The notes under the pieces: model-generated
Told to the model about the DNA's origin: nothing
The model's input: only the letters and a program-made list of their open reading frames with translations
Databases searched by the model: none
Assembly (NCBI RefSeq): GCF_012516435.1
Contig: NZ_CP051216.1
Location: 2,064,001-2,128,000, forward strand
Length of the DNA: 64,000 nucleotides
Source: Pseudodesulfovibrio sp. zrk46
GTDB taxonomy: Bacteria; Desulfobacterota; Desulfovibrionia; Desulfovibrionales; Desulfovibrionaceae
Direction: 5' to 3'
Part shown: piece by piece, positions 1 through 64,000 of the stretch
Layout: each line of letters begins with the position of its first letter
How positions within the stretch are numbered: the first letter of the stretch is position 1
Translations under genes and position numbers: made by a program

Positions 1-1815
1 GGATTCTTTTATCGTTCCCGTTTAGGATACTTTGACACCGACTTATTCACGCTGCTGGGCCCCTTGGTGGTCGCGTGGATGCTTGCCTATTGGAGCGAGC
101 TTCATACCAAACGTGGTTGGTTTTTAGGCTCCCGGACTAATGATGAGAGAGAGTTCTCCCCCCTTAAGTCCATGAGCATGGCATTAGTCTTTGGTTTGGT
201 AACCCGGTTCGTTTGCCTTTGGCACTATGATATTCAGAATATGAGTGTGTGCTACTTCCTGCTTACACTTATGGTTGTCGTAGTTAATAGCGTTCCTGAG
301 CGAAGAGCATGGGGCTTGTGGAGCTTGGCGATATATTTGATCGCTGCTTTCCCTGGTACTGTATACGGCGGCCCAGGGTATTGGTTTGTCAAGGAGCTCC
401 TCCATCTGGATTCTTACTGGGCACTATTTTATATCGCTATGGCTGTTGTTGTTATGGCTGGCTGCTGGTTTGCTGATTCCCGAAACGTTGCCCTCGTCAG
501 TAATCTTTGGGTTGCTTGTGCAGGACTGTTTGTTTTCATCCTGTTGACAGGTGTTGTTAATTCGCCCGTTATTGCAACCCTTGATAAGCTTGGTGATTAT
601 TTTAATCATATTGCGGTATCTTCTAGTGGCGGTGGAGCGGTTGAAGGCCCTGCATTCCCGTCAATTTTACAGAGTGTCATTGAGGCCAAGCTGATTCCCT
701 TATCTGAGATACTTGAACGTGGGGCATTCAATTCGTTTGTCGGTGGAGTGGCTCTCTTGCTAGCCTTGCCGATTGTTGTATTGCGACCTGCTGCAATCTT
801 CTTACTTCCTCTGATCGTTCTCCAATTACTTGGAATTAAGATGGGTGTTCGTTTCTCCATGTTTGGTGGCGCAGCCATGATGGTGTGCCTCGGTGTGGGA
901 GTCTACTGGGCATCTGAACTGGTCTTGAAAAAGTTTGCGTGGAAGCAATGGGGACACATAGGGATACAAGTAGCGTTGGGGATTATCGTGCTTTTGTACT
1001 GTCATGCCCAATATTCCAAGCAGCCTTTGACCCCTGTTATTACGAAGAGCCATGCGGAGGCGTTGCAAATTCTAGAGAAGATCAGTCCTGCTGATAGTCG
1101 TGTATGGACTTGGTGGGATTGGGGATACGCTACTCAGTATTATGCAGGACGAGTTACGACGATCGACGGTGGTGAACATTCAGGTCAGGATGTCTTCCCA
1201 ACCGCTTTAGTCATGAGTACTCATTCGCCACAACAGGCAAGTCAATTGATCGGAGCGTATTCGACGTTTAAAACAAAGAATCTATGGAAAGGTCAATCCG
1301 GTGCGCAGATGATGGGCGCCATAGACCAGATGAAGAATTCTGAGAAAACCTACGCATTCAGAGCGCCTCAGTATATCGTTGTCACCTGGAAAGACCTTAC
1401 CATTTCGAAATGGATAACCTTTTACGGTAATTGGAATCTGGCGACTGGCGACACCAAGCAGGCAAGATTGAGCAATTTTGCTCCAGGCCAGTTAGGTTTC
1501 AATATTAAGAAAGGCGCAGTCTTGAACCGCGATGGTGGTGGTGGGCTTGTCAGTGACATCACAATACTTAGCGAGCAAGGCGTCGATAAGAAAGAGTATT
1601 ACTTGAACAAATTGTCTCCTCAGCTGCTGCCTAGAACGAGGCATTTGTTGATTAATGAAGTTTCCAGACAGAGCGTTCTTATGGATCGAACTGCATACCG
1701 AAGTCTGTTGACCCGATTATTGACGGGCGATGCCGACGATCCTGAAATCAGTAAATACTTTAAGTTAGTCGTTGATAAATTACCCTTTGTACGAATCTAC
1801 GAAGTGGTTCAATAA
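1..1815 (+). CDS. pglB: Oligosaccharyltransferase STT3/PglB, 5' truncated by window edge
   Basis: 3' portion of a bacterial single-subunit oligosaccharyltransferase (GT66), an inner-membrane enzyme that moves a lipid-linked oligosaccharide onto Asn of periplasmic proteins. The frame is open from base 1 (604 codons present), so the start lies upstream. Seen: a DTD (DxD) motif at 34-42 in GYFDTD context, SVIE at 673-684 matching the external-loop-5 TxxE/SVSE element, and WWDWGY at 1111-1128, the acceptor-binding WWD signature. Many hydrophobic segments precede a soluble C-terminal domain. The next gene follows after 19 bases, so the three genes to 3340 are probably one operon. The family call is secure; the glycan and acceptor range are not visible. 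Confidence 0.93.
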   Translation, partial: GFFYRSRLGYFDTDLFTLLGPLVVAWMLAYWSELHTKRGWFLGSRTNDEREFSPLKSMSMALVFGLVTRFVCLWHYDIQNMSVCYFLLTLMVVVVNSVPERRAWGLWSLAIYLIAAFPGTVYGGPGYWFVKELLHLDSYWALFYIAMAVVVMAGCWFADSRNVALVSNLWVACAGLFVFILLTGVVNSPVIATLDKLGDYFNHIAVSSSGGGAVEGPAFPSILQSVIEAKLIPLSEILERGAFNSFVGGVALLLALPIVVLRPAAIFLLPLIVLQLLGIKMGVRFSMFGGAAMMVCLGVGVYWASELVLKKFAWKQWGHIGIQVALGIIVLLYCHAQYSKQPLTPVITKSHAEALQILEKISPADSRVWTWWDWGYATQYYAGRVTTIDGGEHSGQDVFPTALVMSTHSPQQASQLIGAYSTFKTKNLWKGQSGAQMMGAIDQMKNSEKTYAFRAPQYIVVTWKDLTISKWITFYGNWNLATGDTKQARLSNFAPGQLGFNIKKGAVLNRDGGGGLVSDITILSEQGVDKKEYYLNKLSPQLLPRTRHLLINEVSRQSVLMDRTAYRSLLTRLLTGDADDPEISKYFKLVVDKLPFVRIYEVVQ

Positions 1816-1834
1816 GTAAAAAGAGAGAAAATAT

Positions 1835-2965
1835 ATGAGTATTCCTTTCATCGATCTGAAAGCACAGTACAAACTCGTCGAAGACTCCGTGAAAAGCGGT
1901 ATCGACGGCGTGTTGGAGCACGGTGCATATGTTATGGGCCCTGAAATTAAGGACTTGGAAGAAAGGCTTTCGAGCTTTTCTGCTGTTCGTCACGCTGTTG
2001 GCTGCGCTTCCGGCACCGATGCGTTGATTATGGCTCTTATGGCTTTGGAAGTTGGTCCGGGGGATGCGGTTTTTACTACCCCGTTTACTTTCATGGCAAC
2101 GGCAGAAGCCATTGCATTGCTCGGGGCGACCCCGGTGTTCGTCGATGTTGACCCGGTGACATTCAACATTGATCCCGATGCCCTGCGTCGGTCCATCCGT
2201 GACTTCAAGGAAAACAATGCTGAGTTGACTCCAAAAGGTATCATTGCTGTTGATCTGTTTGGTCAGCCCGCTGATTACGACCGCATTGAACCGCTGGCAC
2301 AGAATAACGGTATGTTCCTCATTGTGGATGCAGCCCAGTCTTTTGGTGCCACATACAAGGGTAAGCCGGTTTGCTCTCTGGGTGATATGGCATGCACATC
2401 CTTCTTCCCCGCAAAGCCGCTTGGCTGCTACGGAGACGGCGGTATGGTTTTTGCGCAGAATGATGAGTTGCATAAACTGTTAGTTTCTATCCGTGTGCAT
2501 GGAATGGGAGAAGATCGCTATGAAAATGTCCGACTGGGCATCAATGGCCGCCTTGATTCCATGCAGGCCGCAGTTCTCTTGGCTAAGTTTGAAATCTTCC
2601 CGGATGAGATCGAGAAGCGTCAGGCTGCTGCCGGGAGATATAATGAACTGCTGGATGGCATTGATGGCGTGACCGTGCCCACTGTTCCTGAGGGCAATAC
2701 CTCTGTATGGGCGCAGTACTCGCTGTTGGCCCGTGATACCGAGCACCGTGAGGAACTCATGGGCAAGCTCAAGGAAGTCAATATCCCATCAGTAATTTAC
2801 TATCCGAAGCCGCTGCACCTGCAGAAGGCGTTCGCGAATCTTGGTTATTCTGAGGGAGATCTTCCCGTATGCGAGAATCTCGCTTCGCGTATCTTCAGCC
2901 TGCCCATGCATCCGTACTTGGAAGCAGAGGATCAGGAGACCATTGCCAAGGTGCTCAAGGGGTAA
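1835..2965 (+). CDS. DegT/DnrJ/EryC1/StrS nucleotide-sugar aminotransferase (WbpE-like)
   Basis: PLP-dependent aminotransferase of 376 residues acting on a keto-sugar nucleotide, an activity used to make amino sugars for glycans. The fold-type I family is clear from the IPFIDLKAQY start, the CASGTDAL turn near residue 58, VDAAQSFGA near 165 and the PLP lysine in FFPAKPLGCYGDGG (K194). Length is normal for the family. It resembles WbpE and related enzymes for 2-acetamido-3-keto or similar sugars, but substrate cannot be read from sequence. It lies 19 bases after the oligosaccharyltransferase and 3 bases before the next gene, so it probably builds the sugar that the transferase attaches (inference). 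Confidence 0.9.
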   Translation: MSIPFIDLKAQYKLVEDSVKSGIDGVLEHGAYVMGPEIKDLEERLSSFSAVRHAVGCASGTDALIMALMALEVGPGDAVFTTPFTFMATAEAIALLGATPVFVDVDPVTFNIDPDALRRSIRDFKENNAELTPKGIIAVDLFGQPADYDRIEPLAQNNGMFLIVDAAQSFGATYKGKPVCSLGDMACTSFFPAKPLGCYGDGGMVFAQNDELHKLLVSIRVHGMGEDRYENVRLGINGRLDSMQAAVLLAKFEIFPDEIEKRQAAAGRYNELLDGIDGVTVPTVPEGNTSVWAQYSLLARDTEHREELMGKLKEVNIPSVIYYPKPLHLQKAFANLGYSEGDLPVCENLASRIFSLPMHPYLEAEDQETIAKVLKG

Positions 2966-2968
2966 TCC

Positions 2969-3340
2969 ATGGCAGGTGGACGCAAGGCGACCATCATCAG
3001 GGTGCTCAAGCCCATTGTGGCAGGTGTAGCCCTGGCCTATTTGGCAACTGCGTTCGTCGATAAGCCTGCACCGGTTCATTTTCAGCCGGAAAATCCTTAT
3101 GCGGCCAAGCAGGAAGAGATCGTCGAGACACAGGCTGATTTGGTGACTGAGAAGAACATCATGAAGCTCGGTTCGCCATTGTCGGTGTTGCCGAATGCGG
3201 TTGTGACGGAAAATAATCCTTTGGCAGGGCTCGAAAGAATAGATGGTGCTGGAAATGGTACTTTCTCAGCTAATGATTCAGATGCCAACGCTACAGGAGT
3301 GGTCAGGAAAGACGTGGAAGAAGCCCCTGAGGCTCCCTAG
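2969..3340 (+). CDS. Small membrane-anchored protein with three N-glycosylation sequons
   Basis: 123-residue protein of unrecognised family. A basic N-terminus and one hydrophobic segment (about residues 11-30) suggest an inner-membrane anchor with the rest in the periplasm. The C-terminal third holds three N-x-S/T sequons within 14 residues: NGT at 96, NDS at 102 and NAT at 107. The last sits in DANAT (bases 3281-3295), which fulfils the extended D/E-x-N-x-S/T rule of Campylobacter PglB. It starts 3 bases after the aminotransferase stop, in the same unit as the oligosaccharyltransferase. A role as glycoprotein substrate or as a partner in glycan assembly is inference; no catalytic motif is visible. 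Confidence 0.72.
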   Translation: MAGGRKATIIRVLKPIVAGVALAYLATAFVDKPAPVHFQPENPYAAKQEEIVETQADLVTEKNIMKLGSPLSVLPNAVVTENNPLAGLERIDGAGNGTFSANDSDANATGVVRKDVEEAPEAP

Positions 3341-3341
3341 C

Positions 3342-3369
3342 TTGACACTGGCCGATACAACCTTATTAG
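3342..3369 (+). promoter_or_regulatory. Sigma70-type promoter for the cyclophilin gene
   Basis: TTGACA (3342-3347), 16-base spacer, TATTAG (3364-3369), directly after the previous stop codon. A short hairpin (CCCTGT/ACAGGG at 3378-3393) lies in the leader, followed by a good AAAGGAG site before the ATG at 3440. Confidence 0.5.
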
Positions 3370-3439
3370 AATTCAAGCCCTGTTGAGACAGGGATAAAAC
3401 GATATCAAGCCGGCCCGATCCGGCACAAAGGAGAACAGT

Positions 3440-3937
3440 ATGATCAAAATGGAAACCAGCATGGGTGACATCACCATCGAACTGGATTTTGACAAGGCCC
3501 CCAAGTCTGCTGCGAACTTCCAGCAGTACGTTGAAGAGGGCTTTTACGATGGGCTCATCTTCCACCGTGTAATCAACGGATTCATGGTCCAGGGCGGTGG
3601 TATGGATGAGAACATGAAGGAAAAGCAGACCCGTGAGCCCATCGAGAACGAGGCTAACAATGGTCTGAAGAACGATTGTTACACTTTGGCCATGGCTCGC
3701 ACCATGGATCCGCATTCCGCTTCTTCTCAGTTCTTTATCAACGTCAAGGACAACGGTTTTCTGAACTTCACCGCTGAAACTCCTCAGGGTTGGGGCTACG
3801 CCGTCTTCGGTAAGGTCGTTGAAGGCACCGAGATCGTCGATGAGATCAAGGGCGTTGCAACCGGTCGTAACGGCTTCCATGATGATGTTCCGGTTGAGCC
3901 GGTCTTCATCAACAAAGCCTACGTCATCGAAGACTAA
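3440..3937 (+). CDS. ppiB: Peptidyl-prolyl cis-trans isomerase, cytoplasmic cyclophilin (PpiB type)
   Basis: 165-residue cyclophilin that catalyses cis-trans isomerisation of Xaa-Pro bonds. The whole protein is the single domain, with the active-site stretches [13 protein letters not shown] (Arg about residue 42), SASSQFFI and the conserved aromatic in the [10 protein letters not shown] region. No signal peptide, so cytoplasmic. Length matches E. coli PpiB (164). Start chosen for the AAAGGAG site 7 bases upstream. It has its own promoter candidate and is followed by a strong terminator, so it is probably a single-gene unit. Confidence 0.95.
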
Positions 3938-3960
3938 GTCTGAATTCGATTAGATAACAA

Positions 3961-3998
3961 AAAGAAGCCCGGGAAGAGTTCTTCCCGGGCTTCTTTTT
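3961..3998. terminator. Bidirectional terminator between convergent genes
   Basis: Inverted repeat GAAGCCCGGGAAG / CTTCCCGGGCTTC (3964-3993) with an A-run before and a T-run after it. It serves ppiB from the left and the SGNH gene, whose stop codon is at 4000-4002, from the right. Confidence 0.9.
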
Positions 3999-3999
3999 G

Positions 4000-5079
4000 T
4001 TATTGCGCAAGTACATTGCTTGTCTGTTGAGCTGCGATACCGTGTCCGCGGCCATTCCAGTGTCCATCTTTAGGAAACTCGAATGGTTGCCTGTGTTGCT
4101 CAAAGTCTTTGATGAAGGCATCTGTAAGATCAATAGCGGTAAAATGTTGCTGAAGAGCCTGGGCTATGAAGTAGTCCCTCATTTGCGCCGCATAGCTTTT
4201 GCTGACGTTTTTCAGATTTGTTTCCGAGTATAAGTGAGGTCTCAAACCATCGACTACAAAGATGATGTCACTTGGCTGCAATCCGGAATATTCAGGCAGC
4301 AAAGCAAGAAATGCATCTACGGCATACTTGGAGTCATTCAAACGTTCTTCGTTGGCATCGGCAGATGTTTGGCCCACGTTCACAGCTGCAGGGGCATCGC
4401 TGAACAAAGTAGATATCGTATTGGTTAGTTGAAGATTGGTGACAAGATATAGCGCTAATCTGGAGTGCCTCAGCAGGCGAACCGTTGAGCTGGGAGTATA
4501 GTCCATGCGAACCAACTCATGATTTTCCTTGGGAGGGAGCGTGAAATAGTGAAATCCTGGTGCCGATTTGTATTTAGTCAGACTCTCATCAAAGTCGTTG
4601 GACACAATAACAAAGACCATCTTCTGCGCCTTGAACTTGTCCTTCGCGTAGCCCGCAAATGCGAGATACTGACTTAAGGGTGCTCCCGATGCTGCAAAAC
4701 TATACACCCTGTATGTTGATGCCAGACTCTTGGCCAACCGCCCCTGGAGAGTTTCTTCATAAGGAACCATGGCAGCTTCCACGTAGCTGTCACCGATGAC
4801 AGCAAGCACAGGACGGTCTCCATCAACGGTATAGTCCTGATCATTAATAAAACCGAAGTTGTTCGCGTGAACAGTATTCTTCATGGAAAAATCAGGAAAC
4901 CGTGACCACGTTGAAGTCCTGTCCTTTTCGAAGTGAATGATGGGTGAGTCATTATTCACTGCTTGAGTTCTGAGTCCCTCGTTTACGGGTAACAGACGAA
5001 AGACTCCTTCCATAAGCAGGAACGTAGCTACCAAAGAAGCGATGATCAGGAGAGTGTTATGAATGATTTGTTTCAACAT
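4000..5079 (-). CDS. Membrane-anchored SGNH/GDSL-family protein
   Basis: 359 residues. One N-terminal hydrophobic segment (about 8-25) anchors a periplasmic domain with SGNH-hydrolase marks: VIGDSYVEA near residue 95 (block I Ser), an Asn in VIVSNDF near 165 and DGHWNGRGH near 335 (block V Asp/His). Such proteins hydrolyse esters or act as O-acetyl partners in polysaccharide modification (the AlgX/AlgJ group has a related fold), so a role in glycan acylation beside the pglB locus is plausible but inferred. Convergent with ppiB; no upstream partner in the same direction. Confidence 0.75.
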   Translation of the reverse strand: MLKQIIHNTLLIIASLVATFLLMEGVFRLLPVNEGLRTQAVNNDSPIIHFEKDRTSTWSRFPDFSMKNTVHANNFGFINDQDYTVDGDRPVLAVIGDSYVEAAMVPYEETLQGRLAKSLASTYRVYSFAASGAPLSQYLAFAGYAKDKFKAQKMVFVIVSNDFDESLTKYKSAPGFHYFTLPPKENHELVRMDYTPSSTVRLLRHSRLALYLVTNLQLTNTISTLFSDAPAAVNVGQTSADANEERLNDSKYAVDAFLALLPEYSGLQPSDIIFVVDGLRPHLYSETNLKNVSKSYAAQMRDYFIAQALQQHFTAIDLTDAFIKDFEQHRQPFEFPKDGHWNGRGHGIAAQQTSNVLAQ

Positions 5080-5116
5080 TTATCGTGTATTGGTAACGTT
5101 TGATAGTTGGGAAATT

Positions 5117-5153
5117 AAAAAGGCCGAGCCATTAATAGGCTCGGCCTTTTTTA
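5117..5153 (-). terminator. Terminator of the liv operon
   Basis: AAGGCCGAGCC / GGCTCGGCCTT hairpin flanked by A and T runs, 22 bases after the livF stop codon. The A-run on the left gives a U-tract for minus-strand transcripts. Confidence 0.85.
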
Positions 5154-5174
5154 AGCTGAGTTGTGATGGGTTGT

Positions 5175-5912
5175 CTACCCGCCCAGATAGGCCTTCTTTA
5201 CTTCCGGGTCTTCCATGAGACTGTCAGACGGGCCTTCTGCCACGATCTCGCCGGTGTCGATGACGTAGCCACGGTGGGCAAAGTCGAGTGCGAGTTTGGC
5301 GTTCTGTTCGATGAGCAGGATGGTCATGCCTTCCTGGTTCAGCTCCTTGAGGGCGCGGAACATATCGTACATGAGCAGCGGAGCGAGGCCCATGGAGGGC
5401 TCGTCGAGCATGACGAAGCGGCATGCGGACATGAGGGCGCGGCCCACTGCCAGCATCTGCTGCTCACCACCGGACAGGGACTCAGAGCGCTGCTTTTTGC
5501 GCTCGTCCAGACGAGGGAAGAGATCATATACGCGACGGTAGTCACGCTCGATGTCTGCATGACTGTCTTTGCGTGCGTAAGTGGCGATCTTGAGGTTTTC
5601 CTCAACGGTCAGGTTGCCGAAGATATGGCGGCCTTCCGGGACCAATGAGAGGTGCAACTCGGAGACAATCTTGTCCGGCGGCATGCCAAGAATGGACTTG
5701 CCGTTGTGCAGGATGTCGCCCTGAGTGACCTTGGGGGCTTCCGGTGGAGGAAGCTGGGCCACGGACATGAGCGTGGTGGATTTACCTGCGCCGTTGGCAC
5801 CGATGAGGGTGACGATTTCGCCCTCGTCCACGTGGAAGTTGATGCCGTGGAGCGCTTCAATATTCCCGTACTTGACGTACAGGTCTTTGACTTCGAGAAG
5901 TGGAGTACTCAT
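5175..5912 (-). CDS. livF: Branched-chain amino-acid ABC transporter ATP-binding protein LivF
   Basis: 245-residue ATPase that, with LivG, powers uptake of branched-chain amino acids through LivHM. Seen: Walker A GANGAGKST near residue 36, Q-loop, signature LSGGEQQML and Walker B FVMLDEPSMGL. The open frame extends upstream, but the ATG at 5912 gives the standard LivF N-terminus (MSTPLLEVKDLYVKYG) and overlaps the livG stop as ATGA, which implies translational coupling. Last gene of the operon, followed by a terminator. Exact substrate (Leu/Ile/Val or another amide/acid of this family) is not determinable. Confidence 0.93.
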   Translation of the reverse strand: MSTPLLEVKDLYVKYGNIEALHGINFHVDEGEIVTLIGANGAGKSTTLMSVAQLPPPEAPKVTQGDILHNGKSILGMPPDKIVSELHLSLVPEGRHIFGNLTVEENLKIATYARKDSHADIERDYRRVYDLFPRLDERKKQRSESLSGGEQQMLAVGRALMSACRFVMLDEPSMGLAPLLMYDMFRALKELNQEGMTILLIEQNAKLALDFAHRGYVIDTGEIVAEGPSDSLMEDPEVKKAYLGG

Positions 5913-6676
5913 ATGTTGTCGTCTCCAAGATAGGCCTTGATGACGGCCGGGTTGCTTTGGATGTCTTCCGGTGTGCCTTCGGCGATGGTGGCACCAAAGT
6001 CGATGACCTTGATCCACTGGCAGAGGCTGGTCACAACCTTCATCTGGTGTTCAATCATGAAGATGGTGATGTCGAAGTTGTCGTGGATCCAGCGAACCAG
6101 CTTGATCAGATCGTCAACGTCAGCCGAGTTCAAACCGGCTGCAGGCTCGTCGAGGAGCAGCAGCTTGGGCCGGATGGACATGGCTCGGGCGATCTCGACA
6201 CGACGCTGGAGGCCGTAAGGCAGGTTCTTGGGGTATTCCTGTGCATACTCGGTGAGCGACATGGCTTCGAGCAGCTCTTCGGCGATTTCAAGAATGCGCG
6301 CTTCGCGTTCACGGTACTTCTTGCCGCGCAGAATGGAATCCATGACCGAATAGCCCATGCGGTAGTGCTGGGCGATGCGGATGTTGTCCAGCACGGTCAT
6401 GTCGTGCCAGAGGCGGATGTTCTGGAAAGTGCGGGCCACGCCGATGGAGGTCACCTGATGAGGGCGGAGACCCGCAGTGGGGGTGCCGTCCAGGGTGATG
6501 GAACCTTCGGTGGGCTGATAGAAACCGGAGATCAGGTTGAAGATGGTGGTTTTACCGGCGCCGTTGGGCCCGATGAGGCCCATGAGCTCGCCGCCCTTCA
6601 TCTCAACGCTGAATTCAGAAACGGCCTGCAGGCCGCCGAAACGCTGGGTCAATCCGTCGATTTTAAGCAAAGACAT
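5909..6676 (-). CDS. livG: Branched-chain amino-acid ABC transporter ATP-binding protein LivG
   Basis: 255-residue ATPase. Walker A GPNGAGKTT near residue 37, signature region LPYGLQRRVEIARAM and Walker B LLLLDEPAAGLN are present, and the C-terminal extension with GTPEDIQSNPAVIKAYLGDD is the usual LivG tail. It starts 12 bases after livM and overlaps livF by 4 bases. Confidence 0.94.
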   Translation of the reverse strand: MSLLKIDGLTQRFGGLQAVSEFSVEMKGGELMGLIGPNGAGKTTIFNLISGFYQPTEGSITLDGTPTAGLRPHQVTSIGVARTFQNIRLWHDMTVLDNIRIAQHYRMGYSVMDSILRGKKYREREARILEIAEELLEAMSLTEYAQEYPKNLPYGLQRRVEIARAMSIRPKLLLLDEPAAGLNSADVDDLIKLVRWIHDNFDITIFMIEHQMKVVTSLCQWIKVIDFGATIAEGTPEDIQSNPAVIKAYLGDDNI

Positions 6677-6688
6677 GTGACGGACCCC

Positions 6689-7759
6689 CTACTTGAACGT
6701 GTAGTATTTTTTGAGTTTCGGGAACACGTCCGACAACTCCTTGTTGCCCATGATGCCCTCAGGTCTGAACTGCATGATCAGAACCAGGAGCAGGGGAATC
6801 ATAACCCACTTGATGACACCGGCAGACGGTTCCCAATCGGGGAACACGAATGTGGCCGGAGCAAGCAGGAAGTCCATGATGGCCTGGGAGCGAAGCACTT
6901 CCATGAGGCCGGTGAAGACAACGGCCGCTATCACTGCGCCGGACAGGGAGCCCATGCCGCCCAGGTAGACCATGACCATGGCTTCGGTGGATTTCAGGAT
7001 GTTGAATGACTGCGGGTTTACGTAGCCGACGATGTGGGCGAACAGGCCGCCTGCACAACCGGCCAGACCAGCAGAGATCATGAAGTTCACGGTTTTGATT
7101 CTGTTGGTATTCACCGACATGATCTCCGCTGCAACCTCATCCTGGCAGATGGCGTTGACGCCTTTGCCGTAGGTGGAGGTAATGAAGCGACGGATTACCC
7201 AGATGGTAAAGGCCGTAAACAGGATGACCCAAAAGAGCATCCAAGGCCCTTTGAGTGTGTCCTTCATGGCCCAGACAGTGTCTTTCATGCCCTGGAAGCC
7301 GCGGGAGCCACCGATCCAGTTCATGTTTTCAATGGCGGAGATGACGATGTAGTTTACCGCGATGGTGATAATCGCAAGGTAGTCATCACGTGTCTTGAAC
7401 GAGGGCAAGGCCACAAGAATGGAGACCAAAGCTGCAAATACACCACCGATAAGAATAATGATCGGGAAGATGAGTACAGCCATGGAGCTGGGCAGCAATG
7501 CTGCACCAAAGCCCTTGCCGAAGAAGAGCACTGAGAGCACGGATGAGACATAGGCTCCCACGCACATGTAAGCAGCGTGACCGCAGGTAAACTCACCCAT
7601 GTTACCGTTTACCAGGTTCAGGGAAGTGGACATCATGATGTTGATGCCGACGAACATGATAACGGCCTGAATGTAGTTGTCGATGATACGGAACTGGGCC
7701 AGCACCAGCAGGACAATGGCGCAGGCCGCCATGATGATGTTGAGAGTATATTTTTGCAT
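6689..7759 (-). CDS. livM: Branched-chain amino-acid ABC transporter permease LivM
   Basis: 356-residue inner-membrane permease with about nine hydrophobic segments and the EAA-loop region ICQDEVAAEIMSVNTNRIK that contacts the ATPases. A TTG start four codons upstream (7771) is possible, but the ATG at 7759 has GGGAG five bases before it and gives a normal hydrophobic N-terminus. It starts 12 bases after the livH stop and is co-transcribed. Confidence 0.92.
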   Translation of the reverse strand: MQKYTLNIIMAACAIVLLVLAQFRIIDNYIQAVIMFVGINIMMSTSLNLVNGNMGEFTCGHAAYMCVGAYVSSVLSVLFFGKGFGAALLPSSMAVLIFPIIILIGGVFAALVSILVALPSFKTRDDYLAIITIAVNYIVISAIENMNWIGGSRGFQGMKDTVWAMKDTLKGPWMLFWVILFTAFTIWVIRRFITSTYGKGVNAICQDEVAAEIMSVNTNRIKTVNFMISAGLAGCAGGLFAHIVGYVNPQSFNILKSTEAMVMVYLGGMGSLSGAVIAAVVFTGLMEVLRSQAIMDFLLAPATFVFPDWEPSAGVIKWVMIPLLLVLIMQFRPEGIMGNKELSDVFPKLKKYYTFK

Positions 7760-7771
7760 GGTGACTCCCAA

Positions 7772-8689
7772 CTAGATCTTGGTGGACTGGGGCATGCCGA
7801 ACAGGCCCGTAGGCTTGATCCAGAGAATAATCAGCAGGATGGTGAAGCCGAAGAGGTCCTTGTAGGTGGACTCCAGGAAAGGCATGGCAACAACACCGAC
7901 TTCAATGAAGCCGAGCAGGAAGCCGCCGACAAATGCGCCTTTGATGTCACCGATACCGCCAACAACCGCTGCGATGAATGCCTTCCAACCGATAAGCATG
8001 CCCATGAAGGGTTCCAGGATCGGGTAGGACATGGCGAACAGGAGTCCGGCCAGACCAGCGAAGCCGGAGCCGAGAATAAAGGTGAACACGATGATGGAGT
8101 CAATGGGGATACCCATGAGCGGGATGGCGAACTTGTCGTAGGAGATACCGCGCATGGCCATGCCGATCTTGGTCTTGGTGACAATGAAGTTCAGGAACAG
8201 GAACACCACCACCGCGGCAACGATGACGATCACCTTGAGGTTGGTGATGGTAACGCCGCCCAGGTGCCAGATGGACTTTTCGACCAGTTCGGGAAATTTC
8301 AGACGGCTTGCGCCGAGCACTGCCAGGTTGGAGTACTCGAGGATCAGGCCGCACATGAGCGCTGTGATAACCACGTACAATCTATGTGCCCCTTTTCTGC
8401 GCAAGGGACGGTAAGCAATGCGTTCCAAGGTCACGCCAACACAGGCGGTCAGCGCCATGGTCAGAGGGACCGCTAGCAAAAAGGTCATGAAAGGTGACAG
8501 CCCCAGAGCCGGGCCGAGTAGGAAGCCTGCCACAAAAAATGCGATATACGCGCCCACCATGAAGATGTCTCCATGGGCGAAGTTGATCAGACGCAGAACA
8601 CCGTACACCAGGGTATACCCCAGTGCGATGAGCGCGTAGAAGCTTCCCCACTGAAGGGCGTTGAGTATATTTTGAATAATAAAGTCCAC
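7772..8689 (-). CDS. livH: Branched-chain amino-acid ABC transporter permease LivH
   Basis: 305-residue permease, typical length. Seen: the N-terminal LQWGSFYALIALGYTLVYG segment shared by LivH proteins, INFAHGDIFMVGAY, and about eight membrane helices. Pairs with LivM as the membrane channel. Separated from the upstream binding-protein gene by 125 bases that include an attenuator-like hairpin. Confidence 0.94.
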   Translation of the reverse strand: MDFIIQNILNALQWGSFYALIALGYTLVYGVLRLINFAHGDIFMVGAYIAFFVAGFLLGPALGLSPFMTFLLAVPLTMALTACVGVTLERIAYRPLRRKGAHRLYVVITALMCGLILEYSNLAVLGASRLKFPELVEKSIWHLGGVTITNLKVIVIVAAVVVFLFLNFIVTKTKIGMAMRGISYDKFAIPLMGIPIDSIIVFTFILGSGFAGLAGLLFAMSYPILEPFMGMLIGWKAFIAAVVGGIGDIKGAFVGGFLLGFIEVGVVAMPFLESTYKDLFGFTILLIILWIKPTGLFGMPQSTKI

Positions 8690-8761
8690 TTTCTTACTTC
8701 CTGAGAAAAATCTTTCTTGATCAGGCCACTTCGCCGAACGAGGCGCCTGTTTTGGTTCGAT

Positions 8762-8794
8762 AAAAGGGCGGAGACCGTATGGCCTCCGCCCTGT
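8762..8794 (-). terminator. Attenuator-like hairpin between livK and livH
   Basis: On the minus strand AGGGCGGAG / CTCCGCCCT is followed by TTTTAT. A partial terminator here would keep binding-protein mRNA more abundant than permease mRNA, a usual arrangement for ABC operons (inference). Confidence 0.7.
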
Positions 8795-8814
8795 AGCTTC
8801 ACGATATCAGCTGC

Positions 8815-9996
8815 TTAGGGGCAGACGGATTCTTCGAAGACGAATTCACCCTTGTCGCTGATCTTAACAACAACGGCGCACTTGATGGGGTCACCCTGTG
8901 CGTCGAACTTGGAGGAACCGGTGATGCCGTCAAAAGACTTGATGGCGGCAAGGCCGTCACGGATACCCTTGCGCATTTCAACCGGGTCGGAGTCGACCTT
9001 GTTGTAGTTCTTGATGGCTTCGATCATGATGCCGATGGAGTCCCAGGTCAGAGCTGCATAGTCAGCCGGGGTGTTGCCGTAGGCCTTTTCGTAACGATCG
9101 ATGAAGACCTTGGTGGCGCCCTTGGCACCAGCAGCTGCGTAGTGGGTGGAGAAGAAGTTGCCGTAGCACTGCTCGCCGCAGAGCTTGATCAGGTCAGGAG
9201 TACCCCAAGCATCGGAACCCATGAAGGGACCCTGGTAGCCGAGGTCACGAGCCTGCTGCACGATCAGAGCAACCTGGTTGTAGTTGTCAGGCACGAAGAT
9301 GAAGTCCGGGTTGGCAGCGATGACGGTGGTCAGCTGAGCAGAGAAGTCCTGGTCCTTGGTGCCGTGGGACTCGAAGGCCACGACCGGGCCGAGGCCCTTG
9401 GCTTCCCAGGAAGACTTGAAGATTTCGGCCAGACCCTTGGAGTAGTCATTGGAAACGTCAAAGATAACGGCAGCGTTCTTGGCGTTGAACTTCTTGGCAG
9501 CAAAGTCAGCTACGACCGGGCCCTGGAAGGGATCCAGGAAGGCTGCGCGGAAGACCCAGGGACGATCCAGGGTGGTATTGGGGTTGGTGGACCAGGGGGA
9601 GATCATGGGCACACGGTTGTCGTTACAGGTTCCGCCTGCGGGAACGGCCTGCTTGGAAGAGTTGGGGCCGATGATGGCAACAACGTTTTCCTGATCGATG
9701 AGCTTCAGGGCAACGTTGGTTGCGGATTCAGCCTTGGACTCGTTGTCCATGTACACAAATTCCAGGGGGTACTTCTTGCCGCCGACTTCCAGGCCGCCAG
9801 CGTCATTGATGTCCTTCAGGTACATCTCGGCTGCGTTCTTGGAGCCTTCACCTACTTCAGGGATGTCGCCGGTCAGGGGCAGGTTGAAGCCGATTTTGAT
9901 GGTTTGCGCCTTCTCCTCGCCACAACCGGCAAGCAGGAAGGCGGAGCATACGAGCATGAGGCCGAGAAAGCCTACGCTTTTCAGAAAACCTTTCAT
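8815..9996 (-). CDS. livK: Branched-chain amino-acid ABC transporter substrate-binding lipoprotein
   Basis: 393-residue type-I periplasmic binding protein. It begins with a lipoprotein signal ending in FLLAGC (Cys about residue 25), so it is lipid-anchored rather than free. The IKIGFNLPLTGDIPEVGEGS opening, the IGPNSS and PMISPWSTNP segments, and the YAALTWDSI region are standard for LivJ/LivK proteins. Two adjacent ATGs exist (9999 and 9996); AGGAGG lies 2 bases before the first and 5 before the second, which favours 9996. First gene of the liv operon; a 9-bp inverted repeat lies about 150 bases upstream. Confidence 0.92.
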   Translation of the reverse strand: MKGFLKSVGFLGLMLVCSAFLLAGCGEEKAQTIKIGFNLPLTGDIPEVGEGSKNAAEMYLKDINDAGGLEVGGKKYPLEFVYMDNESKAESATNVALKLIDQENVVAIIGPNSSKQAVPAGGTCNDNRVPMISPWSTNPNTTLDRPWVFRAAFLDPFQGPVVADFAAKKFNAKNAAVIFDVSNDYSKGLAEIFKSSWEAKGLGPVVAFESHGTKDQDFSAQLTTVIAANPDFIFVPDNYNQVALIVQQARDLGYQGPFMGSDAWGTPDLIKLCGEQCYGNFFSTHYAAAGAKGATKVFIDRYEKAYGNTPADYAALTWDSIGIMIEAIKNYNKVDSDPVEMRKGIRDGLAAIKSFDGITGSSKFDAQGDPIKCAVVVKISDKGEFVFEESVCP

Positions 9997-10142
9997 CATT
10001 TCCTCCTCTCATAGGAATTACAGTAACCAGTTGCGTAAACAGACTTGATGAATACACAAAATAAGGCTCTAAGAAAAGGGGTTTTACGAAATACATTTTT
10101 GCAAATGGCGCATTATTCCTGAATCATTTTTGTATATGTGTG

Positions 10143-10170
10143 GTTTTAGCAGGGGATTATTTGCTAAAAC
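10143..10170. promoter_or_regulatory. Perfect inverted repeat upstream of livK, operator candidate
   Basis: GTTTTAGCA (10143-10151) and TGCTAAAAC (10162-10170) are exact inverted copies 10 bases apart, in the AT-rich 300-base leader between livK and cysC. Apart from this site and the cysC terminator I see nothing else in 10000-10300. Its spacing suits a dimeric regulator; which one is unknown. Confidence 0.45.
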
Positions 10171-10248
10171 GCCAGTTTTTCAGCGTTTGATTTTTCATTA
10201 ATGTCATTTGATCCGAATGAACGATGTTAAAAATAGGGAAAAAAGGAA

Positions 10249-10281
10249 CAAAAAAAGGCCCGCTCATCAGAGCGGGCCTTG
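10249..10281 (-). terminator. Terminator of the fadD-cysC unit
   Basis: On the minus strand AAGGCCCGCTC / GAGCGGGCCTT is followed by seven T, 20 bases after the cysC stop codon. Confidence 0.88.
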
Positions 10282-10300
10282 GTGATTCGAATGTAATTCC

Positions 10301-10912
10301 CTATAGTTGCGGTAGGGCTATTTTCTCTTTGAGGAAGTCAAGAACGGCGTCCACGCTGTCCTCGACGTTCATTGTATCGGAGTCGATCCTGAGGTCTGGC
10401 GATTCAGGTATTTCGTATGGTGCGCTGATGCCAGTGTAGTTCTTGATTTTGCCTTCTCTGGCGAGCTTGTAATACCCTTTTACATCCCGCGATTCGCAAA
10501 CCTCCACGGGGCAGTCTACATGGATGAGAAAGAAGTCTCCTTCCTCATGGGAGTCGCGGAGTTGCTTCTGCACTTCATGGCGCGGAGTGATGAATGCGCA
10601 TAGACATATGGTGCCTGCATCCATGAACAGCTTGGTCATCTCAGAGATTCGACGAATATTTTCTATCCGGTCTTCAGGCGAAAATGTCAGATCGCTGCAC
10701 AGGCCGTGACGGACGTTGTCGCCGTCAAATGTGTACGCGCTGGCCCCCATATCAAAGAGGCGTTTCTCCACAGCGTGGGCGATGGTGGATTTGCCTGCAC
10801 CGGACAGACCGGTGAACCAGAGGGTCACGGCGCGGTATCCGTTCTTCTGTTCGCGGTGTCCACGGCAGATTTCACCGCGGAACTTGCATTTGTATATATT
10901 TTCTTCTGCCAA
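10301..10912 (-). CDS. cysC: Adenylyl-sulfate kinase
   Basis: 203-residue APS kinase: phosphorylates adenosine 5'-phosphosulfate to PAPS in the cytoplasm. Seen: P-loop GLSGAGKST near residue 35, FDGDNVRHGL (substrate lid) near 62, and the ITPRHEVQKQLRD and YTGISAPYE segments specific to CysC. No sulfurylase domain is fused. It follows the acyl-CoA ligase stop by 5 bases, so the two are one unit. In an APS-based sulfate reducer PAPS is not needed for respiration; a sulfonation or assimilation role is inferred. Confidence 0.93.
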   Translation of the reverse strand: MAEENIYKCKFRGEICRGHREQKNGYRAVTLWFTGLSGAGKSTIAHAVEKRLFDMGASAYTFDGDNVRHGLCSDLTFSPEDRIENIRRISEMTKLFMDAGTICLCAFITPRHEVQKQLRDSHEEGDFFLIHVDCPVEVCESRDVKGYYKLAREGKIKNYTGISAPYEIPESPDLRIDSDTMNVEDSVDAVLDFLKEKIALPQL

Positions 10913-10917
10913 AGTCG

Positions 10918-12630
10918 TTACCCGTTTTTCTTTTTCTTCTTGTTCTTTTTGGCCTGCATTTTGGCTTCTTCCTCTTCGCGCAGGGCGCGACGGAGGACCT
11001 TGCCCACCATGGTCTTGGGGAGTTCCTTTCGGAATTCCACCTTGCGGGGGATTTTGTAGTTGGCCAGCTTTTCTCTACAGTAACCGATGACATCGCTGCG
11101 GGACAGTTCTTCGCCGTCCTCGACTACAACATAGACCTTGACGATTTCGCCGCGCTGTTCGTGGGGGATTCCCACAGATACAGCTTCCTTGATCTTGGGG
11201 TGAGCGTACAACACCTCGTCGATTTCTCGAGGGTAGATGTTGTAGCCGCCGGAGATGATCAGGTCTTTCTTGCGGTCCACGATGTAGAAGTAGCCTTCAT
11301 CGTCCATGTACGCGATATCGCCGGTGTAGAGCCAGCCGTTACGTAGGACGTCCGCTGTTGCGTCGGGGCGGTTGTAGTAGCCCTGCATGACTTGCGGTCC
11401 GCGGATGACGAGTTCGCCGCGTTTGCCTGCCGGGAGGGGCTCGCCGCCTACGTCCATGTCGACGATTTTGGCGTCGGTGTCAGGGAAGGGCAGACCGATG
11501 GAGCCGTTCTTGCTCTTGCCTAGGATGGGGTTGAAGTGCGTTACCGGGGAGGCTTCGGTCAGGCCGTACCCTTCGGAGATGGCCGTGCCGGTGCGCTCCT
11601 CGAATTGTTCCATGTACTCAACAGGCATGGGGGCGGAGCCGGACACGCACACGTTGATGGACTTGAGGTCGTACTTGTCGATGTCCTTCTGCTGGAGCAG
11701 GGATGTGTAGACGGACGGCGCGCCCGGGAAAACAGTGGGCTTGAGCTTGTGGATGCCCTTGAGCACATCGAGGGGGACATAGCGCGGGAACGGAGCCAGA
11801 GTCGCGCCCATTGAAGTGGGCCAAGTCAGGCACGTGGTCAGACCATATATATGGAAATAGGGCAGGATGCCGAGGAAGGTCTCCTGTTGCTGGCCCAGCG
11901 TGTGAATCATGGACTGACACTGCTGCATGTTGGCACCCAGGTTGAAGTGGGTGAGCACGCACCCCTTGGCTACGCCTGTGGTGCCACCGGTGTACTGGAG
12001 CAGAGCGGTGTCGTCAGGGCTGAGGCGCTCCTCGGTGAATTTCTCACGGCCCTTCATCAGGGTCTTGAAAGGAAATACTGCGGAGTTGTCATACGGCACC
12101 GTGGGCGAGGAGCCGTTTTTCATGGACTGAAGCTTGTACAGAACGTTCAGGGGGAATTTCAGTCCATCGCCGATGGTGGTGATGAAGAACTTCTCCACCG
12201 GGATCTGGTCGCGGAGCTTTTCCAGTTTGGGCCAGAGCAGGTCCAGAGTAATGCAGGTCTTGACGCCTGCATCATTGAACTGGTGAACGATCTCGGTCTC
12301 CATGTAGAGCGGGTTGGTCATGACGCCCACGGCTCCACATCTGTTCACACCCCAGAAGGCGACAATGGTCTGTGGCAGGTTGGGAAGCATCAAGGCCACG
12401 CGGTCGCCCTTGTGGACACCATTGGCTCTGAGGTTGGCTGCGAAGATCTCGCTCTGCTTCTTGAGCTTGGCGTAGGTGATTTTCCAGTTCTTGAAGACTA
12501 TGGCCGTACGGTTTGGCCACTTGTGGGCGGCACGGTCGAGGAAACGGAAAAGGGGAACCCTCTCATAGTCGATGTTGGCCGGAACTTCCGGGTCATAAGA
12601 TTCGAGCCAGGGGCGATCGGTCAGCTCCAT
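10918..12630 (-). CDS. Long-chain fatty-acid--CoA ligase (FadD-like)
   Basis: 570-residue acyl-adenylate synthetase that activates a carboxylic acid with ATP and CoA. Seen: AMP-binding motif YTGGTTGVAKG near residue 215, GYGLTEASPV near 360, GWLYTGDIAYMDDEGYFYI near 435, ISGGYNIYPREID near 460 and the C-terminal catalytic Lys in PKTMVGKVLRR. The protein ends in an unusual lysine-rich tail (KKNKKKKKNG). Length and the SPVTHFNP segment favour a medium/long-chain acid substrate. It is the promoter-proximal partner of cysC. Confidence 0.88.
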   Translation of the reverse strand: MELTDRPWLESYDPEVPANIDYERVPLFRFLDRAAHKWPNRTAIVFKNWKITYAKLKKQSEIFAANLRANGVHKGDRVALMLPNLPQTIVAFWGVNRCGAVGVMTNPLYMETEIVHQFNDAGVKTCITLDLLWPKLEKLRDQIPVEKFFITTIGDGLKFPLNVLYKLQSMKNGSSPTVPYDNSAVFPFKTLMKGREKFTEERLSPDDTALLQYTGGTTGVAKGCVLTHFNLGANMQQCQSMIHTLGQQQETFLGILPYFHIYGLTTCLTWPTSMGATLAPFPRYVPLDVLKGIHKLKPTVFPGAPSVYTSLLQQKDIDKYDLKSINVCVSGSAPMPVEYMEQFEERTGTAISEGYGLTEASPVTHFNPILGKSKNGSIGLPFPDTDAKIVDMDVGGEPLPAGKRGELVIRGPQVMQGYYNRPDATADVLRNGWLYTGDIAYMDDEGYFYIVDRKKDLIISGGYNIYPREIDEVLYAHPKIKEAVSVGIPHEQRGEIVKVYVVVEDGEELSRSDVIGYCREKLANYKIPRKVEFRKELPKTMVGKVLRRALREEEEAKMQAKKNKKKKKNG

Positions 12631-12878
12631 GAATCGTCCTTTATATATGTTAATGGTCCGCGAAAAATTGTCGGGAGAACGTATAATAGTGGGCTCACCG
12701 GGTCAATACGGGTGTTTGAAATGGCTTTTGGAGGCAAACTTTTGACGGTAGCTCCTGTTTTCTCAGCCAATTCATTTATGGAAAGATCGTGAGATATAGG
12801 ATCACAAGTCTAAAAAAATACTATTTCCCAACGGGTTGCCAGTGCCGATAAAGAGGTTCGTGAATGTGTTTCAGACCT

Positions 12879-12894
12879 TGGCAGGTATATTGCA
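12879..12894 (+). promoter_or_regulatory. Sigma54 (RpoN) promoter candidate
   Basis: TGGCAGG-N4-TTGCA differs from the -24/-12 consensus (TGGCACG-N4-TTGCW) at one base and keeps the GG and GC doublets at the right spacing. It reads rightward toward the regulator-neuB pair, 245 bases ahead of the first plausible start. The gap 12631-13138 otherwise holds only this and the sigma70 site; no convincing small gene is visible. Confidence 0.45.
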
Positions 12895-13050
12895 AATCGG
12901 TCAGAAGTCGTCAGATTGGGAAATGATTGCCCAGCGACTAAAGTTAATCAGGAAAGGGTCCGATTATTCAGTGTGTCAACGATTTTGCATTTTGAGGGTC
13001 AGTTAACCCAAAAAACGTCAAAAGACGTAGACATGTTGTCAGTAGGGCTG

Positions 13051-13079
13051 TTGACAGGGTGCCAGAGCGCGACTAGAGT
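13051..13079 (+). promoter_or_regulatory. Sigma70-type promoter upstream of the regulator-neuB pair
   Basis: TTGACA (13051-13056), 17-base spacer, TAGAGT (13074-13079), ending 60 bases before the ATG at 13139. Confidence 0.45.
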
Positions 13080-13138
13080 GAAAAAATCCGCACTGAAGCT
13101 TGTCACAAAATGCGATGAATCATTGACCGAGCGAATGG

Positions 13139-13798
13139 ATGAGAGCTTCGATGCCACAATTAGCAGTAAATGGAAATAATGGGATGTTGATTACAGACGG
13201 GCTCTACCTGAAACCGAGCAAATCCACACGTGTCCTCGCCATCCTGGAGGCGTTGACCCGTGACTCCAGTCTTTCCCAGTTTGAACTTGGAAAGCAACTC
13301 AACCTGTCCGGGGCCATGGTCAACCAGTATCTCAAGCAGCTTCAGGAGAGCGGTCTTGTAGAGTTCATGCCGGTCAACGGCAAGAGCTATCGCTACACCC
13401 TGACTGAAGAGGGACGTCAGTCCCGTCGTGAGATGTTTTCCGATTACTCTTCGGAAACCGTCCGCCTTTATACTACCATAAAGGACTTTGTTCTGGACAA
13501 GCTCAACCCTCTGCTGGAAGAGGGGAAGAACCGCCTCGCATTGTTCGGTGCATCCGAAACCTGTGAGGTTGTTCTGTCCGCTCTGCGCGATACGAGCTTC
13601 CAGGTCATGGTCCTTTTGGATAATGACCCCAGGAAACAAGGGCAGATTTTCAATGGACACGTGGTGTCCGCCCCCCATGTCATCGATCAGGTAGATTGCG
13701 ATGCCGTGGTTATCACCTCGTTCGGCAAACAGGCCGAAATATACGAGCAACTGAAGCCGCACGCTGATACGCGCGGGTTTCAAATCGTGAGATTCTGA
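13139..13798 (+). CDS. Winged-helix protein fused to a Rossmann-like nucleotide-binding domain
   Basis: 219 residues, two domains. Residues about 25-95 read as a MarR/ArsR-like winged helix (STRVLAILEALTRDSS, FELGKQLNLSGAMVNQYLKQLQESGLVE, then a basic wing YRYTLTEEGRQSRREMF). Residues about 125-219 begin with NRLALFGASETCEVVLSALRD and continue through VMVLLDNDPRKQGQIFNGH and VDCDAVVITSFGKQ, the pattern of the N-terminal nucleotide-binding part of PglD/CoA-binding-like sugar enzymes. Its stop is 2 bases before neuB, so it is coupled to it. A ligand-sensing regulator of sugar synthesis is inferred. ATGs at 13151 and 13184 are alternative starts; no site has a strong ribosome-binding sequence. 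Confidence 0.72.
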   Translation: MRASMPQLAVNGNNGMLITDGLYLKPSKSTRVLAILEALTRDSSLSQFELGKQLNLSGAMVNQYLKQLQESGLVEFMPVNGKSYRYTLTEEGRQSRREMFSDYSSETVRLYTTIKDFVLDKLNPLLEEGKNRLALFGASETCEVVLSALRDTSFQVMVLLDNDPRKQGQIFNGHVVSAPHVIDQVDCDAVVITSFGKQAEIYEQLKPHADTRGFQIVRF

Positions 13799-13800
13799 TT

Positions 13801-14892
13801 ATGAAACAGATTCAGTCCGTAACGCTGCGCTCCGGCGTCACCATTGGCCAGGGACACCCCTGCTTCATCGTTGCCGAAATCGGCAACAACCATCAGGGTG
13901 AGTTCGATGTGGCCAAGCAGATGGTTGACGAGGCTGCCGCAGCCGGTGTCCAGGCCGTGAAGTTCCAGAAACGGGACATGGAAGCGCTCCTCACCCGCGA
14001 AGGCCGAGCTGCAGCCTATAGTGGCCGCAACAGCTTCGGTCCCACCTATGGTGAACACCGCAACGCTCTGGAACTCTCCATCGAACAGATGGCTGAGCTC
14101 AAGGAGTACAGCGAGTCCAAGGGGCTGGTTTTCTTTGCCTCGGCATGGGACGATCCGAGTCTGCACCAGTTGCTCGGTCTTGATGTGGAGCTTCTCAAGA
14201 TCAGCTCCGCCGAATTGGTGAATGTACCTCTGGTTCGCAAGTATGCTGCCGCCAATATTCCGATTATCCTTTCCACGGGCATGAGCTCTCTGGAAGATAT
14301 AGATGTCTCACTGGCCGAGATCCGCGGCTTCCATGACGACATTATCCTTTTGCATTGCAACTCCTGCTATCCCTGTCCGGAAGAACAGATCGGCCTGCCG
14401 GTTATGGACGGCCTCCGCGAACGCTACGGTATCCCGGTTGGCTATTCCGGCCACGAGCAGGGAATCGGCCCCAGTGTCGGAGCCGCTGCTCTGGGCGCCT
14501 GCGTGGTGGAACGTCACTTCACTTTGGACAAATCGTTGAAGGGGACCGATCATCAGGCATCTCTGGAGCCTTCCGAGTTGGCTCAGATGGTGACCATGAT
14601 CCGCGAGGTGGAAAAGGCCATGTGCGTCAAAGGCAAGAAGGTTTTTGCCGAAGAGCAGGCCGCTTCCAAGAAGCTGCGTAAGTGCATCGTCTTCTCCCGC
14701 GATCTGCCGGCTGGACATGTGCTGACCGAAGCAGACCTGACCACCCGTTGCCCCCGTGTTGGCGTATCCCCGGTTCACTGGGATGAAGTGGTTGGATCCA
14801 CACTGACCAAGTCCGTCAAGCACGAAGAGCCTGTTCAGTGGGAAACTGTGACGGCTCCTGAGGTCGCTTGTGCCGGAGCCGCTTCTTCCTAG
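13801..14892 (+). CDS. N-acetylneuraminate/legionaminate/pseudaminate synthase family protein (NeuB-like)
   Basis: 363 residues. Condenses phosphoenolpyruvate with an acylated amino hexose to give a nonulosonic acid, the sugar class used on flagella and surface glycans. Seen: FIVAEIGNNHQGEFDVAKQM near residue 22, VKFQKRD near 55, the KISSAELVN and STGMSSLEDI segments, YSGHEQG near 218, VERHFTLDKSLKGTDH near 238, and a C-terminal SAF/antifreeze-like domain (about 300-355) starting at RDLPAGHVLTEADL. Which nonulosonate is made cannot be told. The regulator-like gene lies immediately upstream; no cytidylyltransferase or other pathway gene is in the window. Confidence 0.88.
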   Translation: MKQIQSVTLRSGVTIGQGHPCFIVAEIGNNHQGEFDVAKQMVDEAAAAGVQAVKFQKRDMEALLTREGRAAAYSGRNSFGPTYGEHRNALELSIEQMAELKEYSESKGLVFFASAWDDPSLHQLLGLDVELLKISSAELVNVPLVRKYAAANIPIILSTGMSSLEDIDVSLAEIRGFHDDIILLHCNSCYPCPEEQIGLPVMDGLRERYGIPVGYSGHEQGIGPSVGAAALGACVVERHFTLDKSLKGTDHQASLEPSELAQMVTMIREVEKAMCVKGKKVFAEEQAASKKLRKCIVFSRDLPAGHVLTEADLTTRCPRVGVSPVHWDEVVGSTLTKSVKHEEPVQWETVTAPEVACAGAASS

Positions 14893-14913
14893 ACGATATT
14901 GAATGAATTCAGT

Positions 14914-14953
14914 AGGCTGTGCCTTGACCGTTGTCGAGGTACAGCCTTTTTTT
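14914..14953 (+). terminator. Terminator after the neuB-like gene
   Basis: AGGCTGT...ACAGCCT stem with inner CCTTGA/TCGAGG pairing, followed by seven T (14947-14953). Confidence 0.85.
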
Positions 14954-15062
14954 ATGCCTCATGATTTCGCCAATTTAGTAAGAAGTGTAAAAAATCATTC
15001 ATCTAATCGTGTGGGGATGCTAGTGATATAGCTGCGGCGTAAGTTGCATCCAAGGAGGAACC

Positions 15063-16007
15063 ATGAGTCAGCAGGACATTTTGCTCGAGACCGGAACCAA
15101 TGAACTCGAGATTATTGAATTCTTCATTCACGAAAAGAAGGGTGACAGTCAGGAGACGCATTATTTCGGCGTCAACGTGGCCAAGGTACTGGAAGTGGTA
15201 GAGGCCCCGGAAGGGCTGACCGGTTCCGAGGCTGCCGCGCATCCAAGTTTCTTGGGGACTATTCCCCTTCGCGATCTCATCCTTCCCGTGGTCGACCTCA
15301 GCGTGTGGCTGAAGGTTGATCGGGCTCAGGATGTGAACGAGCCGATCATCGTTACCGAGTTTAACGGTGTGATCACCGGCTTCCTGGTGTCCGGTGTTAC
15401 CCAAATTCACCGAGTGAATTGGTCGGAGGTCGAGCCTCCAAGTAAGTATTTTTCGAGTATGGACACCAACTGCATCACTGGTACGGTCAAAATCAATGAG
15501 CGTTTTGTGCTCATGCTCGACTTGGAGCAAGTGCTGGCCGACTTGGATGAATCCGGTTCCACTCAGGCCAATCTTTCCGATGTGGTCTCCGATGAGCGCT
15601 ACCGGGCGCTGATCGCTGATGATTCTACCTCGGTTCGTGAATTGCTGCGGACGAATTTCACCAACGCCAACTTTGAAGTCGATCTGGCGGGCGATGGTGC
15701 TGAGGCATGGCGCAAGCTGCAGGATGTCAAAACCAAGGCGCAGGAAGAAGGGAAGCGACCGTTGGATTACTATGATGTGGTTGTCTCAGATGTTGAGATG
15801 CCGCAGATGGACGGTTACACCCTGACCCGGCGTATCAAGGAAGATCCGGTTCTCAAGGAATTGCCTGTGACCCTGTTCTCCTCCCTGATTTCCAAGAGCG
15901 TCCTGCACAAGGGCAAGGCTGTCATGGCTGATGCTCAGGTGACAAAGCCGGAGTTCAACGGGTTGACCGAACGGGTTATCGAATTGGTCAAGAGTTGGGA
16001 GCGATAG
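15063..16007 (+). CDS. cheV: Chemotaxis protein CheV (CheW domain plus receiver domain)
   Basis: 314-residue coupling protein. Residues about 15-165 form a CheW domain (HYFGVNVAKVLEVVE, GTIPLRDLILPVVDLSVWL), which links chemoreceptors to CheA. Residues about 185-314 form a response-regulator receiver with RALIADDSTSVRELL, the phosphoacceptor Asp in VVVSDVEMPQMDGYTL and the conserved Lys near the end (VTKPEFN). Length is normal. AAGGAGGA lies 5 bases before the ATG. It stands alone between two terminators; it probably serves receptors such as that at 18194. Confidence 0.95.
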   Translation: MSQQDILLETGTNELEIIEFFIHEKKGDSQETHYFGVNVAKVLEVVEAPEGLTGSEAAAHPSFLGTIPLRDLILPVVDLSVWLKVDRAQDVNEPIIVTEFNGVITGFLVSGVTQIHRVNWSEVEPPSKYFSSMDTNCITGTVKINERFVLMLDLEQVLADLDESGSTQANLSDVVSDERYRALIADDSTSVRELLRTNFTNANFEVDLAGDGAEAWRKLQDVKTKAQEEGKRPLDYYDVVVSDVEMPQMDGYTLTRRIKEDPVLKELPVTLFSSLISKSVLHKGKAVMADAQVTKPEFNGLTERVIELVKSWER

Positions 16008-16031
16008 CTCTCACGATCTACTCATAGGTTC

Positions 16032-16077
16032 AAAGCACGAGGCCGATACGTTCTGAACGTATCGGCCTCGTACTTTG
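16032..16077. terminator. Terminator hairpin between convergent cheV and DUF2325 genes
   Basis: Near-perfect inverted repeat CGAGGCCGATACGTT / AACGTATCGGCCTCG with a 3-base loop; flanked by AAAG and CTTT rather than long T-runs, consistent with use from both sides. Confidence 0.75.
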
Positions 16078-16096
16078 GGAGATGTGTACTAAGCTG

Positions 16097-16378
16097 TTAG
16101 CTGACAGCTTCACCCAGGCATTCGCGCAGGGAGCTGATCCCGCAGGAGTGGCACTGGATGACAGGGGTGTCGGTTTTGCGAAGGGCTGTAAGCACATCTT
16201 TGCGTGCCTTGTGGGAGACTTTGTTGGTGAAGAGTACGACGAAATCAACGTTGCCGAGGCTGCCTGAAATTTTTCGCTCCTTGCCGGTATAGCATTTGAG
16301 CTTGATGCCGTTCTTTTTGGCTTCATTCATGTAATCCCGTTTCAGTCTATCCATTCCTCCGACCAAAGCTGCGCACAT
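16097..16378 (-). CDS. DUF2325 domain protein
   Basis: 93 residues, whole length the DUF2325 domain. It opens MCAALVGGMDRL, the typical Rossmann-like start of this family, and has VDFVVLFTNKVSHKARKDV and a C-terminal C-x2-C pair (CHSCG) that could bind a metal or be redox active. Function of the family is not established. The start has AGAGGAAA 7 bases upstream. A Fur-box-like palindrome sits 29-47 bases before the ATG, so iron control is likely. Confidence 0.85.
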   Translation of the reverse strand: MCAALVGGMDRLKRDYMNEAKKNGIKLKCYTGKERKISGSLGNVDFVVLFTNKVSHKARKDVLTALRKTDTPVIQCHSCGISSLRECLGEAVS

Positions 16379-16406
16379 GGTAATTTCCTCTTGTTTTGTT
16401 TTTGAA

Positions 16407-16425
16407 ATTGAAAATCGTTATCAAT
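16407..16425. promoter_or_regulatory. Fur box upstream of the DUF2325 gene
   Basis: The 19-base site ATTGAAAATCGTTATCAAT is palindromic apart from its centre and matches the Fur consensus arms (ATTGAtAAt / atTaTCAAT). It lies directly upstream of the DUF2325 start on the minus strand, where it would overlap a promoter. Confidence 0.65.
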
Positions 16426-16520
16426 CAATACAGAGGCGCGAGGAGTGTGTCAACTGGCAAATGTAATTGTAACAAAGGAAAAGATTCTGCTGTGTGGGCT
16501 GGAGTACTATCATCAACGAA

Positions 16521-16549
16521 TCAGCCCAACTCAAGTGGAGTTGGGCTGA
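16521..16549 (-). terminator. Hairpin downstream of the beta-helix gene
   Basis: TCAGCCCAACTC / GAGTTGGGCTGA is a perfect 12-bp stem with a 5-base loop, 90 bases past the stop of the gene at 16641. There is no T-run, so it may stabilise an mRNA end rather than terminate. Nothing else is visible in 16430-16640. Confidence 0.45.
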
Positions 16550-16640
16550 GATGCATTGAACCGATGGCTGTGGAGTGCGTGTTCTTTGTTTCAGTAAAGA
16601 CCATGCGGGCTATGTGCCCGTATTGATGAGAGATGGTGCC

Positions 16641-17942
16641 TTAAAAGTCGTCTACCGGTTCCCAGGACTCGCCTTCGGGATCGATTTCAGGCAGGGCGCA
16701 GGGCTTGGCTTCAACGATGCGGTTGCCGAGACCCTTATCGACCAGCGACGGAGTGCGGCCGATGATCACGTTGACGTTGCCGCCAAGGAATACTTCACCC
16801 TTGATGGGAATGAAGTCGTTAAAATCAAACCATGCAAAGGTGTTTGTTTCGCCCTTGAGGGCTTCGAATGGATGGCAATACAATGCGAACCGACCTTCGC
16901 CACGAACACGGTTATTTGCGAAGAATCCGCGGGAACCTGTCTGCACGATACCGCGTGCGCCGACACCGCCGCCAAGGATGATATCATTGCAGGTGACGAC
17001 CATGTCATTGGCATAGAGCAGCATGCCTGTGGAGTTTTCGCCGCGTGCTTCGATGCGGTTGCCGGTCATGGAGACGCGGTTGTTCTGGCTGAAGTTTGCG
17101 CCACCGGACGTATCGTAATACCACCCTGCCACAATGCCGTTGGGGCCGTATTTATGCGGGTAGGGGATGCCCTCGCTTGGCGTGGTGATTCGGTTTCCAT
17201 CAATGGTGATCGAGCCTTCACCCTTGGGACCGAGCACGTTGTCGAGCACCTCAATGCCGTTACGGGATGCCTTGAAGACGATGTTTTTCGAGATGGAGAC
17301 ATGGGCATTCCAGGTCCACGCCAGCATGACGCCGAAGCCTGCTATGCGGTCCGGCTTGTTGTTCTCCATGTAGAATCGGTTGTCCTCAATCTTGATGGTG
17401 CCCATCACCGCACGCTTAATGCGCTTCTGCGGACTGTCCAACCGATTGCCCACCACGATGCCTGCCTGAAAATCCAGGGTGTCACCGTCTGCCCATTTCT
17501 GGTTGATGGATTGCGGTTTGACATCGGATATCGTGCAGCCGCGGACATCGAGCCCCCCTATGTAAGGGAAGTGCAGAGGAGTGCCTTTTGCGCCCTGAAA
17601 GTGGATGTTGTGTACGGCCACGATGGGGCCTTTGCCTGACGGCGTGGCGTCTTTGATGGGCAGGGGGGAATATATGGTCCAGAAGCCTCCCTTGATGAAG
17701 GTGGAAGGCTCGCCCGTGGCGTCGACTTCTCCTTGCAACCGGACGGATTTGATCACCTTGATTCTTCCATCCGGGCCAAAATTGAATTTGCCCTTGAGGG
17801 TGATGGTGCCGCCTTCTTTCACCGCCGCCTGCACATTGGGCACGTCCTGCGCCGGATCGCCGGTGCCGGTGACGGTCCTGTCCGCCAGAGCCGGTGCAGC
17901 TATGAGCAGAAAAGTGAACAGGGTGAGAATGAAGCGGCGCAT
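16641..17942 (-). CDS. Secreted right-handed beta-helix protein
   Basis: 433 residues. A Sec signal peptide (basic start, LFTFLLIAAPALA, cleavage near ALA-D) directs it to the periplasm or outside. After a short lead (VPNVQAAVKEGGTITLKG, typical of pectate-lyase-fold openings) come repeated rungs rich in G, N, V and I, for example IKIEDNRFYMENN, VSISKNIVFKASRNGIEV, ITIDGNRI and VSMTGNRIEARG, the pattern of parallel beta-helix (PbH1) proteins. No clear lyase catalytic residues are seen, so the substrate is open; carbohydrate binding or cleavage is usual for the fold. Confidence 0.78.
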   Translation of the reverse strand: MRRFILTLFTFLLIAAPALADRTVTGTGDPAQDVPNVQAAVKEGGTITLKGKFNFGPDGRIKVIKSVRLQGEVDATGEPSTFIKGGFWTIYSPLPIKDATPSGKGPIVAVHNIHFQGAKGTPLHFPYIGGLDVRGCTISDVKPQSINQKWADGDTLDFQAGIVVGNRLDSPQKRIKRAVMGTIKIEDNRFYMENNKPDRIAGFGVMLAWTWNAHVSISKNIVFKASRNGIEVLDNVLGPKGEGSITIDGNRITTPSEGIPYPHKYGPNGIVAGWYYDTSGGANFSQNNRVSMTGNRIEARGENSTGMLLYANDMVVTCNDIILGGGVGARGIVQTGSRGFFANNRVRGEGRFALYCHPFEALKGETNTFAWFDFNDFIPIKGEVFLGGNVNVIIGRTPSLVDKGLGNRIVEAKPCALPEIDPEGESWEPVDDF

Positions 17943-18193
17943 GATCCCTCCGAATACATGGTTGTCAGTGTAATTATTGGACTGAATTTACATGCATTAG
18001 CTTCGCAGCACAATGCGTTTGTCTTTTGGCATATCTCTCGTGTTGGAAATGGCCTGAAGTGACACGACGGCAGAAATGTCGTTGACCCATTATTTTTTAG
18101 TAATACTTGTTGAAAATATTCACACCGTGGTTGTAGAGATAGGAGAATCGGTATTTTCTCTTTGGAAGGAGAGTGTGCACAGGAGGTTTTCTT

Positions 18194-20257
18194 ATGCGCC
18201 TTAGGACCAAGATGACGCTGATGCAGATGGGGATGGTTATGGCAACCATCATTCTGCTCTGTTTGGTTTTTATTTATGAAATCAATAGTTATGCGGAAAG
18301 GGAGATGCAGTCCTTCCGCGAAACCGCGTTGAAAGAAGAGAAGAGGAAACTGCAGGATTTTGTTTCCATGGCCGTTGGTACCATGGACAGCTACTATAAG
18401 CGCTCTCAGGACGTCGAAGCTTTGAAGCAGGCCAAACTCGATGACCTCAAGCGGGTGGTGGATGCCGTGTATGGGCAGGCTGAGGCCTTCTACAAGGAGA
18501 ACAGCAGCTACATGACCAAGGACCAGTTGCTCCAAGGACTGACCGAGATTGTGGCTCCTGCCCGCTTCGACGGGAACAACTATCTCTGGGTTCACAATCT
18601 GGACAATAAAGTTCTTATCCATCCATCAGATAAACTTCGTGGTTCCGATGCCAGCGGACTCAAGGACCACAAGGGTAATGCCGTCATTGCGGATATGACT
18701 GTTGTGGCCAAGCGTGACGGCGAAGGCATGACTTCCTACTGGTGGCCCAAGCCGGGTGAGCAGGAGGCCAAGCTCAAGATTTCCTACGTCCGCCTGATGC
18801 CCGAGGCCGGATGGATTATCGGTACCGGAGCATGGATCGAAGACATTACTTCCGAAATGAAGAAGGAGGCCCTGACCCAGATCGGCAAGATGCGTCAGGC
18901 CGACGGAAACTACTTCTGGGTCAATGACTTGGGAGCGACCATGGTTATGCATCCCATCAAGCCCGCCCTCAACGGCAAGAATATGGGAGGGTTCAAGGAC
19001 CCCAACGGCAAGCTGCTCTTTCAGGAAATGGTCAGCGTGGCCAAGGCCGACGGCCAGGGTTTTGTCGATTATTTCTGGGGTAAGCCTGGCAAGGAAGGCA
19101 ATTTCCCCAAGCTCTCTTTCGTGAAGCTGTTCAAGCCGTGGGAATGGATCGTGGGAACAGGCGTCTACATTGATAACATTGATGCTGCCGTGGCCGCAAA
19201 GCAGGCTGAATTAAACAAGACTGTCACCAATATTCTGTACTTGGTGTTGGTGGCTTCCGCCATTCTCGCCTTGCTAGGGATAGGCGCAGGATTCATCGGA
19301 GCCGGAAACGTCACCAAGACCATTGGCGGCGAGCCTCATGATATCGCAGGTATTGCCCAGCACATTGCAAAGGGTGATCTTACCGTGGTCGGCAATGGCA
19401 ACGGCTCCAGCAATGGCAAGGTTCGTGGTATTCTCCGCTCCATGCAGGACATGGGCTCCAGCCTCCGTGTTGTTGTGGGAGATGTCCAGTCAGCTACCGA
19501 TAATGTCGCCGCTGGCAGCGAAGAACTATCCAGTTCGTCTGAAACGCTTTCCCAATCTTCCATTGTTCAGGCCGCCTCCATTCAGGAGGTGTCGGCATCG
19601 CTGGTGCAGATCGTCAGTTCCATCCGTCAGAATGCGGAGAGTGCCGAAGCTACGAGCAAGATTGCAGACTCCACCAACACCGACATCAAGTCCGGTGAGG
19701 ATTCTGTGCGCAAAACCGTGGAGGCTATGCGTGAGATCGCTGACAAGATCGTCTTTATCGAGGAGATTGCGCGCCAGACAAACCTCCTTGCACTTAACGC
19801 CGCCATCGAAGCCGCCCGTGCCGGAGAACAGGGCAAGGGATTTGCCGTGGTCGCCGCCGAGGTCCGCAAGCTGGCCGAGCGCAGCGCCAAGACAGCGCAG
19901 GAGATCAGCGAACTCTCTGCCTCCAGCGTAGAAGTGGCCGAGGAGACCGGCGATCTCTTCTCTCGCCTCACGCCCGAAATCAGCAAGACTGCCGAGCTCA
20001 TTCGGGATGTCTCCAAGATGTGCAGCGAACAGAATCATGGCGTAAGTCAGATTGAAAAGGCCATGGAACAGCTTGATCAGGTTATTCAGCAAAACGCCAT
20101 GGCGTCGGAAGAGATGGCTTCCACCTCTGAAGAGTTGGCAAGTCAGGCTGCCCAGTTGCAGGATGCCATCCGCTTCTTCGTGGTGGATGAGTATTCCCGT
20201 CAGCAAGTCGCCATGGCCGAATTGCCTCCGGGAGACCATCAATACGAAAAGTTCTGA
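18194..20257 (+). CDS. Methyl-accepting chemotaxis protein with tandem Cache domains
   Basis: 687-residue chemoreceptor. TM1 about residues 10-30; a periplasmic part with two sCache_2-like repeats, each marked by [10 protein letters not shown] / [10 protein letters not shown] and closed by [11 protein letters not shown] / [13 protein letters not shown]2 about 345-370; an HAMP segment with [20 protein letters not shown]; and an MCP signalling domain whose tip [20 protein letters not shown] is canonical. No C-terminal CheR-tethering pentapeptide. An in-frame upstream ATG exists, but AGGAGG at 18180-18185 fixes the start at 18194. Tandem Cache domains usually sense small organic acids; ligand unknown. 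Ends at a terminator. Confidence 0.93.
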
Positions 20258-20283
20258 TGAAAATCAGTGCTGATAACGTAATG

Positions 20284-20322
20284 AAAAGGGCGGGCCTCAA
20301 TATGAGTCCCGCCCATTTTTTA
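20284..20322. terminator. Terminator between the chemoreceptor and TPR genes
   Basis: GGGCGGG-CCTCA / TGAG-CCCGCCC stem followed by ATTTTTTA; five bases before the stop of the convergent TPR gene, so it probably serves both. Confidence 0.82.
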
Positions 20323-20326
20323 TTCA

Positions 20327-20881
20327 TTAGTAGCCCTTATTTTTTGGGCCGTCTCTTTTTCCACGTTCTCGCAGACGATCTCTGGTGTTCTTTTTGTCCT
20401 GCTTATGCGCCTCTTCCACCACTGCCTCGCATGCCGCTTGCAAATCCGGTGCATCTGCATTTCTCAGCAGCGCGACCTGTTCTTTGAGCACATTGCCGAT
20501 AAGCCGCTCTTCCGACCATTTCGGGTAGCGCGACCAGTAATCGATGGTCTTATCCAGTTGGCCCAGCTTTGCAGCGGCAAATCCCGCATGCAGGAATGCA
20601 TCTGGGATTTCTTTCATTCCGATGCAGGCATCCAGTGTGCTCAGTGCCTCTTCATTGCGGCCCAGTCGGACATAGCTAATACCCGCCATGACAAGGTGTG
20701 ACGGCCGTGGTGCCTTTATCTTTTCTTTGAGGTTGGCAAAGTGCTCATCGAATCCGGCAGCGGCCTTTTCGAAGTACTCCCGTGCCTTGCCAAAGTCGCG
20801 CCGGACTTCAGCGGCCCGGGCGCGTTCGAAGTTCTTCTCGCCCACGCGGGAGGGCGGTGTGAGTTTGGAAAAGAATGACAT
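20327..20881 (-). CDS. Tetratricopeptide-repeat protein, function unknown
   Basis: 184 residues without signal peptide. TPR-like helices are visible: FERARAAEVRRDFGKAREYFEKAAAGF (about 18-44), HLVMAGISYVRLGRNEEALSTLDACI (about 61-87) and DAFLHAGFAAAKLGQLDKTIDYWSRYP (about 93-119). The C-terminus is highly basic (KQDKKNTRDRLRERGKRDGPKNKGY), suggesting nucleic-acid or acidic-partner contact. No operon partner; the gene lies downstream of a structured repeat and groEL. Confidence 0.72.
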   Translation of the reverse strand: MSFFSKLTPPSRVGEKNFERARAAEVRRDFGKAREYFEKAAAGFDEHFANLKEKIKAPRPSHLVMAGISYVRLGRNEEALSTLDACIGMKEIPDAFLHAGFAAAKLGQLDKTIDYWSRYPKWSEERLIGNVLKEQVALLRNADAPDLQAACEAVVEEAHKQDKKNTRDRLRERGKRDGPKNKGY

Positions 20882-20933
20882 GGCAGGAGACTAGCCTGTT
20901 TCGGTGCGCGGCTCAATGGGGAAGAGGGGAAGG

Positions 20934-21202
20934 ATAGGATGCCGCTCTGCGAGCGGCAATTGTCGGGTGATTTCGTCTCCCGGCGGGCTTAAGGCCAAGG
21001 GCCTTAAGAATCCCATATGCGCCTTCGGCGCGGATAAAATTGCGCCAAAGGCGCAGAGTGGGATTCCAAAGGGTATAGCCCTTTGCTTCAGCCGTTGGCG
21101 AGTCTTCGAGCCTTACGGATGAAGACAGCAGCGATGGCCGCCGGAGGCGAAATTACCTATCAAATGGAGGCCGAAGGCCGACCTCCCAACCTGATTCCCT
21201 CT
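20934..21202. repeat. Multi-hairpin intergenic element R1, copy 1
   Basis: About 270 bases between groEL and the TPR gene sharing layout and blocks with 30466-30672: ATAGGATGCCGCT start, a long outer stem (20969-20987 with 21138-21154), inner hairpins CTTAAGGCC/GGCCTTAAG, TGCGCC/GGCGC(G), TGCGCC/GGCGCA and CCAAAGGG/CCCTTTG, and a final GGAGGCCGAAGGCC block. Copy 1 has about 50 extra bases before the closing stem. Stem pairs differ between copies but pairing is kept, so this is more than a sequence repeat. Confidence 0.75.
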
Positions 21203-21206
21203 CCCA

Positions 21207-21241
21207 CAAAAAAAGAGGCCGGGCATAAACCCGGCCTCTTG
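21207..21241 (-). terminator. Terminator of the groESL operon
   Basis: On the minus strand AAGAGGCCGGGTTTATGCCC... forms a CCGGCCTC/GAGGCCGG stem ending in seven T, 24 bases beyond the groEL stop codon. Confidence 0.9.
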
Positions 21242-21264
21242 GAGATGCGTCTGAAACGAAGAGC

Positions 21265-22863
<1,599 letters not shown>

Positions 22864-22891
22864 CTATTGGATGGAGTTTAATCAAATGAAA

Positions 22892-23012
22892 AACTGTTCA
22901 GAAAGGTTCAAGTGCGAGGTGCGAAAATCGAACAGGGCCGCAGCGTAGTTCTGCTACGTAAGGATCTGGTCGATTTGAAGCAACGAAGCAATCGGGCCTT
23001 TATGGGCAGTTT
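22892..23012. repeat. Cruciform-like repeat R2, copy A, in the groES-groEL gap
   Basis: Outer stem 22892-22906 with 22997-23011 (AACTGTTCA...AAAGG pairing with CCTTT..TGGGCAGTT, one mismatch and two G-U type pairs), middle stem AAATCGA/TCGATTT (22925-22931 with 22970-22976) and central CGTAG/CTACG hairpin. Same plan as 31681-31804. It fills the space between the groES stop and groEL start and would be transcribed with them. Confidence 0.7.
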
Positions 23013-23271
23013 AAGCGAATACGCCGAGGATGTCGTCTTCACGCATGATGATCAGCTCATCACCTTCAACGGAGAACTCGCTGCCAGCGTACTTGGCGAA
23101 CAGGACTGCATCGCCAGCCTTGACGGTCTTGCACTCGGGACCAGCAGCCACGACTTCACCAGCCTGGGGCTTTTCTTTGGCGGAATCAGGGATGTAGATG
23201 CCACCAGCGGTCTTTTCTTCTTCTTCCTTCCTCTTGACGATGACGCGATCATTCAGTGGTTTCAAACCCAT
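23011..23271 (-). CDS. groES: Co-chaperonin GroES, short form without the roof hairpin
   Basis: 86 residues against about 95-97 in most bacteria. The N-terminal strand ([14 protein letters not shown]), mobile loop ([25 protein letters not shown]) and C-terminal part ([26 protein letters not shown]) are intact. Roughly ten residues are missing between AAGPE and KAGD, the position of the beta-hairpin that forms the dome roof. AAAGGAG lies 6 bases before the ATG at 23271; the longer open frame upstream lacks such a site. First gene of the operon. Confidence 0.96.
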
Positions 23272-23337
23272 TTTAATCTCCTTTATGTATGAAAATAGTA
23301 CCGCCCGTGGGCGGCGCATGTGTATCGACTGGGCACA

Positions 23338-23365
23338 GAGATAAGACTGCATGCCGCTGTGTCAA
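23338..23365 (-). promoter_or_regulatory. Sigma70-type promoter of groESL
   Basis: On the minus strand TTGACA (23365-23360), 16-base spacer, TATCTC (23343-23338), about 66 bases before groES. No CIRCE operator and no clear sigma32-type site are visible in 23272-23484. Confidence 0.5.
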
Positions 23366-23484
23366 CAGTCATGTGCAAAATTTTTCCAAGGGCGTGACAT
23401 TCGCAAACTTGAAATAAGCGGGAAACATGGTAACAATTCAATAATGAAGAAAAAGTACATGCCGCAGAGTAAGGAGAGCGCACG

Positions 23485-24957
23485 ATGACGTCCGGGCAGC
23501 AGAGATTGGTGGTGGTTTCAAACAGGCTTCCGGCTGCACTCAAGCAGGAGAATGGGGAGTGGACAGTCAAGGCGGGCGCAGGCGGGCTGGTGACGGCGCT
23601 GGCGCCAGTGCTGAAAAACCGCGGCGGTGTCTGGATCGGTTGGTCCGGATCGTCCGACCCGACACTTGATGTGGACAGTTTGCTGTCAGATTTTTCGTCC
23701 AAGGCAGGGTATGACCTGTATACCGTCCCGCTGACCAAGGAAGAAGTGGACGGCTACTACTTTGGTTTTTCCAACGAAATCATCTGGCCCCTGTTCCATG
23801 ATCTTCAGACCCGTTGTCGATTCCACCCCAAATACTGGCGCATGTATCTGGACGTGAATTTCAAGTTCGCGGAAATTGTGGCGCGCAGAACGACCCCTGA
23901 TGACTACATCTGGATTCAGGATTACCACCTCATGCATCAGGCCTTCTTCCTGAAATCCATGGGCGTAAAACGGCAAATCGGATTCTTCCTGCACATTCCC
24001 TTCCCTCCACCGGATATTTTCATGAAGCTGCCGTGGCGCTGGAAAGTGATTCAGGCCCTGACCGAGTTTGATCTGGTGGGTTTTCAGACAATGCAGGATC
24101 GTCGAAATTTTCTGGAGTGCCTGCGTCGCCTCATGCCCGAGGCCAAGAGCGAAGGGCGCGGTCCTGTCATCACCGTGAAAGTGGGTAATCGTGAATTTCG
24201 ACTCGGCGCATTCCCGATATCTATCGATTTCAACCAGTTTTCTGAAATGGCTCAGCGAGAGGAAGTGGGCCAAATGTCCTTCCGCATCAAAGAGGCCCTA
24301 CGACATCGCAAGATCATCCTCGGTGTTGACCGACTGGACTACACCAAGGGAATCCCTGAACGTATTCGCTCCATCCAGACGCTTCTGCGCCGTTACCCGG
24401 ACCTGAAAGGACGAGTGAATTTCGTGCAGATCGCAGTCCCAAGCCGCGAGGAAGTCGACGAGTACAAGGAACTGCGCACCGAGATCGAGCAGCTGGTAGG
24501 TCGCGTGAACGGCGAGTTCTCCTTCCCCGGGTGGGTGCCTGTCCACTATCACTACAAGAGCTTTCCGCACGAGGAGTTGGTGGCGTACTATTCCGCCGCA
24601 GATATTGCCTTGGTCACCCCTTTGCGCGACGGCATGAATCTTGTGGCCAAGGAATACTGCGCAGCCAATGCGAGCGGCGACGGTGTGCTGGTGCTCAGTG
24701 AGTTTGCCGGGGCCGCCGCCCAGATGCAGAAGTACGCTTACCTCGTGAACCCCTACGACATGGAAGGGATCGCCAAGGCGCTGCACCGTGCCTTCCACTG
24801 GGACAAGGAAGAGCGTTCTCGCCATATGACAGCCTTGCGCGATCAGGTTCGCACCAATAACATTTATTGGTGGGTTGATTCTTTCCTCAGGGCGGGTATC
24901 GCCAAGAGTCTGGATGATTTCCCTGAGGTAGAGACCCTCAAATTCGAACGGGGATAA
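23485..24957 (+). CDS. otsA: Alpha,alpha-trehalose-phosphate synthase (UDP-forming)
   Basis: 490-residue GT20 enzyme that joins glucose from UDP-glucose to glucose 6-phosphate to give trehalose 6-phosphate. Seen: [12 protein letters not shown] near residue 6, [23 protein letters not shown] near 28, WIQDYHLM near 155, [15 protein letters not shown] near 172, [15 protein letters not shown] near 275 and the nucleotide-binding [14 protein letters not shown] near 385. Length is standard. Followed by a terminator; no trehalose-phosphatase (otsB) domain is fused or adjacent. The product would serve as osmoprotectant. Confidence 0.94.
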
Positions 24958-24978
24958 TTCCCACTTACGAGATCATTT

Positions 24979-25010
24979 GAGCCTGCCCCTTGTTTGGGGT
25001 AGGCTCTTCT
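24979..25010 (+). terminator. Terminator after otsA
   Basis: GAGCCTGCCCC / GGGGTAGGCTC stem followed by TTCTC; it ends two bases before the next ATG, so the downstream gene has no room for a normal leader if transcribed from otsA. Confidence 0.65.
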
Positions 25011-25011
25011 C

Positions 25012-25245
25012 ATGCTCGTACTCAAATGCGCGGCCTGCCGCCGCAAACTTTGGAAATATTACAAGATAGGTCAGGGAGAAGTGCACCGCTGCCATAAGGA
25101 CCGCATCAAGAAAGTGTTCAACATGGAAGAGCGGGACGGCAAGGTGTGGTGCCCCTGCGGCAAAGCCGTGGGCATTGACCGTGGCAGCTATTACACCATG
25201 GATAAGAAGGCCTTTACTTACAAAGGCACGAAGACGAATAATTAG
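25012..25245 (+). CDS. Small zinc-ribbon protein
   Basis: 77 residues with three cysteine clusters: CAAC (residues 6-9), a CH pair near 27 and CPCG near 47, consistent with a metal-binding ribbon. Rich in Lys. Several small families in this group are uncharacterised and I do not recognise which one applies. The ATG follows the otsA terminator directly, without a convincing ribosome-binding site, so translation could be weak or leaderless. Its stop overlaps the stop of the convergent cyclase gene by 3-4 bases. Confidence 0.65.
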   Translation: MLVLKCAACRRKLWKYYKIGQGEVHRCHKDRIKKVFNMEERDGKVWCPCGKAVGIDRGSYYTMDKKAFTYKGTKTNN

Positions 25246-26162
25246 TTGTCGAGGTCAGACTCGTAGAACGCGAAGTTATTCTTACCCTCGCGTTTGACCT
25301 GATACATGGCCTTGTCCGCCGCATCGAGGATGTCGGCCATGGTCTCGCCGTCCTTGGGATAGAGGGCGATGCCAATAGATGCTCCGGTGCTCACGCGGCT
25401 GCCCTCAATGACGTACTGAGAGCGCAGTCGTTCCACCAGTTGTCCCGCCGTACCAGCAGCTCTGCCGCGGTCGGTGTTGGGCAAAACCACGATGAATTCA
25501 TCGCCGCCCTGACGGTAAGGTGTGCCGTTGTCTTCCACCACATGATTCATGCGCTTGGCAGCACGGACCAGCAGGGTGTCTCCTGCCTTGTGGCCGAGAC
25601 TGTCGTTGACTTCCTTGAATCCGTCCAGATCGATGAAAATTACGGCTACGGTTGAGTCGGTGTCCTGCGCATCGGTCAACACTGCGGGAAGGTTTTCTTC
25701 CAGTGCAAGCCGGTTGCTGAGCCCGGTGAGGACATCGCGGTAGGCAAGCTGGTCGATGTCCTTGTTCCGGTTGGGATCGTGGACTGTACAGAAATAGGCG
25801 TTGTGGTCCGGCGAAAAGATCACGTTCCAGTTGAGCTTGATGTAGGAGTCATCCTTGCACAGGAAACGGAAGGAAAACGTGGTGGAGCCGATGTCCGAGG
25901 TAATGAGTCGTTGCAGGTCGGCAAGGGCTCGTTCCCGGTCGTCGAAATGGATATGCTCCATGAGGTAATTACCCTGCAAATCTTCACGCGAAATGCCGGT
26001 GCAGGCTTCCCACTGGGTGTTCACGTCTTCGAACTGTCCGTCCAGAGAAATGACCGCAGTCATGTCAGGCGACAGAGATAGCCATGCATAGCGCTCGAAA
26101 TAGAAAAGTCGCTGCAGTAGATAGGGATCAAAGTCCTCGCTCATAAACCAGTTCATATCCAT
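25242..26162 (-). CDS. PAS-GGDEF diguanylate cyclase
   Basis: 306 residues. A PAS domain (about 25-130; MTAVISLDGQFEDVNTQWEACTGISREDL) precedes a GGDEF domain (about 140-306) with intact active site RQGGDEFIVV and substrate loop LDGFKEVNDSLGHKAGD, so it should make cyclic di-GMP. No RxxD inhibitory site stands out ahead of GGDEF. No membrane segment. The open frame extends to a TTG at 26303, but the added 47 residues look non-coding; ATG at 26162 or 26144 is preferred. Confidence 0.88.
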   Translation of the reverse strand: MDMNWFMSEDFDPYLLQRLFYFERYAWLSLSPDMTAVISLDGQFEDVNTQWEACTGISREDLQGNYLMEHIHFDDRERALADLQRLITSDIGSTTFSFRFLCKDDSYIKLNWNVIFSPDHNAYFCTVHDPNRNKDIDQLAYRDVLTGLSNRLALEENLPAVLTDAQDTDSTVAVIFIDLDGFKEVNDSLGHKAGDTLLVRAAKRMNHVVEDNGTPYRQGGDEFIVVLPNTDRGRAAGTAGQLVERLRSQYVIEGSRVSTGASIGIALYPKDGETMADILDAADKAMYQVKREGKNNFAFYESDLDN

Positions 26163-26334
26163 GCCGCTGCATATCGTCTTTGACAATTTCTGACCAGAAG
26201 AAATTGAATCTCCTACATTTCTGTAGCTTGTTGGGAGTATATGTTCCGGGAAACGGGTTGACAGGAACGGTGCTGTTCGCAACAGTGCATGAGACTGTAT
26301 CAACTATACCTGCCCAATTGAGGAGGAGGCCGGT

Positions 26335-26799
26335 TTGAGAAAGATTATTTCGCTTATTGCGTCCCTGTTGCTGACCCTGATTATGACACTGCCCGCTCTT
26401 GCTGAGGCCGAGCAGTGCAACGCCATCCCCTGGGGCGAGCCTCTTTCCTCTGTTGAGGAAATCAAGTTCTCCCACGCAGCCGGAGGCATTCGCTATTACA
26501 ACGTGACCAAGGTCAAGGCGTGCGGCATTTCCAAGATCGAGGACACCCGCGTCACCTACGGTTTCACCCAGAACAAGCTCTATGTGACGCTGGTTGAAAT
26601 CGACAAGGCCAAGGATCTCAAGAAGGTCGTGTCCCTGCTTATCGACGAGTATGGCCTGCCTGACACCAAGAAGACTGATGGTTGGGATGTTTACCGCTGG
26701 GAGACCGACACCCTCAAGATCAAGCTCAAGAGCCAGTACACCACCGATCGAATCAAAATCGGCATGTACTACAAGCCGCTTGCTCCCGCCTCCGAATAG
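26335..26799 (+). CDS. Secreted hypothetical protein
   Basis: 154 residues. Signal peptide MRKIISLIASLLLTLIMTLPALA with likely cleavage after ALA. The mature part contains two Cys (EQCN, KACG) that could pair, and an ordered sequence ending GMYYKPLAP. No family recognised. The start is TTG: AGGAGGAGG lies 5-6 bases upstream and no ATG is near. Single gene, followed by a structured repeat and terminator. Confidence 0.75.
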   Translation: MRKIISLIASLLLTLIMTLPALAEAEQCNAIPWGEPLSSVEEIKFSHAAGGIRYYNVTKVKACGISKIEDTRVTYGFTQNKLYVTLVEIDKAKDLKKVVSLLIDEYGLPDTKKTDGWDVYRWETDTLKIKLKSQYTTDRIKIGMYYKPLAPASE

Positions 26800-26802
26800 T
26801 AG

Positions 26803-26895
26803 CGCATCCGCGTCGTTGGATGGTCCGAGTCAATCCTCACCGTAGCGCTGCTACGCCTCCGGTTGCCTCAGCCCATCCGCCTAGCGGCTGCACCA
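26803..26895. repeat. Repeat R2, copy C (opposite orientation, diverged)
   Basis: Read on the minus strand, this contains CCGGAGGCGTAGC, GCGCTACGGTG, GGATTGA and CAACGACGC in the same order as 31681-31804. The outer arms are less well paired than in the other copies. It fills the gap after the secreted-protein gene. Confidence 0.6.
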
Positions 26896-26926
26896 CTCTT
26901 CGAAGGCTCACTATGTTTGCTAATGA

Positions 26927-26957
26927 AAAGGGCGCCCTATTGGGGGTGCCCTTTTTG
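26927..26957. terminator. Bidirectional terminator
   Basis: AAAAGGGCGCCC / GGGGTGCCCTTTTT hairpin between convergent genes (secreted protein from the left, NlpC/P60 from the right). Confidence 0.82.
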
Positions 26958-26976
26958 GTTGGGATTGGAATTGAAA

Positions 26977-27501
26977 TTACAGGACGCGTCTGGCGCCGAC
27001 GTAGTGCTCCCGCCAGTATGTATTGTTCAGGCTGGATTCCATAACCCGTTTGCCGGAACTGGGGGCGTGGATGAAGGTGCCGCGATCGGTGACGATGCCT
27101 ACGTGGAGAGACTTGGCGCCTTTTTCGACCTTATGGAAGATGAGATCGCCGGGACGGAGCTGGCCGTACTTGATGGACGAGCCTGCACCGAACTGCTGCC
27201 AGGAGACGCGCGGCAGGGAAATGCCGTTCTGGCGGTACACGTACCAGACCAGTCCGGAGCAATCGAAGCCGGAGCGGGGCGATTCGCCGCCCCATCGGTA
27301 TGGGGCACCGATCACGGAGCGGGCCATGCGCAGGACAGATGCCGCTTTGCCTTTGGCGGCAGAGTGTTTGACGGACTGTGGTGAGGCACCGGGAGGCGGG
27401 GCTACGGACTTGGTCGCACAACCGCCGGCCGCAAGGAGCACCATGAGCAGCAAAACTGCCATGCAGAACGTCCAGCGGCGGGCGGAATGTTTCGCGGCCA
27501 T
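26977..27501 (-). CDS. NlpC/P60-family cell-wall hydrolase, lipoprotein
   Basis: 174 residues. Signal peptide with lipobox ending AAGGC (Cys about 28) gives a lipid anchor. The NlpC/P60 domain (about 55-174) has the catalytic Cys in GFDCSGLVWYVY, His in LHVGIVTD and a second His in FIHAPSSG. Such enzymes cut D-Glu/mDAP stem peptides of peptidoglycan. It follows the BON gene by 12 bases, so both are probably co-transcribed and act in the periplasm. Confidence 0.92.
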   Translation of the reverse strand: MAAKHSARRWTFCMAVLLLMVLLAAGGCATKSVAPPPGASPQSVKHSAAKGKAASVLRMARSVIGAPYRWGGESPRSGFDCSGLVWYVYRQNGISLPRVSWQQFGAGSSIKYGQLRPGDLIFHKVEKGAKSLHVGIVTDRGTFIHAPSSGKRVMESSLNNTYWREHYVGARRVL

Positions 27502-27513
27502 GCGTGCCTCCGG

Positions 27514-28068
27514 TTACCGAACCTTGATGTAGGACTTTACGCCGCGCACACCTTCAATGGACTTGGCGTGTGCGATGGCCTTGTCGCGTTCCTTGGCCGA
27601 GCCGACAATGCCCAGCAGGACGACGTGGCACTGGATCATCTCGATATCGATGTTGGTTGACCAGATGTCACCGTCTGCAATGAGGTCCTTGCGCAGCGTG
27701 CTGGAGATGCTGAGGTTGTCCGTGGTGCCGCAATGGTCGCCGACCTTCTTGGGCATGAAGTAAGTCGTCACGGTCTTCACGCCTTTAACGCCCTTGGCGA
27801 TTTTTACGGCGCGTTCCACCTGTGTATGGCTCTCATATTCGCCGATCAGGTAGACATGCCCCTCGTACGTGTAGGCGTCGAAGTCGAGGAACTTGACGGT
27901 GTTGTCATCCAGGAATTTCTCTTCGATCAGAAATGAGATCTTTTTGTCCCCGGAATAGGTGCTGACATTTCGCTCTTCCACGGCCACGTCGTACATGGCG
28001 CAACCTTGGGTCATGTATGCGGCTACGAGCATCAATATTACGAAAAGAATGGATATACTGCGTTTCAT
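27514..28068 (-). CDS. BON-domain lipoprotein
   Basis: 184 residues. Signal peptide ending MTQGC suggests lipidation. Two BON domains follow (about 45-112 and 118-184), each with the alpha-beta pattern and a conserved Gly (GHVYLIGEY; CHVVLLGIVGSAKERDKAIAHAKSIEGVRGVKSYI). BON proteins bind envelope phospholipids or support outer-membrane integrity (compare OsmY, DolP). ATG at 28068 is preferred over one nine codons upstream because it gives the proper signal peptide. Lies upstream of the NlpC gene in one unit. Confidence 0.85.
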   Translation of the reverse strand: MKRSISILFVILMLVAAYMTQGCAMYDVAVEERNVSTYSGDKKISFLIEEKFLDDNTVKFLDFDAYTYEGHVYLIGEYESHTQVERAVKIAKGVKGVKTVTTYFMPKKVGDHCGTTDNLSISSTLRKDLIADGDIWSTNIDIEMIQCHVVLLGIVGSAKERDKAIAHAKSIEGVRGVKSYIKVR

Positions 28069-28179
28069 GGGCTCCCCCTGAGTATTTCTAGACAAAATTT
28101 AGATACATGACGGAATTGGGTAGTGCAACCTTTTACGATTGTTTATAGGATATAGCTTGGTCGAACTTGAGGAGAGGTT

Positions 28180-29520
28180 ATGGCAAAATTGCAGTATGAT
28201 TTTTTGGAAGATTCTTTTCTTTTTGATGATCGTCATATCAATAATTCATTTAAGGGTGTGATGGAAAAGGTTCTGGTCCATGAATTAGAGCGATATAGGT
28301 GTTTTTGCCGAGAGAATCTAGATTCTATCATTCAGCAGAGTCATGAAACAGATTCCCAATTGAAAACATATATTCAAGAGGGAGCGTATGATCCAACTTT
28401 CTTTAAACAAACGGCTTTGTATTTAGATGAAATCGTCGTTGCGGACCCTTTGCTAAAGTATTCAAATCCATTAAATGGTGAATTCTCAGAAATATTTACA
28501 GCAGCGGGTGTTAGTCATAGCGCTGTGATTGACCGCAAAGAGTTGGCTGTTCTTATACGAAAAATGAAGTCAGTTTTGCCAATGGTGAAGTGCGGTTACT
28601 TGCGGATGACTCCGAGAGAGTCACTAGAGGAAGACAGGGGGCTTCCGTTATTTTATGATAAGAATTTGTTTTTCGATGTGTTGAATGAAAACAATTTATC
28701 TTATTATCGAGAGAATGCTGAAATTTGGTTCGGTAAAGTCGATGCAGGAGTGGTGACTTTTTCACCAACGTATGAACCTTCGAGGCATATTTCTATTCGA
28801 TTTGGCGATGATAAATCGTGTTGTATGGGATACATGCTTATGAATAATGAATTTGTTGAATCTGAGGATGATACAAGGATGCGTGTACGTTTTTCCATGC
28901 CTGATGATAAGCCATCAGTTGATAGACTAAAAAACTGGATAGACCAATCAGTAAACAAAACAGCAATTAATCATTACGAACAGCTTGTTTCAGATGTTTA
29001 TTATAGTCAGTATGCCAACGCAAATTTGTTGTTAAAGTCTCAGTTTAGTCAAAGTTTGGTTGGAAGCAGTGTCGGCAATATAAAAAATGAGACAGCAAGT
29101 TCAATTTTGAGCGTCGACTTACCTTTCTTGAGTGATATTGAAATCGAAGACTTGATGAACGTAAGACTTAACGATGGAGAAATTTTTTCTTCTTTTCGTA
29201 GCTATCTTGAATCACAGTTTAGAGAATTAAGAATAGAAAGAGATGCTGTAGCTGTTAGCTTGAAAATTGATAATATCATGCATGAGATAGCAGAAGTCAA
29301 AATGTTAGAAATTGAGCAGAAAGCCAGGCGCATTAAGAGAGGGGCCCTCGCGAATGTTGCTATTATAGCTGGTAGTCTGGCAACAAGTGTGATGACTTCT
29401 GGTTGGAGCCTCTTGGGAGCTTTGGTTGCGACTGTTCAAGGGTATAAAACTTATGAGGATTATCAGGAGCAAGTAAGAGAGAACCCTTGCTGTTTTTTGT
29501 GGCGGGTAAAAAATAAGTAA
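28180..29520 (+). CDS. AT-rich orphan gene, membrane-associated protein of unknown function
   Basis: 446 residues, no family recognised. It is mostly soluble and helical, with Asp, Glu, Asn and Tyr common. Residues about 350-380 are charged and coiled-coil-like (ESQFRELRIERDAVAV through EIEQKARRIKR), and two hydrophobic stretches follow (ANVAIIAGSLATSVMTSG and SLLGALVATVQGY), which could be a C-terminal membrane hairpin. Codon use is strongly A/T-biased, unlike both neighbours, and it is the only plus-strand gene between minus-strand housekeeping genes, so recent acquisition is likely. GAGGAGAGG precedes the ATG. A membrane-acting defence or toxin role is speculation. Confidence 0.75.
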   Translation: MAKLQYDFLEDSFLFDDRHINNSFKGVMEKVLVHELERYRCFCRENLDSIIQQSHETDSQLKTYIQEGAYDPTFFKQTALYLDEIVVADPLLKYSNPLNGEFSEIFTAAGVSHSAVIDRKELAVLIRKMKSVLPMVKCGYLRMTPRESLEEDRGLPLFYDKNLFFDVLNENNLSYYRENAEIWFGKVDAGVVTFSPTYEPSRHISIRFGDDKSCCMGYMLMNNEFVESEDDTRMRVRFSMPDDKPSVDRLKNWIDQSVNKTAINHYEQLVSDVYYSQYANANLLLKSQFSQSLVGSSVGNIKNETASSILSVDLPFLSDIEIEDLMNVRLNDGEIFSSFRSYLESQFRELRIERDAVAVSLKIDNIMHEIAEVKMLEIEQKARRIKRGALANVAIIAGSLATSVMTSGWSLLGALVATVQGYKTYEDYQEQVRENPCCFLWRVKNK

Positions 29521-29533
29521 TTATGATTGGTAG

Positions 29534-30433
29534 CTAGTCGAACAACAGGGCCAATGCCTGCTGCAACGCTTTATCCGGCACTGACCATTTGCCGGTCCAG
29601 TTGGGGGGCAGTGAGAAGGTGGCATCGGCCACGCGCATGGCAAAACAGTGCAGACGCATGGCTCCGCGATCATTACCCTTGCCGTATTTGCGATCACCTA
29701 CGACAGGGTGTTTGCGGGAAGCCAGCTGAACGCGAATCTGATGGGTGCGACCGGTAAGCAATCGGACAGCGACGAGGCTGTATTGGTCGCCAGCAACCAA
29801 ACCCGTCACGCGTGCCAGCGCTTCCTTGCCCGAGCCAGTACGGACTTTCTCTTCACCCGGTGCGCCTTGCTTCTCCAAAAGGTCTTCCAGCAGCACGGTA
29901 TCTGTTTCGCGCCAATTGCCTTTGACCCATGCCAGATAGACCTTGCCGATATCGCCTGAAGCGAATCGGTCGTTCAGGTCGCGCAGGGTCGCATAGTCTT
30001 TGGCAGCCAGGAGCAGTCCCGAGGTATCTCTGTCCAGTCGATGCGCCAGTGTGGGCATGAAATCCGCACCTTTGAACATGGCGTTCAGGCGGGCCACTAC
30101 CGAGTCTTCGATCTTGTCACCGCCATGTGCGGCCAGTCCGGCAGGTTTGGCGACCACAAGGAGGTGCTTTTCCTCATGGGCGATATCCAAAGTGCCCACC
30201 GAAGATGCCGTTTTGTCCTCGCCCGGAGTATAGGGCGGGATACGGACCATCTGTCCCGCCTCGATGCGGTCGAACGGCTTTTTGCGCCCTTTGTCCACGC
30301 GCACCTGTCCTTTTCGGATCCATCGCTGGATGGCCGAGCGCGGCACGTCGCCTTTCAGGCGGCGTTCCAAATATTGGAGCAGCTTCTGGCCGGCTTCGGC
30401 CTCGGTAACGGTAATAAACTGGGCTTTGGGCAT
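29534..30433 (-). CDS. Pseudouridine synthase, RluC/RluD family
   Basis: 299 residues. An S4 RNA-binding domain (about 15-75; AIQRWIRKGQVRVDKGRKKP) precedes the RluA-type catalytic domain with the Asp in AHRLDRDTSGLLLAAK near 140 and the GRTHQIRVQLASRKHPVVGD motif near 238. It converts uridine to pseudouridine in 23S rRNA; the layout matches RluC, but site specificity is not certain. Upstream lies structured repeat R1 copy 2. Confidence 0.92.
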   Translation of the reverse strand: MPKAQFITVTEAEAGQKLLQYLERRLKGDVPRSAIQRWIRKGQVRVDKGRKKPFDRIEAGQMVRIPPYTPGEDKTASSVGTLDIAHEEKHLLVVAKPAGLAAHGGDKIEDSVVARLNAMFKGADFMPTLAHRLDRDTSGLLLAAKDYATLRDLNDRFASGDIGKVYLAWVKGNWRETDTVLLEDLLEKQGAPGEEKVRTGSGKEALARVTGLVAGDQYSLVAVRLLTGRTHQIRVQLASRKHPVVGDRKYGKGNDRGAMRLHCFAMRVADATFSLPPNWTGKWSVPDKALQQALALLFD

Positions 30434-30465
30434 ATGGTGTTATGGTCGTGGTTTGGGAAAGCAGA

Positions 30466-30672
30466 ATAGGATGCCGCTACGCGGCGATTGTCAGGTGATT
30501 TCGCCTCCGGCGGGCAAGGACTCGCGCCCTTGCATCCCCCTTTTGCACCTACGGTGCAGAACTAACTTCGCCGAAGGCGAGAGTGGGATTCCAAAGGGTA
30601 TAGCCCTTTGGCCGCCGGAGGCGAAATCATCCAACAATGGAGCCGAAGGCGACCTCAAAATCTGATTTCCTC
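30466..30672. repeat. Multi-hairpin intergenic element R1, copy 2
   Basis: About 205 bases. Perfect 17-bp outer stem: 30497-30513 with 30612-30628 (GATTTCGCCTCCGGCGG and its reverse complement). Inside are hairpins CAAGG/CCTTG, TGCACC/GGTGCA, TTCGCC/GGCGA and CCAAAGGG/CCCTTTGG; outside are GCCGC/GCGGC at the start and GAGCC/GGC..CTC at the end. Aligned to 20934-21202, hairpins 2 and 3 have different bases but preserved pairing. Confidence 0.78.
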
Positions 30673-30673
30673 A

Positions 30674-30710
30674 TAAAAAAAACGGCGCAGTGTCACTCAC
30701 TGCGCCGTTA
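30674..30710 (-). terminator. Terminator of the ydb operon
   Basis: On the minus strand AACGGCGCAGTG / CACTGCGCCGTT is followed by eight T, 30 bases after the distal ydbL stop. Confidence 0.9.
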
Positions 30711-30739
30711 GTAGTAGCAATGTCGGGGCGGGCCGTCAG

Positions 30740-31093
30740 CTATTTCCTGTACCAGTGCCCGCGCTCGTTCTGCAACCATGTACCGATAGGGGCTTCTTTG
30801 GCGATCTTGCGCGCCTTGAGTATCCCGACCTCGGTGAATGTCTTGTCCATGCGCTTGCCGAGGGCCTTGTAGAGCTTGAGGCGATCCTCATTCTCCTGCT
30901 TGATGATTGCCAGATGCAACTCCTTGCCCCTGTACTCAAGCAGGCCAATGTTGTTCTCGCCGAGCGTGCCGTCGGCCAACATGGCATCAATGGTCGGCTT
31001 CCGCTTGGTCATGCGTTCCTTGAGATCGTCAGCCTGGGCCGCAACTGCCGTTACGAGCATGCAGAGGGCGATTATGACGGGCAGGGAACGCAT
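30740..31093 (-). CDS. YdbL family periplasmic protein (DUF1318), second paralogue
   Basis: 117 residues. Sec signal peptide (ALCMLVTAVAAQA, cleavage before DD). The mature part has the family marks: DLKERMTKRKPTIDAMLADGTLGENNIGLLEYRG and a C-terminal GTWLQNERGHWYRK. In E. coli YdbL works with the YdbH-YnbE envelope bridge. It lies 9 bases after a clearly related gene (31103-31465), so this is a tandem duplication with divergence. Last gene of the unit. Confidence 0.85.
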   Translation of the reverse strand: MRSLPVIIALCMLVTAVAAQADDLKERMTKRKPTIDAMLADGTLGENNIGLLEYRGKELHLAIIKQENEDRLKLYKALGKRMDKTFTEVGILKARKIAKEAPIGTWLQNERGHWYRK

Positions 31094-31102
31094 GGGGCTA
31101 GC

Positions 31103-31465
31103 CTATTTTTGGTACCACTGTCCTTGCGGGTTCTGAACCCAACTGCCCGGAGGTACTATTTGGATGAACTTCGCGGCGCTTCGTTGACCGACAACGGCTG
31201 GGGCGGCGCCGGTCTTCTTGGCAATGGCTGCGTATACCTTGGCGCGATCGGCGTTTTCAGCGGCGACGAGATCGGCCTGCTGCTGCGGCCCCCGGAATTC
31301 GAGGTATCCCTGGTTGTTTTCGCCGACGATCCCTTGCTTCTGAAGGGCCTGGATGGCGGGGACTCGGGCCTTCATTCGATCCTTGATGCCCTGTGCCTGA
31401 GCCGTGGCAGCCAGCAGGCAGATCAGCATGGTGACAAGGGCAATAATATGTTTCTTATTGGGCAT
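31103..31465 (-). CDS. ydbL: YdbL family periplasmic protein (DUF1318)
   Basis: 120 residues with signal peptide (VTMLICLLAATAQAQ). Mature domain GIKDRMKARVPAIQALQKQGIVGENNQGYLEFRG, with a C-terminal PPGSWVQNPQGQWYQK. In E. coli YdbL is thought to help assemble or tune the YdbH-YnbE inner-to-outer-membrane bridge for lipid traffic. Its start overlaps the end of ynbE by 11 bases, implying coupling. Confidence 0.88.
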   Translation of the reverse strand: MPNKKHIIALVTMLICLLAATAQAQGIKDRMKARVPAIQALQKQGIVGENNQGYLEFRGPQQQADLVAAENADRAKVYAAIAKKTGAAPAVVGQRSAAKFIQIVPPGSWVQNPQGQWYQK

Positions 31466-31658
31466 TGGGAGCCTCCGGTTCAGTGTCGTAGATATCAGAG
31501 AAGAAGTCGTCGAGTTCCTTGTCCACCTTGACGTTGACGTCGATGGTGATGTGGATCGGTTTGACTTCCACGGGAGCCACTTCGACTCTGTGGCTTGTCT
31601 GGCAGCCCCAGACGAAAATCAGAGTGACCATTGTGGTCATAATCCATAGTTGTTTCAT
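31455..31658 (-). CDS. ynbE: YnbE-like outer-membrane lipoprotein
   Basis: 67 residues. Short lipoprotein signal ending LIFVWGC (Cys about 19), then HRVEVAPVEVKPIHITIDVNVKVDKELDDFF, which is the YnbE signature: alternating hydrophobic beta-strand residues followed by an acidic helix. In E. coli YnbE extends the beta-groove of YdbH at the outer membrane. The neighbours are the expected partners, ydbL downstream and ydbH upstream. Confidence 0.85.
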   Translation of the reverse strand: MKQLWIMTTMVTLIFVWGCQTSHRVEVAPVEVKPIHITIDVNVKVDKELDDFFSDIYDTEPEAPNAQ

Positions 31659-31680
31659 AACATGTCCCCTCGTTATTTAT

Positions 31681-31804
31681 GAGGTTGTTCAAACATGGTT
31701 GAGTGCTAGGCGACAAGCGTAAATCATCCGGAGGCGTAGCCGCGCTACGGTGTGGATTGATTTGCGGTTGGCAACGACGCAATCGGACATGTTTGGGCAA
31801 CCTC
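31681..31804. repeat. Cruciform-like repeat R2, copy B, between ydbH and ynbE
   Basis: Outer arms GAGGTTGTTCAAACATG (31681-31697) and CATGTTTGGGCAACCTC (31788-31804) pair over 17 positions with two G-U type pairs. Inside are AAATCA/TGATTT and a central GGCGTAG..CTACGG hairpin. It takes up nearly all of the 148-base gap inside the operon. Confidence 0.75.
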
Positions 31805-31806
31805 TT

Positions 31807-34185
31807 CTATTCGATCATGTTGATGATGTCCTTATACAGCAATATTTGGTCCAGTGGTAAGGTGAAATTCACATCCAGTCGCAGGCCCTGGAAATTGGAG
31901 CCCTTCACATCTCCGGTCACACGGGCAAAACCGCCGAACTCCTTGCGGTAAATAAATGGGAGCGTGGAGACGGGCTTGCCGTCCAAAGACAGCCGTACCA
32001 GCAGGTCTTTCCCTACAGTATCCGCCTTGATGCGCACCCATCTATACTCGAAATCCTTGATGGCCTCCTGCGCCAATTCCAGTTGTCCGCGTTGGGGTGT
32101 CCCCTCAGGAATCGCGCTGACCAGATCCTGCATGGCCTCGACTTTAATGGTGCCGCCTTCGCCCGGTGACGAGTGCAAAAATCCGTTGTTGAACGAAATT
32201 TTCCCACGCTTCCATGTAACAGGCAATTCACCGGACAGGGCCGCCTTGCCTTCAGCATCGGCCAAACCGAGCTGTTTGAGCAGGCCGGAGAGGCTGAGAT
32301 GCGAACAGAACAGGGTGACGTCATACTCCTCGTGACCGGGGACGATACGGAAAGCACGGCTGGCAACGTGGCCACCCACCCAATTGAAGCTCATGTTCTC
32401 CACCAGCACCACGCCGCGAGGCTCCAATTGGAATGTGACGCGGCCTTTGCCGATGGAAAGCGGGCCTGCGGTGAGGCTGTCGAAACTGAGCAGCTGGGCT
32501 GGTGCGCTGCGGAAATTCATCAGGTCCGGTGATTCGAAATAGAGACGGATACCCTCGAGGCGGGCGGTTTTCTCCTCGCCCATGACGAGGGAACCGTTGG
32601 TGACGAATACGCCCATGTTCGATGCGATGTCGCCGTCGTGGATGGTCAATCCGCCTTCAACCGACAGGTTTCCGGTAAGTTTCACACCCTTCATGGCCGG
32701 AGCCAGCGTGGCCGGATCAAACGTGTCGGCTATGGAGTAACTCGGGATGTCAAAAGTGAACCGGGCGTCCTTGGTTTCCATGGACGCGCTGCCGCCGAAA
32801 ACAACTTTGAGATCAGGCAGGAGCTGTGAGTAGAGGGCTCCCTCAATGCCGAGGCCCATGCCTTGCTGACGCATGCGGGTGACTACCGTGCCGAGGCGGT
32901 ACTTGTCGAAGCGCAGGTCGGATACGCGCAGGTCGCCTCGCGTATGCTTCTTTGGTGCAGGCCACGCCAGAGGGAGGGAAAACTTCACTGCGCCAGTGCG
33001 CAGGTCTGTCTTGTCGAGCGCCGTGCCGCGTGTGTTTCCCTTGAGAATGACGTCCGCTTTGTCTGAAGTGGCCGTGCCTGTGAGGCTCAGATTCAATCCG
33101 GCCAGCCGAATGGCGCGGCCTCCGGTATCAATGACCATCTTGTCTGGATGGTCCATGTTCAGGGCCACATTCCAGATGTCATTGGTACAAGTCGCGTTCA
33201 GCTTTCCGGGCAGAGTGACACCCATGGATTCGATGGTGAACTCTGTTGCCAGATTCTCGGCCGAGGCGTGACCCTTGGCAATAGTCACAGTCATGGGCTG
33301 CGGGGCTTCGATGGCGAGTGGCTGGATCGAAAAGTCGACCGTCTTGCCAACCACATTCGCTGCGATAGAGAGCTTTGAGTCCTCCGCGAGCAGTACGCCT
33401 GTATCCGGCAGGACAAGGTTGGCAATATCGGTCTGCACCTGTGCGTTCAGGGAGTCGAGGTCCGTGAGGTTGAGAGCGGCATTGATGGTGATGTCTGCAT
33501 CACCTGTGACAGGCATGGGAAGGAAATCGGCCACTGCACCGAGTCGGAATTTTTTGGCAATCACCTCGGCCTTCACATCATCCATGGTCGGGCCCAATTC
33601 AACAGCTACATCAATCTGCTGATCGCGAGGGATAATGGTGGCTGCGACATTAATGGTATCCCCCGGTGTGACCAGTGCCGAGAAGGGGACGGAGATGGGC
33701 GTGCCGTCCACCGTGCAATGCAGAACGGAGTCGATTATTGCAATGGAGTCCAGCGGCAGGTCGGGGAGGGCGTTGTCGGAAGATGTGTCTGATTCGGATT
33801 TGGGGAGCAAGTCGAGGACCGGCAGACGAAATGTGCCGTCAGCAAACTCGGCATCGAGGCTGACACCCTCAAGGGTGACGGTGTTCACCCGCTTCTGTTT
33901 CAATGATTCCGGGGTGTAGGTGACATGCATATTGGCAAGCCGCAGCCCGCCTTTTTCAGGCCCGAGGCGGACAGGGCCGATGTCGGCGGAAAAGAGGCCT
34001 GCATTGCGGATGTGAAATTCGGTCAGGGGCAGTCCCATCTCGCCAGCCATCTGTGGGACGAGCTTTTCCAAATACCCGGGTGTCCACAGGAAAAGACCCC
34101 ACCCGGCTGCCAGAATAATGGTCAGCAACCAGGGGGTGACAAGCAGTGTCCATTTAAGAATGCGTTTGCCAAGAGAGACGGCCAT
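31807..34185 (-). CDS. ydbH: YdbH family AsmA-like intermembrane lipid-transport protein
   Basis: 792 residues. One N-terminal membrane helix (about 12-32) anchors a very long periplasmic beta-rich part, the shape of AsmA-like bridge proteins (YhdP, TamB, YdbH). Family identity rests on the N-terminal FLWTPGYLEKLVPQMAGEMGL region, the repeated beta-strand pattern with a C-terminal VNFTLPLDQILLYKD segment, and the ynbE and ydbL genes downstream. Proteins of this group carry phospholipids between membranes. Starts 37 bases after the bioDA stop, so it may share that transcript. Confidence 0.85.
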   Translation of the reverse strand: MAVSLGKRILKWTLLVTPWLLTIILAAGWGLFLWTPGYLEKLVPQMAGEMGLPLTEFHIRNAGLFSADIGPVRLGPEKGGLRLANMHVTYTPESLKQKRVNTVTLEGVSLDAEFADGTFRLPVLDLLPKSESDTSSDNALPDLPLDSIAIIDSVLHCTVDGTPISVPFSALVTPGDTINVAATIIPRDQQIDVAVELGPTMDDVKAEVIAKKFRLGAVADFLPMPVTGDADITINAALNLTDLDSLNAQVQTDIANLVLPDTGVLLAEDSKLSIAANVVGKTVDFSIQPLAIEAPQPMTVTIAKGHASAENLATEFTIESMGVTLPGKLNATCTNDIWNVALNMDHPDKMVIDTGGRAIRLAGLNLSLTGTATSDKADVILKGNTRGTALDKTDLRTGAVKFSLPLAWPAPKKHTRGDLRVSDLRFDKYRLGTVVTRMRQQGMGLGIEGALYSQLLPDLKVVFGGSASMETKDARFTFDIPSYSIADTFDPATLAPAMKGVKLTGNLSVEGGLTIHDGDIASNMGVFVTNGSLVMGEEKTARLEGIRLYFESPDLMNFRSAPAQLLSFDSLTAGPLSIGKGRVTFQLEPRGVVLVENMSFNWVGGHVASRAFRIVPGHEEYDVTLFCSHLSLSGLLKQLGLADAEGKAALSGELPVTWKRGKISFNNGFLHSSPGEGGTIKVEAMQDLVSAIPEGTPQRGQLELAQEAIKDFEYRWVRIKADTVGKDLLVRLSLDGKPVSTLPFIYRKEFGGFARVTGDVKGSNFQGLRLDVNFTLPLDQILLYKDIINMIE

Positions 34186-34222
34186 TTATGATCTATAACG
34201 CCTCCTGCATGTCATTGGCAAG

Positions 34223-36232
34223 CTATTGCACTTCGAGATGGTGTCCTGACTGAATGGCGTGGTATATGGCGTTGCCGAGCTTCGCAACGTCGTCGCGGCT
34301 GACAATATAGGGTGGCATTACATAGAGAAGCTTCCCGAACGGGCGAATCCATACGCCTTGCTCAATGAAGAACTCCTGGAGCTTCGGCATGTTGCTCGGA
34401 TCAGTCAGTTCAACCACGCCGATGGCGCCGAGGACGCGAACATCGCTGACGTCTGCCAATTCTCGACAGGGTGACAGGCTCTCGTCTAGCCACCCTTCGA
34501 TGTTTGAGACCTGTTCTTGCCACTCGTTGCGGTTGAGCAGATCAAGACTGGTCTTGGCTACGGCGCATGCCAGCGGGTTGCCCATGAATGTCGGGCCGTG
34601 CATGAGTACGCCGCCGTCAGCGGAGATGGTGCGCGCCACCTTGTCCGTGGCGAGGGTGGCTGCCAGCGTCATGTAACCGCCGGAGAGCGCCTTGCCTACG
34701 CACATGATGTCCGGGACGATATCTGCCCATTGGCAGGCGAACAGCTTGCCAGTGCGGCCGAAGCCCGTGGCGATCTCGTCCAGTATCAGGAGTACGCCGT
34801 GCTCGTCGGCCAACTCGCGCAGACCGTGCAGATATTCGGGGTGATAAAACCACATCCCGCCAGCGCCCTGTACGATGGGCTCGATGATGATGGCGGCAAT
34901 CTCATGGGCGTGTTGCTCGAAGACGGCTCGTGCCTCTTCAAGGCTCGCCGGATCATACTCTGCGTCAAAGCGGCAGGTCGGCCGCGGCGCGAAAATTTGC
35001 TTGGGCAGGAGCCCTGAGAAAAGATGATGCATGCCGCCGTCGGGGTCGCACACGGACATGCAGCCACAAGTGTCGCCGTGGTAGCCGCCGCGTACGGTGA
35101 AGAGTCGGGTACGCTCGGTCTGGCCGGAGGTCTGCATGTATTGCAGGGCCATCTTGATGGCCACCTCCACGCTCACGGAACCGGAGTCAGCAAGGAAACA
35201 GTGATCCAGCCCATCCGGAGCCATGCCGATAAGACTGCGGCCCAGCTCTACGGCAGGATCGTGCGTCAGGCCGCCGAACATGACGTGGGACATGCGTCCG
35301 ATCTGTTCCCGCGCAGTCCGGTTGAGTTCCGGGTGGTTGTAGCCGTGAATGGCGCACCACCAAGAGGCCATGCCGTCCATCAATTCGGTGCCGTCCTCCA
35401 GCACCAGTCGGGTGCCATGGGCGGATTTGACCTTGGTGGTAACCAACGGGTTGGTGGCTGAAGTGTATGGGTGCCACAGATGGTCGCGGTCGAAATCAAT
35501 GTCATCGGATGAGGCCACCGGGCCGGTGCACAGGGATTCCAGAGCGCGCACCATGCGGTTGAGCAGTCGATGCTTGGGGTAGGTCTGGTCGCCAAGAAAC
35601 TGGATGTCTGCCAAAATGGGAACGTCACCATGCTCGGTGATGGTCTTGACGTTGTCCTCCCGCAGAAATTCGTCTTCCTCGTCGGGACGTGTGGTGTTGT
35701 TAATGACCACGCCCGCCACTTTCAGGCCACGGTTGCGCACCATCTCCACAGTCATGAGGGTGTGGTTGATCATGCCCAGCTTGTTGTCGGCCACGATGAT
35801 GACCGGTAGGCCGAGGCGTTGCATCAGGTCCAGTGAGGTCTCAGTGTCATTGAGTGGCACAGCTGCGCCGCCGGCACCTTCCACCAGTGCCACGTCGTAG
35901 CCGTCTCCCTTGGAACGAATCCCCTTCACCAGCTCGTCCAGATCGATGACATCGTTTGCCAGCTTGGCCGCCAGATGCGGCGAGCAGGCCGGGACGAATT
36001 TTTTGCAGCAGGCATCGGGATAGCCGTCCGGGAAATGGTCACGTGTGAAGCGGGCGTATACATCCACGTCTTCGGCACACAGGCCTTCCTCGGTTTCGAG
36101 GCAGCCGGTCTGGACCGCTTTGATGGCGAGGGCCTTTTTGCCCGCATCGAGCATGGCTCGGAGGAGAGCCGCTGTGACTCTGGTCTTGCCTACGCCGGTG
36201 TCAGTGCCGGTTATGAAGAAGCCGCGCATCAT
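34223..36232 (-). CDS. bioDA: Bifunctional dethiobiotin synthetase / DAPA aminotransferase (BioD-BioA fusion)
   Basis: 669 residues. Residues 1 to about 230 are BioD (P-loop FFITGTDTGVGKT near 5, VEGAGGAAVPL near 115, VVINNT near 170), which closes the ureido ring of dethiobiotin. Residues about 245-669 are BioA (HLWHPYTSA, DGMASWWCAIHGY, GGYHGDTCG, LDEIATGFGRTG and PLP lysine in CVGKALSGGYM), which makes diaminopelargonate from KAPA and SAM. The two consecutive biotin steps are thus in one chain. The ATG at 36232 overlaps the dctM stop as ATGA; the longer open frame upstream is a shadow of dctM. Confidence 0.95.
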   Translation of the reverse strand: MMRGFFITGTDTGVGKTRVTAALLRAMLDAGKKALAIKAVQTGCLETEEGLCAEDVDVYARFTRDHFPDGYPDACCKKFVPACSPHLAAKLANDVIDLDELVKGIRSKGDGYDVALVEGAGGAAVPLNDTETSLDLMQRLGLPVIIVADNKLGMINHTLMTVEMVRNRGLKVAGVVINNTTRPDEEDEFLREDNVKTITEHGDVPILADIQFLGDQTYPKHRLLNRMVRALESLCTGPVASSDDIDFDRDHLWHPYTSATNPLVTTKVKSAHGTRLVLEDGTELMDGMASWWCAIHGYNHPELNRTAREQIGRMSHVMFGGLTHDPAVELGRSLIGMAPDGLDHCFLADSGSVSVEVAIKMALQYMQTSGQTERTRLFTVRGGYHGDTCGCMSVCDPDGGMHHLFSGLLPKQIFAPRPTCRFDAEYDPASLEEARAVFEQHAHEIAAIIIEPIVQGAGGMWFYHPEYLHGLRELADEHGVLLILDEIATGFGRTGKLFACQWADIVPDIMCVGKALSGGYMTLAATLATDKVARTISADGGVLMHGPTFMGNPLACAVAKTSLDLLNRNEWQEQVSNIEGWLDESLSPCRELADVSDVRVLGAIGVVELTDPSNMPKLQEFFIEQGVWIRPFGKLLYVMPPYIVSRDDVAKLGNAIYHAIQSGHHLEVQ

Positions 36233-37533
36233 CGCATCAGGCTCGGGACAAAGGTGACCAGACTGGGGAATGCCATGAGGATGGCAACACAGATACAGTA
36301 CGCGACCATGAAGTAGGAGACGCCCTTGAATACATCGGTCATGGGAACGTCCTTGGCCATGGATGCCACGATAAAGGTGTTGACGCCCACAGGCGGCGTA
36401 ATGGCTCCGAGGGTGGTAACGACGGTAATGAGCACGCCGAACCACAGCGGATCATAACCCATGGCCGTGACCACCGGGAAAAAGATGGGAATGGTCACCA
36501 GCAGGAGCGCCAGCGCATCCATGACCATACCGCCTACCACGTAGATGAGACAGATGACCGCGATGATGACCATGGGCGGAATCGGTAGTCCGGCCACAAA
36601 CCCGGCGGCCTCGAAAGGCAAGCGTGTGATGGCGAGGAAACGGCCGAAAATGACCGCGCCGAAGATGATGACCATGATCATGCAGGAAATCTTGAGGGAG
36701 TCGTTTACCGCCAACCAGAATTTCTTGATGGTCATCTTGCCGGACACTGTGGCGATGAGCAGAGCCAATGCCGCGCCAGTGGCACCCGCTTCAGTGGGGG
36801 TGAACAGGCCGAGGAACAGGCCGCCCATGACAAGTATGAACAGGATGATCATTTCAATGGAGCCGGGCAGGGATGCGAGCTTTTCCTTGAAGGTGGTCTT
36901 GGGACCGGCCGGACCCCAGTCGGGGTGGCGTTTGCACAGGTACCAGATGGTTCCCATGAACAAGGTGGTCAGCAGGATGCCCGGGACCATGCCGCCCATG
37001 AAGAGCTGGGCAATGGACTGGCTGGTCTGCAGGCCGATGATGATCAGTACAACCGAGGGCGGGATGATGACGCCGAGGGTCGCACCCGCAGCCACCGAAC
37101 CGGTGGACAGGATCGGGTTGTACTTGAACTTTTTCATCTCGGGCAGGGCCACCGTGGACATGGTGGCAGCCGTGGCTGAGTTGGAACCGCAGATGGCGGA
37201 GAATCCGGCGCAGGCCAGAATGGTGGTCATGGCGATGCCGCCACGGATTTCGCCCATCCAGGCGTACGCGGATTTGTACAGCCGCTCGTTGACCCCGGAG
37301 TAGAAACAGATCTGCCCCATGAGAATGAAGAGGGGAATGACGGTCAGACCGTACTTGGAAAAGACGTTCCACAGTTCGGTGCCCAGCATGCCCGTGGCCG
37401 CACTCCAGTTGAGGACATAGGCGAACCCGCCAAAGCCGATGATGGCCATGGCGAACCCCACGGGGATGCGCAGGAAAAAGATGGCGGTGAGCAGCAGCAG
37501 GGTGCCGACGATACCGGCGGTGATCGGATCCAT
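36229..37533 (-). CDS. dctM: TRAP transporter large permease subunit DctM
   Basis: 434-residue inner-membrane protein with about 12 hydrophobic segments, the cation-driven translocating subunit. Family marks include FLRIPVGFAMAIIGFGG near residue 20, CGSNSATAATMSTVALPEM near 115 and GLFTPTEAGATGA near 225. Its stop overlaps the bioDA start (ATGA) and its start touches the dctQ stop, so dctQ-dctM-bioDA translation is coupled. Confidence 0.95.
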   Translation of the reverse strand: MDPITAGIVGTLLLLTAIFFLRIPVGFAMAIIGFGGFAYVLNWSAATGMLGTELWNVFSKYGLTVIPLFILMGQICFYSGVNERLYKSAYAWMGEIRGGIAMTTILACAGFSAICGSNSATAATMSTVALPEMKKFKYNPILSTGSVAAGATLGVIIPPSVVLIIIGLQTSQSIAQLFMGGMVPGILLTTLFMGTIWYLCKRHPDWGPAGPKTTFKEKLASLPGSIEMIILFILVMGGLFLGLFTPTEAGATGAALALLIATVSGKMTIKKFWLAVNDSLKISCMIMVIIFGAVIFGRFLAITRLPFEAAGFVAGLPIPPMVIIAVICLIYVVGGMVMDALALLLVTIPIFFPVVTAMGYDPLWFGVLITVVTTLGAITPPVGVNTFIVASMAKDVPMTDVFKGVSYFMVAYCICVAILMAFPSLVTFVPSLMR

Positions 37534-38021
37534 TACTGCACCTTCTCAGCGGTCATAGTTTTGAGGGTGTCCACCAGCAGCACGAAAGACAGGGCAAAAC
37601 ACCCGGCCGCAGCAGCGAACACAAAGGGATGATACACAATCTGGAGCGTCTCGGAGAGTTCCCCGGTCTGTACGAGGAAAGCTGCCCACTTGTATGTTTC
37701 CATGCCGCAGAGGGCGAAGAAACCGCAGGAGAGCAGACTGGTGCCAGCGTCGGCCAGTCGACGTATGATGGCCGGGAAACGGCCCAGCAGGATGCCTACA
37801 GCGATGTGGCTCTTGCGCCGCTGGGCAAATGCCAGTGAAAAGGCGGCGACCACCGCACCCATGAATCCCATGAGTTCGAAGGTGCCTTGAATCGGGGCCC
37901 ATACCGCCCGCAGCACCACGTTGGCGCATGCCAGCACCATCATGGCTACGAGGAACAGCCCGGCCAGTGCGGTCAGCACTTTGGCGACGAGCTCGCTCAA
38001 TTTGTCGAGTGCATCTATCAT
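37533..38021 (-). CDS. dctQ: TRAP transporter small permease subunit DctQ
   Basis: 162 residues with four predicted membrane helices and the family RRKSHIAVGILLGRFP segment near residue 67. Pairs with DctM. Separated from dctP by a hairpin-containing gap and joined to dctM by a one-base overlap. Confidence 0.9.
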   Translation of the reverse strand: MIDALDKLSELVAKVLTALAGLFLVAMMVLACANVVLRAVWAPIQGTFELMGFMGAVVAAFSLAFAQRRKSHIAVGILLGRFPAIIRRLADAGTSLLSCGFFALCGMETYKWAAFLVQTGELSETLQIVYHPFVFAAAAGCFALSFVLLVDTLKTMTAEKVQ

Positions 38022-38032
38022 AGAAATAGGAG

Positions 38033-38063
38033 AACGCCCCCTGCCAAGACGACAGAGGGCGTT
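38033..38063 (-). terminator. Attenuator-like hairpin between dctP and dctQ
   Basis: AACGCCCCCTG / CAGAGGGCGTT stem just after the dctP stop, without a T-run. Likely lowers or protects transcript ends so that the binding protein is made in excess. Confidence 0.55.
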
Positions 38064-38076
38064 GTGTCGTCGGAGG

Positions 38077-39093
38077 TTACTTGCCGAGTTCGGCTTCGTA
38101 CTTCTGCTTCAGGGCCATCATGTCGGCCAGGACAGCGTCGGCATCCAAACCGGCTTTGGTTACGCCTTCTTTCCAGGCGTCAACCAGTTCGGCTCCCTTG
38201 GCTTTGATCTCGGCGTGCTCGGCGTCGGTCAGGGTGAAGACTTCCACCTGATATTTGTCCTTGGACCACTGAAGCGCTTCGCTGGTGTAGTCGTCCAGGT
38301 ACTTGCCGGTCCACTGGGCCTGCTCGCGACCCAACTCGTCCAGCACTTTCTTGGTGTCGGCGGGCAGGGAGTCCCACTTGGCCTTGTTCATGATGATGGC
38401 GAAGGGATAGACCGGCAGGTTGGTGACGGTTTCATAGCGGCAGATTTCGGCGAAATTCATGTCCTTGAGCACGTCGTAGGAAGAAACGAGGCCTTTGACC
38501 ACGCCCTTCTGCAGTGCTTCAGGAGTCTGAGACATGGGCATGCCCACGCCCTGTGCACCAAGGTTGGCGAGAATCTTCAGGATGGAGCCGGAAGCGCGCA
38601 GTTCCAAGCCATTAAGGTCGGCCAGAGTCTTCACCGGCTTCTTGCTCATGACCTGAGACGGAGCCGAGGTGAACATGGTCAGAACCTTGACCTTATCGAA
38701 TTCCTTGGGCTGGTACTTCTGGAAGATATCCCACATGACCATGCTGGCCACTTCGGTGGAAGTGAAGGCCACGGGCAGGTTCAGGGCCGAGATGACCGGG
38801 AACACGCCGGGGTAGTATGCAGTGGAAATGCAGCCGATGTCTGCCTGGCCGGTCTGTACGCCGCGAAGCATGTTCTTGGCGCCCAGCAGGGTAGAGCCGG
38901 GGAAGGTCTGCACCATGACGTCGCCGCCGGTGCGCTTTTCCACTTCACCTTTCCAGTGTTCCATCTGGACACAGGGGAAGGTGGTTGCAGGCGGGAAGTT
39001 GGCGTAGGTCAGCATGGTGCCAGCCATGGCCACAGAGGCCAGCAGGCCAGTGATTACCGCTGCAGCGGCAATCATGCTCAGCAATCGTTTCAT
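38077..39093 (-). CDS. dctP: TRAP transporter substrate-binding protein DctP
   Basis: 338 residues. Sec signal peptide (AAVITGLLASVAMA), no lipobox. The mature domain follows the DctP pattern, with YANFPPATTFPCVQMEHWKGEVEKRTGGDV at the start, FPGSTLLGAKNMLRGVQTG, and the ligand-carboxylate Arg in NGLELRASGS near residue 167. Substrate not determinable; organic acids are usual. First gene of a run that continues through bioDA. Confidence 0.92.
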   Translation of the reverse strand: MKRLLSMIAAAAVITGLLASVAMAGTMLTYANFPPATTFPCVQMEHWKGEVEKRTGGDVMVQTFPGSTLLGAKNMLRGVQTGQADIGCISTAYYPGVFPVISALNLPVAFTSTEVASMVMWDIFQKYQPKEFDKVKVLTMFTSAPSQVMSKKPVKTLADLNGLELRASGSILKILANLGAQGVGMPMSQTPEALQKGVVKGLVSSYDVLKDMNFAEICRYETVTNLPVYPFAIIMNKAKWDSLPADTKKVLDELGREQAQWTGKYLDDYTSEALQWSKDKYQVEVFTLTDAEHAEIKAKGAELVDAWKEGVTKAGLDADAVLADMMALKQKYEAELGK

Positions 39094-39118
39094 GACTCTC
39101 TCTCCTTAAGATAAAAAT

Positions 39119-39153
39119 AAAAGGCGGGCGGTCTCTCTCATGACCGCCCGCCT
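39119..39153 (-). terminator. Terminator after the VCBS-repeat gene
   Basis: On the minus strand AGGCGGGCGGTC / GACCGCCCGCCT is followed by TTTTATTTTT. Confidence 0.85.
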
Positions 39154-39158
39154 ACTGA

Positions 39159-40826
39159 TTACATATTCAGGTCGTAAGCAAGAACTACAGTTTTGCGGTT
39201 AGTGAAGCCCATGCCACCCGGGAAGGTGTTGAGCAACACGACCAACTGATCTTTGCCATCGTTGTTGATGTCGGCCAGCGCAACATCGGACACCTGCCCC
39301 TTGATGCGGCGGGTCTTCCAGGCGAGGTTCATGCCCACGCCATCCCAGGCAAGGGAGTGAATTTCACCCTGTGAGAAGTAGGTGAAGCGTTCAAAAACCT
39401 GAGCAGCAATAGACAGGTCTTTGTTGACCAGCAGCTCATATTGGTTCTTTTTGCTCAGAGGAGCAGTGATCATGCGGAACGGGACATTGTAGGTGGCAAT
39501 CTTGCCGTCACCCATGCCAGGCCCCATGCCGGCCAAACGTTCACTGTATTCAACTCCGATACCGGAACTGTTGTATCGGTCCACATCAGAAGAAGAAAGT
39601 TTCTCCAGAGTCTGATCGTAGACTTTGATTCGATGGTAATCATCCAACACTATGACTTTGTAGCCGAATCCATCGGGCAAATACGTCATGTTGTATATGT
39701 TGGCATATTCAGGGCGGGGAATGGCAGGTCCTTTGGTTATGTCACCATTCTTGAAAATCGCTTCGTTGATTTTGTTAGTGAATACCTGGGGCTCACCTTT
39801 GTCCTGAACCACGAGCACAGGCGAGTAGGTTGGGGGAGTTCGAAGAACTCCCAAGAACTTGCGGTAGTTTTTAAGCAGGTATTCCAACTTGCCTTTCTTG
39901 AAAGACAGGATGTGTGATTTAACTGTGATTTCAGGGGCCAGAAGTTTCTTGCGCGAATAGGTTTGGATAGATCCGACAATGATTTCTGGAATGTTGTCAC
40001 CATCTAAATCCATCAACTCTGCACGGAGGAATTGGGTCTTCGGTGCCACTTCAAGGTTGTCGAGGTGCTTGAGCTTTCCGTTCTCAAACACATAAACAGA
40101 AATGCCGACGTTGGTGAGTAGAACGACTTCATTCTTACCATCACCGTTGACATCACCCACGACCATATTGCTGGAGTTGAAACGAAGAGTTTGGCTGCGC
40201 CAACGGCCAACACTACCTGTACCACCCTCATAACGGAACTGGGGATTCAGGGAAGCTGCCGAGAACTCGCGCTCTTCTGCCTGGATGAACTGAGGGTTGG
40301 TGGGCCCAGTCTGAACGATGTCCTTTGTTTTCTCTGCCTTGACCTCTTGGTCGGTGGTGCTGTAGCCGGGACGATGGAATACTTCACCCATGATGGCCTT
40401 GGACTGCTCATCCAGCCACGGAGTGATTTCATCGATGCCCATCTGCCCTTTTTGGGTCCAGGAACTGCCGTCCACGCCGTAGGCCTTCATGCTGAGCGTG
40501 GCTTCCTTGTCCAAGATCGCGATGGTGCCGGTGACGATGTAATCAAGTCCGGAGGCTCGCATGGTGTTGATGGCCTCACCCTGACTTGTGGGGGCCTTGA
40601 GCTCTTCTACAAGGGAATCAGGAGCGGATTCGGCGTGGCCGGGCCATTCCAGATCGCTATTCAGGCTGGCCTGAAATGCTTTGGGAAAGTAAGAAAATTT
40701 CTTCGGGCCGTTATATTCAAACGGCGTTACAGCATATTTCTTGGCTCCTTGAGCCATGGCCGTGCCGGCCATCAGCATGAGGGCCAGGGTGGCGGTGAGG
40801 ATGACGGTTAAACGTCGCTGAAACAT
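39159..40826 (-). CDS. Secreted protein with TolB-like N-domain and VCBS/FG-GAP propeller repeats
   Basis: 555 residues with a Sec signal peptide (LALMLMAGTAMAQ). Residues about 28-155 resemble TolB/FlgO-type N-terminal domains (KYAVTPFEYNGPKKFSYFPKAF, YIVTGTIAILDKEATLSMKAY). The rest has three calcium-binding VCBS-like loops, DVNGDGKNEVV, DLDGDNIPEII and DINNDGKDQLV, as in seven-bladed propellers. A periplasmic or surface assembly or binding role is likely; no enzymatic residues are seen. Single gene, convergent with nothing, divergent from rsmF. Confidence 0.82.
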   Translation of the reverse strand: MFQRRLTVILTATLALMLMAGTAMAQGAKKYAVTPFEYNGPKKFSYFPKAFQASLNSDLEWPGHAESAPDSLVEELKAPTSQGEAINTMRASGLDYIVTGTIAILDKEATLSMKAYGVDGSSWTQKGQMGIDEITPWLDEQSKAIMGEVFHRPGYSTTDQEVKAEKTKDIVQTGPTNPQFIQAEEREFSAASLNPQFRYEGGTGSVGRWRSQTLRFNSSNMVVGDVNGDGKNEVVLLTNVGISVYVFENGKLKHLDNLEVAPKTQFLRAELMDLDGDNIPEIIVGSIQTYSRKKLLAPEITVKSHILSFKKGKLEYLLKNYRKFLGVLRTPPTYSPVLVVQDKGEPQVFTNKINEAIFKNGDITKGPAIPRPEYANIYNMTYLPDGFGYKVIVLDDYHRIKVYDQTLEKLSSSDVDRYNSSGIGVEYSERLAGMGPGMGDGKIATYNVPFRMITAPLSKKNQYELLVNKDLSIAAQVFERFTYFSQGEIHSLAWDGVGMNLAWKTRRIKGQVSDVALADINNDGKDQLVVLLNTFPGGMGFTNRKTVVLAYDLNM

Positions 40827-40970
40827 ATATTCCTCCGAATCAGTTGTTTTTCGGTTTTATCTCTTAATGCTCGAAAGCATCGCGCGGGAAGGTCTTGTAA
40901 CAGTTTCCTTTCCGGTATGCAAAGATAGTCTGCGGTTGCCTCACCCCCGGTATGACGTTATTGGTTCCCA

Positions 40971-42254
40971 ATGCCAAACGAATTTCGCACATTCCGGTTG
41001 GTCTGCGATAAAGCGGACACGACCATCGTGGAAGACCTGCTCAAAGCGCAGGGTTTTTCCTTTGAACCCGAGCCGTTCTACGCAATGGCTCGTAAGCTCA
41101 CTCACGAACCGTTTCCTTTGGGAGAGAGCCTGGCTGCCCGCTTTGGGTTGATATATATCCAGGATCGTTCCTCCATGCTGCCGCCGCTTCTTCTTGCTCC
41201 GCCCAAAGGAAGTGCCGTGCTCGACATGTGCTCGGCTCCCGGCAGCAAGACAAGCCTCCTCTCCCGTCTTGTGGGGCGTGATGGTTTTGTCTTTGCCTCT
41301 GAGCCGTCGGCAGACCGGCTCGGCACCTTGCGTGCTAATCTGCGCCGTACAGGCTCGGTCAATGCCGCAACCGCCAAGGTGGAGGCTCAGAAGCTTCCCT
41401 TCCCGGATTGCTCCTGGGACTACATCCAGCTTGATCCTCCGTGCAGCGGCTGGGGAACCGTGGATAAGAACCCCAAGGTCATGGAGCTGTGGTCCGAATC
41501 CAAGACAGGGCCTCTCGTCACGTTGCAAAAGGCGCTCCTGACCAAGGCTGAAGCTATGCTGTCTCCCGGAGGCAGCGTTCTTTTCTCCACCTGCACCACC
41601 AATATCGAGGAGAATGAGGAGCAGGTGGCCTGGGCCGTGGAAGAGCTCGGTCTAGAGTTGGTGCCGCTTGCCGAGCCGAAGGGGTTTGTGTTTGGCGACC
41701 CGCTTCTGCCCGGCATGGATGGTGTGCTTCGGGTGGCAGAAGATTCCGACGGGCAGGGCTTTTTCCTCGCTCGTTTCCGTAAAAAAGATACAGAATGCGC
41801 AGAAAGCAGCGAGGAAGTGCAAAAAAGAGCACTGCCGGGGCAGCGCATTGATCTTCGTAAGGTCGAGGGCGGCAAACAGATGAATCTCGATAATTTGCCG
41901 CCGGGCGAGGTCTATGATTTCGGCGGCAAAGTCTTTTTCCTGCACGACGAGGCTGTTGAGCGAGTGCCCGCATCATTGCGTTGGCAGGGTGCACTGCTTG
42001 GCAAACTGGTCGGGCGTGGGGAAAGAGCCAAGTTCCTGCCTGACGGGGCGGCCAAGGTGTTGTTGTCTGAGCCGGGGCTTAAGGGCGGTCCGGATGTCCT
42101 TGACGTGGAAGAGCCTCTGCCCATCGAGCAGATGTTGTCTGGGCAAAGCCTTAGTTTCAAGCCCGGAAAAGGGCCTGTCGGGCTGTTCTACCGCGGGCTT
42201 CCTCTCGGTTGGCTCTCTCGAAAGGGGCGTCGCCTGATGATGTCTTCAAAATAG
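40971..42254 (+). CDS. 16S rRNA m5C methyltransferase, RsmF-like (NOL1/NOP2/Sun family)
   Basis: 427 residues. SAM-binding VLDMCSAPGSKTSLLS near residue 84, DPPCSGWG near 154 and the catalytic Cys in LFSTCTTNIEENEEQV near 206 mark an RNA cytosine-5 methyltransferase. The C-terminal part (RWQGALLGKLVGRGERAKFLP) resembles the RsmF-type PUA-like domain, so RsmF is the best match over RsmB. Cytoplasmic. Start ATG at 40971; a separate single-gene unit. Confidence 0.88.
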   Translation: MPNEFRTFRLVCDKADTTIVEDLLKAQGFSFEPEPFYAMARKLTHEPFPLGESLAARFGLIYIQDRSSMLPPLLLAPPKGSAVLDMCSAPGSKTSLLSRLVGRDGFVFASEPSADRLGTLRANLRRTGSVNAATAKVEAQKLPFPDCSWDYIQLDPPCSGWGTVDKNPKVMELWSESKTGPLVTLQKALLTKAEAMLSPGGSVLFSTCTTNIEENEEQVAWAVEELGLELVPLAEPKGFVFGDPLLPGMDGVLRVAEDSDGQGFFLARFRKKDTECAESSEEVQKRALPGQRIDLRKVEGGKQMNLDNLPPGEVYDFGGKVFFLHDEAVERVPASLRWQGALLGKLVGRGERAKFLPDGAAKVLLSEPGLKGGPDVLDVEEPLPIEQMLSGQSLSFKPGKGPVGLFYRGLPLGWLSRKGRRLMMSSK

Positions 42255-42404
42255 GCTGCAATTTCAGCGTGTTAGAAAATGAGATTTTTTTGCAAAAATC
42301 CGTTGACAAAAACAGGACTCGTGGGCAGTATCCCCTTCGCTGAACGCGGATGAGTTCACCGACGCAACCGCCTGTCAACGCAGCGAAATAAAGTTGAAAA
42401 AGAG

Positions 42405-42433
42405 TTGACACCCACGGCGGGTCGGGATAAACA
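42405..42433 (+). promoter_or_regulatory. Promoter of the tRNA-Val/tRNA-Asp unit
   Basis: TTGACA (42405-42410), 17-base spacer, TAAACA (42428-42433), 12 bases before tRNA-Val. The duplicate array at 62 kb has the same -35, spacer length and -10. Confidence 0.72.
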
Positions 42434-42445
42434 TCCTCTTCCTGC

Positions 42446-42521
42446 GGGCGCTTAGCTCAGTTGGGAGAGCATCGGCCTTACAAGCCGAGGGTCACAGGTT
42501 CGAGCCCTGTAGCGCCCACCA
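42446..42521 (+). tRNA. tRNA-Val (anticodon UAC)
   Basis: 76 bases including encoded CCA. Acceptor GGGCGCT/AGCGCCC, D-stem GCTC/GAGC, anticodon stem TCGGC/GCCGA around loop CTTACAA (anticodon TAC), T-loop TTCGAGC. Differs from the 62089 copy by one D-loop base. Confidence 0.97.
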
Positions 42522-42566
42522 TCTTTGAAATATTGGGGATCGCTTAACACCCCATTATTATAGTGC

Positions 42567-42693
<127 letters not shown>

Positions 42694-43299
42694 TAGCGTC
42701 ATCTGTCTGCTTGGTGGGCCCGCTAGTGGGCCCTTTATTCAAGCCTCCTTCCAGAATTTGAAGGTGGGGCCTGATTGGTTCCATGCCGCGAACAGACCTC
42801 TCGGTAGTCGCGAGTTTCTTGTGCCTCAGGATTTGCTGGATAGCGATCATGGGCACGTTGTTGTTTGCTAGAATAGATGCTGTCATGTGTAGGATCGCAT
42901 GGCGCCCAAAAGCCATCACTCCAGCCTTCTACAGAGCTTTTGAGGGAATCCTCGGTTCTCTGTGTAAGGCTTATTCTTGGAGCGGCCTGAGGGCTGTACA
43001 AAGACCCATTCATTCAGCCGTCCTGTCTCTTCTTGGTGCCAAACCGAATGCGTTTGCCTGCAAAGTCTACATCCTTCCATAGAAGTCTGTATAACTCTCC
43101 GCGCCTCACTGCCGTATGCAGGAAGGTGAGGAGGAGTCTATTCTGTCCTTCTGTCTTTTCGCAGACCTTCCAGAAATCCTTCTCCGGTGGGACGTATCTG
43201 TTTTGTCTCAGCTCAGGGAATTTCGGAACGGCCAAAATGGATTGGTTTCAGGAAAGCCCTCAAGTGTGGGAGATTCAGATATGTCGGCAGAGAAGAAAA

Positions 43300-43857
43300 G
43301 CGCGGCTATTAGACTCACTGAAAGTTGGTTTTATTGAGATTCTCTATACAGATAATCTATTATGTCTATAGTAGCATAATTGTGTGAAATCATTGCATTG
43401 TGTGAATGAATTGCTTGGTTGTTTCCCTTTGCTTAGGTTCATAATGATTCGGAAAACCGGCTGAATGGCTGGTACGCATCAGGAGTGTGTTCTAGATGCG
43501 AGGGCGCTGCTTGCAACCGCTGGGCGCAATTCTTTCCGGACAGTATATGCAGAGGGAGCGAATGCACAAAATTCATCATATACATCTCGTTGGGCCAGGG
43601 CTTTGGGCCCGACGACTCTGAAGGGGGCCGTATGGGTACCAGGCATGGTTCCCTTCGATCCCTGCTCCCGGGAGCACCCTCAAGCCAAGCGCAACGCTGG
43701 TTGCGTGGTTGGTCGATTTCTAACGCCTTTTCTACTTCCCTTTCTCATTGGGAACGCTTCGTTCTCAACTTCAGCCGCCCGAAAGGGCGACACTTCTCTC
43801 TTGTCCTGAGAGCAACCCGTAGTTGCGGGATTAGCCATACTGTTAATGGAGGAATTG
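43300..43857. other. Non-coding, hairpin-rich stretch upstream of the fdh genes
   Basis: No credible gene in about 550 bases. The first part is AT-rich (43330-43460). From 43588 there are successive hairpins: TCGTTGGGCC/GGGCCCGACGA, GGGTACC/GGTTCCC, CTCCCGGGAG, GCAAC/GTTGC and CGCCCGAAAGGGCG with a GAAA loop. It could be a leader RNA, a riboswitch or degraded element DNA; I do not recognise a known class. Confidence 0.4.
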
Positions 43858-44079
43858 ATGTTTGTGTCAACTCGTAACACACCGTCATCCGTTCCAACGG
43901 ATGTCTGTATGCCGTTTTCTGGGCTCGGACATGCCACGGAAACGATCAAGGTCGTAGCTGAAAGCCTATCTGTTTGCTGGGAGGTCATTTCCGCCATTGT
44001 GCGCCCGACTCCTCAGTTCGTGGGGGTGTATGGCTATGAACTTCAATGTCGATTGGGACGGAAAACGAGAGCCGGATGA
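43858..44079 (+). CDS. Possible small ORF ahead of fdhA
   Basis: 73 codons starting MFVSTRNTPSSV, with GGAGG 6 bases before the ATG, ending 22 bases before fdhA. Composition is not clearly protein-like and a perfect hairpin (CATCCGT/ACGGATG, 43886-43903) lies within it. It may be a leader peptide or a chance frame. Confidence 0.22.
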   Translation: MFVSTRNTPSSVPTDVCMPFSGLGHATETIKVVAESLSVCWEVISAIVRPTPQFVGVYGYELQCRLGRKTRAG

Positions 44080-44101
44080 TTAACAAATCAAAGGAGTAGG
44101 T

Positions 44102-47100
44102 ATGAAATTCAACAGAAGAAACTTTCTTCAACTCGCTGCAGCTACTGCCGCATCCACGGCATTTGGCGGGCTTGGGTTCGGATGCGTCGCGAAAATGGGA
44201 GGACTTCCTGACCACGCTGCTGCGTTGGCTCCCAAATGGAGTAAGCAGACCACCAGCATTTGCCCATACTGTGCGGTGGGATGCGGTCTGATCGTCAATA
44301 CTGACCTGAAAACCAAGCGGGCCATCAATGTCGAAGGTGACCCTGACCATCCAATAAACGAAGGGGCCACTTGCGCCAAGGGCGCTTCCATCTGGCAGTT
44401 GGCTGAAAATGATGAACGGCCAAAACGTCCCTTGTATCGCGCACCGTATTCTTCGGAATGGAAAGAGGTTTCCTGGGAGTGGGCTCTTGGCGAAATCGCA
44501 AAGCGCGTCAAGAAGACGCGTGACGCCAGCTTTACCGAGAAAAACTCTAAGGGACAGGTGGTAAACCGGTGCAACGGATTGGCATCCGTTGGTTCAGCGG
44601 CCATCGATAACGAGGAGTGCTGGACTTACCAAGCTATGCTCCGTGCCCTCGGTTTGGTCTACGTCGAGCATCAGGCCCGCATCTGTCACAGTTCTACTGT
44701 TGCGGCTCTGGCCGAGAGCTTCGGTCGCGGTGCCATGACTAATCACTGGAACGATATAGCCAACAGTGACTGTATACTCGTCATGGGCAGTAACGCGGCG
44801 GAGAACCACCCTATCTCATTCAAGTGGGTGACAAAGGCCATGAACAAAGGGGCCAAGCTGATTAGCGTGGACCCGCGTTTTACTCGTACTTCTTCCAAGG
44901 CAGACCTTTATTGCCAGCTTCGCGCCGGTACTGATATTGCCGTGCTTGGAGGTCTGATCAAGTACATTCTGGACAACGATCTGATCCAGAAGGATTACGT
45001 GGTCAGTCACACTAATGCGTCCTTTATCGTCAGCGATAAGTTCTCGTTTGAGGATGGTTTGTTTAGCGGCTACCATAAGAACTCTGTTGAGGCTGACTAC
45101 GTCGGCTCCTATGACAAGTCTCAATGGGCCTTTGAAGAGGATGAAAAGGGGCTGCCCAAGAAAGACAAGACCCTCAAACACCCCCGTTGTGTCTACAACT
45201 TGCTCAAGGAACATTACAGTCGCTACAACGTGGACAAGGTCGTCAGCATTTCCGGCATCGACCGCGATGGATTGCTTGAATTCTACAAGCTCTATTCTGC
45301 CACTGGTCAGCCAGACAAGGCGGGTACAATCATGTACGCCATGGGATGGACCCAGCACACCGTCGGCGTACAGTACATCCGTACCATGGCCATGGTCCAG
45401 TTACTGCTGGGTAACATCGGCGTTGCTGGTGGTGGAGTTAATGCTCTGCGCGGCGAGTCGAACGTTCAAGGTTCTACCGACCATTGTCTGTTGTGGCATA
45501 TCCTGCCGGGATATTTGGCAACACCAAACGCGGCGCTCGACAACTACAAGAAGTACGTTGATACCAAGGCCAAGCCACATCTGGAAGGGGCAAAAGATCC
45601 TAAGAGTGCAGCCTGGTGGCAATACTATCCCAAATACATGGCGAGTTTCCTTAAGGCCATGTATCCAGATGCGTCTCTTGAAGATGCCTATGCATGGTTG
45701 CCAAAAGCTGAAGACGGCAAGACCTACACTTGGCTTCAGCTGTTTGAGGCCATGCATAAGAATGAGTTTTCCGGATTCTTTGCTTGGGGTATGAATCCCG
45801 CATGTGGCGGCGCAAATGCCAATAAGAATCGTGAAGCGATGACCAACCTGGACTGGATGGTCAACGTAAATATCTTCGATAACGAGACTGGTTCCTTCTG
45901 GCGTGGTCCGGGTATGGACCCAAAGAAGATTAAGACCGAGGTCTTTTTCCTGCCTTGCGCCGTATCCATAGAAAAAGAAGGATCAATCACCAACTCCGGT
46001 CGCTGGATGCAGTGGCGTTACCAGGGACCGGTTCCCAGGGGAGAGTCCAAGACCGACGGTCATATACTGACCGAGCTCTTCGACTCCATCCGTGAACTAT
46101 ACTCCAAGGAAGGAGGAGCGTTCTCCGCTCCAATTGAAAATCTCTCCGTGGACAAGTGGAAATCCCACGGCGAGTTCGACTCTCATCAGGTGGCCAAGTT
46201 AATCAACGGTTACTTCCTCAAAGATGTCATCATCAAGGGCAAGACTTACAAAAAGGGTACTCAGGTGCCAAGTTTCGCTTTGCTCCAAGATGACGGGTCA
46301 ACTTGTTCTGGCAACTGGCTCTACTGCAACTCTTACACCGACAAGGGCAACATGGCCGCTCGCAGGAATCCTGCCCAGACTCCGGAACAGGAAAAAATTG
46401 GCTTGTTCTCGAATTGGTCGTGGTGCTGGCCGGTAAACCGACGGATCATTTACAACAGAGCATCCTGCGATAACACGGGTAAGCCTTACGCACCCCAGAA
46501 ACCGGTCGTCTCCTGGAATGGTGAGAAGTGGATCGGCGACGTGCCTGATGGCGGCTGGGCCCCCGGCACCAAGTATGCCTTTATCATGAAGCCACAAGGA
46601 CACGGGCATATCTTCGGCCCGGGGCGTCAGGATGGTCCCTTCCCAGAGCATTACGAGCCTATGGAGACTCCTTTCAAGGCGCACGAACTTTCGGATCAGC
46701 TCAACAATCCAACGGCGTTGCGTTTTGCGCACGAGGCTCTGGCAGTGGCCGATCCCAAGTTCCCGTATGTGGCCACGACCTACCGTGTGACCGAACATTG
46801 GCAAACAGGCTTGATGACGCGTCACACTCCTTGGCTGCTGGAAACCATGCCGCAGATGTTTGTGGAAATGAGCGAAGAGCTGGCCTTGGAGAAAGGTATC
46901 GAGAATGGCGAAAAAGTCATGGTCGAGTCCATTCGCGGCGAGCTTTGGGCCGTCGCCATCGTGACCAAGCGGATGCATCCGCTCAAAGTCATGGGCAAGA
47001 CCATATACCAGATTGGTCTGCCGTGGTGCTTCGGTTGGCAGATGCCTCATGACGGCAGTGGTGGAGATTCCGCCAACCTGCTGACCCCGTCGGTGGGTGA

Positions 47101-47158
47101 TCCCAATACCGGCATCCCAGAAACCAAGGTCTTTGTGGCCAACGTCCGCAAGATGTAA
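44102..47158 (+). CDS. fdhA: Formate dehydrogenase catalytic (alpha) subunit, cysteine form
   Basis: 1018-residue molybdenum or tungsten bis-MGD enzyme oxidising formate to CO2. A Tat signal (NRRNFLQLAAATAAS, residues 4-18) sends the folded protein to the periplasm. A [4Fe-4S] site is formed by C54, C57, C61 and C91 (CPYCAVGC, CAKGAS). The active-site stretch EHQARICHSSTVAAL has Cys195 (codon TGT at 44684-44686) followed by His196; many periplasmic homologues have selenocysteine here. ENHPISFKWV, GSNAAENHP and the C-terminal LTPSVGDPNTGIPETK are standard. AAGGAG precedes the ATG. Paired with fdhB 10 bases downstream; no cytochrome subunit is present, so electrons probably go to a soluble periplasmic cytochrome c (inference). 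Confidence 0.94.
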   Translation: MKFNRRNFLQLAAATAASTAFGGLGFGCVAKMGGLPDHAAALAPKWSKQTTSICPYCAVGCGLIVNTDLKTKRAINVEGDPDHPINEGATCAKGASIWQLAENDERPKRPLYRAPYSSEWKEVSWEWALGEIAKRVKKTRDASFTEKNSKGQVVNRCNGLASVGSAAIDNEECWTYQAMLRALGLVYVEHQARICHSSTVAALAESFGRGAMTNHWNDIANSDCILVMGSNAAENHPISFKWVTKAMNKGAKLISVDPRFTRTSSKADLYCQLRAGTDIAVLGGLIKYILDNDLIQKDYVVSHTNASFIVSDKFSFEDGLFSGYHKNSVEADYVGSYDKSQWAFEEDEKGLPKKDKTLKHPRCVYNLLKEHYSRYNVDKVVSISGIDRDGLLEFYKLYSATGQPDKAGTIMYAMGWTQHTVGVQYIRTMAMVQLLLGNIGVAGGGVNALRGESNVQGSTDHCLLWHILPGYLATPNAALDNYKKYVDTKAKPHLEGAKDPKSAAWWQYYPKYMASFLKAMYPDASLEDAYAWLPKAEDGKTYTWLQLFEAMHKNEFSGFFAWGMNPACGGANANKNREAMTNLDWMVNVNIFDNETGSFWRGPGMDPKKIKTEVFFLPCAVSIEKEGSITNSGRWMQWRYQGPVPRGESKTDGHILTELFDSIRELYSKEGGAFSAPIENLSVDKWKSHGEFDSHQVAKLINGYFLKDVIIKGKTYKKGTQVPSFALLQDDGSTCSGNWLYCNSYTDKGNMAARRNPAQTPEQEKIGLFSNWSWCWPVNRRIIYNRASCDNTGKPYAPQKPVVSWNGEKWIGDVPDGGWAPGTKYAFIMKPQGHGHIFGPGRQDGPFPEHYEPMETPFKAHELSDQLNNPTALRFAHEALAVADPKFPYVATTYRVTEHWQTGLMTRHTPWLLETMPQMFVEMSEELALEKGIENGEKVMVESIRGELWAVAIVTKRMHPLKVMGKTIYQIGLPWCFGWQMPHDGSGGDSANLLTPSVGDPNTGIPETKVFVANVRKM

Positions 47159-47168
47159 GGAGAACACA

Positions 47169-47894
47169 ATGAACGGTAAATCATTTCTCGTGGATTTGAC
47201 TCGCTGCACTGCGTGTCGCGGCTGCCAAGTGGCTTGTAAACAATGGAAGAAGCTCCCCGCCGAGAAGACGAAAAACTGGGGCTCGTATCAGAATCCCAAG
47301 GATCTCTCCTCGAAAACCATTCGTCTTGTCCGCTTCTCCGAAGTAATGGAAGGCGGTAAGTTGCAATGGCTGTTCTTCCCGGAGCAGTGTCGTCACTGTG
47401 TGGAGGCCCCATGCGCAGATGTGCCGAACAATCCCGAGGCTATTCTGCATGACCCCGATACCGGGGCAGTTGTCTACACAGAACTCACGGCCAAGGAAGA
47501 CGGTGAGGCCATCCGTTCGTCCTGCCCTTATGACATCCCTCGTGTGGATCCTGAGACCAAAGTAGTAAACAAATGCGATATGTGTATAGACAGGGTTAAA
47601 ATAGGCATGCTTCCGGCTTGCGTACAGGCTTGTCCCACAGGAACCATGAACTTTGGAGACCGCGAGGATATGCTTAAGTTGGCTGAAGAACGCTTGGTGA
47701 AAGCCAAGAAAAAGTTCCCTCAAGCTATGCTGGTCGATCCAGAGGAGACGCGGGTCATATATTTGGCTTCGGCTCCTCCGGCTAATTACTATGAGTATCT
47801 GGAAGCTGATGCATCTGGTGCTCAACCTGATTTGATTACCAGGAAACAACTACTGGCAAAGCTGGGTTCACCAATTAGGACCATACGTTCATAG
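47169..47894 (+). CDS. fdhB: Formate dehydrogenase iron-sulfur (beta) subunit
   Basis: 241 residues with the four ferredoxin-type Cys groups of FdnH/FdhB proteins: CTACRGCQVAC (residues 13-23), CRHCVEAPC, CPYDIP with KCDMCIDRV, and CVQACPTGTMNFG, wiring electrons away from FdhA. No signal peptide or membrane anchor, so export must occur with FdhA through Tat. ATG at 47169 has AAGGAG 6 bases upstream and gives the canonical start; the longer frame runs into fdhA. Length is that of the two-subunit enzymes rather than of the anchored FdnH (about 290). Confidence 0.94.
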   Translation: MNGKSFLVDLTRCTACRGCQVACKQWKKLPAEKTKNWGSYQNPKDLSSKTIRLVRFSEVMEGGKLQWLFFPEQCRHCVEAPCADVPNNPEAILHDPDTGAVVYTELTAKEDGEAIRSSCPYDIPRVDPETKVVNKCDMCIDRVKIGMLPACVQACPTGTMNFGDREDMLKLAEERLVKAKKKFPQAMLVDPEETRVIYLASAPPANYYEYLEADASGAQPDLITRKQLLAKLGSPIRTIRS

Positions 47895-47937
47895 AACACC
47901 AACGTATGTCTGAGCATGGGAACCTGCTTCCCTTTCC

Positions 47938-47970
47938 ATCGGCCCGACTTCGGTCGGGCCGATCTTTTGA
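47938..47970 (+). terminator. Terminator of the fdhAB unit
   Basis: ATCGGCCCGAC-TTCG-GTCGGGCCGAT, an 11-bp perfect stem with a stable UUCG-type loop, followed by CTTTTG. Confidence 0.92.
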
Positions 47971-48144
47971 TGCAGTATAGTATTTCATATATTTCTAAAC
48001 AATCCTCCTGTGGTTCTTGTTAGAGCGATATGGTGTGGCCTTCACCCCAGAAGACAGGCATGTCATGGGGACGGTAGTGCTACTGGTTGTAGCAATAGTA
48101 AAATATGACGAGCCTACTGTGGCTTGTATAAAAGAAATTAGCGG

Positions 48145-48180
48145 GAAGATGAGGTGGTCCGCTTGTGGGCCCTTTAAACG
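48145..48180 (-). pseudogene. Fragment matching the integrase 3' end
   Basis: Read on the minus strand, 48156-48176 can be translated KGPTSGP, as the left-end integrase remnant does at 42715-42737; the DNA matches at 15 of 17 central bases. A second integrase tail beside the right attachment repeat suggests that two related elements once lay in tandem. Nothing else is visible in 47971-48253. Confidence 0.45.
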
Positions 48181-48253
48181 CAATGGGTCGCATTGAGGCT
48201 ACGTTAAACGACAGTTAATCCAATAAAATCAGGCAGGCTAGAGCTAGTCGCTT

Positions 48254-48350
48254 GCCTATCACGCCGGAGGCCGCGAGTTCGAATCTCGTTGGCTCCGCCA
48301 CTAGAAAGAAAAAGCCCTTACACAATCGTGTAAGGGCTTTTTCTTTGGTC
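48254..48350 (+). repeat. Right attachment repeat with tRNA-Asp 3' fragment
   Basis: Carries anticodon-arm-to-CCA sequence of tRNA-Asp (48254-48300, with CTATCAC in place of CTGTCAC and two more changes) plus the tRNA terminator hairpin, ending TTGGTC like the left copy. No 5' half, so it is not a tRNA gene. Confidence 0.88.
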
Positions 48351-48415
48351 AACTTGCAATATGGTTGAAGGGGCCTGCTGGTAGACCGACACTCGAGTCG
48401 TCATCACAAAATTAT

Positions 48416-48967
48416 TTACTGGGATTGGAGGATGTAGAGTTTACAAAGATTTTCACCATCTTTCAGATAGTGCTCTCCAAATACCTCCACCACCTTCCAA
48501 ATCCCGGCGTTGGCCAGTCTTTCCATTTCTTGGTCAATGAGCGGATTCCTATGCTCGCCGTATCGAAGAGAAAGCAGGATCATGCCTTCGGGTTTGGTGA
48601 TTCGAGCCAATTCTGCGAGGTCATTCGGGGATGCTTCCCTTTTGACGAATGTGCCGACAGAGATGATGGCGTCATATGTGCTGCTTCCCATTGCTGGAAG
48701 TTCGTGGGGTGGCAGCTTGTCGATGACTGTAAAGCCTTTGTCTGCCAATGCTTTTTGGGTAGACTCATTGTCGTTTCCGTAGCAAAGGATACATACATCC
48801 TTTTCAGGAAAGTGGCGCCATAGTTTTCTGGCCGCAGACTCGTGAGCTAAATATTCCCATTGGAGATTGGAGTGCGCATTTTCTAATATCTTGTCGTACC
48901 GCCGTCTCAATTCAGCTATGTCGGTTGTTGTTATGACAAAAGACTCGGTGATTGTTTTTGACTTCAT
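48416..48967 (-). CDS. Class I SAM-dependent methyltransferase-like protein
   Basis: 183 residues. An N-terminal helical lead (LRRRYDKILENAHSNLQWEYLA) is followed by a shortened Rossmann core: VCILCYGNDNES, YDAIISVGTFVKREASPNDLAELARITKPEGMILLSLR, the last part being the usual methyltransferase post-motif helix and strand. The glycine-rich motif I is atypical (CYGNDN), so activity is uncertain. It sits just outside the island and is a single gene. Confidence 0.65.
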   Translation of the reverse strand: MKSKTITESFVITTTDIAELRRRYDKILENAHSNLQWEYLAHESAARKLWRHFPEKDVCILCYGNDNESTQKALADKGFTVIDKLPPHELPAMGSSTYDAIISVGTFVKREASPNDLAELARITKPEGMILLSLRYGEHRNPLIDQEMERLANAGIWKVVEVFGEHYLKDGENLCKLYILQSQ

Positions 48968-49103
48968 GGCTGAGACTTCTGGTTTGGGGCGTTTGAAATT
49001 ACATGCCTGGTGTCATGCAGTTTCTTCATTGGAGTAGGTCTCGACACAGATAGAAACAAATTGAAAATCGTGCTGATCATGTGGCATCTTTGTTGTGTTG
49101 CAG

Positions 49104-49460
49104 TCATTCCTCAAGCTGCTCCCACAGGAGTTTGAGAGCTTCCAGCCAATCCATATAGTGTTTCATGGAGAGGGGAGTGTTTGGATGGGTCTTAAACCAC
49201 CACTTTTGATACGCCTGGAAATTCTCTCTTTTCTCCAACTCGCTAATGCTGACTTCTGAGTTGGTGTTTCTCGGGAGCGGGAGCATGGCTGTTGAGATGG
49301 CTTTGGAACTGGTCTGCAAAGCCCACTTCAAAGCGGCAGCTATGATTGTCACGCGGATGGCGTTGTCTTCGTCACTATCATCCACGGGAAAACTTGAAAT
49401 GACTTGTTGTATGGCGTTCTCATTTTCGATGAGTTGCTGCCATTTCGTTTCGATGTTCAT
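49104..49460 (-). CDS. Hypothetical protein
   Basis: 118 residues, acidic at both ends and helical in outlook, with a central hydrophobic stretch (AIRVTIIAAALKWALQTSSKA) too polar for a certain membrane helix. Trp-rich C-terminus (KWWFKTHPNTPLSMKHYMDWLEALKLLWEQLEE). No family recognised. AAGGAGAACTCT lies just before the ATG at 49460. Confidence 0.6.
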   Translation of the reverse strand: MNIETKWQQLIENENAIQQVISSFPVDDSDEDNAIRVTIIAAALKWALQTSSKAISTAMLPLPRNTNSEVSISELEKRENFQAYQKWWFKTHPNTPLSMKHYMDWLEALKLLWEQLEE

Positions 49461-49528
49461 AGAGTTCTCCTTGGTTCGAATTTGTCACGATTGTACCGTA
49501 TCTAAGCCTCTATTAACACCATTGACCC

Positions 49529-50425
49529 TTAGTATATTTTCCTCCGCGAGAAACTGGCACCAATCACAGAGAAGGTGTTCTCGACGATGAACAGCGCGTT
49601 TTCGTCGTGAGTGAAGGTGATTTCTTCAAGTTTCTTGAGCTGTACATTATTGACAACCGTCATGAGCACATTCTTTTCCTGTCGGGAAAACGCCCCGAAT
49701 CCTTTAAGAAAAGTGGCGCTCTGTTTCAATTTGTAGAGGATGTCATCACTGATGGAATCCGCCATTTTTGAGATGATGAAGACCACTTTTCGTTGGCTGA
49801 ATAGTGAGAGCGTCTGCTCGACAACAACCGAAGTAATGAAGACCATGATCAAGGAAACGATCACGATGTCCAGAGGGAGTCTGAGCAAACTGAAACTGAA
49901 CAGAAGAGTGTTGAAGAGCAGATAAATGCGTCCGATACCAAGGTTGAACCGCTGGTAAAGATACACTGCTATGACATCCAATCCTCCATTCGAACCAAGG
50001 GATCGTAACACAAGGCCTGCGCCGAAACCGGTAATGACGCCGCTGGCGATAGCCGCGTACAGTTCACTGTGTACGGGCATATGAACGGTAACAGTGTCAT
50101 AGAACACGGTAGTGACGATGGTCGCGTATGCACTGTATAAAAAGAACCGTCTGCTGACCTTGAACCATGCGAACAGAAACAGTGGAATGTTCAGTATCAG
50201 GTTGAGCCATCCGGGCGTAAGCGTGTCGGTCATGTAATAGGCGAGTGTCGCCAGACCGAATACCCCGGCAGGGATGAACTCATAGGGGACAGCCAGGCTT
50301 TTGATGCCGATAGTGACAATCAGGCTGCCGGTTGTGATGAGAAACAGATTCCACCAGACCGAATATGAAACATCAAATCGGAATTGCGGCCCTTTACCGA
50401 GTTCCGACCTGCTTGAACCAGACAT
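49529..50425 (-). CDS. YitT family membrane protein (DUF161/DUF2179)
   Basis: 298 residues: five or six membrane helices (about 22-200, with the family GVFGLATLAYY and SLGSNGGLDVIAVYLYQR segments) and a C-terminal DUF2179 domain (about 215-290, KVVFIISKMADSISDDILYKL and KNVLMTVVNNVQLKKLEEI). Function unknown; members are often near amino-acid or stress genes. ATG at 50425 with GGAGAG upstream overlaps the ablB end by 32 bases, tying it to the beta-lysine operon. Confidence 0.88.
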   Translation of the reverse strand: MSGSSRSELGKGPQFRFDVSYSVWWNLFLITTGSLIVTIGIKSLAVPYEFIPAGVFGLATLAYYMTDTLTPGWLNLILNIPLFLFAWFKVSRRFFLYSAYATIVTTVFYDTVTVHMPVHSELYAAIASGVITGFGAGLVLRSLGSNGGLDVIAVYLYQRFNLGIGRIYLLFNTLLFSFSLLRLPLDIVIVSLIMVFITSVVVEQTLSLFSQRKVVFIISKMADSISDDILYKLKQSATFLKGFGAFSRQEKNVLMTVVNNVQLKKLEEITFTHDENALFIVENTFSVIGASFSRRKIY

Positions 50426-51233
50426 TCATGCTCTCCAATTTGCCTGCTATCTGAGTGTTGTTGTGAAGGGTTCCGCCAAAACTGTATCCCGCCCGGGAAA
50501 AGACGATGTTCATGCCGAAGCTCTCAGCCCGGGCAATGGTGTAGACAGTGTTGATATCAAGATCGCCTGCCGCGTTCTCCATGCTCGTAAGTAATTGCCC
50601 CGCAGCACCCTTTCCTCGGTATTCGGGGAGGGTTGCGAAGTCGGTCATCTCTGCGCATTGCCACTCCATGTCCATTTCCATGGACGCAGCGGCTACAAGC
50701 TTGGTGTCCGAAAACACGCCGAAGAAGGCCGTGTCGGCCAGCATGGATTCCTTGAGGAATTCCACATCGTGAACCGGGAACGGATAGGTCTTGAAAACCG
50801 TTGAATACAGTGCTGCCAATTCATCGAGATTGCCAAGACGCAATCTGACGACTTCGTTCTCGCCGGATGCCCTCTGTGAGGTTGTGGCTTTGCGCTCCGC
50901 TTGTTCCAGCACCTTGGATATGCGTTCCATGTTCTCGGGTATGGACCTGCGTTGATCCATGTACTTGCTCATGAAATACCCGGCGCATTCTCCTTTGTGC
51001 ATGAGTGGAACCCGGGCTTCGTCTACAAATCCCAGCGAAGCGAAATGCGACGTTGCATAGGCTGGAACCTTGGCAAAGAGTTTGGTGTAGCCATTTTGCC
51101 TACCCAGTTCGTAAATCTCGTGGGCGATCTCAGGCAGGTCATCAGGGTCAAGCTTCATGAGATAGACACGGTCATTGGAAGGACCGTGCTGCACTACTGA
51201 ATTGCCTACATGGATGATACTATCAGGCTGCAT
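50394..51233 (-). CDS. ablB: Beta-lysine N-acetyltransferase AblB
   Basis: 279-residue GNAT-fold enzyme that acetylates beta-lysine at N-epsilon to form the osmolyte N-epsilon-acetyl-beta-lysine. N-terminal [17 protein letters not shown] and [12 protein letters not shown] belong to AblB; the GNAT core is [18 protein letters not shown] near residue 210 followed by [27 protein letters not shown] at 51233 has AAGGAG upstream and overlaps the ablA stop by 11 bases. The partner upstream makes the substrate. Confidence 0.9.
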
Positions 51234-52536
51234 CCTCTCTCCTTTCGAGGCGCTCATTGTTTTCCGGAGTAAGACTCGTTGTGTCATCCCAATCAGACAG
51301 GAGTTTCTCGATGCCGATAGCCTTTTCTTCGGCGTCGTTTTCCTTGAGTTGGAGGTTGCAGGTTGAACATTCCCGGTCGCAGTAGTTGGGCTCGTATGAG
51401 GACGGTTCGTTGTATGTGGTAATGACGCCTTCGTAGTTTCTCAGGACAACCTTGTTCGGTCCCCAGGATACGATGTAGTTCGGCATGACCGGGATTTTTC
51501 CGCCGCCACCGGGAGCATCGACAACATACGTGGGAACAGAGAATCCGCTGGTGTGCCCTCGAAGGCTCTCAATGATTTCAATGCCCTTGCCGATGGGCGT
51601 GCGGAAGTGGGTCAGGCCTTCGGAGAGGTCGCATTGGTACATGTAATAAGGGCGTACCCGATTTTTCACGAGCTTCTGGTTCAGCGTCTTGAATAGTCGC
51701 TGGCAATCGTTGACGCCGGAAAGAAGAACACTCTGGTTACCCAGCGGAATGCCTGCGTCAGCCAGTCGCTTCAGGGCTCGCCGGGAAGATGCCGTCAGTT
51801 CCCGGGGGTGGTTGAAATGCGTGTTGATCCAGAGAGGATGATGCTTCTTGAGCATATTAACCAGATCGTGGGTGATGCGGTACGGCAATACCACAGGCAT
51901 GCGGGTACCGATCCTGACAACCTCGACGTGTTCGATTTCGCGGACCTTGGTCAGAATCCAATCAAGCTTTTCGTCGGAAAGCATGAGCGGGTCGCCGCCG
52001 GAAAGCAGTACGTCCCGTACCTGAGGATTGTTACGGATGTATTCGAGACCTTGCTCAAGGTCGATGCGTGACGGGGTAGAGTCGACATCCCCGACTTTGC
52101 GTTTGCGGGTGCAGTGCCTGCAATACATGGAGCAGGTGTTGCTTATGTGGAACAGGACGCGGTCCGGGTATCGGTGCGTGATGCCGGGAGCAGGACTGTC
52201 TTCATCCTCGTGCAGCGGGTCGGCCATGTCGTATCGGCCGATCTTCAACTCTTCAGGCGACGGGAAGGACTGCAGGAACACAGGGTCATTTTCATAGTCG
52301 TCCACATCAATGAGCGAAAGGTAGTATGGGGTGACGGAGAGCGGAAACTTGCGGACGGTTCGCTCGAAGATCTGTTTTTTCTTTTCCGGGAAGGTGATGC
52401 CGAGAACGCGTTCAAAGTCGTCCACGGTTTTGATGGAGTGGCGGATGTGCCATTTCCAGTCGGTCCAGTCCGACTTGGAGGCAGTATCCCGCAGCGTCTC
52501 CGCGACCTCTTGCTGGTGTTCTGTGAATATTGGCAA
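51223..52536 (-). CDS. ablA: Lysine 2,3-aminomutase
   Basis: 437-residue radical-SAM, PLP-dependent enzyme converting L-lysine to L-beta-lysine. Seen: radical-SAM cluster C135-x3-C139-x2-C142 (CSMYCRHC), [13 protein letters not shown] near 178, [12 protein letters not shown] near 208, the PLP lysine in [15 protein letters not shown] near 337 and a C-terminal zinc-type Cys group CDRECSTC. With ablB downstream, the product is most likely the osmoprotectant rather than a catabolic intermediate. Confidence 0.94.
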
Positions 52537-52549
52537 ATTGTCTCCTTGG

Positions 52550-53287
52550 TTAGAGTATCTGACTCAGGAACTCCTGAGTCCGGGCTTCGACGGGGGCATC
52601 AAACATGGCCGTCGGTGCATCCTTTTCCAGGATCACGCCCTCATCCATGAAAGCCACACTGTCGGCGACTTCACGGGCAAATCCCATTTCATGGGTTACA
52701 ATCATCATCGTCATTCCATCTTCGGCGAGCTCTTTCATGACAGAGAGAACTTCACCCACAAGCTCCGGGTCCAGTGCCGATGTGGGTTCGTCGAAGAGCA
52801 TGACGTCCGGCTCCATGGCCAGTGCCCGAGCTATGGCGACACGTTGTTTTTGGCCGCCGGAAAGAGTGTTCGGGTATGCCTTTTCCTTATCACTCAGGCC
52901 GACTTTGTTCAGAAAGTATCGGCCGATTTCCTTGGCCTCTTTCTTGTTCATTCCTTTGACCTGCGTGGGCCCCTCGATGACGTTGCCGAGCACGGTCATG
53001 TGGGGAAACAGGTTGAAGTGCTGAAAAACCATGCCGACGCGGGCCCGCAGTGAATTGATGCGCTTTTCGTCACCGGTCACTTCCCAGCCATTGATCTTAA
53101 CATGGCCTTGGTCAAACGTTTCCAGATAATTTACGCAGCGAAGCAAGGTCGATTTGCCCGAGCCGCTGGCGCCAATGACGCAGAGGACTTCGGAAGGGTG
53201 GATATTGATATCGATTCCCTTGAGGACATGGTTGTCTCCGAACCATTTGTTCAGGCCGGAAATTTCAATAATCGGTTGTTGATCCAT
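52550..53287 (-). CDS. Polar amino-acid ABC transporter ATP-binding protein
   Basis: 245 residues of the GlnQ/HisP group: Walker [10 protein letters not shown] near residue 36, Q-loop [17 protein letters not shown], signature [15 protein letters not shown] and Walker [15 protein letters not shown]. Lies 13 bases before ablA and 2 bases after the permease. Location upstream of the lysine aminomutase suggests lysine uptake (inference). Confidence 0.94.
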
Positions 53288-53289
53288 TG

Positions 53290-53952
53290 TTATGCCTGTG
53301 CCCCGCCCACATCGAGTCGTGCTTCGATGAAGCGGAAGGTTTTGCTGAAAATAGCCGTGTAAAGAAGGTAGAACAGCGCTGCGATGAACAGCATCTCCAT
53401 CATCATGAAGTTTGAGGAAGCGAGCTGTTGAGATTTGAGCAGCAACTCGTTGATGGTGATGGTACTGGCCAGCGAAGAGTCCTTCAGGGCGATGATGAAC
53501 TGGTTACCGAGAGACGGAATCGCTCGTTTGAACGCCTGCGGCAGGATGATACGAATCATGGCGCGGCTGTATGGCATCCCAAGGCTGCGTGCGGCTTCCA
53601 TTTGTCCGTCGGAGATAGAGGTGATGGCGCCTCGGAAAATCTCGGCGATGTATGCGCCGTTGTGGATACCCAGTGCAAGGGTTGCAGAGGTCAGCGCGTC
53701 GAACCCCGCAACGCTGCGTAAACCGAAATAGATGAACAGCAGCTGGAGCAGCAGCGGTGTGCCACGGATGATGTAGATATAGGCACGCGCCGGGAGGGAG
53801 AACAGGCGCTTCTGCGATATGCGAAGGAAAGCTGTACCCAGGCCCAATCCCAGACCAAGCAGGATTCCCAGCGTGGTTATCTTGATGGTCATCCATGCTG
53901 CAGGCAGGAAGAAGGGAAGGTATTTCGTGAGTACTGTAAAATCGAAGTACAT
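53290..53952 (-). CDS. Polar amino-acid ABC transporter permease
   Basis: 220 residues of the HisM/GlnP family with about five membrane helices and the EAA-type motif [32 protein letters not shown]. The open frame extends 35 codons upstream into the binding-protein gene, but ATG at 53952 gives the usual N-terminus ([20 protein letters not shown]). One permease gene only, so a homodimeric channel is expected. Confidence 0.92.
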
Positions 53953-53977
53953 TTTCAGTCCTATGAAAGAGTCAGAT

Positions 53978-54010
53978 AAAATGCGCGGCGCTCCCCTTGA
54001 ACGCCGCGCA
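53978..54010 (-). terminator. Attenuator-like hairpin after the binding-protein gene
   Basis: On the minus strand GCGCGGCGTT / AGCGCCGCGC is followed by ATTTTATC, between the binding protein and permease genes. Confidence 0.7.
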
Positions 54011-54026
54011 GGAGAGGAGGACGTTG

Positions 54027-54812
54027 TTACTGAACGGTAATGTCGGTGTTGAGCCATTTCTGGCTCAGCTTGGTAAGCGTGCCGTCCTGATGCATGCTGG
54101 TCAGGACTTCGTTGACCTTTTTGAGCAGTGAATCATCGCCTTTGCGAAAGGCTACGGCGATGTCTTCGCCGCGAAGCGGCATGCCTAGCAGGGTGATATC
54201 GAACTTGCCGCTGTTCATGGCATTCACGCCCACTACACGATCAGTAATAACGCCATCTACCACGCCGCTGTTCAGTTCGGTCAGGGTGTGCGTATCGTCT
54301 TTGTAGAGCTTCACATCACCTGCACCGAGCTTTTCAGCGTCTTGGGCAAAAGTGGTACCGGTTACGACGCCTATGGTTTTCCCCTTCAATTGGGTCGGGG
54401 TCGAGTAGGGGGCGTCCTTCTTCACGAGGAGCTGTGCGCCCGAGTAATAGTACGGGGTGGAAAAGTTGACGACCTGCAGTCGCTGCTCTGTCACAGCCAT
54501 GCTGCCGAGGATCCCGTCATATGCTCCAGAACGAAGCCCTTCGATGATCCCGCTCCACTCAGTGGTGACGGGCTTGAGCTTTACGCCAATCCGTGCGGCG
54601 ACTTCATTGGCCACATCAACGTCGAAACCGACCAGCTCATTGTTGTCGTTGTAAAAGTTGAATGGGGGATAGCCTCCGCTCATGGCGAAACTGATTTCAC
54701 CAGCTTCGGTGACTCTTGCGAGTGAGTCCTTCTGCTCTTCCGAGCAGCCTGCGAGCATAAGTACAAATAACGTGACCGCGAGTGTGGCCAGTGAAAAACG
54801 AATCATCTTCAT
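54027..54812 (-). CDS. Polar amino-acid ABC transporter substrate-binding lipoprotein
   Basis: 261 residues. Lipoprotein signal with LMLAGC (Cys about 23). SBP_bac_3 domain: ISFAMSGGYPPFNFYNDNNELVGFDVDVANEVA, TEWSGIIEGLRSGAYDGILGSMAVTEQR and GVVDGVITDRVVGVNAM. The ligand is an amino acid; given the operon, lysine is the best guess. AGGAG precedes the ATG. Confidence 0.93.
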   Translation of the reverse strand: MKMIRFSLATLAVTLFVLMLAGCSEEQKDSLARVTEAGEISFAMSGGYPPFNFYNDNNELVGFDVDVANEVAARIGVKLKPVTTEWSGIIEGLRSGAYDGILGSMAVTEQRLQVVNFSTPYYYSGAQLLVKKDAPYSTPTQLKGKTIGVVTGTTFAQDAEKLGAGDVKLYKDDTHTLTELNSGVVDGVITDRVVGVNAMNSGKFDITLLGMPLRGEDIAVAFRKGDDSLLKKVNEVLTSMHQDGTLTKLSQKWLNTDITVQ

Positions 54813-54820
54813 GATTTCTC

Positions 54821-55009
54821 CTATGGCGTTTTGAGATAGCAGTTCCTCGGCATGATGATGAACTGACCCTTCTCTGTAAGGTCGTTCTTCAGATTGGCAT
54901 CCGAGTTGAGTACGATAAGGAACGTGAAAAACAGTGCTACAACGATTGGAATTGCAGAAAAGAAGACGCAGGAAGTGTCTAATGTGAATCCCTTGATATT
55001 GAATCGCAT
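54821..55009 (-). CDS. Possible single-span small membrane protein
   Basis: 62 codons with one clear hydrophobic helix (SCVFFSAIPIVVALFFTFLIVL). It ends 8 bases before the binding-protein gene. No strong ribosome-binding sequence and no family recognised, so it may be a leader ORF or not expressed. Confidence 0.4.
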   Translation of the reverse strand: MRFNIKGFTLDTSCVFFSAIPIVVALFFTFLIVLNSDANLKNDLTEKGQFIIMPRNCYLKTP

Positions 55010-55118
55010 CGTTTCTTGAGCACGTGGTTAGAATTGGCTTGGCACGTATTCAAGCAATGATGAGTATCCCCGACAAGGGGGTGTGGTGGGTAGTTTTCGG
55101 GTATTCGGGTATACCCGA

Positions 55119-56333
55119 TTAGACGAGTGAGGGCTTCTGGCGTAGATAGGTGAAAAGTGATGCCTTTCTGCCTCTCAGCCCCAGCTTTTTCCGGATGTTC
55201 TTGCGATGTGTCTGAACTGTTTCAAAGGACATGTTGAGGAGTTCAGCGATTTCTTTGCCGCTACGTCCCAACTGGATGAGCTGGCATACTTCCATCTCTC
55301 TGGGGGAAAGCCGCAGTAGTTCCGAATCGAATTCGCCAGAGGATTCGCTGGCAAGGTCAACGAGCTGGTCTTCGATGACGGTCTTGTACCCTTCGCGGAC
55401 AGCCGGGGTGTCTGAAGTCGTAATACGCTCAAGCGCCGGAAGCATCTGCTTCTTGACCTGACTGGTCAGTTGCTCCCGAATCTCCTTGCGTTCCTCCTCC
55501 ACGGATTTGATGACCTGCCGTAGTGCTATCTCTTTTTCCTTCACCTCGGCCTTTTGATCCTGAAGGTCCTCTTGGAGTTCCAGGTGTTCGGAAAGGTCAT
55601 GAAGTATGAGCTGGAACAGCGAGTAATCAGTAAAGCTGATTTTGCGCAGGGTTGCCTCGACAGGGAATCCCTCTCCGTCACCGTCTATGGCAACAATCGT
55701 TTCGGTCCATATCTTTCCGGCTTGAATCGTGTGCATGGCGTTGAGAATGGCGGCATGAAAGCGTTTGCCCAGTAACCGTCTGAAATCTTCTCCGGATAGC
55801 CCCTGCTCAGGCCTGGAGTGTTGCTTCTGAGCAGCGGTATTGGCTGCGATGATGGTGCCGGCATCGTCGATAAGAAAGGTCGCGTCCAGCGCCATATCAA
55901 AAAAGGCGTTGAACAATGTGATGGAGTCGGACCAGGCCGTGATATTGTCTTCCAGCCGTTCTTCGTAGCTTTCGTAAAGCGCTTCCATGGGCTGGTTGTC
56001 GGTGGCAATGACAACGTACCCTCCTTCCTGAGCAACCGTCTCTGGAAGTGGGATGATCCGCATCAGAAAGCTTCGGCCGTCGCAGCAACTGATTTCATGG
56101 ATATTGAATGGAGGAAACCGTTTGAGGGTCTCTTTGAGAGATCTGGTTTCCAATGCCAACACATTCCAGAAAAAAGCGTTCTTTAGTGACGTTCGAGGCA
56201 GATAGTTGAGTCGGACGTCGTTGGACTCAACGACAACACCGCTTTGATCGGTGTAAAAAATCGCGTCATTCCATGCCTCAACGACATCTCCAGTATCCGC
56301 CAGCGTAGGTATTTGGGTTGTGTTGTCATCCAT
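55119..56333 (-). CDS. PAS-PAS-LuxR transcriptional regulator
   Basis: 404 residues. Two PAS-like domains (about 15-110 and 145-255; DAIFYTDQSGVVVESND, FFDMALDATFLIDDAGTIIAANTAA), a coiled coil (about 258-300; EKEIALRQVIKSVEEERKEI), then a LuxR/GerE helix-turn-helix (about 340-395; LSPREMEVCQLIQLGRSGKEIAELL, SFETVQTHRKNIRKKLGLRG). Cytoplasmic sensor-regulator. It lies directly upstream of the beta-lysine operon on the same strand and is a candidate for its control (inference). Confidence 0.88.
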   Translation of the reverse strand: MDDNTTQIPTLADTGDVVEAWNDAIFYTDQSGVVVESNDVRLNYLPRTSLKNAFFWNVLALETRSLKETLKRFPPFNIHEISCCDGRSFLMRIIPLPETVAQEGGYVVIATDNQPMEALYESYEERLEDNITAWSDSITLFNAFFDMALDATFLIDDAGTIIAANTAAQKQHSRPEQGLSGEDFRRLLGKRFHAAILNAMHTIQAGKIWTETIVAIDGDGEGFPVEATLRKISFTDYSLFQLILHDLSEHLELQEDLQDQKAEVKEKEIALRQVIKSVEEERKEIREQLTSQVKKQMLPALERITTSDTPAVREGYKTVIEDQLVDLASESSGEFDSELLRLSPREMEVCQLIQLGRSGKEIAELLNMSFETVQTHRKNIRKKLGLRGRKASLFTYLRQKPSLV

Positions 56334-56449
56334 ATCATTGAGCTAACATGGTGCGTGAGAGATGAAAACCGTGTGGTTTTACCTTTTGGGCGCTCGGCGC
56401 TCGCGCGTCGCAGTCATTCTCAATCCCTCCAGCGTTCGCTGTCGACCAG

Positions 56450-57247
56450 CTACCACCTGAAGGCACTTGCATGCTTGTTGATGATCTCCATCCTGAAGGC
56501 TTTGGAGCATGCCTGACCTGCCGCGCCGTAGCAGACGTGTAGCGGGAGCAGGTGCTCTTCTCTGGGGTGACAGTAGCGCGCCTGAGGGGCTTTCTCCCAT
56601 TCGATCAAACGTTGACGACGGTCTGATTCCGAAAGATTCGGGTCGGAGCAGGTTTCGACCAGCCAGTCGTCAAAGGCGCGGTTCCAGTCTCGGGTTTCAT
56701 CTGTATCAGGCGTGAAGAATGCCTTCATATTATGGAATGAAAATCCTGAACCGATGATGAGCAGATTTTCCTGTTGTATCCCTGACAAGGCTTCGCCGAA
56801 GGCTATATGAGCGGCGGGGTCGAGGCCCTTCATGAGAGATATCTCAACACAGGGGATATCTGCCTCGGGATACATGAGCATGAGCGGAATGAAGAGCGCG
56901 TGATCAAAGCCCCGTTCGGCCTCGAATCCGCATTCGATACCAGCGTGGCCCAGAGTGCTGCGCACTTTTTCGGACAGCGCGTCAAATCCCGGTGCCGAGT
57001 AGGTCAGCTCATAGGATTCCTGCGGGAACCCGTAATAGTCGAAGTACAGTGGAGGCGTCGGACCGACCGTAACCGTGGGATGTGCTTCCTCCCAGTGGGC
57101 GCTGACGAGGAGTATGCCTGATGGCTTGGGCATGGTTGCGGCCAGATGGCGCAGGTTGTCGACCATCTCCTTGTGCCCTTCGTCGCCCAATATGGGCATG
57201 GGGCCGCCGCCATGGGATATATACAGAATTCTGTGGCTGTCGTTCAT
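56450..57247 (-). CDS. Extradiol ring-cleavage dioxygenase, DODA/LigB type (YgiD-like)
   Basis: 265 residues, length as in E. coli YgiD (4,5-DOPA dioxygenase). Metal-ligand candidates are His in YISHGGGP near residue 12, SAHWEE near 51, GFDHALFIPL near 114 and GSGFSFHNM near 168. It opens catechol-type rings; the natural substrate here is unknown. It lies 32 bases downstream of the ADP-ribosylglycohydrolase-like gene, so the two may be one unit. Confidence 0.85.
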   Translation of the reverse strand: MNDSHRILYISHGGGPMPILGDEGHKEMVDNLRHLAATMPKPSGILLVSAHWEEAHPTVTVGPTPPLYFDYYGFPQESYELTYSAPGFDALSEKVRSTLGHAGIECGFEAERGFDHALFIPLMLMYPEADIPCVEISLMKGLDPAAHIAFGEALSGIQQENLLIIGSGFSFHNMKAFFTPDTDETRDWNRAFDDWLVETCSDPNLSESDRRQRLIEWEKAPQARYCHPREEHLLPLHVCYGAAGQACSKAFRMEIINKHASAFRW

Positions 57248-57279
57248 TGTCTCTCTTTCCGTGCCCGCATCCGGGGCGG

Positions 57280-58365
57280 TTATCGTTCTTTCGCAGCTTG
57301 TCCAGCCAGGCTGCCTGCCAAATCCAGCAGCTCTTGGCTGCGGTCCAGCCCCTCAATAAAACGCTCGGGGATACCCGATAGTCCCACCTGCGCACCGGCC
57401 AGCGCACCCGTCAGCATGGTGCGCGCCAGATTCTGTCCGCCGCCGTTGAGGGAGTGGAGCACAGCGGATTCAAAGTCGTCTGAGAATCTTGCCGCCAGAT
57501 AATATGCGGCAGGAAGCATGTGGTATATGGCGCAGGGCATGCCATACACCATGGAAACCTTGGACGCCGGCTCGATACGGATGTCCTGATCCTTTGCGGC
57601 GGCGGCCATGTATCCGGGTGAGAGCAGCGCGTCAGGCGAGGAGAAGCGTCCTTCCCTTGGCGGATCGGGATCGCCGGGACGAGGAGGCTTGAGTCCCTCA
57701 CGGGTCACTGCGTGGAAGGGCAACTCCCCGCGTTTGACCAACGTCATGAGCTTCGAAGAAATGTCTGTGTCGAGCGCATGCCCTTGCACAAGCATTGCGA
57801 GCACTGCGCCATATGCCACGGTCATTGAGACGACCACATCGTCCGCCTGGGTCAGCACCGTGTTGCGGCTGATCGTGCTTGCCAATTCTCCCGGCGAGAG
57901 GGCGTATCGGATGGCAATGGCCAGTGTGCGTTCGATGGCCTCGGTCGTGTCGGCATGGCCGCCCGTTTCTGTCCACGGCAATTTCTGCTCGACCCGTCGG
58001 CGCCATGCCTCGCGGATGGATTGACTGGTGTAGCCGCCAGGACCGTTCGCAGGTTCGCCGTTGAGCAAAGGGAAAAGGTCCTTGTCCATGCGGTCACAAA
58101 AATCGTTCTGATCGTATCCGCCGCTCTCCACAAGTGATCGGACCGTCATCTCCAGAATGAATCCGGCCTGAGAGAGCTCCCCAGCCTTCAGGCCATCGTG
58201 ATATCGGCCCTGCTTCGGAGTGGTGTACCCATCGATCCAATCTCCGTAGTCTTTGCGCATCTCGTTGAGGTCATAGTACCAGTGAGGCCCTACGCCCAGA
58301 GCGTCGCCAATCCACGCTCCCATCAATGCGCCTGCCGCGCGGTCTTTAAAACTAAGCTGTTTCAT
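57280..58365 (-). CDS. ADP-ribosylglycohydrolase-fold protein without canonical metal ligands
   Basis: 361 residues. The fold is shown by FKDRAAGALMGAWIGDALGVGPHW at the start and GALAGAQVGLSGIPERFIEGL at the end. Family enzymes bind two Mg2+ with TDDT near residue 60 and GGDxDT near the C-terminus. Here the first region reads YHDGLKAGELSQ and the second NGGGQNLAR (near residue 308), so the ligating Asp/Thr are gone. Either catalysis is lost or the substrate and chemistry differ. Upstream of the dioxygenase gene in the same direction. Confidence 0.8.
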   Translation of the reverse strand: MKQLSFKDRAAGALMGAWIGDALGVGPHWYYDLNEMRKDYGDWIDGYTTPKQGRYHDGLKAGELSQAGFILEMTVRSLVESGGYDQNDFCDRMDKDLFPLLNGEPANGPGGYTSQSIREAWRRRVEQKLPWTETGGHADTTEAIERTLAIAIRYALSPGELASTISRNTVLTQADDVVVSMTVAYGAVLAMLVQGHALDTDISSKLMTLVKRGELPFHAVTREGLKPPRPGDPDPPREGRFSSPDALLSPGYMAAAAKDQDIRIEPASKVSMVYGMPCAIYHMLPAAYYLAARFSDDFESAVLHSLNGGGQNLARTMLTGALAGAQVGLSGIPERFIEGLDRSQELLDLAGSLAGQAAKER

Positions 58366-58548
58366 GGCTGGCTCCTTGGCTTGGATAGAATCGATCCGGG
58401 GGCTGCATTGGGTGGTCTGCCCCCAGTTTGTATTTCGGGTCTATGGTAATCTGCACTCTTCCTACAGGGTTGTCTAGCCTCCAGCCCAGCCTCTTCGCTC
58501 GTTCGCCTTCTCCGGTTTGGCCTGTATTTCAAACACTCAAAGGGCGGT

Positions 58549-59259
58549 CTACAGATAGGTGGCCCATGCCCATGACATCGGCATGACGGCTATCAGGGCC
58601 GGAATCATGCTGGCGACAGGGAATTGTTTGATCCCGCAGATCCGGAAGCCGGTAGCGAGCATGATGATGCCGCCGCATGCCGAAAAGTCCGCCAGCATGT
58701 CAGGGGTTGTCAGAGGCAGGATGAGCGAGGCACCGAAGTAGAGCAGGGATTGAACAGTGAACTGAGGGACGACCAATACTGCCACGGACAGCCCCATGGT
58801 CGATGCGAAAATGGGAGCCGTAAACAGGTCAAGGATCGACTTGACTATGAGCAGGGTGGGGTCGCCTGTCATTCCTTCAGTCATGGACCCGTATACGCCC
58901 GTGCCGCTCAAACAGAACAGCACCAGAATAGCGACAAATTTATCCAGGAATTCGTCTTGATCGAGGTCGTCATTAGCCGGGGCGATTTTGGCGATCAGGC
59001 TTCGCGCTTTCCCGGCAAATTTCTGGATAAGAGTTTCCAGTCCGATGATTTCGCCAATGAGCGAGCCTACCACCAGGGCTAGGACCACTGGTGCGAGAAA
59101 TTTGACCTTCACGATCATGGCAACGCCGAGGCCCATGGAGGCACATCCGAAGACCATGGGCATTTGCGATCGGATGTTGGCATTGAGTTTCGAGCCAATA
59201 AGCGCCCCGGCAACACTGCCGACGAACAGTGCTGTTCCATTAACAAAAGGACCTATCAT
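58549..59259 (-). CDS. DUF554 membrane protein
   Basis: 236 residues, about seven hydrophobic segments, typical DUF554 start (IGPFVNGTALFVGSVAGALIGSKL) and the conserved CLSGTGVYGSMTEGMTGDPTLLIVKSILDLFTA stretch. Function of the family is unknown; transport is assumed. The upstream neighbour (DUF190) reads the same way after a 100-base gap. The gap 58366-58548 holds nothing I recognise. Confidence 0.9.
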   Translation of the reverse strand: MIGPFVNGTALFVGSVAGALIGSKLNANIRSQMPMVFGCASMGLGVAMIVKVKFLAPVVLALVVGSLIGEIIGLETLIQKFAGKARSLIAKIAPANDDLDQDEFLDKFVAILVLFCLSGTGVYGSMTEGMTGDPTLLIVKSILDLFTAPIFASTMGLSVAVLVVPQFTVQSLLYFGASLILPLTTPDMLADFSACGGIIMLATGFRICGIKQFPVASMIPALIAVMPMSWAWATYL

Positions 59260-59360
59260 GTCTATTCCTGTGAGGTGAGCAACAGCGCTCCCCCAGTGTG
59301 TTTAGGGATGTAAGCAAGAGTCTGCCACTTGTTGCGGCAGTATTCGGTGTGATGTGTTGA

Positions 59361-59690
59361 TCAGTTTGCGGATGAGTTGTTCGCGGTAAAGCCGAACTCG
59401 ATTGGCGACTTGGTGTAAAATATCCTGACCTGACTTTCCTCGATCCGATGTATCAGTTTGTCGCATTCCTCCGGCGTCAGGGCCATGGCCACTTGCAGGG
59501 GCGGATCTTCGAGGTCGAAGTAGTTATCTGAATGAAAGCGCCCGTCATGGCCGAACCCTTCCTTGCCGGAAAAGAGTGTAGCTCCCCCTATTCCCAGCTT
59601 CTTGGCTTCTTCAATTATCCATTTGGCTAACGGAATGCCTTCGTGTTTCCGGTTCTGTTGGGTGAATAGTGTGATGAAATATCCTTGCAC
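59361..59690 (-). CDS. DUF190 (PII-like) protein
   Basis: 109 residues with the DUF190 pattern: ITLFTQQNRKHEGIPLAKWIIEEAKKLGIGGATLFSGKEGFG, then a second beta-alpha unit, as in PII-like nucleotide- or anion-sensing trimers. Many members neighbour CrcB fluoride channels, but none is present here. Role unknown. Confidence 0.85.
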   Translation of the reverse strand: MQGYFITLFTQQNRKHEGIPLAKWIIEEAKKLGIGGATLFSGKEGFGHDGRFHSDNYFDLEDPPLQVAMALTPEECDKLIHRIEESQVRIFYTKSPIEFGFTANNSSAN

Positions 59691-59866
59691 GATTTCCCTC
59701 TTGTCGTTGTTGCATCATTCGGCTTCCTGTCTGTTCCCGATGGAGTGCATCGGGTTGCAAAGCCGCATGGCGATCAACCGAAGACATCCGGTCAATCAAA
59801 GGCATTGGATACGCGGGAAGGAAGCGAGGCAACAATGACCGGGGTCACTGAGGCGGGATATTCTGA

Positions 59867-60559
59867 TCAGATAATGAAGAAGGGGCTTGTGGAAGAATCA
59901 TCGATTCGGGATTTGTCGATGATCCGTATTACGCCGCGGGACTTGGTGATGAGTCCGTACTCCTGCAACCGGGAGACAACCCGCGCTGCGGTTTCTCGAG
60001 ATGTGCCAACGAGTTCCGCGACATCGGCATTGGTCAAAGGCAGGTCAGGGCCAATGCGGGAAGAGAGCATGCTCAGTGCGTTGAGAATCCGCTCTTCCGC
60101 GCTGCCGTCGATCATGTCGAGGATGCGGGTGTAGGCTCCGTCCAGCAACTCACCCATGGTATTGATGATGCCGATGGCCACGTCAGGATTGCTGTGTACC
60201 CATTGTCTGAAAGTCAGACAGGGAATCGTAAGCAGTGTGGCCGAGTCCGCAACACGGGCGGAGAAGAACCGGGTGCGCTTCTTGAAACAAGTCACGGCAT
60301 TGAGCGGAGTCCCCCGCTCGGCGATGAGGAATGTGAAGGCTTTGCCTGTCGCGGATTCCCGGGACAGGAAGACGCGTCCGCTTTCCACCAGATAGTAGTG
60401 GTCCGCATCGTCGCCGGTTCGAAAGACGTATTCCCCTTTGTCGAAGTTGCGGCGGGTTACGCTTTGCGCCAGCTCTTCCAAAGCGACCGGGGCTGCCTTG
60501 TTGAGATTGACGTCCTTTTGCAGCGTCTCGATTATTTGGCGTGTGGTCTCGTCTTCCAT
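59867..60559 (-). CDS. Crp/Fnr-family transcriptional regulator
   Basis: 230 residues. Cyclic-nucleotide-type sensor domain (about 30-140; FDKGEYVFRTGDDADHYYLVESGRVFLSRES) and a C-terminal HTH_Crp domain (about 160-225; LTNADVAELVGTSRETAARVVSRLQEYGLI). No N-terminal Fe-S cysteines of the FNR kind, so it responds to another ligand. Monocistronic; targets unknown, the DUF190/DUF554 genes downstream are candidates. Confidence 0.92.
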   Translation of the reverse strand: MEDETTRQIIETLQKDVNLNKAAPVALEELAQSVTRRNFDKGEYVFRTGDDADHYYLVESGRVFLSRESATGKAFTFLIAERGTPLNAVTCFKKRTRFFSARVADSATLLTIPCLTFRQWVHSNPDVAIGIINTMGELLDGAYTRILDMIDGSAEERILNALSMLSSRIGPDLPLTNADVAELVGTSRETAARVVSRLQEYGLITKSRGVIRIIDKSRIDDSSTSPFFII

Positions 60560-60746
60560 GGATATGCTCGGGGTTTTGTCGTCAGATAAAAGCTATCGCC
60601 AAATGATCTCTTTGCCAAGCTGAGACCTCGAGGACTTCTCTTTCGGGCGCCAGGAAATGTTGAGCGGGGGATGGTTTTCGAGCCAACAATGTGGCATGTC
60701 TGTTTTATCGAAATATCAGGTTGTATAGATTCCCGATACAAGGAGG

Positions 60747-61010
60747 ATGATGGTGCGGATTTTGATCTTACTCATATGTTTATGTGTCCCTCTGGCCTCT
60801 GGTTGCTATAAGCAGACGGGGGCGCAGACTGAAGAGGCTCCAGCCAAGGCAATGGTAGGCGCTGACCGTGATGCGCATGGCTGCATCCCCTCAGCGGGGT
60901 ATAGTTGGTGTCAGAAGACCAATAAGTGTGAACGCCCTTGGGAATTGGCCAAAGAGCAGGGTTTTCCGAATGATGAAGAGTCGTTCAAGGCATTTTGCGC
61001 TGGAGAATAA
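60747..61010 (+). CDS. Small Cys-rich lipoprotein
   Basis: 87 residues at most. Lipoprotein signal ending PLASGC, then a linker and a compact C-terminal unit GCIPSAGYSWCQKTNKCERPWELAKEQGF with four Cys. This unit occurs in small secreted proteins of unknown role. AGGAGG abuts the ATG at 60747, so a start at ATG 60750 or GTG 60753 fits ribosome spacing better and leaves the signal peptide intact. Followed by a strong terminator. Confidence 0.75.
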   Translation: MMVRILILLICLCVPLASGCYKQTGAQTEEAPAKAMVGADRDAHGCIPSAGYSWCQKTNKCERPWELAKEQGFPNDEESFKAFCAGE

Positions 61011-61032
61011 AGAGTTGGTCGAATAATAGTAG

Positions 61033-61068
61033 CAAAAGCCTTTGGATGATCGTCCAAAGGCTTTTTTG
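61033..61068 (+). terminator. Terminator after the small lipoprotein gene
   Basis: AAAAGCCTTTGGA / TCCAAAGGCTTTTTTG hairpin with six T. Confidence 0.9.
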
Positions 61069-61246
61069 TTGCCGTGCGAAATGTGGACTATGCTTCCCTG
61101 TATGCTGATAACTTCAGCGTCGAAGCCGGAGAGTTTGACCGGGATGGGCAGGCATACCGGGGCTTTCCCTTTTCACCTATTCTGTTAAGGTGCGGCCTGT
61201 CCGCTTCCATTGAAGCGGGCTAACAACAAAAAAAAGGTTGGAAAAT

Positions 61247-61582
61247 ATGGATAATATACCGAATTGCCCCAAATGTAATTGTGAATACGTCTATCACGAC
61301 GGAACCATGTTCGTCTGTCCGGAGTGCAGCCATGAATTTCAGGCCGAAGATGTGGCCGAGAAGGTCTACAAGGACGCGAACGGCAATGTGCTGGTTGATG
61401 GCGATACCGTTGTCGTCATTCAGGATCTGAAGTTCAAAGGCGGAGGCGGCCCCATCAAGAAGGGCACCAAGGTCAAGAATATCCGTTTGGTCGAGCCCGA
61501 TGACGGTGTCCACGACATCTCCTGCAAGATCCCCGGATTCGGTTCGATGATGCTCAAGACTTCTGTTGTGAAGAAAGGCTAG
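61247..61582 (+). CDS. PhnA/YjdM family zinc-ribbon protein
   Basis: 111 residues. An N-terminal zinc ribbon CPKCNCEYVYHDGTMFVCPEC (Cys pairs at about 7-10 and 24-27) joins the PhnA core VYKDANGNVLVDGDTVVVIQDLKFKG...IKKGTKVKNIRL. Despite the name, a link to phosphonate use is not established for this family. ATG at 61247 preferred over TTG three codons upstream. Follows a region with a CCGCTTC/GAAGCGG hairpin. Confidence 0.92.
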   Translation: MDNIPNCPKCNCEYVYHDGTMFVCPECSHEFQAEDVAEKVYKDANGNVLVDGDTVVVIQDLKFKGGGGPIKKGTKVKNIRLVEPDDGVHDISCKIPGFGSMMLKTSVVKKG

Positions 61583-61608
61583 TCGAGTTGCCGAGTCGGA
61601 GGGGAGTG

Positions 61609-61986
61609 ATGCGATCCGGAGATAAATGCCAAGTTGTCCGATTTTTGGGTACGCTTAACTTTATGCTATTGCGAGTTGAGAAGGCATATGAAGGGTATCT
61701 GGAAAATGGAAAGTCATTACTCTATGCATCTGTGCTGCGGGAAGGAAATGAGGATATTCGCAGATTGCTCCTTGAAGATGCTTACTTGTTGCCCATGAAG
61801 GAGCAAGAGTATGCTTTGCAGCTTCTGCATCATATAGATATCTGGGCTTCAGTTTGGGATCAAACCTATGAAGAGCAACAGCCTCAAATGAACGATGAGT
61901 TTGTGTTCGCGAATAGAGTTGTTTTTCCGCGAGAAGAAGTCGCAGAATTGCTAGCTTATTATGAAAGCATAAAGAACGTCGATTGA
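61609..61986 (+). CDS. Hypothetical protein
   Basis: 125 residues, helical in outlook, acidic, no signal peptide: FMLLRVEKAYEGYLENGKSLLYASVL, then EEQQPQMNDEFVFANRVVFPREEVAELLAYYES. No family recognised. GGAGGGGAG lies 3-10 bases before the ATG at 61609. Codon use is more A/T-rich than the neighbours. It follows phnA by 26 bases and may share its transcript. Confidence 0.6.
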   Translation: MRSGDKCQVVRFLGTLNFMLLRVEKAYEGYLENGKSLLYASVLREGNEDIRRLLLEDAYLLPMKEQEYALQLLHHIDIWASVWDQTYEEQQPQMNDEFVFANRVVFPREEVAELLAYYESIKNVD

Positions 61987-62047
61987 GTTTCGTCACTGTT
62001 GATGAGCATTGAATTGGAAAAAAAGTATGATTCTTTTGAAAATTGAA

Positions 62048-62076
62048 TTGACAACCCGCTCGACTCCTATTAAACA
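62048..62076 (+). promoter_or_regulatory. Promoter of the second tRNA-Val/tRNA-Asp array
   Basis: TTGACA (62048-62053), 17-base spacer, TAAACA (62071-62076), 12 bases before tRNA-Val. Confidence 0.72.
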
Positions 62077-62088
62077 GACTCCTCCTAC

Positions 62089-62164
62089 GGGCGCTTAGCT
62101 CAGCTGGGAGAGCATCGGCCTTACAAGCCGAGGGTCACAGGTTCGAGCCCTGTAGCGCCCACCA
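62089..62164 (+). tRNA. tRNA-Val (anticodon UAC), second copy
   Basis: Same structure as the gene at 42446; one T-to-C change in the D-loop. CCA encoded. Confidence 0.97.
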
Positions 62165-62209
62165 TCTTTGAAATATTGGGGATCGCTTAACACCCCATTA
62201 TTATAGTGC

Positions 62210-62286
<77 letters not shown>

Positions 62287-62297
62287 CTAGAAAGATC

Positions 62298-62332
62298 AAG
62301 CCCTTACACAATTGTGTAAGGGCTTTTTCTTT
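62298..62332 (+). terminator. Terminator of the second tRNA array
   Basis: AAGCCCTTACACAATTGTGTAAGGGCTT type hairpin with T-run; the loop differs by one base (ATT for ATC) from the 42655 copy and restores a perfect palindrome. Confidence 0.88.
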
Positions 62333-62381
62333 TGATTGCGTTGTCAGCGAGTAAGTCCAGATTTGTTGTCATGGCAGATAA

Positions 62382-62421
62382 TAACAAAGCCCACCTAAAT
62401 ATTTAGGTGGGCTTTGTTGCG
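62382..62421. terminator. Long palindromic terminator
   Basis: AACAAAGCCCACCTAAAT / ATTTAGGTGGGCTTTGTT, an 18-bp perfect palindrome without loop bases, 18 bases beyond the stop of the PEP-CTERM gene. Confidence 0.85.
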
Positions 62422-62438
62422 TGAGTAAGAAGACTCTC

Positions 62439-63251
62439 TTATGCGTCGCTGTACTTTCTGCGTAAGCCAACGAGTCCGATTAAACCGGAACCGAGGAGCC
62501 ATACTGCACCCGGTATGGGAGTGGCTGATGGGAGGGATGCATCAAACTCCAGTTTCGCGGAGGAGAGGAGGAAATCGCCTTCCAGTCCCATGACAGAGAA
62601 GAAGAATATGGAGTTCGTTTCCATGAATGCAAGGGCGAACGAATCGAGGGAAAACACTGCGGAGAATTCGCCGGTATTGTCGTTTGTTACCTCGGAGACC
62701 GTCGTAAAGGTTGTGTCGTGAGTGTAGTACTCGACAGTCGTGAATGGGGAGGGGGTTTCTGTCTTGTCGAGACTGGTCAAGCCCATAGATCTCTCAATAC
62801 GGGGGGTAGTCGAAGTTTGCGTGGTTGAACTTGCCTGTTTTGTGCCTGCAAGACTGGTGACTTGAGCGGTTTCCCCGGCAAATGTCGTTGTATCTGTACG
62901 CTCATACATATTCATCCGAAATCTTTCGTATTTGATGGTGGTATAGGGTGCATCATTATAGATTCCAGTTTGGTGATACAATTGGGTCGAACTTCCTTTA
63001 TAAGCAGGGGTCCCAGTGTTGAACGTAAATTCATCACCTTCCATGTCATCCTCAAAAGTGGCTGTGAAACTGCCGCTGCTGATATTGTATCCAGCATACT
63101 CGGAAAGGTCGAAAAGATAGGACGATGGTCCGATGCCTGCCGAGTAACGGTCATAGTAGGACTGCTGCATCGTAATGAGTTCTGCTCGAGCAGTAGAAGC
63201 GGTGAAAATGAGAAGGCCTACGAGAGTGATGGTTTTTAGTAGCTTATGCAT
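62439..63251 (-). CDS. PEP-CTERM-type (VPLPA-like) sorted surface protein
   Basis: 270 residues. Signal peptide (ITLVGLLIFTASTARA), a Ser/Thr-rich beta-type body without recognised enzyme motifs, and a C-terminal sorting tail PIPGAVWLLGSGLIGLVGLRRKYSDA: motif, membrane helix and basic end, the arrangement processed by exosortases. Similar proteins are exported and tied to exopolysaccharide. AGGAGG at 63256-63262 (minus) fixes the ATG at 63251. No exosortase is in the window. Confidence 0.82.
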   Translation of the reverse strand: MHKLLKTITLVGLLIFTASTARAELITMQQSYYDRYSAGIGPSSYLFDLSEYAGYNISSGSFTATFEDDMEGDEFTFNTGTPAYKGSSTQLYHQTGIYNDAPYTTIKYERFRMNMYERTDTTTFAGETAQVTSLAGTKQASSTTQTSTTPRIERSMGLTSLDKTETPSPFTTVEYYTHDTTFTTVSEVTNDNTGEFSAVFSLDSFALAFMETNSIFFFSVMGLEGDFLLSSAKLEFDASLPSATPIPGAVWLLGSGLIGLVGLRRKYSDA

Positions 63252-63493
63252 GATGGATCCTCCTGGCGGGAGCAAAGCAGCATGTATGCCAGTTGTAGTA
63301 TATCAATCAGTTATGAAATCCTCTCTGAAAAGTCTGGAAAATGAAGACAGTTGAGTGGGGTTGGTTCAGAAGCTTGCTCATTGGCAATCTGGGTAGGGCA
63401 TCAAATAGCGGGATTGCAGAGTCTCCCAAACGTGCTACATGTGGTTTGCGTAACGAAACAACGTGCATGAGACACTTTCGGAGATGAGACACC

Positions 63494-64000
63494 ATGCAGA
63501 TTATCACTACACATACCGGGACTGATTTTGATGCCCTGGCATCTGTTGTTGCCGGTACTTTTCTTTATCCAGGGTCTGTTGGGGTGCTCCCCGGCATGGT
63601 CAATCCCGAGGTGAAACAGTTTTTGGCAATACATGCCAACATCTTGCGAATTACGCCCAGGAAGGATTTTGATATCGATGCCGTGACCTCCATCGTCGTG
63701 GTTGATGCCAACAACTGGAAGCGTCTGGACAAGATGGACTCCCTTGCAGAAAAAGAGGGGCTTGAAGTGATCTGCTGGGATCATCATATGGAGGGCGTGA
63801 CTATTGACAGTTGCGAAACCCATCGTGAAGAAGTCGGCGCGGCCGTGACCCTGCTTCTGGAAGAGATGCAAAGGCGGGACACTCCGCTCTCCCCCATGCA
63901 TGCAACGCTGTTTCTTCTCGGTATCTATTCGGATACAGGGTGTCTTCGATATCCTTCTGTAACGAGCAGGGATGCTGCCATGGTGAGTTTTCTCATCGAA
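63494..64000 (+). CDS. DHH-family phosphoesterase domain, probably CBS/CCA-adding fusion, 3' truncated
   Basis: 169 codons before the window ends, frame still open. Seen: HTGTDFDALASVVAG near residue 7 (DxD motif), SIVVVDANNW near 67 and the DHH signature CWDHHMEGV near 93, then LFLLGIYSDTGCLRYPSVTSRDAAMV. In deltaproteobacteria this N-terminus commonly begins a DHH-CBS-poly(A)polymerase/CCA-transferase fusion; only the DHH part is visible, so the full function is inferred. Confidence 0.82.
   Translation, partial: MQIITTHTGTDFDALASVVAGTFLYPGSVGVLPGMVNPEVKQFLAIHANILRITPRKDFDIDAVTSIVVVDANNWKRLDKMDSLAEKEGLEVICWDHHMEGVTIDSCETHREEVGAAVTLLLEEMQRRDTPLSPMHATLFLLGIYSDTGCLRYPSVTSRDAAMVSFLIE

Follow-up and report, generated by a model that had tools for sequence, protein, structure and literature searches.

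A high-copy modular intergenic repeat of Pseudodesulfovibrio with structured half-units often placed after stop codons

Two structured composites in the window

The window analyzed here is a 64,000-nucleotide stretch of the Pseudodesulfovibrio sp. zrk46 genome, and it contains two structured composites, copy 1 and copy 2, both of which are intergenic. An initial annotation had described them as two copies of one element comprising about seven hairpins in identical order enclosed by an outer stem. The features of both loci are given below, with half-units located by a covariance model (R2) that covers the linker, the core hairpin, hairpin B and hairpin C over 79 positions; hairpin A (~20 nt) lies ahead of the model.

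20925..21205, no strand assigned: copy 1 composite of two facing half-units, lying between the groEL terminator and the start of a TPR-protein gene, both genes on the minus strand
~20941-20957: left hairpin A of copy 1, GCCGCTCTGCGAGCGGC, directly ahead of the left half-unit model match
20957..21037, plus strand: left half-unit of copy 1 (linker, core, hairpins B and C), model match of 82.8 bits
21036..21166, minus strand: right half-unit of copy 1, split by a nested repeat, model match of 52.6 bits
~21167-21187: hairpin A of the right half of copy 1, with the end motif CCTGATT at ~21190
21086..21136, plus strand: nested repeat R1 in copy 1, a 51-nt bulged hairpin with the constant tail GACAGCAG(A/C)GAT
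21213..21240, minus strand: intrinsic-terminator-like site on the downstream side of groEL, beyond the composite
30455..30685, no strand assigned: copy 2 composite, lying between the terminator of a DUF1318 gene and the start of a pseudouridine synthase gene, both genes on the minus strand
30485..30563, plus strand: left half-unit of copy 2, with hairpin A at ~30473-30485
30562..30640, minus strand: right half-unit of copy 2, model match of 92.5 bits, with hairpin A just past the match and the end motif ATCTGATTTCC at ~30660-30670
30681..30709, minus strand: intrinsic-terminator-like site on the downstream side of the DUF1318 gene, beyond the composite

Both copies fold far better than their shuffled counterparts (z of -9.6 for copy 1 and -8.2 for copy 2, with 0 of 200 shuffles as good in either case), and the paired changes originally quoted for the second and third hairpins are present between them. 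The hairpin order is not identical, as copy 1 carries the additional 51-nt repeat (21086-21136) and the left hairpin B occurs in different versions (CTTAAGG..CCTTAAG in copy 1 and GCAAGG..CCTTGC in copy 2). The initial annotation had seen no known riboswitch core; no Rfam family reaches threshold at either copy, only four tRNAs reach the gathering threshold over the window, and the weak matches at copy 1 remain far below theirs. Scores to microRNA families, all sub-threshold and located on long hairpins, were rejected as assignments to a known RNA family. In the minus strand reading hairpin C of both copies is weakly terminator-like, with strong terminators located outside or between units. 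Copies 1 and 2 lie beyond the terminators and close to the start codons of the downstream genes, positions at which a 3'-end role is not applicable, and they are probably composites that have spread without 3'-end function.

Separately, the tRNA-Val/tRNA-Asp pair of the window is duplicated at 42397-42689 and 62040-62332, the copies being 19.6 kb apart and 93% identical over 293 nt. A third partial copy (48249-48350) overlaps the 3' part of tRNA-Asp, and an operon that by eye resembles formate dehydrogenase lies between the first and third copies, as if following an integration at tRNA-Asp.

Alignment of 18 two-sided copies from the own genome, together with inspection of 20 loci in relatives, demonstrated that each copy is made of two half-units placed face to face. 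The repeating unit proper is one such half, ~100 nt long, in which a conserved linker accompanies four local hairpins (A, core, B and C). In its own sense, the half-unit begins with a degenerate end (A)AATCAG and a purine-rich stretch followed by hairpin A, the constant linker TTGTCRGGTGAYTTCG, the core hairpin CGYC-TCC-GRCG, hairpin B, the sequence (A)ATCCC and hairpin C. A strong perfect stem is present at the hairpin A position in 106 of 127 distinct upstream stretches, compared with 23.8 expected from mononucleotide shuffles. The frequent versions of hairpin B are CCAAAGGG..CCCTTTGG and the two found in copies 1 and 2, with rarer versions in addition. Since hairpins A and B each occur in a few frequent, interchangeable versions plus rarer ones, the element is a mosaic. 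Linker identity is about equal in 94 non-fused and 36 fused units, and this conservation of the linker in lone units that have no partner half points to recognition of the linker sequence itself. Tandem arrays of half-units with periods of ~198-270 bp were also observed in relatives (L113, L114 and L116 in genome G007, L276 in G012 and L275 in G046).

The outer stem comes from one conserved linker and core being present twice in inverted orientation. In a partner test of 18 fused composites (20 stem positions, 338 lettered cells) there were 0 matched changes and 27 one-sided changes, with an average of 1.06 matched changes obtained for shuffled partners. On this test the outer stem was rejected as a conserved feature; it results incidentally from a conserved sequence occurring twice in opposite orientations. 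All 18 fused pairs among the 130 units studied are from the own genome and none of the 61 units from relatives is fused, so the expectation that further copies would keep the outer stem failed. Facing pairs with a terminator-sized centre of 20-120 nt number 14 (5 from the own genome and 9 from relatives); a terminator is seen in the centre of several, and some units flank a shared terminator. The fused form seems to be derived and restricted. The initial annotation had thus detected a real signal of kept structure and mistaken the composite for the unit.

These observations bear directly on the proposal that the functional molecule is the complete set of seven hairpins and the outer stem, either as a folded trans-acting RNA or as a riboswitch-like element, made as a discrete transcript. 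The strong fold and the covariation of the local hairpins are what such a molecule would be expected to have, but the outer stem does not covary, the units studied in relatives are halves or pairs around a centre, none of them fused, and hairpins A and B are exchanged among versions. Furthermore, Rfam provided no match and no sigma-70-like promoter was found beside copy 1 or copy 2, in a scan of little power for which the chance expectation was only 0.2. We regard this explanation as very improbable.

Covariation, copy number and distribution

Pairing is maintained in the local hairpins. When 34 units were aligned without a model, 11 of 17 pairs had changes on both sides and 92.9% of cells paired, with 0 of 500 shuffles reaching either value; the number of further pair types was reached by 15 of 500 shuffles, and pairing fell below 50% once the partner was slid. 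In the larger set of 130 units (128 distinct), 12 of 17 pairs were two-sided, representing 231 cells, and again 0 of 500 shuffles reached either number, which upholds the original proposal that structure was preserved over sequence. The 130-unit alignment, like an alignment of 58 matches for the nested repeat, was fitted to a model (R2 and R1, respectively), so that its pair counts lean towards structure; the 34-unit alignment and a 20-copy alignment of the nested repeat were not fitted to a model, but their structures were named after the sequences had been seen. Covarying cells are also not independent events, since hairpin versions recur. The paired changes noted between copies 1 and 2 are genuine as changes, but several represent recurrent alternative versions (76 GC and 40 UA at one pair) and there are fewer events than cells. 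The associated claim that the element is not the result of passive duplication holds in a restricted form, as the kept fold argues against passive duplication alone.

A comparison of wobble states was carried out on the same pairs. Over all 17 pairs there were 31 sense G-U cells versus 25 A-C cells, and 15 versus 5 when only the core and hairpin C pairs were counted, a subset chosen after the fact on account of alignment shifts in helix B. This asymmetry was rejected as proof of selection at the RNA level, as informative cells are too few and a mutational bias could produce the same result.

Copies 1 and 2 are not isolated in the genome. With copy 1 as a blastn query there are 82 matches in the own genome, and the half-unit model R2 identifies at least 107. 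Across the genus, R2 matches were obtained in 31 of 36 genomes, the number per genome ranging from 0 (in 5 of the 36) to at least 131 (G007), with at least 29 in G022. A blastn search with copy 1 matched 22 of 41 sampled genomes, comprising 22 of the 25 from the same genus (own genome included) and 0 of 16 from other genera. Of 297 genomes drawn evenly from the order, 42 matched R2 at 1e-6; 25 of these belong to the same genus and 17, with weak matches, to four other genera of the family. An exact core pattern searched in the species collection recovered 13 stretches, all 13 being Pseudodesulfovibrio records, in a collection from which records near the own genome may be absent. Copy 2 had no match in plasmids and copy 1 had none in phages. 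Based on these results, the element is a modular repeat of intergenic regions in Pseudodesulfovibrio, with a high copy number.

The nested repeat R1 is a second structured repeat with its own distribution. It is nearly constant in its CGAGTCTTCGAG and GACAGCAG parts. Several further copies have it within their units, where it lies at hairpin junctions and occurs in both orientations, and it is also present outside units. Among 20 copies from the own genome 7 of 13 pairs change on both sides; in the fitted alignment of 58 matches from other genomes (45 distinct rows, some places being represented twice) 12 of 13 pairs are two-sided. The R1 model identifies at least 37 copies in the own genome and is matched in 18 of the 36 genomes of the genus. 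In the order, it is present in 90 of 297 genomes and 15 of 55 genera, all from one family, and several loci contain tandem or facing copies (R1 loci include L280, L292, L293 and L305). No Rfam family exceeds threshold for R1. No mobilizing gene was found for it, and it was not found in 30 Y1_Tnp loci of the family (L308-L337). R1 as the ends of a transposon was rejected, as two facing copies 4 kb apart in genome G048 enclose what appear, from ORF translations alone, to be ordinary chromosomal genes. One exact R1 pattern had no match in viral contigs, a result of little weight given that the pattern was two bases wide at a position where copies have other spacings.

Placement relative to genes and in relatives

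Placement was evaluated for 130 matches from 95 chosen sources (69 units from the own genome and 61 from relatives), which are best matches and not a random sample, with gene positions predicted by a codon-usage script that had been trained on this window, in place of the annotation. Two of the 130 units were dropped from the counts, one that lies inside a gene call, the only such unit, and one that has no downstream gene. Among the remaining 128 units, 51 are in sense with the upstream gene at 10-45 nt from the stop codon to the model start, compared with an expectation of 15.1 (sd 3.5) for random position and strand within the same gaps; when one unit was counted per place, the values were 42 of 86 and 11.1. 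For 52 stop-proximal units, excluding 1 of 53 with a negative distance, hairpin A begins 4-23 nt past the stop codon with a median of 14. The upstream gene is in sense for 52 of 60 placed units in relatives and for 42 of 69 in the own genome. By a strict rule, a terminator within 130 nt downstream accompanies 7 of 28 stop-proximal units but 0 of 41 others in the own genome, and 12 of 25 stop-proximal units but 2 of 36 others in relatives. The plain form of the repeat therefore seems to be a 3'-UTR unit located between a stop codon and a terminator. Against a 3'-end reading, 77 of 128 units are not stop-proximal and 34 of 53 stop-proximal units have no terminator by the strict rule.

The same counts address the possibility that the unit is itself part of a transcription terminator, either Rho-dependent or an intrinsic 3'-end signal. 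Consistent with this, 19 of 53 stop-proximal units have the stop codon on one side and a terminator on the other, the two members of some pairs enclose a common terminator, and hairpin C has the weak terminator character on the minus strand described above. The unit would be redundant, however, wherever a separate strong terminator is present, and at the fused copies 1 and 2 the terminator of the upstream gene comes before the composite. This role is unlikely.

Alternatively, the units may act at the DNA level, as palindromic targets of a nucleoid, recombination or transposition protein that would bind them in extruded, cruciform shape and recognize the linker sequence. The nearly equal conservation of the linker in non-fused and fused units indicates that it is kept for its sequence, fused copies are often located at sites unrelated to 3' ends, and a second repeat occurs within units at hairpin junctions. 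A strand-indifferent site, on the other hand, would not be expected to favor the sense position after stop codons or to be in excess upstream of terminators, and the arm of the cruciform, which is the outer stem, is not maintained by paired change. We consider it quite improbable that the repeat functions as such a target.

Orthologous sites were compared in relatives, where groEL was found in 35 and the synthase in 34, with 29 loci examined for each. The gap between groEL and the TPR gene is 386 nt here versus 99-190 nt in 13 of 29 relatives; it is 284-1198 nt in 6 of 29, and 10 of 29 have no TPR gene in the locus. By the R2 model, none of the 29 groEL loci of relatives contains the unit, and units suggested by a looser pattern at groEL in L120, L136 and L145 were not confirmed by the model. 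At the synthase locus, 1 of 29 relatives (G022, L149) has a single half-unit that corresponds in place and orientation to the left half of copy 2; L151 gave a further match, which lies outside the 420 nt ahead of the start codon. Sites of the unit differ between species, with the one in G022 as a shared remnant, and the short gaps in relatives could be losses rather than gains in this genome.

Other hairpin repeats of similar plan were observed in the same gaps, on the 3' side of groEL in L119, L136, L143, L145 and L146 and at several synthase loci. In relatives these consist of GCCTCCGGCGGCC followed by a long GGGGGAAGGGG-type hairpin with AACCCTTT..AAAGGGTT, and they are possibly a sister repeat family sharing the core hairpin.

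The distribution among species and sites is compatible with a non-autonomous transposon (MITE) that has no host function, for which the position after stop codons would simply be the least harmful insertion. Copy number varies widely by species, the orthologous groEL gaps are short, and 8 of 52 stop-proximal units have AATCAG directly abutting the stop codon. The compensatory changes in the hairpins, by contrast, suggest a maintained fold, unless mobility is all that is selected for; no transposase was found in association with the unit, no target duplication was shown as the relatives are too diverged, and AATCAG is recognizable in only 46 of 129 units. A MITE origin without host function is a real possibility, though on balance a doubtful one.

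Relation to known repeats and proposed function

REP-like repeats are best known from enterobacteria and pseudomonads, where they are associated with an end tag and a RAYT transposase. The REP unit is 20-40 bp in length, and the GTAG and CGTC superfamilies are tagged at one end. The repeat described here resembles REP and BIME sequences in its high copy number (at least 107 matches in the own genome), its extragenic location and palindromic hairpins, the arrangement of units in facing pairs (18 fused and 14 with a 20-120 nt centre) and the placement downstream of genes (51 of 128 units versus 15.1 expected, in loci chosen from best matches and with 77 of 128 elsewhere). In contrast to REPs, the unit is ~100 nt long with four hairpins and a long conserved linker, and it has neither a GTAG nor a CGTC end tag: the recurrent end is AATCAG, the linker and core consensus holds no tag, and where CGTC does occur it lies within the core, in the minority of units that have T at the pair (16 to 19 units). 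In addition, no RAYT partner was found for the unit in the own genome or in G022. The single Y1_Tnp gene of the own genome (IS200-like, 2412094-2412753) has no unit in its 5.5-kb locus (L061) and is flanked by GGGGACACCTCCCTAATT-type repeats of a different family, and G022 has no Y1_Tnp match even though it contains its at least 29 units. With repeats of another kind on either side of the one Y1_Tnp gene detected in the own genome, a RAYT/REP origin was rejected. The repeat thus resembles REP/BIME but differs in size, end tag and RAYT partner, and it is not a member of the REP class.

REPINs are two inverted REPs acting as one mobile unit, and the fused composite is similar in consisting of two inverted copies that behave as one. 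It differs in that the centre is a short AT-rich stretch, which in other pairs holds a terminator, that no RAYT was found, and that the fused form occurs in one species only among the units studied. Neisserial intergenic mosaic elements and pneumococcal BOX elements are modular intergenic repeats of exchangeable pieces, and by description, not by sequence, they share this modularity with the present repeat, for which the stop-codon position and the paired changes stand out.

Parallels in placement are available from the REP literature. Published accounts report that E. coli REPs act at a similar distance from stop codons (PMC12306157; PMC3733652), that 446 of 4,072 REPs in a wider count lie within 15 nt (PMC12306157), and that the ends of GTAG REPs often supply stop codons (PMC3733652). 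Insertion of IS elements into REP sequences is likewise described (PMC1525189); the occurrence of a second repeat inside units is comparable, although the insert here is a 51-nt structured repeat and not an IS. Among the matches listed in a search of open-licence literature, there was no such repeat in Desulfovibrio or Pseudodesulfovibrio.

The explanation we consider probable is that copies 1 and 2 each consist of two fused units of a modular, REP/BIME-like repeat, that the stop-proximal units of this repeat are transcribed 3' ends, and that fusion was followed by spread. For the stop-proximal copies, an RNA 3'-end element is the likeliest reading, with a mechanism that we infer from sequence. 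Transcription of a gene would continue into its stop-proximal unit, which would then form the 3' end of the mRNA. There, a hairpin next to the terminating ribosome, together with a block to 3' exonucleases, may influence how well the upstream gene is translated or how stable its mRNA is. The conserved linker, unpaired in lone units, would provide a putative binding site. A fused pair may have arisen when two units flanking a terminator lost that terminator, as suggested by the AT-rich centres of fused pairs, and would then have spread in this lineage as a palindromic insertion; no enzyme moving the unit was found. A more specific version of this scheme would have a genus-specific 3'-UTR module anchored at the stop codon, with hairpin A at the downstream edge of the terminating ribosome and the nearly invariant, unpaired linker GGTGAYTTCG bound by a dedicated protein or small RNA. 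Dozens of unrelated genes would thereby come under one post-transcriptional control, exerted on translation termination or on decay of the mRNA 3' end, with fused pairs as the mobilized form. We put this version forward tentatively and consider it rather unlikely as it stands.

The analysis places in a genus of sulfate reducers a larger, four-hairpin REP-like unit, without a tag or a detected RAYT, whose folds are kept by paired changes and which is often found after stop codons at the position of ribosome termination. If the unit acts on translation or mRNA decay, this would represent a REP-like function in a separate repeat family, and the presence of many copies per genome with different hairpin versions makes such an effect directly testable. 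In addition, the terminator-centred and fused pairs suggest how a 3'-UTR element could turn into a palindromic repeat.
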